Below the pieces are notes generated by a model, which saw only the letters and a list, made by a program, of their open reading frames with translations, was not told the origin of the DNA and made no database searches. Positions 1 through 28,755 of a stretch of DNA of 28,755 bases are shown piece by piece. The translations under genes and the position numbers were made by a program. Within the stretch, counting starts at the first letter, position 1. Every line of letters starts with the position of its first letter. The DNA comes from a virus: IMG/VR virus record IMGVR_UViG_3300003690_000070, positions 1 through 28,755 of that record; one strand, 5' to 3'.

Positions 1-22
1 CCACCGGCGCGGCTCAGGCTAG
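1..22 (-). repeat. third, truncated copy of the leftward-operon intergenic element
   Basis: Read on the minus strand, the stop codon of the 19-240 gene is followed by CCTGAGCCGCGCCGGTGG, then the window ends. The two complete elements begin at the same place relative to their upstream stop codon with TAGCACGGCCGCGTCGGTGG. The match is imperfect but covers the same start, the GCCGCG core and the CGGTGG that opens the hairpin. The rest of this copy would lie outside the window. Confidence 0.5.
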
Positions 23-240
23 AACCTTGAATTATGTACACTGTGCCCAATTGGTGGCCTATCGTCGTAATCGTCGCCATAGGCCGCTACAGAGGCTGTC
101 CAGCCTATGGGCAGCGCATCGCTGGCGTCGCGTTGTACTCGCCTCAAAAAGTAGGTGATAGCCTCCGTGGCGTCCGTGGACTTGAAGTCGTCAATCTCGT
201 GGATATGCTTGTCAGTGGTTGTGATGATGACTCGAAACAT
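19..240 (-). CDS. small phage protein of unknown function (73 aa)
   Basis: Function not recognised. The ATG at 240 is preferred over an upstream in-frame ATG because AGGAGAG lies 6 bases upstream of it. The product is hydrophilic, starts MFRVIITTTDKHIHE and is rich in Asp, Arg and His, with no signal peptide or membrane segment. It is the last gene of the leftward operon in this window. Its stop codon lies inside a GC-rich stretch (1-22) that resembles the start of the structured intergenic element found at 1594-1647 and 1816-1873. I see no Cys cluster or catalytic motif. Confidence 0.6.
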   Translation of the reverse strand: MFRVIITTTDKHIHEIDDFKSTDATEAITYFLRRVQRDASDALPIGWTASVAAYGDDYDDRPPIGHSVHNSRF

Positions 241-252
241 TTTTTCTCTCCT

Positions 253-266
253 GGCCCCCTGGGGCC
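253..266 (-). other. GC-rich intergenic hairpin
   Basis: GGCCC and GGGCC arms with a four-base loop sit between the stop of the GP88-like gene and the ribosome-binding site of the 19-240 gene. No U-run follows on the minus strand, so it is not a classic terminator. It continues the pattern of a GC-rich hairpin in the leftward-operon spacers. Confidence 0.45.
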
Positions 267-300
267 GTCTCATGTCTAGCGTCCAGCTTGTTCGGTGTTC

Positions 301-942
301 TTAGTGCTTTTCGTAGGCTACGTTTTCGACGGTGGGGTCCCAGCACCGACGGCATTTGCCGCATTGCCCGTTCTGGTCTGGTGCCGGACATGTTCGCTTT
401 GCGGGGTCGGTAACCACGGTTGACGTGGGCAAACCGGATTTAACTGGTCGTGGACCGTCCACCATGACGGCGGATTCACGGATTACCAGGTTTGACGGTA
501 TGGTGCCGCCGTTGCGCCGCCATTTGGCGACGACACCGTATTCGTGTGTGGGGAGCCAATGGTGGACGTTTGGCGTCCGGTTAACGACTTCGACGATACG
601 TTCAAGGTGTTCGACCGATTGTAGGTCCCCGGCATCTTCCCACCGGAAATAGGGTTCTGTATTGCGTGATATCAGCACCACCATAGCGTCAATCCATAGG
701 GGGTGATTCAGCGCGTCAAGGCGTCTAGCCATTGCGTCTTTGACGACTGGGAAGGCGTAACGACCGTTGAAGGCGTAGCAGTCGAAGCATACGGAGCCCG
801 GGATTTTGCGTAGCTTTGAACCGACGTTGCATGCTTCGGGCGATAGGCTGGTCGCCTTCCCAGGCATCTTGCTAGGGTTCGATAACCCACCAACTATGGC
901 GTTGGCGTCTTTGATTAATAGGGCCGTGCTAGAATTAGGCAC
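301..942 (-). CDS. phage GP88-family protein (213 aa)
   Basis: This matches the phage 'gene product 88' family, which has no established biochemical role. Family-like features are PEACNVGSKLRKIPGSVC near residues 35-52, the CFDCYAFNGRYAFP segment (CxxC at 52-55), FRWEDAGDLQSVEHL near 100-113 and a Cys-rich tail (CPAPDQNGQCGKCRRCW). The GTG start at 942 has a strong AGGAGG seven bases upstream. The CxxCY motif and Cys-rich tail would suit a metal or Fe-S site, and the CYA block is reminiscent of the radical-SAM-like phage Gp37/Gp68 (DUF5131) family; that is inference. Full length is present. It is co-directional with the other leftward genes. Confidence 0.85.
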   Translation of the reverse strand: MPNSSTALLIKDANAIVGGLSNPSKMPGKATSLSPEACNVGSKLRKIPGSVCFDCYAFNGRYAFPVVKDAMARRLDALNHPLWIDAMVVLISRNTEPYFRWEDAGDLQSVEHLERIVEVVNRTPNVHHWLPTHEYGVVAKWRRNGGTIPSNLVIRESAVMVDGPRPVKSGLPTSTVVTDPAKRTCPAPDQNGQCGKCRRCWDPTVENVAYEKH

Positions 943-969
943 CGTATACCTCCTGGTATTCGGGATTAT

Positions 970-1007
970 GCCGCCGGCGTTGGTTTTCGCGACTTCGCGC
1001 CGGCGGC
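970..1007 (-). other. intergenic hairpin, 10-bp perfect GC stem
   Basis: GCCGCCGGCG at 970-979 pairs perfectly with CGCCGGCGGC at 998-1007 around an 18-base loop that itself contains a small CGCG/CGCG stem. It lies between the frameshifted gene (ending 1019) and the GP88-like gene (starting 942). No U-run follows, so a role in transcript processing or stability, or as a weak terminator, is possible. Confidence 0.55.
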
Positions 1008-1018
1008 GTTTGGTTTGG

Positions 1019-1566
1019 TTAGTAGTCGATACCGGCGGCGTTGCGTCCCGCGGTGGTGATAGCGCCCGCCTTATTGAGTAGCTTGCGCGTTTTAAGACTT
1101 GCGCTTGCGGCGTCCCAGTCGTTGCGGGACAGTCCCGACCGCTTGAATCTAATATCAGTTTCGCCGCCGTAGGTATTTTTCAAGCTTGCAGTTTGACGGA
1201 GTACCGTACGTTCGGCGTCGGATATTTCGACCGGGTCCGGTAGAAATGCGGTCGCGGTATTCGGGTCGACGTGGAACGTGATGCCGCAATCCGTCCCGGT
1301 AAAGATTGAGTGTTCGATTATGACGAATCCGGCGGGAACCTTGACGCCGTCGGGCGCTATGGGTCCGCCGTCGAACGGCGTCCCGTTTTGCGGGACTGGC
1401 AACGTCGCGCCGGTCGATAGATTGACGGCGGCGTAGTAGCTACGGGACCCGCCGTCCCAATAGCTGGACGTCCCGAATTGTCCAATTTGTATTTGCGGCC
1501 CTTGTATCGCGGGAAGGCCTTGCGCGCCAGCGCCTTGATGTCTAGCGTAGGTTCTAGGTGTAGCAT
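1019..1566 (-). CDS. phage protein of unknown function, apparent single-base frameshift
   Basis: Two reading frames join into one plausible protein of about 182 aa. The ATG at 1566 has AGGAGCGG just upstream and opens MLHLEPTLDIKALARKAF. Near 1472-1475 the frame moves by one base, and the continuing frame reads GTSSYWDGGSRSYYAAVNL, then LPVPQNGTPFDGG, and ends at 1019. The downstream frame has no good start of its own; a TTG at 1402 lacks a ribosome-binding site and would remove the well-formed YWDGGSRSYYAAVNL stretch. Restoring one G in the GGG run at the joint would fuse the frames as NSGTSSYWDGG. No canonical slippery heptamer is present, so a sequencing error or a real inactivating deletion is more likely than programmed frameshifting. 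Function not known. Confidence 0.6.
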
Positions 1567-1573
1567 GTTTCCG

Positions 1574-1595
1574 CTCCTGATCTGATTAGGGTTAG
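1574..1595 (-). repeat. 22-nt leader repeat, copy 1 (contains the RBS)
   Basis: On the minus strand this begins CTAACCCTAATCAG and ends at the AGGAG ribosome-binding site of the gene starting at 1566. An identical 22-base copy lies at 1980-2001. It is a repeated 5' leader shared by two genes of the leftward operon. Confidence 0.7.
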
Positions 1596-1647
1596 CTTCA
1601 GCCGCCAGGTGGACCGGTAGTCCGGTCCACCGACGCGGCCGTGCTAG
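1594..1647 (-). ncRNA. structured intergenic element A (tetraloop hairpin with conserved flanks)
   Basis: A perfect 10-bp stem, GGTGGACCGG with CCGGTCCACC (1608-1617 / 1622-1631), closes a four-base loop (ACTA on the transcribed strand). Its flanks are identical to those of element B: 18 bases on one side (1594-1611) and 21 on the other (1627-1647). The inner stem sequence differs from B but still pairs. The stop codon of the 1644-1787 gene is part of the element, and the next gene's leader begins where it ends. Confidence 0.7.
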
Positions 1648-1787
1648 CTCCAACGCCATTTGCAGTTCCAGTCGTATTCCTTGAGGCCGCATTTACAGAA
1701 CGTGAAATTGCCCATAGGGTCGTAGTTTGGTATACCGCTTGGATATTGGTCGAATGTGTGCCCGCCTTTGTTTCTCTTGCTGTGCAT
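1644..1787 (-). CDS. small phage protein with a CxC motif (47 aa)
   Basis: Not recognised. The start is the ATG at 1787 because AAAGGGG lies 6 bases upstream; an in-frame extension to 1856 would run through structured element B and is rejected. The product starts MHSKRNKGGHTFDQYPSG and ends FTFCKCGLKEYDWNCKWRWS, so three Cys and many aromatic and basic residues lie in the last third. A small metal-binding or nucleic-acid-binding protein is possible. It sits between elements A and B in the leftward operon. Confidence 0.6.
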   Translation of the reverse strand: MHSKRNKGGHTFDQYPSGIPNYDPMGNFTFCKCGLKEYDWNCKWRWS

Positions 1788-1815
1788 GTCGTTCCCCTTT
1801 CTCTGATTCTGGTCC

Positions 1816-1873
1816 AGCTTCAGCCGCCAGGTGAGGCACCTTCCCAGGTACCCCACCGACGCGGCCGTGCTAG
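1816..1873 (-). ncRNA. structured intergenic element B (12-bp stem on the transcribed strand)
   Basis: Flanks are identical to element A (1816-1833 and 1853-1873). On the minus strand the centre reads GGTGGGGTACCT, GGGA loop, AGGTGCCTCACC. All 12 positions pair in RNA, two of them as G-U wobbles. Read on the plus strand, the same two positions would be A-C mismatches, so the structure fits RNA made leftward. The stop codon of the 1870-1971 gene lies inside the element. Confidence 0.7.
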
Positions 1874-1971
1874 GCCATATCTATATCGTAAGAGCCGCAC
1901 TTGCGGCATTTGCGAGCCCGCTTCGGAATTAGTGCGCTGCACTCCTGGCATCGGAATCGAATATCTAGCAT
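1870..1971 (-). CDS. zinc-ribbon micro-protein (33 aa)
   Basis: The peptide MLDIRFRCQECSALIPKR continues ARKCRKCGSYDIDMA, giving two CxxC knuckles 12 residues apart: a minimal zinc ribbon. AGGAG lies 8 bases before the ATG at 1971; another ATG at 1977 is too close to that site but would add only two residues. Such peptides bind a structural Zn2+ and usually contact nucleic acid or protein partners; the partner is not known. It lies between the 64-aa gene and element B, and its TAG stop is the first part of element B. Confidence 0.65.
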   Translation of the reverse strand: MLDIRFRCQECSALIPKRARKCRKCGSYDIDMA

Positions 1972-1979
1972 CGTCATTT

Positions 1980-2001
1980 CTCCTGATCTGATTAGGGTTA
2001 G
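1980..2001 (-). repeat. 22-nt leader repeat, copy 2
   Basis: Identical over 22 bases to 1574-1595. It contains the AGGAG used by the zinc-ribbon gene and, in this copy, the TAA stop of the upstream 1998-2192 gene. Confidence 0.7.
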
Positions 2002-2192
2002 GTGATTATCTCGAAGTTCGAGCGGTCTAGTTCGATTGAATTACCGCTGGCAGTCAGAATTGTGATATGCCAACGGTCACGATCGGTAATTAAAACGGTA
2101 TGGATATCGTTGTACATAAGATCTCGTATTTTGACGGGAAGCTTCGAGTGTATAGCTTGGTCCGCTTGTCTGGGAGTGATACCTTGTGTCAT
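1998..2192 (-). CDS. small phage protein of unknown function (64 aa), first gene of the leftward operon
   Basis: Not recognised. The ATG at 2192 is chosen because AGGAGAAC precedes it. The in-frame extension to 2258 is less likely, since 2258 already belongs to the promoter -10 box. The product starts MTQGITPRQADQAIHSKLPV and continues VKIRDLMYNDIHTVLITDRD with alternating hydrophobic strands near the end (WHITILTASGNSIELD), suggesting a small beta-rich fold. The 5' untranslated leader from the promoter at 2258-2286 is about 60 bases. Confidence 0.6.
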   Translation of the reverse strand: MTQGITPRQADQAIHSKLPVKIRDLMYNDIHTVLITDRDRWHITILTASGNSIELDRSNFEIIT

Positions 2193-2257
2193 GTTGTTCT
2201 CCTGCCTACTAATTTTTCCCATGGTTGATTTGGTACTTGTTGTTATCAACTGAGACA

Positions 2258-2286
2258 ATCCTATACGCTGTGGTACAGTAAGTCAA
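2258..2286 (-). promoter_or_regulatory. sigma70-like promoter for the leftward operon
   Basis: On the minus strand TTGACT (2281-2286) is followed by exactly 17 bases and then TAGGAT (2258-2263). The start point would fall near 2251, upstream of the ribosome-binding site and ATG at 2192. It is the best -35/-10 pair in this control region. Confidence 0.7.
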
Positions 2287-2337
2287 GCTTAATTAGGCCC
2301 GATTTTTCTGGAGTATGACGGGAAATGTCTAAAACCT

Positions 2338-2366
2338 TTGTTCTAAATCTCCAGCTGTGCTAGAAT
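2338..2366 (+). promoter_or_regulatory. rightward promoter candidate with extended -10
   Basis: TTGTTC at 2338-2343, a 17-base spacer and TAGAAT at 2361-2366 preceded by TG (TGCTAGAAT). Only the first three -35 bases match the consensus, but the extended -10 compensates. It points towards the terminase genes and is back to back with the leftward promoter. Confidence 0.5.
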
Positions 2367-2476
2367 TGCCTTGACCATCCAAGATGGATATACGGTGCAC
2401 GGTGCTCACCCGAACTGGGATAGGCACTATCAAGGCTTTGTGCCCTTGAGGCAGTGATGAAAGTCGGACAACAAAT

Positions 2477-2521
2477 CTGGGCGGTCGCCTAATACCGCCC
2501 AGGGCGCGGGTTGGGCGCGCC
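2477..2521 (+). other. tandem GC-rich hairpins
   Basis: CTGGGCGGT/ACCGCCCAG is a perfect 9-bp stem with an 8-base loop (2477-2502). It is followed at once by GGCGCG/CGCGCC, a 6-bp stem (2503-2521), and then TTATAAAT. They could form a leader structure, a weak terminator or a protein-recognition site before the small terminase. Confidence 0.45.
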
Positions 2522-2574
2522 TTATAAATGCATGGTCGGGGATAGGATGCGCAATCTACGCCATCAAGCCCACG

Positions 2575-2583
2575 TGCTACAAT
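2575..2583 (+). promoter_or_regulatory. extended -10 box TGCTACAAT
   Basis: TG-C-TACAAT ends at 2583, and seven bases on is the ATG at 2591. No -35 box is visible. If active it would give a leaderless mRNA for the 2591-2698 reading frame, which has no ribosome-binding site. Confidence 0.4.
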
Positions 2584-2590
2584 CCGCATC

Positions 2591-2698
2591 ATGGCCACCA
2601 CTGATAAACTCTCGCCTCTTCAAGAGCTCTTCGTTGATACCATACTTCCCGAAACTGAACACAGAGGTACGATATGCCTACTGATACCGTTGATCTAA
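2591..2698 (+). CDS. possible 35-aa leader peptide before the small terminase
   Basis: The frame begins MATTDKLSPLQELFVDTILP and ends ICLLIPLI at a TAA that overlaps the start of the small terminase gene by 25 bases. There is no Shine-Dalgarno sequence, but an extended -10 box is placed so that transcription would start at or next to the ATG. The start of the peptide resembles the opening of small-terminase proteins (LSPLQELFVD), so it could be a vestige of one or a coupling peptide. Coding status is uncertain. Confidence 0.35.
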   Translation: MATTDKLSPLQELFVDTILPETEHRGTICLLIPLI

Positions 2699-3198
2699 CT
2701 CCAGACCATAAGGCTGCTACGGATTGGGGAGCTACAGACGAAGAAGGTCCCCCTGAAGAGGTTGGCCCTCCCCTAGACAGTCTCAACACGCGGCAAAAGC
2801 GTAGCCTTGAGAAGCAACGTCTCTTCTTAGAGCACTTCGCAAAGTGCGGTACTGTTCTGCACGCGGCTGAAGGTGCTGGCCTAGAGCGCACCACGATCTA
2901 CTGGTGGGATACCCACGACCATCTAGGCTTCAAACAGCGTTGGGAGCAAGCACGCCATAGCTACCGGGAAGCCGCCGAGAAGCTGATGGACGAGCGCCTG
3001 ACTGATCCTACCGGCAACCGTGGATCAGACATCCTACTCATGTTCAAGCTTAAGGCTCTGTACCCTGAGAAGTACAAGGACGCCGTCGTGGTGACAGACG
3101 ATACCGCAAAGGATCTGCTGGATAGGCTCCGTCGTGGTGGGAAGGCGCGGAAGCCCACCGCCCCAGACGACGATAAGCGTAACAGCAACGATGGCTAG
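2674..3198 (+). CDS. terS: terminase small subunit-like HTH protein (174 aa)
   Basis: Small terminase subunits bind the packaging site on phage DNA and load the large subunit. The family pattern is clear: residues about 48-75 (RQKRSLEKQRLFLEHFAK) lead into an HTH-type segment VLHAAEGAGLERTTIYWW (about 61-79). This is followed by FKQRWEQARHSYREAAEKLM and the characteristic ILLMFKLKALYPEKYKD block (about 121-137). The N-terminal 45 residues are acidic and the C-terminus is charged and probably disordered. The length is normal for the family. It is the first substantial rightward gene; the large terminase lies 2 kb downstream, separated by small genes. A general HTH regulator is the alternative. 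Confidence 0.75.
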   Translation: MPTDTVDLTPDHKAATDWGATDEEGPPEEVGPPLDSLNTRQKRSLEKQRLFLEHFAKCGTVLHAAEGAGLERTTIYWWDTHDHLGFKQRWEQARHSYREAAEKLMDERLTDPTGNRGSDILLMFKLKALYPEKYKDAVVVTDDTAKDLLDRLRRGGKARKPTAPDDDKRNSNDG

Positions 3199-3292
3199 GC
3201 CCCCCCCGGTAGGGCTTAGGATGCCTGGAGAGCGTATAGATGCTACCCCTGACAGTTTGAGATCGGGTAAAGGGGTTTTCGTTGGCTGCTGA
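3191..3292 (+). CDS. micro-ORF A with a TPD...KGVF tail (33 aa)
   Basis: The ATG overlaps the stop of the small terminase gene (ATGGCTAG). The peptide starts MARPPPVGLRMPGERIDATP, and its tail TPDSLRSGKGVFVG resembles the tail TPDNSGCPKGIFFLG of the 3454-3567 frame. The two differ by in-frame changes and a three-base gap, as expected for coding DNA. In both cases the TTG start of a small Cys gene lies within the last codons. Function unknown; translation unproven. Confidence 0.35.
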   Translation: MARPPPVGLRMPGERIDATPDSLRSGKGVFVGC

Positions 3293-3562
3293 GAAGGTGT
3301 ACTGTCCTGGCAGTGGCCTTGCGCCTAGACTGGGGACATGGAATATCCCATCCACTCCGCGGAAGAACTCCCGTGCTATCTGCGCTGTGTGTCGTGGGGC
3401 TTTTACGGCAAATAAGCTAGAGGGAGTAATGTCAGGCCACTACGTTACGAAGGGTGATTCCTTCGGCGGTCGCATTGGGAAGGCGTATCATCACCTACGG
3501 TACGGAAGATGTCGAGCCTACCCCTGACAATTCAGGGTGCCCTAAAGGAATCTTCTTCCTTG
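3243..3562 (+). repeat. repeated junction CTACCCCTGACA ... TAAAGG ... TTGGCT
   Basis: The 12-base CTACCCCTGACA occurs at 3243-3254 and 3518-3529. Each copy is followed after about 20 bases by AAAGG and then by a TTGGCT that opens a small Cys gene (3282 and 3560). The spacing differs by one codon. This looks like duplication of a junction carrying the end of one micro-ORF plus the ribosome-binding site and start of the next gene. Confidence 0.5.
3282..3527 (+). CDS. small Cys-rich (zinc-finger-like) phage protein (81 aa)
   Basis: The start is a TTG with AAAGGGG six bases upstream. Residues 8-13 read CPGSGL and residues near 33-36 CAVC, followed by GVMSGHY. The order C, CxxC, H is that of the short zinc-binding proteins common in actinophages and related phages. 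It probably binds Zn2+ structurally; the partner is unknown. The last 25 residues are not typical and overlap another possible frame, so the true end could differ if a frameshift is present. Confidence 0.6.
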   Translation: MAAEKVYCPGSGLAPRLGTWNIPSTPRKNSRAICAVCRGAFTANKLEGVMSGHYVTKGDSFGGRIGKAYHHLRYGRCRAYP

Positions 3563-3567
3563 GCTAG
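3454..3567 (+). CDS. micro-ORF B, paralogous tail to micro-ORF A (37 aa)
   Basis: GTG start; the peptide reads MIPSAVALGRRIITYGTEDV then EPTPDNSGCPKGIFFLG. Its tail aligns with that of the 3191-3292 frame. It overlaps the end of the 3282-3527 gene in another frame, and no clear ribosome-binding site is present, so support comes mainly from the paralogous tail. Confidence 0.3.
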   Translation: MIPSAVALGRRIITYGTEDVEPTPDNSGCPKGIFFLG

Positions 3568-3703
3568 AGTGAGGCTGTGGCTCTGTCGGGTAGGCTTGCA
3601 CCGTCTGAGGCGGACGGTGAGGGTTTGGTCGGATGCGGGCGGGTCGTCGGTATTTTACGGGTGTACTCGCGTTGGGTGTCGGAGGTATCGGCTTGAAGGC
3701 TGA
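3560..3703 (+). CDS. small basic Cys/His phage protein (47 aa)
   Basis: The TTG at 3560 is preferred to an ATG at 3509 because TAAAGG lies ten bases upstream and the arrangement copies that at 3282. The protein reads MARVRLWLCRVGLHRLRRT and ends VFYGCTRVGCRRYRLEG. The LCRxGLHR opening and Cys-Arg-rich end are typical of small zinc-binding phage and actinobacterial proteins, although the last pair is CxxxxC rather than CxxC. Role unknown. Confidence 0.5.
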   Translation: MARVRLWLCRVGLHRLRRTVRVWSDAGGSSVFYGCTRVGCRRYRLEG

Positions 3704-3878
3704 GTGCGTCCACTTCTGGGAGGTGGAGCCGCCGAGCGGTACGGATTCGCTGGGGGTGTGTCGGCTGTGTGGTGAGGAGCGGAGGTTCCCGAACGTGGAC
3801 AAGGGGAACGGGAGGCCGTCGTCGTGGCGGCAGACGCGGAAGGCTTTGGACGTACTCGAAGTCAAGGTGAAGGCGTGA
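3693..3878 (+). CDS. small zinc-binding protein, CxH...CxxC type (61 aa)
   Basis: The TTG at 3693 is chosen because GGAGG lies seven bases upstream; an in-frame ATG at 3633 would overlap the previous gene far more. The protein begins MKAECVHFWEVEPPSG and continues GVCRLCGEERRFPN. The C-x-H and C-x2-C ligands plus the EPPSGTxSxGVCRLCGEExxFPN pattern match a widespread small family in phages and bacteria whose function is unknown. It starts 11 bases before the previous stop and ends in GCGTGA, which couples it to the next gene. Confidence 0.7.
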   Translation: MKAECVHFWEVEPPSGTDSLGVCRLCGEERRFPNVDKGNGRPSSWRQTRKALDVLEVKVKA

Positions 3879-4090
3879 AGATTCGTGAGTCTCAGGACAC
3901 GTTCAAGTACCATCTGAAGATAGGTGCGAAGGTAGTGCATCGTGGTATTTGCACTGACCTAATCCGCAGGCAGCTTGAACATCAGCCCACATGGTCGGGC
4001 AGTACAATCGTCCAGGTCGGGCGACGGACTACCCGATCAGCGGCTCTAAAGTGGGAACAGCTGGCAGGCAAGAGGTCGTACACAAGGTGA
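3875..4090 (+). CDS. small GIY-YIG-like domain protein (71 aa)
   Basis: The GTG overlaps the previous TGA (GTGA) with AAGGTGAAGG upstream. Residues from FKYHLKIGAKVVHRGICTDL through RRQLEHQ and IVQVGRRTT to ALKWEQ resemble small phage proteins with a GIY-YIG-like core, in which HxGITxDLxRRExEH replaces the usual motif. GIY-YIG domains are usually nucleases, but the short phage versions have no proven activity, and I cannot point to a complete catalytic set. It sits in the run of tiny genes after the small terminase. Confidence 0.55.
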   Translation: MKIRESQDTFKYHLKIGAKVVHRGICTDLIRRQLEHQPTWSGSTIVQVGRRTTRSAALKWEQLAGKRSYTR

Positions 4091-4413
4091 GCGATCTACC
4101 CAAGGGCTTCCGGTATCAGGGCTTCGATTGGAAGATCAAGGATGACGAAAACCGTCTATATGGCGAGAAGCGATACGGGACGACCGATTTCCAGGCATTG
4201 GTAGTTTCTCTTACAGAGGCACACGCCTGGCCTCATGTGGCCGTCACGATGTTGCACGAGCTAATGCACGTGATAGACGCTGGGAACGACGCTGAAAGCT
4301 TTACCACGGAGGACTTTATCGGCTTGTTCTCACGTGGCCTCTATGCCGTGCTGACCGACAATCCCGAGCTGCGGGACTTCATCTGGCCAGAGGAGGACGA
4401 GGCGGAGGCGTGA
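4087..4413 (+). CDS. putative zinc metallopeptidase-like protein, HELMH motif (108 aa)
   Basis: The GTG at 4087 overlaps the previous TGA. The HExxH zinc motif is HELMH at residues 57-61, in the helix VAVTMLHELMHVIDAG. A conserved-looking block follows, FTTEDFIGLFSRGLYAVLTD, with acidic residues that could provide the third ligand. The layout (strand, HExxH helix, short C-terminal helices) matches small phage and ImmA/IrrE- or SprT-like metallopeptidases. The substrate is unknown; virion maturation or cleavage of a host regulator are possibilities by inference only. It is coupled to the next gene by GTGA. Confidence 0.65.
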   Translation: MSDLPKGFRYQGFDWKIKDDENRLYGEKRYGTTDFQALVVSLTEAHAWPHVAVTMLHELMHVIDAGNDAESFTTEDFIGLFSRGLYAVLTDNPELRDFIWPEEDEAEA

Positions 4414-4676
4414 GGAAGATACTGCCCAATATGTGTCCGTGTTCCCGGGCAAAGATCAAGGCTATCCCAATACGCGTGGGACAATCTGCTAGCTCAGGGG
4501 TGACCCACTGGTGGTGGCCCCGGGAAGGGATCGAACGTTCGCTATGTACTGGTCAGCCCAGGACTTATTCTTCCGCTATCATCTCGTTAGAGGAACACTG
4601 TCGGGAATGCCAGGAACTTTATATCTCTGATATTGTTCTCGGCGGAGGGAGCCGTTTGCTAGCCTCTATGGTATGA
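4410..4676 (+). CDS. small Cys/His (zinc-binding-like) phage protein (88 aa)
   Basis: The GTG overlaps the TGA of the metallopeptidase-like gene, with GGAGG just upstream. The central part reads GVTHWWWPREGIERSLCTGQ and then EEHCRECQEL. The order H, C, then HCxxC is the pattern of short zinc-binding phage proteins. The first 30 residues, including CPCSRAK, are basic. The final part runs into a region rich in promoter-like repeats. Function unknown. Confidence 0.55.
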   Translation: MRKILPNMCPCSRAKIKAIPIRVGQSASSGVTHWWWPREGIERSLCTGQPRTYSSAIISLEEHCRECQELYISDIVLGGGSRLLASMV

Positions 4677-4908
4677 TCTCGTCTGGCCTCCTTAGCCTTG
4701 TGATAGACTTGGTCTCGCCAGGGAGCCCGTCCGTTGTTTCGGGAGCGTGGGAGCGGGGTTAGCGGGCTCCCTGGCTCTGTGATAGGATAGGCTCGCAGGG
4801 CCTCCTGGGTAGCTTCTCTCCAGTCTCCGCCCGGTAGTCCCTGCGTTATGGTGGGGGCTGGCCGGCTAGACACCATTGGCCCCCTCTGCTATCTCTCCGT
4901 GGTATAAT
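4669..4908 (+). promoter_or_regulatory. array of four extended -10-like boxes in a gene-free stretch
   Basis: Nine-base boxes of the form TGN-TAnnnT occur at 4669-4677 (TGGTATGAT), 4701-4709 (TGATAGACT), 4780-4788 (TGATAGGAT) and 4900-4908 (TGGTATAAT). Each is preceded by a CTCT/CTTG-like base run, and three are followed by GGTCTCG/GGCTCG-type sequence. The last is a perfect extended -10; convincing -35 boxes are absent. They lie just ahead of the DUF3008-like gene and the large terminase, so they may be tandem promoters or promoter duplications. I see no convincing gene from 4677 to 4985. Confidence 0.5.
4717..4775. repeat. 13-bp perfect inverted repeat
   Basis: GCCAGGGAGCCCG at 4717-4729 pairs perfectly with CGGGCTCCCTGGC at 4763-4775 around a 33-base G-rich loop. 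It lies between the second and third extended -10 boxes, so it could be an operator, an RNA switch or a DNA-packaging signal near the terminase. Confidence 0.6.
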
Positions 4909-4950
4909 TGGTATGTCCTATGCACAGTGGTAGAGAGGTCTCTCACGATG

Positions 4951-4980
4951 GCCCCTGCTTTACGCGGGGGCTTTCGTGTT
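4951..4980 (+). terminator. intrinsic terminator-like hairpin upstream of the large terminase
   Basis: GCCCCTGC (4951-4958) pairs with GCGGGGGC (4964-4971) around TTTAC, with one U-G pair, and is followed by TTTCGTGTT. With the extended -10 box at 4900-4908 it delimits a transcript of about 60 bases. That RNA would also include GAGAG-GT-CTCTC at 4933-4944. Confidence 0.55.
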
Positions 4981-4985
4981 CTAAG

Positions 4986-5090
4986 ATGGCGGATGTAGTG
5001 GCGGCTACGAAATGCACTGGTGCGCTGTACCCTGTGCTATACCAGAGTGATCCGCTCTGGCGATTCGTCTGGTGGGGGACGGTGAGATGA
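4986..5090 (+). CDS. possible 34-aa peptide before the DUF3008-like gene
   Basis: An ATG just after the terminator-like hairpin opens MADVVAATKCTGALYPVLYQ, ending WRFVWWGTVR at a TGA that overlaps the next ATG. No clear ribosome-binding site is present. The stop/start overlap suggests translational coupling, but the peptide is not recognised and may not be real. Confidence 0.3.
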   Translation: MADVVAATKCTGALYPVLYQSDPLWRFVWWGTVR

Positions 5091-5227
5091 GCCCGGCCAA
5101 GACCAAAAAGCAACAACGTTTCTTCGGCTCTGATCTGCGAAGAAAGCGGGCTGGCAAGAAGACTCGTACTGGCATGAGCGAAGCCAAGATCAGGGAACAC
5201 GCGCGAAAGCCCAGAGGCAGTAAATGA
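5087..5227 (+). CDS. small basic protein, DUF3008-like (46 aa)
   Basis: The frame reads MSPAKTKKQQRFFGSDLRRK, then TRTGMSEAKIREHARKPRGS. This matches the short basic phage proteins with a QQRFFG-type opening and a later MSEAKLREHA-type helix, as in DUF3008. They are very often next to terminase genes and have no defined biochemical role. The start overlaps the preceding TGA and the stop overlaps the ATG of the large terminase (AAATGA), so it is tightly coupled to packaging gene expression. Confidence 0.75.
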   Translation: MSPAKTKKQQRFFGSDLRRKRAGKKTRTGMSEAKIREHARKPRGSK

Positions 5228-6630
5228 CCTCTGCCGTTGATACCGACGTTGACATCATCTTCGAGCAGATCGGGTTCGAGCCGAACTCGCAGTATCAGAA
5301 GGACATCCTGGAGGCCATACATCGGTTCCTTCTGGTCACGGGCGGCGCACGTGGTGGCAAGTCGGTTGTCGCTTCAAAGGTGTTTCAGAAACGGTGGCCG
5401 AAGGACATGGAGAACAACCCTCTGGACGGCCAGGGGGACGGTGATCCCATGCTCTACTGGCTTATCGGCGAGTCGTACGCTGAGACCGAGAAGGAGTTCT
5501 CCTATATCTCGGACGACTTACAGCGTATCTTTGGCGGAGGTTCCGTGAAGACCTCCAAGCGTATAGACCCTGGCGAGGTTGTCATGAGGTTGCCTGGTGA
5601 ACGGCATCCTCGGCTCAAGATCGAGACGAAGAGCGCCAGAGATATACGGAAGATGTCTAAAGATGCGCCCCACGGCATTATCGTCTGTGAGGCGGGGCAG
5701 GTAGACTTTGTCGTCCTTGAGCGGACGCAGGAGCGACTGGTTGAGAAGAACGGCTGGGCGCTGCTGATTGGCACCATGGAGGCCAGTGTGGGCTGGTTTC
5801 CGTCTCTTGCACCCCAGTGGGCTAGCGGAGTCGATGACCGCAAGAGCTTCCGGCTGCCGATGTACGCCAACACGACTATATTCCCCGGTGGGCGGAACGA
5901 CCCCAAGATTCTAGAGCTGATACGCACATCTTCGGACGAGTTCATCAGCGAGCGCATCGAGGGTATTCCGGTTCCACCGAGGGGACTCGTATTCCCGGAG
6001 TTTCGGGCCGACATACACATCCAGAAATGCCAGCAGGTCAAAGGGGAGCCGGTCTACATCTGGGTGGACCCTGGCTACTCAGGCAGCTACTACGCCGTCG
6101 TGGTGGCGAACGTCATCGACGGCCAGGTGCGTATCTTCGATGAAATCTACCTAAAGGGGAAGATCACCGACGAGATATGCGACATCGTCATGGGGAAGGA
6201 CTGGTGGAAGGAGCCCGCCAAATACGGTGTGGCCGACATCGCCGTTCACCAGCACCAGGGGATGCCCGCCATGTACCAGGTATGGCTCAGCAAGACCGGC
6301 CTGCACATGGCGACACGGAAGGTTGGCATTCCAGAGGGCATCGAACGGATGAAGTCCTTCCTGAAGATCGACCCTGAGACCCACGGGCCGAGAATGATTA
6401 TCGACCCGTCCTGCCGCGGGCTGATCTCCGAGTTCGGGGCCGCGCCTAACCCCGACGATGGGCAATTGCGGGCCTACCGCTGGGGCACGGACAGAGAAGG
6501 CAACGTGGTGGGCACGAGGCCCAAGGACGCCTTTAACGACGCTTTGAAAGCCGTTACCTATGGATTAGTCGATAGATTTGGCTTTTCCCATAGCACTACT
6601 CGTAAGAAAATACCTGTAAAACGATGGTAG
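5224..6630 (+). CDS. terL: terminase large subunit (468 aa)
   Basis: The large terminase is the ATP-driven packaging motor with a C-terminal RNase H-like nuclease. Walker A is GGARGGKS at residues 40-47. The expected Walker B position reads HGIIVCEAGQ (C155-E156), with Cys where Asp is usual but the catalytic Glu kept. The nuclease domain opens at VYIWVDPGYSGSYYAVV (Asp282), and its last acidic pair is in PKDAFNDALKAV (Asp435, Asp439). The length fits. The ATG overlaps the stop of the DUF3008-like gene. The C-terminus RKKIPVKRW closely resembles the end of the next small protein. GC content drops near the 3' end. Confidence 0.93.
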   Translation: MTSAVDTDVDIIFEQIGFEPNSQYQKDILEAIHRFLLVTGGARGGKSVVASKVFQKRWPKDMENNPLDGQGDGDPMLYWLIGESYAETEKEFSYISDDLQRIFGGGSVKTSKRIDPGEVVMRLPGERHPRLKIETKSARDIRKMSKDAPHGIIVCEAGQVDFVVLERTQERLVEKNGWALLIGTMEASVGWFPSLAPQWASGVDDRKSFRLPMYANTTIFPGGRNDPKILELIRTSSDEFISERIEGIPVPPRGLVFPEFRADIHIQKCQQVKGEPVYIWVDPGYSGSYYAVVVANVIDGQVRIFDEIYLKGKITDEICDIVMGKDWWKEPAKYGVADIAVHQHQGMPAMYQVWLSKTGLHMATRKVGIPEGIERMKSFLKIDPETHGPRMIIDPSCRGLISEFGAAPNPDDGQLRAYRWGTDREGNVVGTRPKDAFNDALKAVTYGLVDRFGFSHSTTRKKIPVKRW

Positions 6631-6764
6631 CGCCTGCCAACCTCTTTGCTGACAGGGTCATCGTGTGGACTGTCGACTCAGAGTATATTCTTAGATTGCG
6701 TCTCCCCCTCTGGCGACGTATTTTGAACGTCATCAGGAAGAAGATTTCGGTGAAACTATGGTAA
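6624..6764 (+). CDS. 46-aa protein sharing the large-terminase C-terminal tail
   Basis: The ATG overlaps the terL stop (ATGGTAG). The protein starts MVAPANLFADRVIVWTVDSE and ends RRILNVIRKKISVKLW. Its last ten residues match the terL ending RKKIPVKRW in pattern, and both coding ends are RKKI-x-VK-x-W followed at once by a stop. It could present the same peptide to the portal or another partner, or reflect duplication of the terL 3' end. A 14-residue hydrophobic/basic stretch (YILRLRLPLW) might lie on a membrane. Otherwise not recognised. Confidence 0.55.
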   Translation: MVAPANLFADRVIVWTVDSEYILRLRLPLWRRILNVIRKKISVKLW

Positions 6765-7453
6765 TTACACGTCTGCCAATGAACAAAGAAGAGGCAGCCC
6801 AATTGACGGACCAGATAAAGGCGTCCGTCGAAGACCTATGGGAGCTTCTGACCGAGGCCTACGACCGCAAGGCGTGGAAGGCCCTGGGCTACAAGTCTTG
6901 GAAGGGCTACATCGATAAAGAGTTCAAGATGTCTGAAAGCTATTCTTATCGGCTACTTGATCGCGGCAAGGTTATCAAAGCGCTTGAATCTGCTGCAAAG
7001 GACTCGCCCATGGGCGAGTCCACAGCTTCAGAGATCACCGAACGCCAGGCGCGAAAGATTAAACCCCGACTAGAAGAAGTGGCCGAAGCTGTTGAGGCGA
7101 AGGTAGCCGAGGGCGTCGAGCCGCACGAGGCGATACGCGAGGTGGTGGAGAAGCTTGACGAGCCCATTCTTGAGCCGATTGTGGTAAATGGCAAAGCCTA
7201 CGTTACCGGCGAGGCTGTTGCCGCCGCTGTCAAGAAAGGCAAGGAGACGGACTCTACCGTGCCGCTGAACACCGCTATACTCAACATCCGCATCGCCCAG
7301 AATAACTCCAGCATCGCGGACCTGGTACAAGACCTTGGTCCCGAGATCGGTGCCCATGTTATATCGGAGTTGACCGACTGCCTTCCTTATCTCCGCGATG
7401 TGCTTCAAGGGGTCATCGAACGATACGCTTTCCAGGAGGCTCAACGTGGCTAG
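6758..7453 (+). CDS. ParB/HTH-like DNA-binding protein (231 aa)
   Basis: Residues about 10-65 (LWELLTEAYDRKAWKALGYK, then SWKGYIDKEFKMSESYSYRL and LLDRGKVIKALE) match an HTH segment found in phage and plasmid ParB-like or replication-associated proteins. This is followed by a charged helical middle (RQARKIKPRLEEVAEAVEA) and a C-terminal part ending in helices. It probably binds DNA. An in-frame ATG seven codons later is an alternative start. A 22-bp perfect palindrome lies in its own coding sequence, just after the HTH part (7000-7021). Its position next to terL suggests a packaging or late regulatory role, by inference. Confidence 0.6.
   Translation: MVITRLPMNKEEAAQLTDQIKASVEDLWELLTEAYDRKAWKALGYKSWKGYIDKEFKMSESYSYRLLDRGKVIKALESAAKDSPMGESTASEITERQARKIKPRLEEVAEAVEAKVAEGVEPHEAIREVVEKLDEPILEPIVVNGKAYVTGEAVAAAVKKGKETDSTVPLNTAILNIRIAQNNSSIADLVQDLGPEIGAHVISELTDCLPYLRDVLQGVIERYAFQEAQRG
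7000..7021. repeat. 22-bp perfect palindrome inside the DNA-binding protein gene
   Basis: GGACTCGCCC at 7000-7009, the centre AT and GGGCGAGTCC at 7012-7021 read the same on both strands across all 22 bases. It encodes residues KDSPMGES at the end of the HTH part. Such a palindrome is the form expected of a binding site for a dimeric protein. Confidence 0.7.
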
Positions 7454-7913
7454 AAAGAATCTATTCGCTCAGAAGATAGACCCGTTGGTACAAAAGGCGG
7501 TCGTGTCTTACAAACGTGCCTTTACCAAGGAGCAGATCGTTGACAAGGTTCTCTTGGTTCCTGACGTTAGCCACCTTATAGTTGCAAGCTATAGCCTTGG
7601 GCGTACCTGGGACCTAACCCTGATCGTCAAGCAGGCGGTGCTGGACAGGGTAAACGCTGAACTGCGACGTAAGAGGAAAAGCCCCAAACTGGGCGTATCG
7701 TTGCGGGTATACGAGAACTATGGGCTGGGCGCTAGCGGCGCACGGCGCTGGCAACGCTTCGATGTGATGAACCTAGCTGAGTTGCAGCTTTGCATCGACT
7801 GGCGAGTGCAGAACATTACAGCCAACATGGAAGTCGTTGCGGCGTACAATGATATCAAGGCCATGATGCTTGAGGGTGAGTACCAGACTATAGGGCAAGC
7901 TTTGGTGGTCTAG
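7446..7913 (+). CDS. phage protein of unknown function (155 aa)
   Basis: The GTG at 7446 is chosen because AGGAGG lies eight bases upstream. It starts MARKNLFAQKIDPLVQKAVV and overlaps the end of the previous gene by eight bases. Recognisable blocks are SLRVYENYGLGASGARRW and NLAELQLCIDWRVQNITAN, with a helical end IKAMMLEGEYQTIGQ. I do not recognise a domain. Its place between a terL-proximal gene and the portal suggests a packaging or head function. Confidence 0.6.
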   Translation: MARKNLFAQKIDPLVQKAVVSYKRAFTKEQIVDKVLLVPDVSHLIVASYSLGRTWDLTLIVKQAVLDRVNAELRRKRKSPKLGVSLRVYENYGLGASGARRWQRFDVMNLAELQLCIDWRVQNITANMEVVAAYNDIKAMMLEGEYQTIGQALVV

Positions 7914-7982
7914 CCGTGCTAAGATACGTCCGAAGTTGATAATTCTAGCAGTGCCCGAAATAGTGGCCGTGACGAGACGTTC
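7914..7982 (+). promoter_or_regulatory. portal leader with facing extended -10-like boxes
   Basis: TGCTAAGAT on the plus strand (7917-7925) faces TGCTAGAAT on the minus strand (7942-7950), giving an inverted TGCTA/TAGCA pair. The plus-strand box could drive the portal gene at 7983, which has no strong Shine-Dalgarno sequence. The same TGCTA-n-n-AT form occurs at 927, 2358 and 2575. Confidence 0.35.
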
Positions 7983-9860
7983 ATGGCCGACCTGCGTAAG
8001 CCTGAAGACATAATCGCCGCCGTCGAGGTGGAGCACGGGCGCACGTCTAGGCTACGCGACCGCTTCGAGGAAGACTTCGCTCTCTACCGGCTCGAACCCT
8101 TCAAGGGCATCGACCAGGAGAACGAGTCCGATACCGAAGAGGGCTACGCCCACTATACCTCCAACGAGCCCCAGACCTTTGCCGACAAGATAATCACCTT
8201 CACCGTCGATTCCAAGATGCTGCTCCGCATCCGGCATCCCGATCTGGAAGAAGAGCAGCGGAAGATCGACGAGGCGAAGGAAAAGTTCATGTTCGGCATC
8301 CTGCGCGCGGGCGACGAGCGGCTGACGCAGCTCATGAAGCTCGAGCTCCGCGCCGAACTTGCATTCCACGCCGCCATACGAGGCTTCCTGTTCGGTCGGG
8401 CCATGCTGGTCAAACGCGCCGACGGCAGCACCTTCGTTGATATCACTCCTTGGGACCCGCTGAATACCTACTGGTCGATGAACGGGGAAGGGCTCGACTG
8501 GGCCTGCTACAAAATTAGGAAGACCCGCAAGGAGATACGGGCGCAGTACCCCAAAGTTGATCTGTCTGATCTCTCAGTCGTTTCCGAAGAGGACGACGAC
8601 GGGATCGACACCTACGACTTCTACGACGGCGAGATCAACACCGTCGTCATGGCGGACAGGGTGCTGAAGCCGCCCACACCCCACGGCAGCCCACGCGTGC
8701 CCGTCTTCTACAAAGTGGTGGGGGCAGTACCGCTGATCCAGTCGGAGAAGGCCGACGACACAATACGCGATTGGGGCGAGTCGGTCTACAAGGCTGGCCG
8801 CAGGGTCTACGACGACTACCAGCAGATGATGAGCATCATGGTGGAGCTGGCTGGTCGGTCTCGGAACCCGACCGTCATCGTGGAAAGCCCCGACGGCACC
8901 AAGACCCTTGCCGAAGACCCGCGTATTTCAGGCAGCGAAGTGTCTCTGGCGGAGGGAGAGAAGATAACCTATCTGGAGTTGCTGCGTACCGCCCCTGACC
9001 TCGCGCCCTTCCTGGCAATGATAAGCGGTGAGATGCAGCGTGGGGCGCTACCCCACACGGCGTTCGGCGAGCTCCCCTTCCAGCTCTCCGGCTTTGCCAT
9101 ACAGACCCTTCGACAGGGGATCGAGACCGTCCTGACGCCGCGACTGAGGGCCGTGGAGGACGCCATACGGCAGATATGCCGACTTGTGAGCGACCAGTAT
9201 GCTACTGGCTCTTTTGACGACATGGAGTTCAGTGGGTACGACCGCAACCGCACCTATTTCCGAGAGACCATAGACCCACAGACCATCAGTCGGGGCGGAG
9301 ATATCCAGGTAAGGCTGGTCTCGATATTGCCGCAGGACGATCTGCAAAAGACCGCGTTGGCACAGCAGCTTCGAGCCCCAGGAGTCAGTGGCGTGCCCCT
9401 GGTGGACGACCGCTACATTCGTGAGGAGATTCTATTCATCCAGGACATCGACAGCCTGGATGCTCGGGTTAAGGAGCAGCAGGGGGAGGAGATCATCCCC
9501 GAAGCCAAGCTCTGGACCCTGATGGTCGCCATGGAGGAGACGGGGCGGGTAGAATTAGCCGGCATGTACTTCGTGCAACTCATTGACCTATATATTCAGA
9601 AGAACATCGCACGGCAGCAGACTGGCTTGCCGCCCCAGCCGTTGCCGCAGGGCTTGCAGAGTAGGATGAACGGCCAACAGGGTGGCGGGCAGAACGGCCT
9701 CGCACCGAATGTGCTGCCCAGTCAGTTCACCGGCAACGGTGCGAATCCAGCGGACCTATCGAACCCAGGCCCGCAACAGCCGCCGGGAACGCCCAGGCCG
9801 GGCGCGCAGTCGGAAGCAACAAGGCTTAGTCAGATCGGCCTCGTAGGGCCGGGAGGATAA
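7983..9860 (+). CDS. portal protein (625 aa)
   Basis: The portal forms the dodecameric ring through which DNA enters and leaves the head. The start MADLRKPEDIIAAVEVEHGR with FEEDFALYRLEPFKG resembles portals of short-tailed and related phages. The middle has WDPLNTYWSMNGEGLDW and YDDYQQMMSIMVELAGRSRN. The clip/crown-side helices include LSGFAIQTLRQGIETVLTPR and AVEDAIRQICRLVSDQY. The last 80 residues are Gln/Pro/Gly-rich and probably disordered. Length fits a large portal. It follows the terminase genes in the usual order and is two bases from the next gene. Confidence 0.8.
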   Translation: MADLRKPEDIIAAVEVEHGRTSRLRDRFEEDFALYRLEPFKGIDQENESDTEEGYAHYTSNEPQTFADKIITFTVDSKMLLRIRHPDLEEEQRKIDEAKEKFMFGILRAGDERLTQLMKLELRAELAFHAAIRGFLFGRAMLVKRADGSTFVDITPWDPLNTYWSMNGEGLDWACYKIRKTRKEIRAQYPKVDLSDLSVVSEEDDDGIDTYDFYDGEINTVVMADRVLKPPTPHGSPRVPVFYKVVGAVPLIQSEKADDTIRDWGESVYKAGRRVYDDYQQMMSIMVELAGRSRNPTVIVESPDGTKTLAEDPRISGSEVSLAEGEKITYLELLRTAPDLAPFLAMISGEMQRGALPHTAFGELPFQLSGFAIQTLRQGIETVLTPRLRAVEDAIRQICRLVSDQYATGSFDDMEFSGYDRNRTYFRETIDPQTISRGGDIQVRLVSILPQDDLQKTALAQQLRAPGVSGVPLVDDRYIREEILFIQDIDSLDARVKEQQGEEIIPEAKLWTLMVAMEETGRVELAGMYFVQLIDLYIQKNIARQQTGLPPQPLPQGLQSRMNGQQGGGQNGLAPNVLPSQFTGNGANPADLSNPGPQQPPGTPRPGAQSEATRLSQIGLVGPGG

Positions 9861-9862
9861 CG

Positions 9863-10639
9863 ATGCCGCAGGAAATTATCAACCTGCTGAACGCGGGCGC
9901 AATAGATATTGAAGAGGCGTTTAAGCGCCTACAGGAATATTATATCGAGAATGAGCTTCCCAATCCAGGCATCACCGCCGCGACGACTCTGAATAACAAC
10001 GCAAGGGCTCAGGGGCAGAGTAACCCGCCGTTCCCTGACGTGCCTTCGCCGTCCCCTTCGTTCCTAGATGTGCCTGCGATGCCCGTTCCTGCACGTGGGG
10101 CACCTCCAGGGGCGACTTTGGGGCAGAGGACCGATCCTAGCGTAATTGACTTGCCTACTATCCAGCAGCCCAGCCAGCAGGACGTATTCCGGCGCTTTGT
10201 GGCGAACATGTTCGCAGGGCAGGCGCCAGGGTTGGGGAGGGCGGCTACGAACCTTTTGCCCCTGGCCAGCGCTCAGTTTGCACTTCAGCAGCCCAGGTAC
10301 GAGAAGGACTTTGCGGGTGGTCCATTCGCCCAGTTTCTCGGTTCTCGTCAAGCGCTCATGGGGCCAGAGTTGCAGGCCAGGCTTGGGCAGCTTGCGGGCG
10401 GCCTTCAGCAGGAGGCTGGAGCGGGGATTCCGTTTACAGAGCCGGCCCTTCAGACGTTGACTGGTCGTTTCCTTGAGCCAGAGTCCGCTTTCTCGGCGTT
10501 CTCGCTTCCGAGTAGGCAGCAAACTTCACCTGCATTTAGGGGCTACTTGGAGGCAGCACAGAAGCGGGCCTTTGACCGCTTCCTGGGGACGAATCCGAAC
10601 GCGACCGCGCTGGATGTGGCAAGACTGTTTGGCTTCTAG
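9863..10639 (+). CDS. Pro/Gln-rich phage structural protein, unknown (258 aa)
   Basis: Not recognised. After a short helical start (MPQEIINLLNAGAIDIEEAF), residues 50-120 are Pro/Ser-rich (PSPSFLDVPAMPVPARGAPP). The rest is Gln/Leu/Ala/Phe-rich with repeated LGxxLxxGL-like segments. Position directly after the portal and before an internal-protein-like giant gene suggests a virion or assembly component. No membrane segment or enzyme motif is visible. Confidence 0.65.
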   Translation: MPQEIINLLNAGAIDIEEAFKRLQEYYIENELPNPGITAATTLNNNARAQGQSNPPFPDVPSPSPSFLDVPAMPVPARGAPPGATLGQRTDPSVIDLPTIQQPSQQDVFRRFVANMFAGQAPGLGRAATNLLPLASAQFALQQPRYEKDFAGGPFAQFLGSRQALMGPELQARLGQLAGGLQQEAGAGIPFTEPALQTLTGRFLEPESAFSAFSLPSRQQTSPAFRGYLEAAQKRAFDRFLGTNPNATALDVARLFGF

Positions 10640-10648
10640 GAGGCTGAC

Positions 10649-10990
10649 ATGACACAGCAGTTCCCTGGATTCATTGACCCACAGGATATACTGGGCGAAT
10701 CGCCTGAACTGACCTTCTTCTCGTTTCAGGACCAGTTTGGGGGGCAGGGCAGCCCTGGCGGTGGAGGGCAGAACCAGCGCAACTTCTTCCGGGGTCAGTT
10801 TCGCAACTTCTTCAACGAATTCCTCGGCATTCGTGGGCAGGGACTACGGGAGGGGCGGTTTCCAACCGACACTTTCCAGGACTTCATGGGCGGCATTGAC
10901 TTTGGGCAACGATTTGCTCAAATTGCGCCGTCTCTAAGAGGGGCAGGCACGGCCCAATTTGCGCCGTCTACACGGTTTCTTCAGTTCTGA
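10649..10990 (+). CDS. Gly/Phe/Gln-rich small phage protein (113 aa)
   Basis: AGGAGG lies a few bases before the ATG. The sequence is rich in Phe, Gly, Gln and Asn (FFSFQDQFGGQGSPGGGGQN) and ends with two related short segments, AQIAPSL and AQFAPST. It looks low-complexity and structural. Its TGA overlaps the ATG of the HNH gene (TGATG). Function unknown. Confidence 0.6.
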   Translation: MTQQFPGFIDPQDILGESPELTFFSFQDQFGGQGSPGGGGQNQRNFFRGQFRNFFNEFLGIRGQGLREGRFPTDTFQDFMGGIDFGQRFAQIAPSLRGAGTAQFAPSTRFLQF

Positions 10991-11619
10991 TGGCCACCGC
11001 TGAATATCATCGCGAGTGGAGGCGTATGAATCGGGAACGTCACCTTGAAGTACGCCGTGCTCATCGTGTACGTAATCGGGAGAAGTTAATCGCTCAGTCG
11101 CGCACGCTTTATCAGGATGGAGGGCTTGAACGTGCTCGCAACTATAGAGAAGATCATCGCGAGGCCGTTAATGCCCAAGCCCGTGCGGGATACGCGGCTA
11201 ATCGAGAAGCCCAAAAGGCTCGAATGAAGAAATGGCGCTCTGAAAATAAAGAACTTGCCCGTGAGTTGACTCTCCGGTGGGAGAAAGCCAACCCTGAAAA
11301 AGCGCGGGCGGTCCGTCAGTCATGGAGGGAGCGTAACCGAGATCGCTTCAATGCAATTGGACATCGATACCGTGCTCGTAAACGTGGACTTGCTAGCACT
11401 TTAACCCCTGAGCAATGGGGGGCCATCAAACAGGCATATGGGCATTGCTGCGCATATTGTGGTGGCAAACCCAAGGTATTAGCACAAGATCATGTAGTGC
11501 CTGTTAGCAAAGGTGGTGGCTACACTCCGGATAATATTGTCCCTGCCTGTTCTGTCTGCAACGGGTCCAAGGGGAACCGGCCTCCGTCGATTATCCCTTC
11601 TCTTCGGTTGATGGTTTAG
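10990..11619 (+). CDS. HNH endonuclease (209 aa)
   Basis: The C-terminal HNH fold is plain: CAYC at 154-157, DHVVPVSKGGGYTPDNIVPA with the His-Asp metal-site pair near 167-168, and CSVCNGSKGNR. Four Cys would hold a structural zinc. The first 130 residues are a long Arg/Glu-rich helical region with repeated RxNRExxxA-like units, as in free-standing phage HNH proteins. Such enzymes often act as homing endonucleases, and this one sits as a clean cassette between structural genes. Codon use is more AT-rich than in the neighbours. A packaging-associated HNH nuclease is the alternative, but those usually lie next to terL. Confidence 0.88.
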   Translation: MATAEYHREWRRMNRERHLEVRRAHRVRNREKLIAQSRTLYQDGGLERARNYREDHREAVNAQARAGYAANREAQKARMKKWRSENKELARELTLRWEKANPEKARAVRQSWRERNRDRFNAIGHRYRARKRGLASTLTPEQWGAIKQAYGHCCAYCGGKPKVLAQDHVVPVSKGGGYTPDNIVPACSVCNGSKGNRPPSIIPSLRLMV

Positions 11620-14600
11620 ATGCCACAGCACACGGAACAGGACCGACTTCGGAAGCTGCTTGAAGACGCTATTGCGGACGATGAACGCCGTGAGCGTGAG
11701 TCGAAGTCCCGTAGTGAGATGCTCCAGAATGCAATTGAGGAAGATCGGCAGCGCACCAAGCCCGCCCCCGCCCCCGCTCCTATGCCTACCGCCCAGCCTG
11801 CAACAGAGGCGCAGTTCAGGGCGGCTGCGGCTCAAGGGCGACGCGGCGCTATTCCGGTAGCACCTCCTGTCTCTCCGGCTGAACCACCTGTCTCTCCGGC
11901 TGAACCACCTGGACTGATAAACCAGTTCGCGTCGTTCCTAGTGGGCGAGTCAGGACGGGAGATCGCCAGGCGTGGCGAAATCCTGGGGCGCAGGCTAGTG
12001 CAGCCGTCGATAGGATTGGCTCGCGAAGGCAGACTTACCCCGACTGAGGAAGTCTTCCGCAACCTGCCACAACGCCTTCAGCAGCCGTCGCAGGGGCCTG
12101 GCGGAACACTAGGCCGAACGCTGGCCAACCTCGTCAGTGGGACGGGCACCGAAGCCCCGTTCACTGAAGAAGAACTCAACAATCCGTGGATACAGGCGGT
12201 CGCGGCAGTCCCGCCTGGAACTCCTATCGCTCCGTTGGCCGGAGCGCTATTGCGTAGCACGCTATTGCGCACTGGAGTAGGGCAACGACTCCTTACCAGG
12301 GGTGCTCCGCCCGCTATAGCCCCTCCAGTTCAGCAGGGCCGTGGACTACCAAGGCCCACAAGACTGCCCACTACCCGCGCCGCAAGGGCTGGTGATGCCC
12401 CCGTCCCACAGGTTGGTGACGAAGTTGTTTGGCTGCAATTGAAAGATGATGGTACAACATTTACGGAGTCTGGCACGGTTATAAGGGAGGGCATGCAAGG
12501 CGTGGAAGGGCTACAATCGCCCCACTACACTGTTAGGATAGAACGCACCGGTGCCGAAGCCGCCTTGGGGGCAAACATAAAGAACCTACGGGTAGGGAGA
12601 GTTAGGTTAAAGACTGACCCCCGGCCACTCACTGATGATCCCGTGGCAGATTTTCATCAGTCACGAGCTTACGATGTTGCACGGGCTCGTGATGCCCCTG
12701 CTCCAGCCGCAACGCAGCAACGGTTCTTCGAGCGCGTGGTTCCGCCCACGACGGCGGAGGGGCGCCCTCGTTTCTCCGTCCCGGAATCCACGCCGCAGCT
12801 TACCCTGCAAGAGTTCAAGCAGCCGAAAGTAATCCGTGGTTTGCTTGATCGGTTGATGAAACGGGAAGGCGGCCAGAGGCTTAACGCTGCCCAACTGACA
12901 TCCATGCGGAGTTTTCTGAACAGATTTGGGGCCAGTCCGTTTGAGACCTCGGTAGGCGCCGAGCCCGCTCTCGGTCGTTTCGTCGTCTCGCCATCGTCTG
13001 GGGAAAGGGTGTTTATCCTTGGCGCGTACAACGACCAAGCTGGCGCTCGATTCTTTGTGACTTTCAATCCCGCCAAGAAGACATTCGCACTTGACGCCCA
13101 GCTTGGCGAAGAGGTGTCGGTGGCCCTGGGCCGTCCTGGGCGGGCCACACTGGAAGAGGTAGAGGCCTTTCAGGGACAAGCGGAGAAGCTATTTGGGCGA
13201 GAACTCCGTGGTCGGGAGATCGGGGTTCTTCCCGAAACACCTGTAGGCCAACTTGAATCTCGTGAGCTAGTGAGGCCAACCGTACCTAGCATAGAGGGTG
13301 AGGGTACGCTAATACGGGCACAGCGGGCTGGCGCAGAAGAAGTTGGACAATTTGTTAAACCCGCACGACCGGAACAGATACCAATCCCTCCTAGTCCACA
13401 GGCTGCACGGGCAGCAACGGTGCCAGAGCGGGCTGCGATTGCTACAGAGCGGGCGGCTATCACCAGACCAGGCGTAGGCCCTGCAACGGCACGTGTTTTG
13501 GAGCAAATTTCCTTTAAGGAATCGAAACTTTCTATCGTTGAACGCTTCCGCAGCGGCCTGCGCGGGTTAGACAACGCCGTCTTTGACGACCTAAATCCCA
13601 TCGCTCGGTTCGTGGCAGAAGCCGAAAGAGGCGGACTTGAACTCAGTGCTGCCGAGAATCCGTATATTTGGTCGAGGCTTCTAAAGGGCGTGGGTGGGAA
13701 ATCCAATACGTTCATAGATACTGGCACGTTCGGCAAGCAGATTTGGCGAATTGAAAACGGACAGGCAGTTCCTAATTTTACAGGGCCAGGTTTGCGACAG
13801 GTTTTAGCGCCCGTTGACGAAGGGCTCCCCTTTGAGCTCTTCTCTGCGCATCTTGTAGACCGCAGGGTCATAGAATTAGATGCCAAAGGAATAGTATCTG
13901 GCATAAAAAGAGCGGACGCCGCTAAGTCAATTGTGGAATTGCAACGCACTCATCCTGAATTCGATCAGATTGCACGCCAGGTCTACGCATACCAGGACCG
14001 ACTTCTGCAATACGGTCAAGAATCAGGTCTGTTCTCACCAGCGATGGTGGCACGACTGCGTCAATACCGAAACTACGTTCCGTTTCATCGGGTCTTGGAA
14101 GGAATGGAGACTAAGGGCCTGCTGGGGCGTAAGTTAGCTAACGTCGCCTCTCCGATCAAAAAGATCACGGGGTCTGAGAGGCCAATAATCAGCCCGCTTG
14201 AGAGCGTTATCAAGAACACCCACGTCATCATAGACTCTGCCGACCGCAACCAGGTGGGAGTGATGATGGCGCGTCTTGCCGAGGAAAGCCCTGAACTACG
14301 TCCCCTCTTTCGCGCCGTAAGAACGCCGACATCCAAGGAAGCGACAGTTACGGCCAAGGAGTTGGGCATTTCTATAGAAGGGCTGGCCGAGGCAGACGCC
14401 GAACTCCTGGTGGACGCCTTCCGCCCGATGACCTATGCGAAGAACGCGAACGAAGTCACGGTGCTCATAAACGGAGAGAAGCGGTTCTTCGAGGTAGACC
14501 CTGATCTCTACCGAGGTCTTCTGGCGCTGGACAAGCAAGACCTTGGCATGTTCGGGAAGTTCTTCGGCGCTCCGGCCAGATGGCTGCGGGCTGGGGCGGT

Positions 14601-16152
14601 ATTGGCGCCTGATTTCATGGTCAAGAACCCTCAGCGGGACCAGTTGACTGCTTTCGTGTACTCGCGATACGGATTCCTGCCAGCCGTTGACTGGATCAGG
14701 GGTATTTGGCAGATACTTGGCAGACCTACTCCCAGGGGGAGGCAGGGAGGGGATTTATATGCCCTGTGGCGTATGTCGGGCGGCGAAATGGCTAATTTGG
14801 TGTCCGTTGACCGCACGATCTCTGGCCGTACTGTTGACCAGATCGTCAAGGCCAACGGGTTCACTGGCAGGATCGTTAAGAACCCCATAGAGATGCTTCG
14901 TGTTGCCAGCGAGTTCGCCGAGAACGGCACCAGGGTGGGAGAATTCGCTAAGGGGATTCGGATGGGAGACGACCCGTTGGCCGTAGCGTTCGCTTCAAGG
15001 GAAGTGTCGCAGGACTTCAGCAAGATGGGTACGGTGACGCGGGCGATCAACCAAATCATCCCGTTCTTCGGGGCGAACGTAGGCGGCTGGTCGAGGCTGG
15101 CGACCGAGGCCAAGACACGTCCTTTCCATGCGGTGACTAAGGCGTTCCTGGGGATTACGTTGCCTTCCCTGCTGCTTTACAGCCTGAATCGGAACGACCC
15201 ACGGTACGCCGATACCCCCCAGTGGCAGAAGGACCTATTCTGGATTATTCCCAACGCAGGGCCGCGCATTCGTATCCCGAAGCCCTTCATGTTGGGCCAG
15301 GTATTCGGCTCCATGCCAGAGCGGTTCTTGGAATTTGTGGACACGCGCGACCCCGAACTCTTTACGGAGTCCCTGCGCAATACCATCCAACAGGGCACGC
15401 CTGGCTTTCTACCGCAAGCAGCCTTGCCGTTTATCGAGAACATGACCAATCATAGCTTCTTCCTTGATCGCCCAATTATCCCGCGAGACAGAGAGGATGC
15501 CCCGTCACAGTTGCAATACAGCGGAACGACATCGGAGGCGGCAAAAGCCTTGGGCAAGTTGGCCAATGTCTCTCCTGCACAGCTTGATAACATCTTCTAC
15601 GGGTACACGGGAACCCTGGGAAGGAACTTGATAGAAGCTATTGACCCCGTGCTGAAGGCAACTGGGATCACTCCGAATATCCCTGATCCGTCCAGAGAAC
15701 TCTCCGACATTCCTGTTTTGCGATCTCTGGTAGTTCGAGACCCGAGCGGCTCCAGCAGCAAGTCGGTGAACCGTTTCTACAAGAAGCTGCAAGAATTCGA
15801 GGGGATGGAGAAGGTATATAGGGAGCACCTCGCGCTCGGGCAGCAACAGGCAGCCAACGACTTCAAGGATAAGAACCCTGAAGCTGGCCTCTTCTATGAT
15901 TCTGAGTACAGGACGTATTACTCATCGGCTGCCAGGGCTTTGAGGAGAGTGGCAAGGCAGATGTCTGAGGTCCGTTCCAAGCAGAGAAAAGTGTTCAATT
16001 CCCGCACGATGACACCAGCAGAGAAGCGCGTTGCGATAAACAGCCTGAATAGTAAACTTACCGCTCATGCACGGCAAGCGTTGGACAAGTTGAAGGGTAT
16101 CCTGGAAGCTGGCCTCTTCTATGATTCTGAGTACAGGACGTATTACCCGTGA
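11620..16152 (+). CDS. large polyvalent virion protein with LPD38-like region (1510 aa)
   Basis: This is a giant phage protein probably carried in the virion and perhaps injected. The first 330 residues are low-complexity Pro/Ala/Arg-rich, with two copies of PVSPAEP. A globular part starts near residue 625 (FKESKLSIVERFRSGLRGLD). From about residue 977 (FFGAPARWLRAGAVLAPDFM, then VKNPQRDQLTAFVYSRYGF) to about 1450 it resembles the large polyvalent protein-associated domain 38 of phage proteins. The usual helical end (MTPAEKRVAINSLNSKLTAH) is followed by an extra tail that repeats AGLFYDSEYRTYY from 75 residues earlier. The gene follows the HNH gene directly and ends in GTGA overlapping the next gene. 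Confidence 0.75.
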   Translation: MPQHTEQDRLRKLLEDAIADDERRERESKSRSEMLQNAIEEDRQRTKPAPAPAPMPTAQPATEAQFRAAAAQGRRGAIPVAPPVSPAEPPVSPAEPPGLINQFASFLVGESGREIARRGEILGRRLVQPSIGLAREGRLTPTEEVFRNLPQRLQQPSQGPGGTLGRTLANLVSGTGTEAPFTEEELNNPWIQAVAAVPPGTPIAPLAGALLRSTLLRTGVGQRLLTRGAPPAIAPPVQQGRGLPRPTRLPTTRAARAGDAPVPQVGDEVVWLQLKDDGTTFTESGTVIREGMQGVEGLQSPHYTVRIERTGAEAALGANIKNLRVGRVRLKTDPRPLTDDPVADFHQSRAYDVARARDAPAPAATQQRFFERVVPPTTAEGRPRFSVPESTPQLTLQEFKQPKVIRGLLDRLMKREGGQRLNAAQLTSMRSFLNRFGASPFETSVGAEPALGRFVVSPSSGERVFILGAYNDQAGARFFVTFNPAKKTFALDAQLGEEVSVALGRPGRATLEEVEAFQGQAEKLFGRELRGREIGVLPETPVGQLESRELVRPTVPSIEGEGTLIRAQRAGAEEVGQFVKPARPEQIPIPPSPQAARAATVPERAAIATERAAITRPGVGPATARVLEQISFKESKLSIVERFRSGLRGLDNAVFDDLNPIARFVAEAERGGLELSAAENPYIWSRLLKGVGGKSNTFIDTGTFGKQIWRIENGQAVPNFTGPGLRQVLAPVDEGLPFELFSAHLVDRRVIELDAKGIVSGIKRADAAKSIVELQRTHPEFDQIARQVYAYQDRLLQYGQESGLFSPAMVARLRQYRNYVPFHRVLEGMETKGLLGRKLANVASPIKKITGSERPIISPLESVIKNTHVIIDSADRNQVGVMMARLAEESPELRPLFRAVRTPTSKEATVTAKELGISIEGLAEADAELLVDAFRPMTYAKNANEVTVLINGEKRFFEVDPDLYRGLLALDKQDLGMFGKFFGAPARWLRAGAVLAPDFMVKNPQRDQLTAFVYSRYGFLPAVDWIRGIWQILGRPTPRGRQGGDLYALWRMSGGEMANLVSVDRTISGRTVDQIVKANGFTGRIVKNPIEMLRVASEFAENGTRVGEFAKGIRMGDDPLAVAFASREVSQDFSKMGTVTRAINQIIPFFGANVGGWSRLATEAKTRPFHAVTKAFLGITLPSLLLYSLNRNDPRYADTPQWQKDLFWIIPNAGPRIRIPKPFMLGQVFGSMPERFLEFVDTRDPELFTESLRNTIQQGTPGFLPQAALPFIENMTNHSFFLDRPIIPRDREDAPSQLQYSGTTSEAAKALGKLANVSPAQLDNIFYGYTGTLGRNLIEAIDPVLKATGITPNIPDPSRELSDIPVLRSLVVRDPSGSSSKSVNRFYKKLQEFEGMEKVYREHLALGQQQAANDFKDKNPEAGLFYDSEYRTYYSSAARALRRVARQMSEVRSKQRKVFNSRTMTPAEKRVAINSLNSKLTAHARQALDKLKGILEAGLFYDSEYRTYYP
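11866..11907 (+). repeat. two tandem 21-bp units in the giant gene
   Basis: CCTGTCTCTCCGGCTGAACC begins a 21-base unit present twice in a row without change, encoding PVSPAEP twice. It is a recent in-frame expansion in a disordered Pro-rich segment. Confidence 0.8.
15880..16146 (+). repeat. 42-bp perfect direct repeat at the 3' end of the giant gene
   Basis: The 42-base stretch at 15880-15921 is repeated exactly at 16105-16146, 225 bases (75 codons) later and in frame. Both encode AGLFYDSEYRTYY. In the first copy the helical C-terminal domain continues after it. In the second copy the protein ends three bases later, and the GTG of the Com-like gene starts there. Confidence 0.85.
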
Positions 16153-16313
16153 CCGAAGTACGCTGCCCGACTACCCTGACCAGCCGCACGGGCTATCAGC
16201 ACACGTGCGGACGCCTGTTGGCCCAAGACCTTACCGAGGGCAAGTTGACTATCAAGTGCCCCAGGTGTAAGACTGAAGTAACCGTTGACAGAGTGCCTAA
16301 GCCCGTGGTATAG
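16149..16313 (+). CDS. Com-like zinc-binding small protein (54 aa)
   Basis: The GTG overlaps the stop of the giant gene (GTGA). The protein starts MTEVRCPTTLTSRTGYQHTC, then GRLLAQDLTEGKLTIKCPRC. The CGRLLA...G-L-IKCPRC layout is that of the Mu Com family and similar zinc-ribbon peptides. In Mu, Com is a translational activator that binds mRNA; other members are uncharacterised. Here four Cys are present, the first pair widely spaced. It is the last gene before an intrinsic terminator. Confidence 0.65.
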   Translation: MTEVRCPTTLTSRTGYQHTCGRLLAQDLTEGKLTIKCPRCKTEVTVDRVPKPVV

Positions 16314-16314
16314 A
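16306..16314 (+). promoter_or_regulatory. weak extended -10-like box TGGTATAGA
   Basis: TG-G-TATAGA overlaps the stop codon of the Com-like gene. It resembles the TGGTATAAT box at 4900-4908 and points to the scaffold and capsid genes. There is no -35 box. Confidence 0.3.
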
Positions 16315-16353
16315 TTTATCTAACCAAGTTCGGTCAATAACCTTCAGGCGCAT

Positions 16354-16388
16354 AAGAGTCGCCCCAGTAAATGGGACGGCTCTTTTTT
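16354..16388 (+). terminator. strong intrinsic terminator directly before the scaffold gene
   Basis: A 13-position stem (AAGAGTCGCCCCA with TGGGACGGCTCTT; one mismatch, one G-U pair) closes a 5-base loop and runs into six T. It ends the portal-to-Com-like transcription unit. Unusually, the ATG of the next gene follows the T-run with no space. Confidence 0.75.
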
Positions 16389-17186
16389 ATGGTCACACAG
16401 CCTGAAACCTCCACGGAAGCCACCGCTACAGAACAGGTAGCGCCTGAGACCCCTGATCGGGGTCCGCAGGACGATGCCTACTTCCAGGGTCTCGTTGATG
16501 CAACGGTCGGGGACGACGACGAAGGTGGAGCGGAAGCGACGGTAGATGCCGCTTCCGCCGAGGCTCCTACCCCTGAAGTTGCACTGCCCTCTGCCCCTGA
16601 GCCTATCCCAACTGCGCCAGTTGAGCCTGCACCTGCTGTACCCAACGAGACTGAAGTCCTCCGGCAACAGAACGCTGCCTACCAGCAGCAGCTCCAGCAG
16701 GCAGCGATAGAGCAACAGCGGCAACTCCTGGAGCAAGAGGTCGCGACGCAGGCGTCTCAGCTTGAGGCCCAGGGAGTCGCTCCCGAGACGGCCTCCCAGA
16801 TTGCCAACCAGCAACGCCAGATACGTGAACAGGCGTTGGGTGCCCAATACCAACTTGCGAGCCAGCAGGCGTACATGCAGGGCAAGATGAACGCGGCCCT
16901 TCACTACGCGGGGAAGCATAGCGTCAGCGCCCAGGACTTGATGCAGTACGAAACGCCGCAGGCCATGGAGGCGGCTGCGCTGGGACAAGTCAGGGTGAAT
17001 GAGTTGGAAAAGCAGGTTGCCGATCTGAGAAAGAGCGGCGTGCCCGCGCAGGTCATGGACAGTAACCAGGCTGCGGCGGTGCCTGGCAGCAGCGAACAGA
17101 AGTTGGTCGATTCGGCCATCAATAAACATTGGTCGGAGAGAACCGAAGCCGAGCAAGCCGCCTTCCAACGAGTTGGCGGGCGTTAA
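16389..17186 (+). CDS. scaffolding protein (265 aa)
   Basis: Scaffold proteins guide procapsid assembly and leave the head later. The N-terminal 80 residues are acidic and Pro/Ala/Thr-rich (PQDDAYFQGLVDATVGDDDE). The middle from about residue 85 to 165 is a Gln-rich coiled coil (VLRQQNAAYQQQLQQAAIEQ), and a helical C-terminus ends in ERTEAEQAAFQRVGGR. This composition and position directly before the capsid gene are characteristic. An in-frame ATG at 16371 lies inside the terminator hairpin, so the ATG at 16389 was chosen; neither has a Shine-Dalgarno sequence. Confidence 0.75.
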   Translation: MVTQPETSTEATATEQVAPETPDRGPQDDAYFQGLVDATVGDDDEGGAEATVDAASAEAPTPEVALPSAPEPIPTAPVEPAPAVPNETEVLRQQNAAYQQQLQQAAIEQQRQLLEQEVATQASQLEAQGVAPETASQIANQQRQIREQALGAQYQLASQQAYMQGKMNAALHYAGKHSVSAQDLMQYETPQAMEAAALGQVRVNELEKQVADLRKSGVPAQVMDSNQAAAVPGSSEQKLVDSAINKHWSERTEAEQAAFQRVGGR

Positions 17187-17196
17187 GGAGCCGTAA

Positions 17197-18069
17197 ATGG
17201 TACAGTCAGCGACTACCGGAAATCTAGCCAACGCCCAGAGGATCATGATTGCGGCCACGCGATTCACGGAGGAGCATAACGCGCCTGCGATGGCCCTGAC
17301 GGAGCAGTTCACCCTGAAGAGGGGCGATAAGCAGGTGACGGTGCCCAAGGTCGGCCAGATGACCATTGTGGACCTGGTCGATGGACAGGACATCACCGAC
17401 AACGAAGACATCGGCATGACCACGATTGACTTAACCGCTGCCGAGGTCGGGGCCAAGGTCGTCTTGACCGACAAGCTGGTCAGGCAGTCGGTTCCGAACG
17501 TCTTCTCCCTCGTGGGCAGACAGCTCGGTGACGGGATGGCCCGTAAGAAGGATACCGATGTCCTTGCCCTGTACACCAACCTGAACGGTGGGGTCACTCT
17601 GGGACTGGCAAGCAAGCCGCTATCGTCCATCAACCTGACCGGCTGTATCTCCTTCGCCAAGGCTAACAAGTTCGGCAGCAAGATATACGCCATCCACCAC
17701 CCCAACGCCGTGGCGGGGTTCGTCAAGAGCGCTGCGGTTGCGCCGGGTGCTACCTACCCTGTGCCGCTCGGATATGCCCAGGACTTGCTGAAGAACTTCT
17801 TCGTTGGTCTCCGACCGTTGAACGGGGTTCCGCTGTTTGAGGACGGCAACATCAGCGAAGACGGGGCTGGCGATGGGATTGGGGCCATTGCGGACCAGGG
17901 CGCGCTGGCGACTCTCACGTCGGTCAAGATGAATACCGAACGGCAGCGTGACGCTTCCCTGCGTGGCACCGAGGTCGTGATGACTTCCGACTACGGAGTG
18001 TTCGAGCTGGACGACACGAAGGGCGCGCCGATGACCTACGATGTCAGCGCCGTGATCACCAGCAACTAG
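17197..18069 (+). CDS. major capsid protein (290 aa)
   Basis: AAGGAGCC lies six bases before the ATG, a strong site suited to a highly expressed gene. The sequence has the features of HK97-fold capsids of marine and environmental phages: an N-terminal helical arm, then TIVDLVDGQDITDNEDIGMT and VVLTDKLVRQSVPNVFSLVG. Further on come GDGMARKKDTDVLALYTNL, IYAIHHPNAVAGFVKSAAV and a final EVVMTSDYGVFELDD strand. Length is typical. It directly follows the scaffold. A more exact family assignment (P22-like or N4 gp56-like) cannot be made by eye. Confidence 0.82.
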   Translation: MVQSATTGNLANAQRIMIAATRFTEEHNAPAMALTEQFTLKRGDKQVTVPKVGQMTIVDLVDGQDITDNEDIGMTTIDLTAAEVGAKVVLTDKLVRQSVPNVFSLVGRQLGDGMARKKDTDVLALYTNLNGGVTLGLASKPLSSINLTGCISFAKANKFGSKIYAIHHPNAVAGFVKSAAVAPGATYPVPLGYAQDLLKNFFVGLRPLNGVPLFEDGNISEDGAGDGIGAIADQGALATLTSVKMNTERQRDASLRGTEVVMTSDYGVFELDDTKGAPMTYDVSAVITSN

Positions 18070-18070
18070 C

Positions 18071-18547
18071 ATGAACACTGTGGAGAGAACTTACCTCAAG
18101 GGCGAACTCGCCAAGATGGGGATAAAGGGCGACTACCTTGACTCGTGGCAGCCACGAGGCCCTATGTGGCGTCACAAGCCGCAACTGAATATCTCGGGCA
18201 ATGAAGTTCAGCCTGCCGGAATAGAGATTCCCAACCAGCCGCTCTTATGGGACCACCAGTTACGAATGGCGGTACGGATAGGCGCCCTGCCGTGGAAGCC
18301 CTCCAAGGACTGCGGCTGCAAGCTGTGTCGGGAGCGGGACTGGAGCAAGGTGACGGTCAACGAAGAGGGCCACATCCACCTGATCGTTGAAAAGGAAAGC
18401 CCCGTTGGCAATTCTGACGCATTTGAAAGTTTCCAGACGAAAAGTATCAATCAGTGCCCGGATTGTGACTTCGTGGTCAAGTCAGACAGTAAGAATCCTG
18501 TGGGGAGTTTAAGATTCCACCGCATGGGCAAGCACAGAGAGACATAG
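18071..18547 (+). CDS. phage protein with C-terminal C2H2-like zinc finger (158 aa)
   Basis: It starts one base after the capsid stop. The first 70 residues read as a small globular part (LDSWQPRGPMWRHKPQLN). A CGCKLC cluster follows near residue 80. The end is a CPDC...H....H finger (residues about 132-155), in which CPDCDFVVKS and FHRMGKH supply the ligands. Similar proteins sit after the capsid gene in environmental phages without known function; a structural or nucleic-acid-binding role is possible. Confidence 0.65.
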   Translation: MNTVERTYLKGELAKMGIKGDYLDSWQPRGPMWRHKPQLNISGNEVQPAGIEIPNQPLLWDHQLRMAVRIGALPWKPSKDCGCKLCRERDWSKVTVNEEGHIHLIVEKESPVGNSDAFESFQTKSINQCPDCDFVVKSDSKNPVGSLRFHRMGKHRET

Positions 18548-18675
18548 GTAGCGTAGCCCACGAGGGCGCCAAAACCGCATGGCTGTAACGATTGGCCGAG
18601 GTCGTGCGGGGCAACACTATCGGCTGGTCGCAGGGCGCAGGCCCTGTAAAACGTAGCCTTGAAAGGGGTTTAGAA

Positions 18676-19425
18676 ATGTCATTTCCAGATTACGTAACGG
18701 GACTGGCTGGGTGGGAAAAGCAGACTACCTCTGGCAAAAAGCACCCTCTAGGTACGAAGATGCTTATAAGAGATAGGGCTTTTAGGTATGTAGAAGCTGC
18801 TGGCACAGAGATAGGCGAAGGTCTTTTGGTGGGTCAGCAAGCCGCTGTGACTACACAGGATGATGACCTTGCCGTAGCTACTACCGCTTCTGCTGGAGCA
18901 ACTAGTGTTTCTATCACCATTGGCGGTACTAATGCACTAGAGAAGAATGAGTACCAAGATGGGTACATCTTCAATAATACTGCTGCTGGCACAGCGGCTT
19001 TGATGTACAGAATTAAGTCACATCTTGCAGCCGATGCAAGTGCAAATGTAACCATCAACCTTGATGAGCCAGATGGGCTTGTAAACGCATATACAGCAGG
19101 AACAGACGTTGTAGGGTTGATAGGAAGCCCTTGGAAAGATATTGTTGTGGCTCCAACAACCACGCTAGGTATGACTGTTGGTTTAACTTGCAACACCATT
19201 CCCGCAAGTTACTACGGCTGGGTTCAAACAGTAGGGCCAGCGCTAGCATTGGTAGATGCTGCTGCTGGTACAGCGGTTGGAAGTGCGCTGATGACTGGTA
19301 CGAACCATGTAGGTCAGATGGAACTTTTGACCTATGAAGACGAGGCTTACCGAGCCGTAGCCACGCTAGGTAGCTTGGCTGCTGTAGACAACGAGTACGC
19401 CTTTGTACAGCTTTGCATAGAGTAG
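18676..19425 (+). CDS. capsid decoration-type structural protein, AT-richer copy (249 aa)
   Basis: The ATG at 18676 has AAAGGGG seven bases upstream; an in-frame TTG at 18592 would add 28 residues of non-native look. The protein opens MSFPDYVTGLAGWEKQTTSG and has KHPLGTKMLIRDRAFRYVEA. A beta-rich Ala/Thr body follows (SVSITIGGTNALEKNEYQDG, then NVTINLDEPDGLVNAYTAG), ending AAVDNEYAFVQLCIE. The order matches phage virion proteins placed after the capsid gene (decoration or head-surface). Codon use is clearly more AT-rich than in the capsid gene. A decayed relative lies directly downstream. Confidence 0.65.
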   Translation: MSFPDYVTGLAGWEKQTTSGKKHPLGTKMLIRDRAFRYVEAAGTEIGEGLLVGQQAAVTTQDDDLAVATTASAGATSVSITIGGTNALEKNEYQDGYIFNNTAAGTAALMYRIKSHLAADASANVTINLDEPDGLVNAYTAGTDVVGLIGSPWKDIVVAPTTTLGMTVGLTCNTIPASYYGWVQTVGPALALVDAAAGTAVGSALMTGTNHVGQMELLTYEDEAYRAVATLGSLAAVDNEYAFVQLCIE

Positions 19426-19438
19426 CGGCAACTGAACT

Positions 19439-20210
19439 GCCGAGAAGAAGCTCAGCACGAGCAAGCAGCGGAAGCTCGGCACACGAGGCGTCACCCCCGA
19501 CGGGCGTGTGTTCTGGTATTCCAGGGCTGGCGGGACGGCGCTGGCTAACGGCGTGTGCGTCTGCGCGAAGGCCCAGGAAGGGACGAACCAGCACGCCACT
19601 GCGCTGCTTCCGTCAACCGTTATCGGTGACTGGAGCGCCACTGCCCCATCGCCCGGTATCCCGATTGGCTCGGCCACCATCGGTGTCATCTGGGTGACGA
19701 ACCACTCTTCGGCGGAGTATGTAGATGGATACATGACCATCGAAACTTCGCCAGGGATGGGCACCTATCGGGTAGTGTCCGACCCTGATTCGGGCGACTC
19801 GTCAACTGCGACCACGATACGGCTGCACCCCGACGACACCATCACTCAGGAAGTGCTCACCACGGTGACCAGGTTCGGCTTCCACGCCAACCCGCATTCC
19901 TCAATGATAATCGTGCCCGCCACGGCTGAAGCTGCGGCGCTGACAGGGGTGGTTCTGGGCGTGACTTAGGTGGAAGTGCCGCTGGACAACTACTTCTGGC
20001 TTCAGTCCTCGGGGATCGCCCACGTGCGGTACGACGATCTGATAGCCGCCCTGATCGGGCACACGGTCATCAGCGGCCCTGGTAACCACCGGTGCGATCA
20101 CCACCCTATCCCAGCTCACCCTTGGCTCGTTCCCGGTGATGGGATACGCAATGAGCGCCATCCCCGCCGACGGCAAGTTCATGAAGGTAATGTTGACGCT
20201 TAGGAACTAA
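19439..20210 (+). pseudogene. decayed second copy of the decoration-type protein
   Basis: The frame AEKKLSTSKQRKLGTRGV then TPDGRVFWYSRAGGTALANG corresponds to the N-terminal part of the neighbouring decoration-type protein (KKHPLGTKMLIRDRAFRYVE). It has three defects. No start codon exists between the upstream TGA at 19433 and GTG 19508, which is too far inside. An in-frame TAG interrupts it at 19967-19969, after which the same frame continues EVPLDNYFWLQSSGIAHV. A +1 shift near 20075 is needed to reach the natural end ALVTTGAITTLSQLTLGSF...MLTLRN before TAA at 20208. It is GC-rich like the rest of the genome. Sequencing errors could explain single defects but not all three easily. Confidence 0.65.
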
Positions 20211-20241
20211 ATACGATACCTTTGTCCAAAGGGGATCGTAT
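20211..20241 (+). promoter_or_regulatory. hairpin covering the Shine-Dalgarno site of the next gene
   Basis: ATACGAT (20211-20217) pairs with ATCGTAT (20235-20241), and inside it CCTTT pairs with AAAGG around GTCC. The AAAGGGG ribosome-binding site is in the 3' arm and the ATG follows at once at 20242, so the structure should control translation of that gene. Confidence 0.6.
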
Positions 20242-20490
20242 ATGGCTTTCAAGCAAGAGCGTCCTGGCGTCTGGTACAACAGGGCCGCACAGGGCGGCGA
20301 CATCTTCAAGGTTGTCCGACCACCGCAGGGGACTGGCCTATTGGCGGCCCCTCGGTACGCCATAGATGAACCGATAATCGAACCCGACGACATGGACCCG
20401 TTGCCTATCAAGATGCCCAACGCCGAGCAGGTGGCTGCGTTGCTGACGGACGTGCGGACCGTCGAGGAAGAGGCGTCCTTTGTCGATTAA
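20242..20490 (+). CDS. small phage protein of unknown function (82 aa)
   Basis: The start is fixed by AAAGGGG within the preceding hairpin. The sequence MAFKQERPGVWYNRAAQGGD, then FKVVRPPQGTGLLAAPRYAI, is followed by an acidic end (PDDMDPLPIKMPNAEQVAAL). I do not recognise it. It overlaps the start of the SAF-domain gene by 11 bases, which suggests coupled expression with the accessory cassette. Confidence 0.6.
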   Translation: MAFKQERPGVWYNRAAQGGDIFKVVRPPQGTGLLAAPRYAIDEPIIEPDDMDPLPIKMPNAEQVAALLTDVRTVEEEASFVD

Positions 20491-21094
20491 GAAACCCCTT
20501 GCGTTCTTCTTCGGCAAATATCGGTTCGCCTGGATTGATATGGCTAGGAGTCCGTTTATCATTGAGGTTGGGTTCGGCATCCCTAGAATAGTTCGGGTCG
20601 AGTTCCATTGGCTCCGTAAGGGAGCTACCGCACCCCGCAGAGTCAGGGTAGGCATACTTGGCCGTTGGAGCCGACGAAACGAAGAGGGGTGGCCTCTGAT
20701 TTACCTATGGGATTTGTGGTGGGTTGACTGGCATATTCTCGGCCCTGCTCCTTTTTGTGTATCTGGGCATTTTATTCAGGACTGGATGCACCTTGGATTT
20801 ATCCAGAACGTACGCTGGCGGTTAAACGGTGCGCATCGGAGGCGACATGAAGCAGCAAGACTCCTGGCGGCGTCCTACACCCTGGAGCGGCAGAAGAAGC
20901 TCGTCTGGGCCAAGACTGTTATCGCAGGCGATAGGCTAACTCGTGAACATTTTGCCATTCTCTCGCCAGGCGATGGTATTGCACCGTGGCAGATGGATAG
21001 ACTCATAGGTGGCAAAGCTGTTTGCGACTCTCAGGCAAACATGGATGTGACCTGGGAGGCTGTCATGACTAACCGAGAGGTGGTTCATGCCTAA
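20480..21094 (+). CDS. protein with a C-terminal NeuB-type SAF domain (204 aa)
   Basis: The TTG start has a purine-rich AGGAAGAGG upstream. Residues about 138-197 form a SAF (antifreeze-like) domain: VWAKTVIAGDRLTREHFAIL, then SPGDGIAPWQMDRLIGGKAV. The PGxGIxP motif is the signature of the C-terminal substrate-closing domain of sialic, legionaminic and pseudaminic acid synthases. The catalytic TIM barrel of those enzymes is absent. The N-terminal 130 residues are Trp/Arg/Phe-rich and unrecognised. It overlaps the cytidylyltransferase gene by eight bases, so a linked role in nonulosonic-acid chemistry is likely, but its activity is unknown. Confidence 0.7.
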   Translation: MSIKKPLAFFFGKYRFAWIDMARSPFIIEVGFGIPRIVRVEFHWLRKGATAPRRVRVGILGRWSRRNEEGWPLIYLWDLWWVDWHILGPAPFCVSGHFIQDWMHLGFIQNVRWRLNGAHRRRHEAARLLAASYTLERQKKLVWAKTVIAGDRLTREHFAILSPGDGIAPWQMDRLIGGKAVCDSQANMDVTWEAVMTNREVVHA

Positions 21095-21857
21095 CCCGTC
21101 GATAGTCGCGCTGATACCGGCCCGTGCGGAGAGCAAAAGGGTGCCTGGCAAGAACACGCGCCTGCTGGGCGGGCACCCCCTGCTGGCCTGGAGCATCGCC
21201 ACGGCGCGGGAGAGTGGGATATTCGGGGAGATCGTGGTTTCTACCGAGTCGGCAGAGATTGCTGACATGGCAGAGCGTTATGGCGCTTACACCATTGAGC
21301 GGCCAGCCGCGTTTGCAACTGACACCTCCCCGGATATTGAGTGGGTAAGGCACGCTATGGCGACTGTAGACTACGCGGCCTTCGCCATCCTGCGGCCTAC
21401 CAGCCCGTTCAGGACGGCAGAGACGATACGGTTTGCTTGGACGATGTTGCAGGGGGATACGGCTCATGCGGATTCGATCCGTGCTGTCGAGAAGTGCGGC
21501 CAGCATCCGTACAAGATGTGGACGGTTAACAAGCAGCGAGATCGAATAATTCCGCTGCATCCTGCCGCGCGTGGCGAACACCCCTGGCACTCCAGCCAGT
21601 ACCAGGCGCTGCCGGAGATATACGTCCAGAACAGTAGCCTGGAGATAGCCTGGACGCGGGTGCTGGACGGCGACCAGGCCCAAGCGGGCAACATCGTCAT
21701 GCCCTTCTTCACGGATGGCTACGAAGGGCTGGCCATCGACTACCCCCGCGACTTCGAGTACGCCGAGTTATTGCTGTCTCAGGGGAAAGTGACGTTGCCG
21801 CAACTGCTTGCTGGGCATAAAAAGCCCGTTGAGATACCCCATTACAACGAAGCCTAG
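21087..21857 (+). CDS. CMP-nonulosonate (N-acylneuraminate-type) cytidylyltransferase (256 aa)
   Basis: The enzyme joins CTP and a nonulosonic acid (sialic, legionaminic or pseudaminic type) to give the CMP-sugar donor. The nucleotide-binding start IPARAESKRVPGKNTRLLGG (residues 10-29) then HPLLAWSI is diagnostic. VVSTESAEIADMAERYGA and ILRPTSPFRTAETI follow in family order, as does the C-terminal YEGLAIDYPRDFEYAELLL with the metal-site Asp region. Length is close to the usual 225-235 plus a short tail. The exact sugar cannot be told. It lies between the SAF-domain gene and a transferase-like gene. Confidence 0.88.
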   Translation: MPNPSIVALIPARAESKRVPGKNTRLLGGHPLLAWSIATARESGIFGEIVVSTESAEIADMAERYGAYTIERPAAFATDTSPDIEWVRHAMATVDYAAFAILRPTSPFRTAETIRFAWTMLQGDTAHADSIRAVEKCGQHPYKMWTVNKQRDRIIPLHPAARGEHPWHSSQYQALPEIYVQNSSLEIAWTRVLDGDQAQAGNIVMPFFTDGYEGLAIDYPRDFEYAELLLSQGKVTLPQLLAGHKKPVEIPHYNEA

Positions 21858-21880
21858 TACAGGGAAGGGGTGGCTACGAT

Positions 21881-22480
21881 ATGACTCGTAAAGTCTGCCT
21901 CCTTGGCTTTGCCGGGCCGTCGAACCGCTGGGCTAACAGCCTTGACTCGGACGTTGAGGTGTGGGCTATGAATATGTGTCACAGGTTCCTGCTCCCAGGC
22001 AAGGCGAGTCGCTGGTTTCAGATGCATCATCGGATGCACAACGCCGAGAACGGCGAACCGCCAGGGCACTTCGGCAGGCCGCTGGACCACGACGAGTTCC
22101 TTCAGAGCGCTGCCATTCCGGTCTACATGCAGGAAGTGGACCCGCTGATACCGACCAGCGTGCGATACCCCCTGGAGGCTATCACGGCGCACTGGAGGCC
22201 TTATTTCACCAGCACCCTGCCCTACATGATCGCCCTGGCCCTACACGAGGGCGTGGACGAGCTGGGGCTGCTGGGCATCTACCTCAACACGTCCGTTGAG
22301 TACAGGGACCACCGCCCGTGTGTGGAATACTGGCTGGGCGTGGCTGAGGGCCTGGGCGTGTCGGTCCTACTGCCGGAGGACTGTGACTTGGTGGAGTCCC
22401 CGCTGTACGGGTATAATCTGACAGATCAGGTGGACCCTGCGGCAGGGCTGACGCTGAAATCGGTCGAGGTAGTGGGATGA
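21881..22480 (+). CDS. DUF115/GT42-like phage protein, candidate glycosyltransferase (199 aa)
   Basis: GGGGTGG precedes the ATG. The N-terminus VCLLGFAGPSNRWANS has a Rossmann-like loop, followed by EVWAMNMCHRFLLPGKASRW and FQMHHRMHN. The block FTSTLPYMIALALHEGVDEL, then GLLGIYLN, resembles the motif region of DUF115 (MptE-like) and GT42 sialyltransferase-type proteins, where TSG-x-YM-x-A-x-AxxxG precedes IxLxGID. Here the second part is GIYLN rather than GID. Position after the cytidylyltransferase supports a transferase that uses the CMP-sugar. Many phages carry this protein alone, without known function. Confidence 0.55.
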   Translation: MTRKVCLLGFAGPSNRWANSLDSDVEVWAMNMCHRFLLPGKASRWFQMHHRMHNAENGEPPGHFGRPLDHDEFLQSAAIPVYMQEVDPLIPTSVRYPLEAITAHWRPYFTSTLPYMIALALHEGVDELGLLGIYLNTSVEYRDHRPCVEYWLGVAEGLGVSVLLPEDCDLVESPLYGYNLTDQVDPAAGLTLKSVEVVG

Positions 22481-22734
22481 ACAGGAACGGCCATGCTCCC
22501 GTGACGACCGAGGCGGTGCTGTTGAAGTCGGCGGTGGACGCTGACCTCGACTGCTGGGGCAAGATGGTCGAGGGGATGCAGGAGCAGGCTCGTCAACTTG
22601 TGCCCGGCGTCCTGGTCGGGAAAGAGGTAAAGAGCCGTCTCTGTCTCAGTTGCAGTGTCGAGCGGCACGGTCGAGCGCTCGTTGTCTTCCCCGACGAGCA
22701 TTATCACCTGAGTTTGGACGTGATCGGTGTCTGA
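22477..22734 (+). CDS. small phage protein of unknown function (85 aa)
   Basis: The ATG overlaps the previous stop (ATGA). It reads MNRNGHAPVTTEAVLLKSAV and DLDCWGKMVEGMQEQARQLV, later RLCLSCSVERHGRALVVFPD. A CxxC occurs but no second pair. Not recognised. It is coupled to the accessory cassette on one side and to the 124-aa gene on the other. Confidence 0.55.
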   Translation: MNRNGHAPVTTEAVLLKSAVDADLDCWGKMVEGMQEQARQLVPGVLVGKEVKSRLCLSCSVERHGRALVVFPDEHYHLSLDVIGV

Positions 22735-23101
22735 GCAAGACCTAAACGGCTACCTTTGGACGCCCGACAACATGGCCCACACGGCGGTTGACGACATCGT
22801 GGTGCGGCAACAGAACGAGGTGGCCACGGCGGTTACCTTTGCCTTTGAGTTCCACTACAAGGGGAAGGCGCATAAGGTTCAGGTGGTGGCCGAGTCGGAC
22901 GTGTCGCGGGCTCAGGTGGAGGATAGCGCGGCCAAGGTCGCTGAGAAGTGGATGCGGGAGATTGACGAGAAGGAGAGCAAGCGGCCTCCGACGGAAGACG
23001 AGAGAAAGCAGATCGGCAAGTCGATGAACGAGTTTCTGCAACACGCCAGGAGGCGGCGGCAGTCGAGCAACGGAAGGCTATTTTATCCGGGGGTGCATTG
23101 A
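22727..23101 (+). CDS. charged phage protein of unknown function (124 aa)
   Basis: GTG start, overlapping the previous gene by eight bases. The middle (TAVTFAFEFHYKGKAHKVQV) suggests beta strands. The C-terminal half is strongly charged and helical (AAKVAEKWMREIDEKESKRP), with an Arg-rich end ARRRRQSSNG. Function not recognised. Its TGA overlaps the ATG of the beta-helix gene. Confidence 0.55.
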   Translation: MSEQDLNGYLWTPDNMAHTAVDDIVVRQQNEVATAVTFAFEFHYKGKAHKVQVVAESDVSRAQVEDSAAKVAEKWMREIDEKESKRPPTEDERKQIGKSMNEFLQHARRRRQSSNGRLFYPGVH

Positions 23102-24036
23102 TGGTAATCCCGCAGCTATTCGTCAAAGTTGTTTCCTCTGGGGAGCAGCTTCAGGTAAAAGGCATTAATGAAGCCTTCGACGGCGTTGTGGATGTCGGCG
23201 GGTCCGGCACATTTGAGACCATTCAAGCTGCCGATGACGCGTTGGACTCAGGGGCTTACGCCCTGTGGGTGAAGACGGGCACCTATTCCGCTGGCTTCAC
23301 GGTCTCTACTAACAACGCCTACATCTTCGTGGAGCCAGGGACGGTAATCGAAGCTGCCATCACCCTGTCTGGGAACAACATCACGCTTGTTCTGGGTGCT
23401 GGCTGCGATATACAAGGAATCATTACCTTATCAGGGGCCAACTGCTCTCTGACCTGCCAAAACGGTGTGGATACTGATGGATTGGTCATGTCCGGAGCCT
23501 TTGGTTTCCATGACGGGGGTGGCTGGGAGACGATCCATCAGGGAGGGACAGCCAATGATGCCATCGCTATATCGGGTACGGACTGTGTCGTGCAGCACTG
23601 TGCCGCTCAAACCACGACGGGCGGCGGGAACAGCTTTGAAGGGGTGGCTTACTCAGCGGCCCGCATCTCCATAATAGCGGTCAAGGTAATCGACTCAGAC
23701 AACGAGGGTATCCAAGGACAGCCGGGAGGTAATGATATCTATATTGCTGGCTGTGTGATTCTAGGTGCTGATGGCAACGGCATGACTATACAAGGGGCCA
23801 GGGCCAGGGTTATCGGCAACTACATTATCGCTGCTGGGGCTGACGGTATCAATCTAGCGGCTAGCGCGGACGATTCGACCGTTATTGGGAACATTGTCCG
23901 CGATCAGGGTGCCCAGCCGATTGACATAGACGTTAACGGAGAAAACTGTGTGGTGGTTGGTAATCGCGTTGACGGCGCGGTCTCTGATAACTCGGGAACA
24001 TCAACTGTGGCGTCCAACGACGAGACAGCCTTCTAG
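23101..24036 (+). CDS. right-handed beta-helix protein, tail spike or receptor-binding candidate (311 aa)
   Basis: The ATG at 23101 overlaps the previous TGA. Sequence of the pectate-lyase-like fold: a start with FETIQAADDALDSGAYALWV and KTGTYSAGFTV, then repeating strands of about 22 residues with G-N/D-N turns. Examples are ITLSGNNITLVLGAGCDIQG, YIAGCVILGADGNGMTIQGA and NIVRDQGAQPIDIDVNGENC. Phage proteins of this type bind or cleave surface polysaccharide. No obvious catalytic acid cluster can be assigned. It follows the nonulosonic-acid cassette, so both may concern the host surface. Confidence 0.75.
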   Translation: MVIPQLFVKVVSSGEQLQVKGINEAFDGVVDVGGSGTFETIQAADDALDSGAYALWVKTGTYSAGFTVSTNNAYIFVEPGTVIEAAITLSGNNITLVLGAGCDIQGIITLSGANCSLTCQNGVDTDGLVMSGAFGFHDGGGWETIHQGGTANDAIAISGTDCVVQHCAAQTTTGGGNSFEGVAYSAARISIIAVKVIDSDNEGIQGQPGGNDIYIAGCVILGADGNGMTIQGARARVIGNYIIAAGADGINLAASADDSTVIGNIVRDQGAQPIDIDVNGENCVVVGNRVDGAVSDNSGTSTVASNDETAF

Positions 24037-24045
24037 GAGATAGGT

Positions 24046-24396
24046 ATGCCTGCGCTGACACGGATTGAACGTGGCAAGTTTACCTCGGAGCAGATTGCAC
24101 AGATAGATAGGTTCTCGGATTCACGGAGAGACGAGGCCCTGGGCGTTGATGCATCGCGTCAGAGATTCTTATCTCGCTATGTCGCCATGCCATCAGACCA
24201 GTTACGCGCAAGGGTGAATGTCCTACGCGTGTCTGGCGGCGAAGTAGAGTATGCTCCTGAGAATGACTACACGGTGACGGAGATGCAGACCATCGCCGAT
24301 GTTGGCCTAGATGGGAATAAGTGGTTGTTCCGCATACCGGAAATACTGGCTGCCGGGCCTTCGGCTGAGCAGCGCCTGACCGCAGGAGGGCTCTGA
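24046..24396 (+). CDS. small phage structural-region protein (116 aa)
   Basis: AGGAGATAGGT precedes the ATG. The protein begins MPALTRIERGKFTSEQIAQI and has FLSRYVAMPSDQLRARVNVL. It looks soluble and mixed alpha/beta. Not recognised; its place among tail genes suggests a virion or assembly role. It ends TGATG with the next gene. Confidence 0.6.
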   Translation: MPALTRIERGKFTSEQIAQIDRFSDSRRDEALGVDASRQRFLSRYVAMPSDQLRARVNVLRVSGGEVEYAPENDYTVTEMQTIADVGLDGNKWLFRIPEILAAGPSAEQRLTAGGL

Positions 24397-24485
24397 TGCC
24401 GCGTCATCCAGCGAGGAAGATACAGAGCGTGCCGAAGCCGAAGAAGCCCAAGGCGAGTAGTCATCGGCGCAAGGGCAAGAAGTAG
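24396..24485 (+). CDS. very basic 29-aa peptide
   Basis: AGGAGGG lies before the ATG, which overlaps the preceding TGA. The peptide starts MPRHPARKIQSVPKPKKPKA and ends SSHRRKGKK: nearly half Lys/Arg/His. The strong ribosome-binding site supports translation. A nucleic-acid-binding or charge-neutralising virion peptide is possible. Confidence 0.55.
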   Translation: MPRHPARKIQSVPKPKKPKASSHRRKGKK

Positions 24486-24492
24486 GTAGCTC

Positions 24493-25680
24493 ATGGTCGT
24501 CGCAGACCGGACCCGTCTCCAGATCGAGACTGCTATTGGGTACAACCTCGCCGCGATCTTCGAGGGCTCGTGGACTAGCACCACGTCCGCCACGGTCAAC
24601 ACCGACACGAAGATCAAGTCTCCTGCCGATGGTTCCAACGGCAAGTGGCTGCACCCTACGAGCGGCGAAGAAGCTGGCGAGATCGTTCGTGTTACCGACG
24701 ACAACGGGTCTGGGCAGCTTACCCACGACGCATTCGTCGGCGGCACCCCGTCGTCCGGAGAGACCTACGTGCTCTGGGACGAGCGTTACCGCCCCGACGC
24801 TATCTACGGCTTCATCAACGAGGCCATCCTAACCCTGTACGGACGGGCCTACGACCCTGACGAGAACATCACCCTGTTCGCAGACGGGGTGCAGACTCGC
24901 TTCGATATACCGACCGGCTTCTCGATGATAAACGGGCTGTATTACCGATCCAGTTTTAGCGCCAAGCTCATCAGTAGCGCTGACTCTGCGTGGACCGCTG
25001 GCAGCAACGTTACTGTGGCAACCGACGACAAACTCAAGAAGCGGGGTAAGTCCAATAAGCTGATGCTGGCTGCTGGCGTGTCGGCTGGAGACGTGGTCGC
25101 TTATGAGGACATCGCCTCCATTGACCTCTCCGATTTCACCCACGTCGAATGGTGGGCCAGGTGCAGCAAGACGACTGAGGCGGCAGACCTGAAGCTGCTG
25201 CTGGACAACACGGCGGCGTCCGTGTCGCCCATTGAGTTACTAAGCTTCCCCATACTTACCGCTGATGCCTGGCTCTTCATCCGAGTGGCACTTGCCAAGG
25301 CGGACGAGGATACCGCGATCATATCGGTGGGCATCGAGGATGACGTAGACATTACAGGTGCCGAGACGGTCTGGATAGACGATGTCGTAGCTACGCACAA
25401 TGACGAGGCCATCTGGACCCCGGTGCCTCGGCGCCTCTGGTACATCGACAAGAACGCACGCGACCTGGTGCTCACCAACGCGGGGCGGACCCTGATTGGC
25501 TACGCCCTGCTGAAGATCGTTGGCGGGGACGAGCCGACACTGCTGACGGCAGACGGGAACATCAACGAGATCAGCGACGAGTATGTGATCGCCAAGGCGA
25601 CCGCGCTGGCGCTGTCTGCGATGGGACCGCGAGACGAGCGCACAGAACGGGCGATAACGCGCTGGGACTGCCGATGCTGA
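24493..25680 (+). CDS. phage structural protein, neck or tail adaptor candidate (395 aa)
   Basis: The N-terminal region includes RTRLQIETAIGYNLAAIFEG and a DDNGSGQLTHDAFVGGTPSS segment. A helical DAIYGFINEAILTLYGRAYD resembles tail-adaptor-type proteins of environmental phages. Residues about 165-300 form a carbohydrate-binding-module-like beta sandwich (FTHVEWWARCSKTTEAADLK), and a helical end returns (TNAGRTLIGYALLKIVGGDE). It is probably part of the head-tail connection or fibre. Annotation is by fold impression and position only. Confidence 0.55.
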   Translation: MVVADRTRLQIETAIGYNLAAIFEGSWTSTTSATVNTDTKIKSPADGSNGKWLHPTSGEEAGEIVRVTDDNGSGQLTHDAFVGGTPSSGETYVLWDERYRPDAIYGFINEAILTLYGRAYDPDENITLFADGVQTRFDIPTGFSMINGLYYRSSFSAKLISSADSAWTAGSNVTVATDDKLKKRGKSNKLMLAAGVSAGDVVAYEDIASIDLSDFTHVEWWARCSKTTEAADLKLLLDNTAASVSPIELLSFPILTADAWLFIRVALAKADEDTAIISVGIEDDVDITGAETVWIDDVVATHNDEAIWTPVPRRLWYIDKNARDLVLTNAGRTLIGYALLKIVGGDEPTLLTADGNINEISDEYVIAKATALALSAMGPRDERTERAITRWDCRC

Positions 25681-25706
25681 CGAACGTCCGTGAAATTGTC
25701 TAAGCG

Positions 25707-27509
25707 ATGACCACCAGGGTCAGCACGCCTCAGACCGTCTCGATCAATAATGAGTCATATCGACTCGCCGAGGACACTCGTGTCCACCGTCGGCTCTCTT
25801 CCCAGTATCCCCAGAAGGTTGTCTTCGGTGACGTAGACAAGGATTCCAACCCGCGTAGCTCGGTCATTATTTGGGACGATTTTACTGATGGAGTCGGCCT
25901 TTATGTAACAGATGGCCGCGAAGGCTTGAAACGGTCTCAATGGAGTAGTCTCGATACCCAATACAAAGGTCATTTAATTCTCCCGCCCGAGGATTTCCAG
26001 GCGGCAGACCCAGGCGTGACTGGCTCGGTAGACGAGATCAATGAACTGGCAGGAATATTATATCTTGCACTAGTTGGTGGCACCGACGCTTACTCGTGGA
26101 CTCCAAGCGACGACACATGGAGCAGCAAGCTTCACGACTTCCCAGCCCAAGTCACGGACTCGCTGCACTTCACGCTAGCAGGGACTGCATATGTCGCTTT
26201 CGCCCACACGGGAGGGTTTACTTACACCTCTGACGGCAGTACCTGGACTGACGACACGACTGACGCGCTACATCTTGCCTTCTGGGATGATCGGCTCTGG
26301 GGCATCGATAATGCTGGGCAACTCTGGTTCTCAACCACCATCGGAACAGAGGTCAACGATGCCCAACTGCCGCTCCCCGCTGGTTATGTGAATGGCCTTT
26401 TCACAGGGCCTGATGCCCAAGGGAACGAAATCCTCTACGCTGCTACGGAAGTCGGTCTCTATGCACATGACGCAGCGAACTCACGATTTGTCCGAACGGG
26501 GGTGCAGTTTCCTCAAAACACCACGGCCGGGAAGGCAGCGACAGCTTGGAATGGCGAGATATACATCTCTCCAGGAGGCATGGCAGTTTATCGGTATAAC
26601 CCACTAAGAGGGGTGTTTCTATCAGTAGGGCTTGATAGAGATGCAGGGCTCCCGAGTAATTTCCGTGGGGATATTGAGCGCCTTATTCCAGTCCATAATG
26701 GACTACTTGCCGTTCAGGTAGATGCTACCAGTGACAGCATTTGGTTATATAATGGGCGAGGATGGCATTTTATAAACCAAGAAGGCGCAGATATAGAAAG
26801 TGCCCATGCCAGCGATGTCAATGGCACTTATCGCATCTATTATGCCCGGCTTAATCGTCTTCGTTACCGCGAACTGCGTACTGGCTTCGTAAACCCTGAT
26901 GAAGATACAATCACGTATGACCAAATAACCGCTACGCGCCATTTAATAACTCCCTGGTTTAACGCCGGTCAGAATGAGATTGACAAGACGGCGATCCGAT
27001 GCCGTATCGACTGCACTGATATGGATAGCAACCATACGGTCCAAGTCCATTATCGTTTGGACTATGGTTCGAGCTATGAATCTACTTCATTCACGGTAAC
27101 TTCCAATGGCGTGACAACTCGTACCTTTCCAAATCTTGGTAATAGTAATTCTGAGGCAGGATCGGCCTTTCGGGCTATACAGTTCCGGTTTATTCTAAGC
27201 AGCAGCGTGACAAACACACAAAGCCCGAACGTGAAATCATTTAGCCTGGAGTGGCGTCGGAAGATACCAGCGAAGTGGGCCTTCACCATAGACATCGACC
27301 ACCGTGAAAACATTGAGAACCGCACGCCGGAGACGCAACTGGATGACCTCCGCACGGCTATTGAGAGCAGCACGCTGGTGGAGCTATCGTACCGTGACAG
27401 GGAGGATAATGCCGAGAACTACTACGTGGATATTCTGAACGCCGAGATCATCGAAGAGACTGGCAACGAGTTTGAAGGTGTGACCAGGCTCACGGCAGTG
27501 GAGATGTAG
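25707..27509 (+). CDS. beta-propeller-like tail protein (600 aa)
   Basis: Repeating blade-like units are visible between residues about 110 and 330: ILYLALVGGTDAYSWTPSDD, GTAYVAFAHTGGFTYTSDGS, LAFWDDRLWGIDNAGQLWFS, and later NGLLAVQVDATSDSIWLYNG. The C-terminal part is beta-rich (FRAIQFRFILSSSVTNTQSP) and ends with an RTPETQLDDLRTAI helix. This architecture is common in phage tail and fibre proteins; no enzymatic motif is assigned. The middle is more AT-rich than the ends. No good ribosome-binding site precedes the ATG. Confidence 0.6.
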   Translation: MTTRVSTPQTVSINNESYRLAEDTRVHRRLSSQYPQKVVFGDVDKDSNPRSSVIIWDDFTDGVGLYVTDGREGLKRSQWSSLDTQYKGHLILPPEDFQAADPGVTGSVDEINELAGILYLALVGGTDAYSWTPSDDTWSSKLHDFPAQVTDSLHFTLAGTAYVAFAHTGGFTYTSDGSTWTDDTTDALHLAFWDDRLWGIDNAGQLWFSTTIGTEVNDAQLPLPAGYVNGLFTGPDAQGNEILYAATEVGLYAHDAANSRFVRTGVQFPQNTTAGKAATAWNGEIYISPGGMAVYRYNPLRGVFLSVGLDRDAGLPSNFRGDIERLIPVHNGLLAVQVDATSDSIWLYNGRGWHFINQEGADIESAHASDVNGTYRIYYARLNRLRYRELRTGFVNPDEDTITYDQITATRHLITPWFNAGQNEIDKTAIRCRIDCTDMDSNHTVQVHYRLDYGSSYESTSFTVTSNGVTTRTFPNLGNSNSEAGSAFRAIQFRFILSSSVTNTQSPNVKSFSLEWRRKIPAKWAFTIDIDHRENIENRTPETQLDDLRTAIESSTLVELSYRDREDNAENYYVDILNAEIIEETGNEFEGVTRLTAVEM

Positions 27510-27824
27510 ATGTCCCACTCCAGTGTCGCGACGACAAATGTGCCCTCTGCTGGAACTCGTGTTCAACTCTCCACGGGAACACGCCGCGTCACGAGAATAT
27601 ATTTCAAGGCTCATGAGGGTAACACTAGTGACGTGTACTTCGGAGACAGCACCGTCTCCAGCACGAACGGCATCTCGCTTGACCAAGCGAGACCGGGGAC
27701 GGATTTCCAAGTGGTCGACATCAGCCCCTCCAGCGAGAGTGAGGACTTCTGGTGGGTTGATGCTGCCACCACTGGCGACAAGTTGGACTGGTATATGGTG
27801 TACGTAGAAGCCCATAGTCGATGA
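27510..27824 (+). CDS. small phage structural protein (104 aa)
   Basis: The ATG follows the previous stop without a gap. Beta-rich sequence: AGTRVQLSTGTRRVTRIYFK, then SDVYFGDSTVSSTNGISLDQ, ending DKLDWYMVYVEAHSR. It resembles small virion proteins that report a property of the tail or fibre in environmental phages. Function unknown. Confidence 0.6.
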   Translation: MSHSSVATTNVPSAGTRVQLSTGTRRVTRIYFKAHEGNTSDVYFGDSTVSSTNGISLDQARPGTDFQVVDISPSSESEDFWWVDAATTGDKLDWYMVYVEAHSR

Positions 27825-27959
27825 GCCGCTCAAGGAACCTGGCGATCTGAACTCCGTATCTCCACCTACGTACCGAACCTATCTCCACGGATGTGCCCTG
27901 TGGGATACTTCCTACGAGATGAACCGAATTGTACTGAGGGTCCACGGGCGGGAGTCAAG
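27825..27959 (+). other. spacer of 135 bases with an unstarted reading frame
   Basis: No well-started gene is seen. One frame from 27823 to 27975 (EPLKEPGDLNSVSPPTYRTY, then LHGCALWDTSYEMNRIV) is protein-like but has no ATG, GTG or TTG before an internal ATG. It may be a remnant, or the continuation of the preceding gene after a frame change. Confidence 0.3.
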
Positions 27960-28135
27960 ATGCAAGACCCTATAGAGAGCTTCCGCGAGTACGTCAGGGG
28001 AGAGTTCGGCTACATTCGCAGCAAGCTCGACGACACCTACGACCACATCGAGGCGCTGAACGTGGGGGGCTAATAGCCTCGATTGCAGCGGGGGCGGCGA
28101 TGGCAGTGGCATGGTTCCGCATCAGCGGGGATTGA
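27960..28135 (+). CDS. small protein with probable -1 frameshift to a membrane tail (37 aa or 58 aa)
   Basis: GGGAG precedes the ATG. The zero frame gives MQDPIESFREYVRGEFGYIR, then SKLDDTYDHIEALNVGG, and stops at TAA 28071-28073. At 28064-28070 lies G-GGG-GGC in the right phase for -1 slippage directly before the stop. The -1 frame continues LIASIAAGAAMAVAWFRISG to TGA at 28133-28135, adding a single hydrophobic segment. The long form would be a charged helix plus a membrane anchor, reminiscent of small XhlA-like phage membrane proteins. A G-run length error giving one ordinary gene is the alternative. Confidence 0.55.
28064..28070 (+). promoter_or_regulatory. candidate -1 ribosomal frameshift site G-GGG-GGC
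   Basis: The X-XXY-YYZ heptamer is in phase, the stop codon follows at once, and a GAGG at 28050-28053 lies 10 bases upstream, a distance at which Shine-Dalgarno-like sequences stimulate -1 shifting. No strong downstream hairpin is evident. Confidence 0.5.
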
Positions 28136-28139
28136 GATA

Positions 28140-28755
28140 ATGCTGTCATTTATTCTGTGGCCCTTTCGGACAATATGGCGTGGCCTTTCTGCTGCCGGGA
28201 TGGCAGTCACGGGGTCTCCCCGCGCGGCCTATCGAGCCATCGTCCGGTGGCGCACTTGGCTGCTCACCAAGATCGAATACCTACAAAGCGAATCCGCCAA
28301 ATGGCGGACGACCTTCAGTGTCATCAAGTCACCGTATTCGTTTCTCAGGATGATGGGTTTCAGCCCGCAGATGGCGATGGGTGTTTTGGTCGCAGGCACC
28401 ACGGTTGGCGGCGGTGTGGTCGTGAACGAGACCGTGTTCGCGGACCGATCATTTGCCCGTGGTGATGCCGGTATCTACTCTGCGCCCCTGGATATCCCGT
28501 CCTCGTACAGCGACGAGGACAACACGCTCCGCATTAACTTGGGCACCACGCCGGTCGGTGAGATCACCATCCAGAACGTGACCGTCGGGTCGGCGTTCAC
28601 CGGCTCCACATTGCCAAGTGGGCAATCGTCGGTAATCCTTGTTGGCGGTACTGCTGCATCCTCGGGCTTCACGGCCACCTGGCTGGAGGTCGGGCATCTG
28701 ATCGTTGATCGCTGGCGCTGCACGACGTTTGAGCTATCAGACACCGAAGTCCATA
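28140..28755 (+). CDS. phage structural protein, C-terminus beyond window (at least 205 aa)
   Basis: The frame starts MLSFILWPFRTIWRGLSAAG four bases after the -1 frame stop, with GGGGATTGAG upstream, and stays open to the window end. Residues about 74-100 are hydrophobic (MAMGVLVAGTTVGGGVVV), perhaps a membrane-contact or buried segment. From about residue 113 it is beta-rich (APLDIPSSYSDEDNTLRINL, then IQNVTVGSAFTGSTLPSG), as in tail proteins. Identity is not recognised; the hydrophobic stretch after a basic helical start would suit a virion protein that contacts membrane. Confidence 0.65.
   Translation, partial: MLSFILWPFRTIWRGLSAAGMAVTGSPRAAYRAIVRWRTWLLTKIEYLQSESAKWRTTFSVIKSPYSFLRMMGFSPQMAMGVLVAGTTVGGGVVVNETVFADRSFARGDAGIYSAPLDIPSSYSDEDNTLRINLGTTPVGEITIQNVTVGSAFTGSTLPSGQSSVILVGGTAASSGFTATWLEVGHLIVDRWRCTTFELSDTEVH

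Follow-up and report, generated by a model that had tools for sequence, protein, structure and literature searches.

A phage decoration-type gene preceded by a conserved pseudoknot leader has very probably replaced a resident allele that persists as a remnant

Introduction

How does a phage head locus come to hold two homologous genes in tandem, the first intact and the second without a start codon? The question is raised by a linear virus sequence of 28,755 bases from IMG/VR (IMGVR_UViG_3300003690_000070), analyzed here over its whole length and referred to as the window, which probably derives from an uncultured marine phage. The original prediction described an intact decoration-type gene (gene A) directly before a homologue (gene B) lacking a start and carrying a TAG at 19967 and a +1 shift, and proposed that a foreign homologue had displaced an old, now decaying copy. 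We compared the locus with its relatives to ask which event could have left this arrangement.

Results

An intact gene and a broken homologue lie behind the capsid gene

The head genes of the window run in the order scaffold-like ORF (16371), major capsid protein gene, ORF158, gene A, remnant B, and ORF82 (20242), after which come cargo genes and then O124 (22727; Table 1). In most relatives, the O124 homologue directly follows the decoration-type gene, whereas here it lies 2.5 kb further on, behind the cargo genes. ORF82 was tried as a downstream anchor, and no relatives of it were found.

Table 1. Coordinates of the features of the decoration-type locus in the window
Feature	Position	Strand	Remarks
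Major capsid protein gene	17197..18069	+	PF25209 Phage_capsid_4; phrog_617 and others; backbone reference
ORF158	18071..18547	+	Conserved gene separating the leader from the capsid gene; 57-58% identical (aa) in L015/L017-L020
Leader RNA of decoration-type gene	18562..18675	+	Covariation, 182 loci
Leader P1	18575-18583/18601-18609	+	9 bp
Leader P2 (pseudoknot)	18589-18599/18620-18630	+	11 bp; crosses P1, H-type pseudoknot
TTGGCCGAG	18592..18600	+	P2 5' strand (in part) and one further base; placed by alignment with relatives whose genes are intact
Left recombination junction	18630..18676	.	Leader P3/SD region to start codon
Leader P3	18631-18635/18642-18646	+	
Leader P4, Shine-Dalgarno hairpin	18655-18658/18667-18670	+	
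Gene A, incoming intact decoration-type gene	18676..19425	+	249 aa; homologues in L002-L008
CGGCAACTGAACT, probable stub of donor's next gene	19426..19438	+	O124-type start, consensus TGnnnACnGAACTnTGGACTCC
Gene B remnant, codons ~13 to end	19439..20210	+	Frames and homology
Resident O124 gene	22727..23101	+	Synteny and downstream motif

Reading frames and family homology agree with the predicted arrangement. The frame of gene A is open throughout and is preceded by a ribosome-binding site. Gene B, which is homologous to A and shares about a third of its residues with other family members, aligns to the family profile from position 14 on. Its start codon is absent and an in-frame TAG stands at 19967-19969; past this codon, homology continues in the same frame to near 20076, then moves by +1 and runs to its own TAA at 20208. 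It is conceivable that B is a functional gene whose second, regulated product is made by recoding (TAG readthrough and a +1 frameshift), and the backbone-like third-position GC content (GC3) of its reading frames (0.76-0.82) fits such a role. However, B has neither start codon nor leader, and the capsid gene, ORF158, and A all end normally in TAG, so there has been no change of code; we consider recoding most improbable. Stop codon reassignment as an explanation of the TAG was rejected because of these three TAG-terminated neighbors. Instead, B would be an untranslated remnant whose TAG and frameshift arose after its displacement, and the backbone-like GC3 that its frames retain suggests that this decay is young.

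Gene A is discordant with the phage backbone

The relationships of gene A and of the capsid gene disagree. The product of gene A is 82-89% identical to those of phages L002-L008, although the capsid proteins of these phages are only 62-68% identical to that of the window; conversely, the phages with the nearest capsid proteins (L015-L020, 75-80%) carry alleles 33-52% identical to A. Gene B has no such counterparts: IMG/VR scans with B1 and with a B1-led alignment found, as the best intact relative, a gene only 37% identical. We infer the ancestral state of the locus, since the collection holds no relative of the same backbone carrying an intact B.

Two homologues in tandem could also result from an old duplication within the phage, followed by divergence and loss of the second copy. 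This would hardly give an A that is so similar to genes on other backbones beside a B that reaches at most ~37% identity to any family member, and it would have to act in a family that is otherwise single-copy: a near-full second copy was found in 1 of 272 loci with the gene, namely, in this window. B also lacks leader and start, and donor-type sequence lies between the copies (see below). Therefore, we regard tandem duplication as very unlikely.

Base composition proved a poorer guide. Gene A is indeed AT-richer than B, as predicted (GC3 of 0.40 versus about 0.75-0.76; capsid gene, 0.80), but low GC3 is a trait of the decoration-type family, which also shows values of 0.38-0.44 in GC-richer relatives, and B is the odd one out. 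AT-richness was thus rejected as proof of the foreign origin of A.

Both junctions point to an incoming segment rather than an insertion

On the left, the leader of the window resembles those of L015, L017, L018, and L019, which carry other alleles, rather than the leaders of A-type phages, and A-type identity begins at the ATG; the resolution of this junction is only ~45 nt. On the right (19438|19439), 13 nt that follow the stop codon of A run into codon 13 of B. This short stub, CGGCAACTGAACT, matches the start consensus of O124-type genes, TGnnnACnGAACTnTGGACTCC (profile match; P = 0.0007 relative to random sequence), and this match stops precisely at 19438, on the border of B. A resident-like leader together with a match to the start of the next gene suggests that the incoming piece consisted of A and the opening bases of the gene behind it in the donor.

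The mechanism originally predicted was different: an insertion of about 844 bases flanked by a GCCGAG duplication, with TTGGCCGAG (18592-18600) as the old start of B. The two copies of the hexamer do exist (18595-18600 and 19439-19444), lie 844 bases apart, and allow an in-frame join. However, with 22 occurrences on the + strand, the hexamer is not an unusual repeat in the window. Comparison with relatives, which the original prediction had called for, placed the upstream copy inside the leader conserved before the homologous gene, including leaders of relatives with other alleles, and gave no sign of an insertion with target site duplication; TTGGCCGAG is likewise part of that leader rather than a former start. 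Finally, the joined N terminus, MAEKKLSTSKQRKLG, taken in the prediction to be complete, lacks ~12 family residues, MAFPxxVxxxYG, that precede E14-K15. Because MAEKKLSTSKQRKLG lacks the family N terminus, the first ~12 codons of B must have been lost and not split off from a start at 18592. These data refute the insertion as described, and we give it next to no probability.

We also considered that the arrangement might be an artifact, with alleles of two strains assembled into one contig or with sequencing errors mimicking the lesions of B. The window is a metagenome contig without reads, and single-base errors could have produced its TAG or shift; they could not have removed its start and first 12 codons. 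Moreover, an assembler would find no long exact word common to two alleles at the A-B junction (19438) on which to join them, and a similar arrangement is present on several contigs of one other lineage (L047, L048, L051, and L134). An artifact is accordingly unlikely, if less so than the other alternatives.

In that lineage (L047, L048, and L051), an intact allele is followed by a truncated O124-type gene and then by a shred of a B-type C terminus. The C terminus of B is 63% identical to the L047/L048 shred over 30 residues (L051, 61%), and its last 130 nt are 75% identical at the nucleotide level to the L047/L048/L051 remnant. Both this lineage and the window carry cargo genes or relics between O124 and the locus. 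Together, the discordance of A with the capsid gene, the donor-type sequence between A and B, and this second lineage uphold the part of the original prediction that concerned displacement by a foreign homologue and decay of the old copy. We conclude that a recent xenologous replacement of the decoration-type gene, which brought in donor allele A with a stub of the next gene and left resident B as a remnant, is very probable.

The decoration-type gene is swapped recurrently among relatives

Among 97 nonredundant loci, 1,138 of the 1,633 pairs with capsid proteins at least 75% identical carry alleles that are less than 50% identical; in the pair L070/L089, the capsid proteins are 99% and the alleles 37% identical. 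Sharp breaks in similarity mark the borders of the gene. In 22 pairs with similar upstream DNA (81-97% nucleotide identity) and different alleles, similarity is lost 3-81 nt into the gene and, if the downstream sequence can be aligned, is mostly back within about 10 nt of the stop codon. L015 and L019, for example, are 99.2% identical over 6.4 kb downstream and 84.6% identical upstream, and the genes between are unalignable at the nucleotide level. The decoration-type locus is a hot spot for swapping, and clean swaps are the rule. The gene would thus behave as an exchangeable cassette, bordered on the left by the leader or start codon and on the right normally by the stop codon before the O124-type gene.

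In L017, L020, and L140, a terminator-like hairpin lies 3' of the gene, and its beginning resembles the O124 start (AACTCTAGACCCCGTAGGGG in L017). This sequence is possibly a relic of earlier swaps; as an O124 start remnant in L017 and L020, it is suggestive only.

A pseudoknotted leader is conserved upstream of the gene

A pattern scan, together with scans of the fetched loci, located 182 leaders in 182 loci; the decoration-type gene follows directly in 180, and contig ends cut the other two. Across 52 distinct leaders, 94.1% of cells were paired, compared to 79.0% when shuffled and at most 40.5% when slid; changes on both sides were seen in 233 cells (71 expected), and the covariation score was 0.456 versus 0.170. 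Covariation thus exceeded both the shuffled and the slid controls, as for a structured RNA. P1 alone was 90% paired over 9 bp in 76 leaders (56% with partners shuffled), while P3 adds no covariation because it is nearly invariant. A covariance model of the nested helices matched once per locus in 71 of 78 sources, many of them already in the model's own alignment, with matches ending at the start codon of the gene. In Rfam, the leader of the window had no match at an E value of up to 1, and four relatives had none at the gathering cutoff; the leader pattern was absent from cellular genomes (genome_contigs collection). Literature searches for pseudoknots linked to decoration proteins and for structured RNAs in the capsid genes of marine phages returned nothing.

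The leader keeps its place in front of the decoration-type gene in the different allele clusters, although the gene itself is swapped. Whether its halves follow backbone or allele received no firm answer, since all rank correlations were weak (0.07-0.15). The sequence CCTGCT(C/T)AAA after P3 occurs only with one allele cluster, a distribution which suggests that some crossovers fall inside the leader. Its position before the start codon and its Shine-Dalgarno hairpin are consistent with a leader that regulates translation. As the longest conserved stretch beside the gene, the leader could also supply the left homology for swapping. We lean toward the view that it represents a new phage regulatory RNA family, tied to one locus, that sets the dose of whichever allele is present and also serves as left homology for swaps.

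Variants of the leader were also observed. An extra palindromic insertion separates the P1 3' strand and the P2 3' strand at L180:5889-6018 and L197:685-815 (- strand), and a degenerate second copy lies just upstream of the intact leader at L022:2256-2404.

Position and weak fold matches suggest a putative decoration-type protein

Searches of Pfam and PDB profiles gave no sequence match for the family, a protein search with A returned a single weak match, and 1 of 32 family members matches a PHROG annotated as virion structural protein. The predicted fold of A is confident (pLDDT of 88.9) and matches the cyanophage Pam3 capsid 8hdt_G (probability 0.98), the phi29 gp8.5 head fiber base 6qyy (0.95), and the FCWL1 capsid 9kmg_b (0.98); these matches to the PDB are weak (E values of about 0.02-0.1, none at an E of ≤0.001), and those to DUF2190 models extend over only ~85-90 residues. 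The gene is the second after the capsid gene, and this synteny is conserved. From this position and the modeled fold, "decoration-type" is the best, albeit unproven, label, and a function as a virion surface (cement) protein would be in keeping with it.

Affiliation, cargo genes, and other features of the window

A DNA search against named phages gave no match. At the protein level, the capsid protein has ~30% matches in Pelagibacter phages, and its relatives at 58% identity come from contigs assigned by binning to Chloroflexota (in one case, to Dehalococcoidia). Chloroflexota may therefore be hosts of this phage group, which we offer as a lead only, read from contig binning. L288, a contig binned to a Bathyarchaeota metagenome-assembled genome, has relatives of the capsid protein (41%) as well as of the decoration-type gene (35-40%).

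Part of a nonulosonic acid pathway is among the cargo genes of the phage group. In the window, ORF204 (20480-21094) retains no more of a NeuB-type sialic acid synthase than its C-terminal part: homology begins at residue 91, behind an unrelated N-terminal half. L015 and L019 have a full-length NeuB in its place (PF03102 in L019). The cargo also includes a CMP-sugar cytidylyltransferase gene (21087-21857; PF02348). Among the head genes, 10990-11619 reads like a free-standing HNH endonuclease, with the motif CAYC...H..VP...GG....N..P.C..CN recognized by eye. The end of a 1,510-aa ORF (16050-16152) repeats an internal stretch (EAGLFYDSEYRTYY twice), perhaps through a short duplication.

Discussion

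The answer that best accounts for the tandem homologues is an allele replacement in a capsid gene, caught before the old copy was gone, so that it shows where such swaps join and in what order they probably proceed. We propose that recombination at the leader brought in a donor segment made up of allele A and ~13 nt from the beginning of the gene that follows it in the donor. The left crossover would have been homologous and would have lain in the leader, so that A took over the resident leader and ribosome-binding site. The right-hand joining would have been illegitimate and imprecise, falling at codon 13 of resident B, replacing its first ~12 codons and thereby depriving it of start and leader. 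With cargo genes separating O124 from the locus, the usual right-hand homology (the O124 start) may have been out of reach, which could be why the joining was imprecise and the old gene was left behind. Against this reason, L015 and L019 carry cargo too yet show a clean swap.

Close phages, with capsid proteins up to 99% identical, carry alleles only ~37% identical, as would be expected for a surface protein subject to strong pressure to diversify. Mosaic gene replacement is a familiar kind of event, seen here with the remnant of the old gene still in place. Greater novelty attaches to the conserved pseudoknot leader, an RNA element of an uncultured phage group that lends itself directly to experiment.

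Three known systems invite comparison. Like decoration and cement proteins (DUF2190-type, Pam3, and the phi29 gp8.5 base), the family described here is encoded close behind the capsid gene and has a beta-rich predicted fold, with weak matches between them; it differs in having no sequence match to Pfam or PDB profiles and in being longer (about 250 aa), with the matched proteins covering only part of it. The exchange itself resembles modular or mosaic phage gene exchange in its homologous position, its sharp breaks in similarity at gene ends, and a donor with another backbone from the same group. In contrast to such exchange, the swaps here concern a single gene and are very frequent, the RNA leader stays in place, and a remnant of the displaced allele persists in the window. 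In autoregulation of the T4 gene 32 type, a structured mRNA leader with a pseudoknot lies upstream of the ribosome-binding site. The leader reported here likewise has its pseudoknot on the 5' side of a phage gene's ribosome-binding site, but with another sequence, with no match in Rfam, and with its own architecture of a P1-P2 H-type knot, P3, and a Shine-Dalgarno hairpin.

Follow-up and report, generated by a model that had tools for sequence, protein, structure and literature searches.

A probable degenerated copy of a phage-encoded nonulosonic-acid cassette

The stretch of DNA analysed here (the window: a whole IMG/VR virus record of 28,755 bases) probably bears a nonulosonic-acid cassette, encoded by the phage and now degenerated, a reading to which a probability of about two in three is assigned. 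The gene content is that of a phage: terminase, an LPD38 protein and capsid come first, and p158, p277, the cassette and other genes of the same strand come after them. The major capsid protein (17197-18069; PF25209, E 2.5e-7; 76-80% identity in contigs L002 and L003) anchors the cassette in the structural block. The next landmark, p277 (18592-19425), has relatives in sister contigs that are 36-44% identical and lie in the same place; its position suggests a capsid decoration protein. The three open reading frames singled out by a first-pass annotation, at 20480-21094, 21087-21857 and 21881-22480, are present as it gave them; they are referred to below as the SAF ORF, the cytidylyltransferase and T3. 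They are followed by p85 (22477-22734; 85 amino acids, no relatives among the loci fetched) and by p124 (22727-23101), a small protein that is conserved with the cassette, occurs in most syntenic cassettes and is 33% identical in L009-L012. Directly after p124 comes a beta-helix protein (23098-24036; PF13229); in L002 its slot is filled by an unrelated protein of 538 amino acids, as though a host-contact protein were being exchanged here. The nearest isolates found are Pelagibacter phages HTVC112P/026P/111P/202P and phage DSL-LC06, whose capsid proteins are ~30% identical to that of the window; HTVC112P and DSL-LC06, the two isolates inspected, have no annotated cassette gene after the capsid.

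The intact form of the cassette is found in sister contigs. A search of viral contigs with the SAF protein returned L002 and L003, where the match falls on the C-terminus of a full-length NeuB of 368 amino acids (PF03102, E 2.5e-69), followed by the cytidylyltransferase (62% identical to that of the window), T3 (60%) and p124 (65%). In L002 the coordinates are 2566-3672 for NeuB, 3665-4468 for the cytidylyltransferase and 4465-5082 for T3. Full-length NeuB is present in at least 11 contigs of the lineage, preceded by the putative decoration gene and, as a rule, followed by the CMP-sugar synthetase; the same placement is seen in L008, L009-L012, L017, L049, L103, L104 and L107. L007, L100 and L105 are partial contigs of the lineage, and L144 stops just past the start of NeuB. 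L008 and L049 have NeuB and no cytidylyltransferase in their contigs. Among the lineage contigs the barrel is lost in the window alone; none of the sisters lacks it. The catalytic motifs of the sister NeuB proteins are conserved, and the L002 protein, which has the PF03102 barrel plus the SAF domain, scores under the NCBIfam equivalog cut-offs. An FkbM methyltransferase is frequent in the intact sister cassettes; no NeuC-type epimerase was found in the cassettes of the lineage. All counts of relatives are lower bounds, because several scans were built on a handful of short patterns, and they may omit records very close to the window.

The enzymology of NeuB, NeuA/PseF and GT42 proteins (synthesis, activation and transfer) is established. 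In the intact sisters the NeuB-type synthase would condense a hexosamine-like precursor with phosphoenolpyruvate, the neighbouring cytidylyltransferase would turn the product into a CMP-sugar, and the GT42-like protein would transfer the sugar from it. The precursor is probably supplied by the host, since the lineage's cassettes are without a NeuC-type epimerase. It is perhaps not ManNAc, for which the Neisseria meningitidis enzyme NmNeuB needs an arginine of its SAF domain (PMC6795526): the position equivalent to that Arg314 is Ser in the window and L002 and Cys in L008, L049, L011 and L017 (Arg in L013 and L015). Because the block lies on one strand between the capsid and decoration genes and downstream genes shared with the sisters, its position makes a virion surface protein the likeliest acceptor; expression would presumably be late. 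That the target is instead the envelope of the host, either LPS/O-antigen or capsule, for instance so as to block superinfection, is rather unlikely. Phage glycosyltransferases have been proposed to alter host O-chains (PMC7029224), and T3 and the cytidylyltransferase are found in many unrelated phages; the cassettes nevertheless sit inside head/packaging blocks, adjoining capsid or terminase and portal genes, and neither a membrane gene nor a flippase gene was recognised among their members.

The cassette genes are neighbours in many other phages, and the rarity of such adjacency that would have told against a system was not observed. When 80 T3 loci were picked by T3 alone for a neighbourhood count, most had none of the tested sugar genes. 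Six outside the lineage had a cytidylyltransferase, within about 0.5 kb and on the same strand in L026, L033, L036, L037 and L047, and far away in L039. L037 carries NeuB as well, and in L026 a Gfo/Idh/MocA oxidoreductase gene comes next, followed by the beginning of one for a DegT aminotransferase. L158, one of two loci in bacterial genomes, combines T3 and another T3-like ORF with a cytidylyltransferase. Two unrelated phage contigs, L114 (506-8056) and L117 (69-7397), encode, in this order, TerL, NeuB, an SDR protein, cytidylyltransferase, transketolase, T3 and an FkbM-type methyltransferase, with portal next in L117. A different phage, L013 (7477-10743), encodes a GT29-type sialyltransferase-like protein, NeuB, UDP-GlcNAc 2-epimerase and cytidylyltransferase, a nearly complete sialic-acid pathway. 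Two further arrangements were observed. In L111 (404-6762) a NeuB-SDR-cytidylyltransferase block with a HAD phosphatase directly follows the large terminase gene. In L134-L138 and L140-L143 (e.g., L138, 4468-5702) a short cytidylyltransferase precedes a ~235-aa NeuB barrel without SAF, the mirror image of the SAF remnant in the window. Among 50,697 phage records these queries found no isolate phage with the cassette; the matches were two uncultured records with NeuB-like stretches and one mislabelled contig, FPLJ01000048.1, whose 'phage' CMP-sialic acid synthetase belongs to a Moritella viscosa capsule locus (NeuA, NeuB, NeuC and wzz-type genes).

T3 (21881-22480) is, at moderate strength, a GT42-like putative CMP-sugar transferase. 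An AlphaFold model built on an alignment of 62 family members (pLDDT 90.7, pTM 0.87) was searched with Foldseek, and the 15 best PDB matches are all CstI or CstII (best E 6.6e-5, TM 0.51); a family HMM retrieved GT42 enzymes alone at E up to 0.02 (GT42 match E 8e-4). The 199-aa protein is thus predicted to have the transferase-like fold that the first-pass annotation supposed. Half of its 'DUF115/GT42-like' label holds; the other half does not, for PF01973 (DUF115/MptE-like) has no match in the window protein and matches one of the 62 members at E 0.02. PF06002 likewise has no match in the window T3, and matches six of the 62 weakly (best E 0.0086); in PHROGs neither the three cassette proteins nor the T3 family has a match. 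Near-invariant residues include Gly9, Trp28, Phe46, His49, Pro97, Gly132 and Glu140. The family belongs essentially to viruses: of 147 candidate stretches in IMG/VR, 124 were confirmed, one member was found among isolate phages, and a search of 84,980 bacterial and archaeal genomes with a 7-row alignment gave two loci. One phage contig (L092, 6204-8654) has four T3-family genes in tandem. The catalytic base of CstII is His188 (PMC4202792); in a hand alignment of the 62 members its equivalent is His144 in the window and L002, whereas 49 members have Gln and 11 have Glu, and T3 is on this account called GT42-like and not a GT42 member. It is unlikely, if less so than the readings of the window taken up below, that T3 is some other Rossmann-type nucleotide-binding protein and not a glycosyltransferase. 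The superposition on CstI/CstII (TM-score ~0.5 only, 7 Å rmsd), the Gln or Glu in 60 of 62 members and the T3 loci devoid of tested sugar genes speak for such a protein; the uniformity of the best PDB matches, an independent sequence profile that ranks GT42 first and the repeated adjacency to a cytidylyltransferase in unrelated phages speak for a transferase.

In the window itself, the synthase is reduced to its tail. The last ~74 residues of the SAF ORF (20870-21094) are the C-terminal SAF domain of phage NeuB. Residues 138-187 match TIGR03569 positions 277-326 of 329 (E 4e-4), and over its final ~62 residues the ORF shares 56-58% identity with the C-terminal ends of the full-length phage NeuB proteins in L002 and L100, which bears out the SAF resemblance first noticed. 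Homology to NeuB begins sharply at 'ASYT-ERQKKLVWAK' (window 20870), where the L100 counterpart reads 'ASYTTERQKKLVWA'; the break falls at the barrel/SAF boundary. The PF03102 TIM barrel, with its metal and PEP site, has no Pfam match in the ORF, and a full sister NeuB compared with the window by tblastn aligns along the C-terminal stretch alone, confirming for this contig that the catalytic barrel is missing. When plasmids were searched with the entire SAF protein, the C-terminus of pseI was the sole match. The SAF domains of L002 and L100 are 62% identical to each other, so that the window domain is nearly as close to either as they are to one another; either the truncation is recent or the SAF domain still matters. 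Being no more diverged than those of the intact sisters, the domain is no ancient relic, and selection could still act on it.

The neighbourhood upstream of this remnant is also broken. A second p277-type gene (19439-20207) is without a start, is interrupted by a stop at 19967-19969, shifts frame near 20070 and matches p277 of L049 in two frames (54% over 217 and 47% over 49 positions). It is followed by p82 (20242-20490), the C-terminal remnant of an upstream GT42-like paralogue, T3A: it matches the last part of T3A in L049 (39% over 61 positions, E 1e-10). In L049, L008, L017 and L107, T3A lies upstream of the methyltransferase and NeuB, and the p277, T3A and NeuB fragments of the window stand in the same order as in this intact version. 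With a broken second p277 and a scrap of T3A in ancestral order, the region at 19.4-20.9 kb looks collapsed by deletion. The NeuB barrel, any methyltransferase and the body of the first transferase paralogue would have gone by deletion or recombination, so that the SAF end now follows an unrelated open frame of 130 residues. Searches of viral contigs, phage isolates and bacterial genomes gave no relative of that frame, a Trp-rich stretch (~130 residues, 20480-20869) that reads in frame into the SAF part. Its coding score of 0.017 is borderline and lies at the lower margin of what real genes score (0.225 +/- 0.108 for true-gene segments, against -0.158 +/- 0.154 for wrong-frame ones). Methyltransferase debris was considered as its source and rejected: no methyltransferase match lies inside it, the sole weak one falling in the p82 region.

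An assembly artefact joining variants at 19.4-20.9 kb, with an intact NeuB in the real phage, is improbable. In its favour, there is a single contig, p277 is doubled with a stop and a frameshift at that very spot, and the flanking genes on both sides come from the same lineage; against it, the Trp-rich stretch matches nothing, which a mere splice of known sister sequences would not give, and several fragments in ancestral order fit stepwise deletion. In NeuB dimers the SAF domain caps the active site of the partner subunit. A new functional protein, with a real Trp-rich domain and a SAF part that binds sugar or docks on another NeuB to modulate or complete the host enzyme, is more improbable still: its frame is open over 204 codons, its SAF is as conserved as in intact sisters and its break lies at a domain boundary, but no second stand-alone SAF or like fusion was found among the fetched relatives, the neighbouring genes are broken, the catalytic SAF arginine of NmNeuB is Ser or Cys in the clade, and the AlphaFold model (pLDDT 35) was discarded. 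Most likely, then, the 'stand-alone' SAF is the tail end of a NeuB left after loss of the catalytic part. The gene is full-length in every complete syntenic relative, which does not bear out the free SAF domain as a natural unit, and a truncated NeuB beside other gene fragments, with the arginine replaced across the clade, is a poor candidate for a designed sugar-binding or NeuB-modulating part.

The cytidylyltransferase (21087-21857) had been taken for a CMP-sugar synthase, and that identity stands, with an enzyme of the CMP-nonulosonate type: the PF02348 fold (E 1.1e-17) and N-terminal nucleotide-binding motif are present, the best NCBIfam match is PseF (TIGR03584, E 2e-29, under the cut-off), and the nearest solved structure is the N. 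meningitidis CMP-Neu5Ac synthetase. Its metal motif reads GLAID where the sisters have GFDIN. The Mg-binding Asp209-equivalent, kept as Asp in 34 of 36 aligned enzymes, is Ala in the window; the second position (Asp211) is Asp in the window and Asn in most sisters. In the N. meningitidis enzyme, D209A leaves activity too low for kinetics and D211A lowers kcat 15,000-fold (PMC2901514). To judge by these residues the window enzyme may be impaired; with an Asp retained in second place, where the sisters mostly have Asn, it is not called dead and may still work.

Having lost the barrel and the paralogue body, the window phage would either be without synthesis of the sugar or depend on sugar made by the host, and its copy may make no active sugar at all. 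The proposal of a nonulosonate system thus fits the relatives with an intact cassette and is doubtful for the window copy. More broadly, and tentatively, with somewhat less than an even chance, several unrelated phage groups may coat virion proteins with sialic-acid-like sugars by means of their own synthesis and activation and of a so far undescribed, virus-specific family of GT42-fold transferases whose catalytic signature is different, the window lineage being one that is losing the cassette. Phage-encoded glycosylation is already known; the literature searched (mostly open-access, no preprints, and so weak evidence of novelty) held no description of a phage cassette for making and attaching a nonulosonate. 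Should the intact cassettes prove functional, acidic, sialic-acid-like sugars displayed by phages could affect adsorption, stability or recognition; a likely role as CMP-sugar transferases would fall to a large phage protein family so far unannotated, and the window would exemplify the loss of such a cassette.

Comparison with known systems places the phage proteins near, and apart from, their bacterial counterparts. With the NeuB/PseI/LegI synthases the sister-phage proteins share the PF03102 barrel, conserved catalytic motifs and SAF domain; they differ in the Ser or Cys of the clade at the Arg314-equivalent and in scores under the NCBIfam cut-offs for N-acetylneuraminate and pseudaminate synthases, and the window ORF differs in having no barrel. 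The window cytidylyltransferase shares PF02348 and the ARxxSxRxxxKN and RPTSPFRT motifs with NeuA/PseF, whose usual D-I-D is A-I-D in the window and D-I-N in the sisters. Campylobacter jejuni CstI/CstII (GT42) are the best fold and profile match for T3, which departs from them in its TM of ~0.5, in the usual Gln or Glu at the His188 position and in belonging to a phage-specific family. Bacterial capsule/LPS sialic-acid loci, such as NeuA-NeuB-NeuC of Moritella viscosa, have the same adjacency of NeuB and NeuA, whereas the phage genes lie in a structural context, without NeuC in the lineage and with the GT42-like T3 and an FkbM methyltransferase instead. Work by Kandiba and colleagues is said to place a legionaminic acid glycan, made by the host, on a virus spike protein. 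The archaeal-derived N-glycan with legionaminic acid, as PMC10866085 describes it in citing Kandiba et al. 2012, is a precedent for a nonulosonate in a virus-related glycan, the virus there being an archaeal one.
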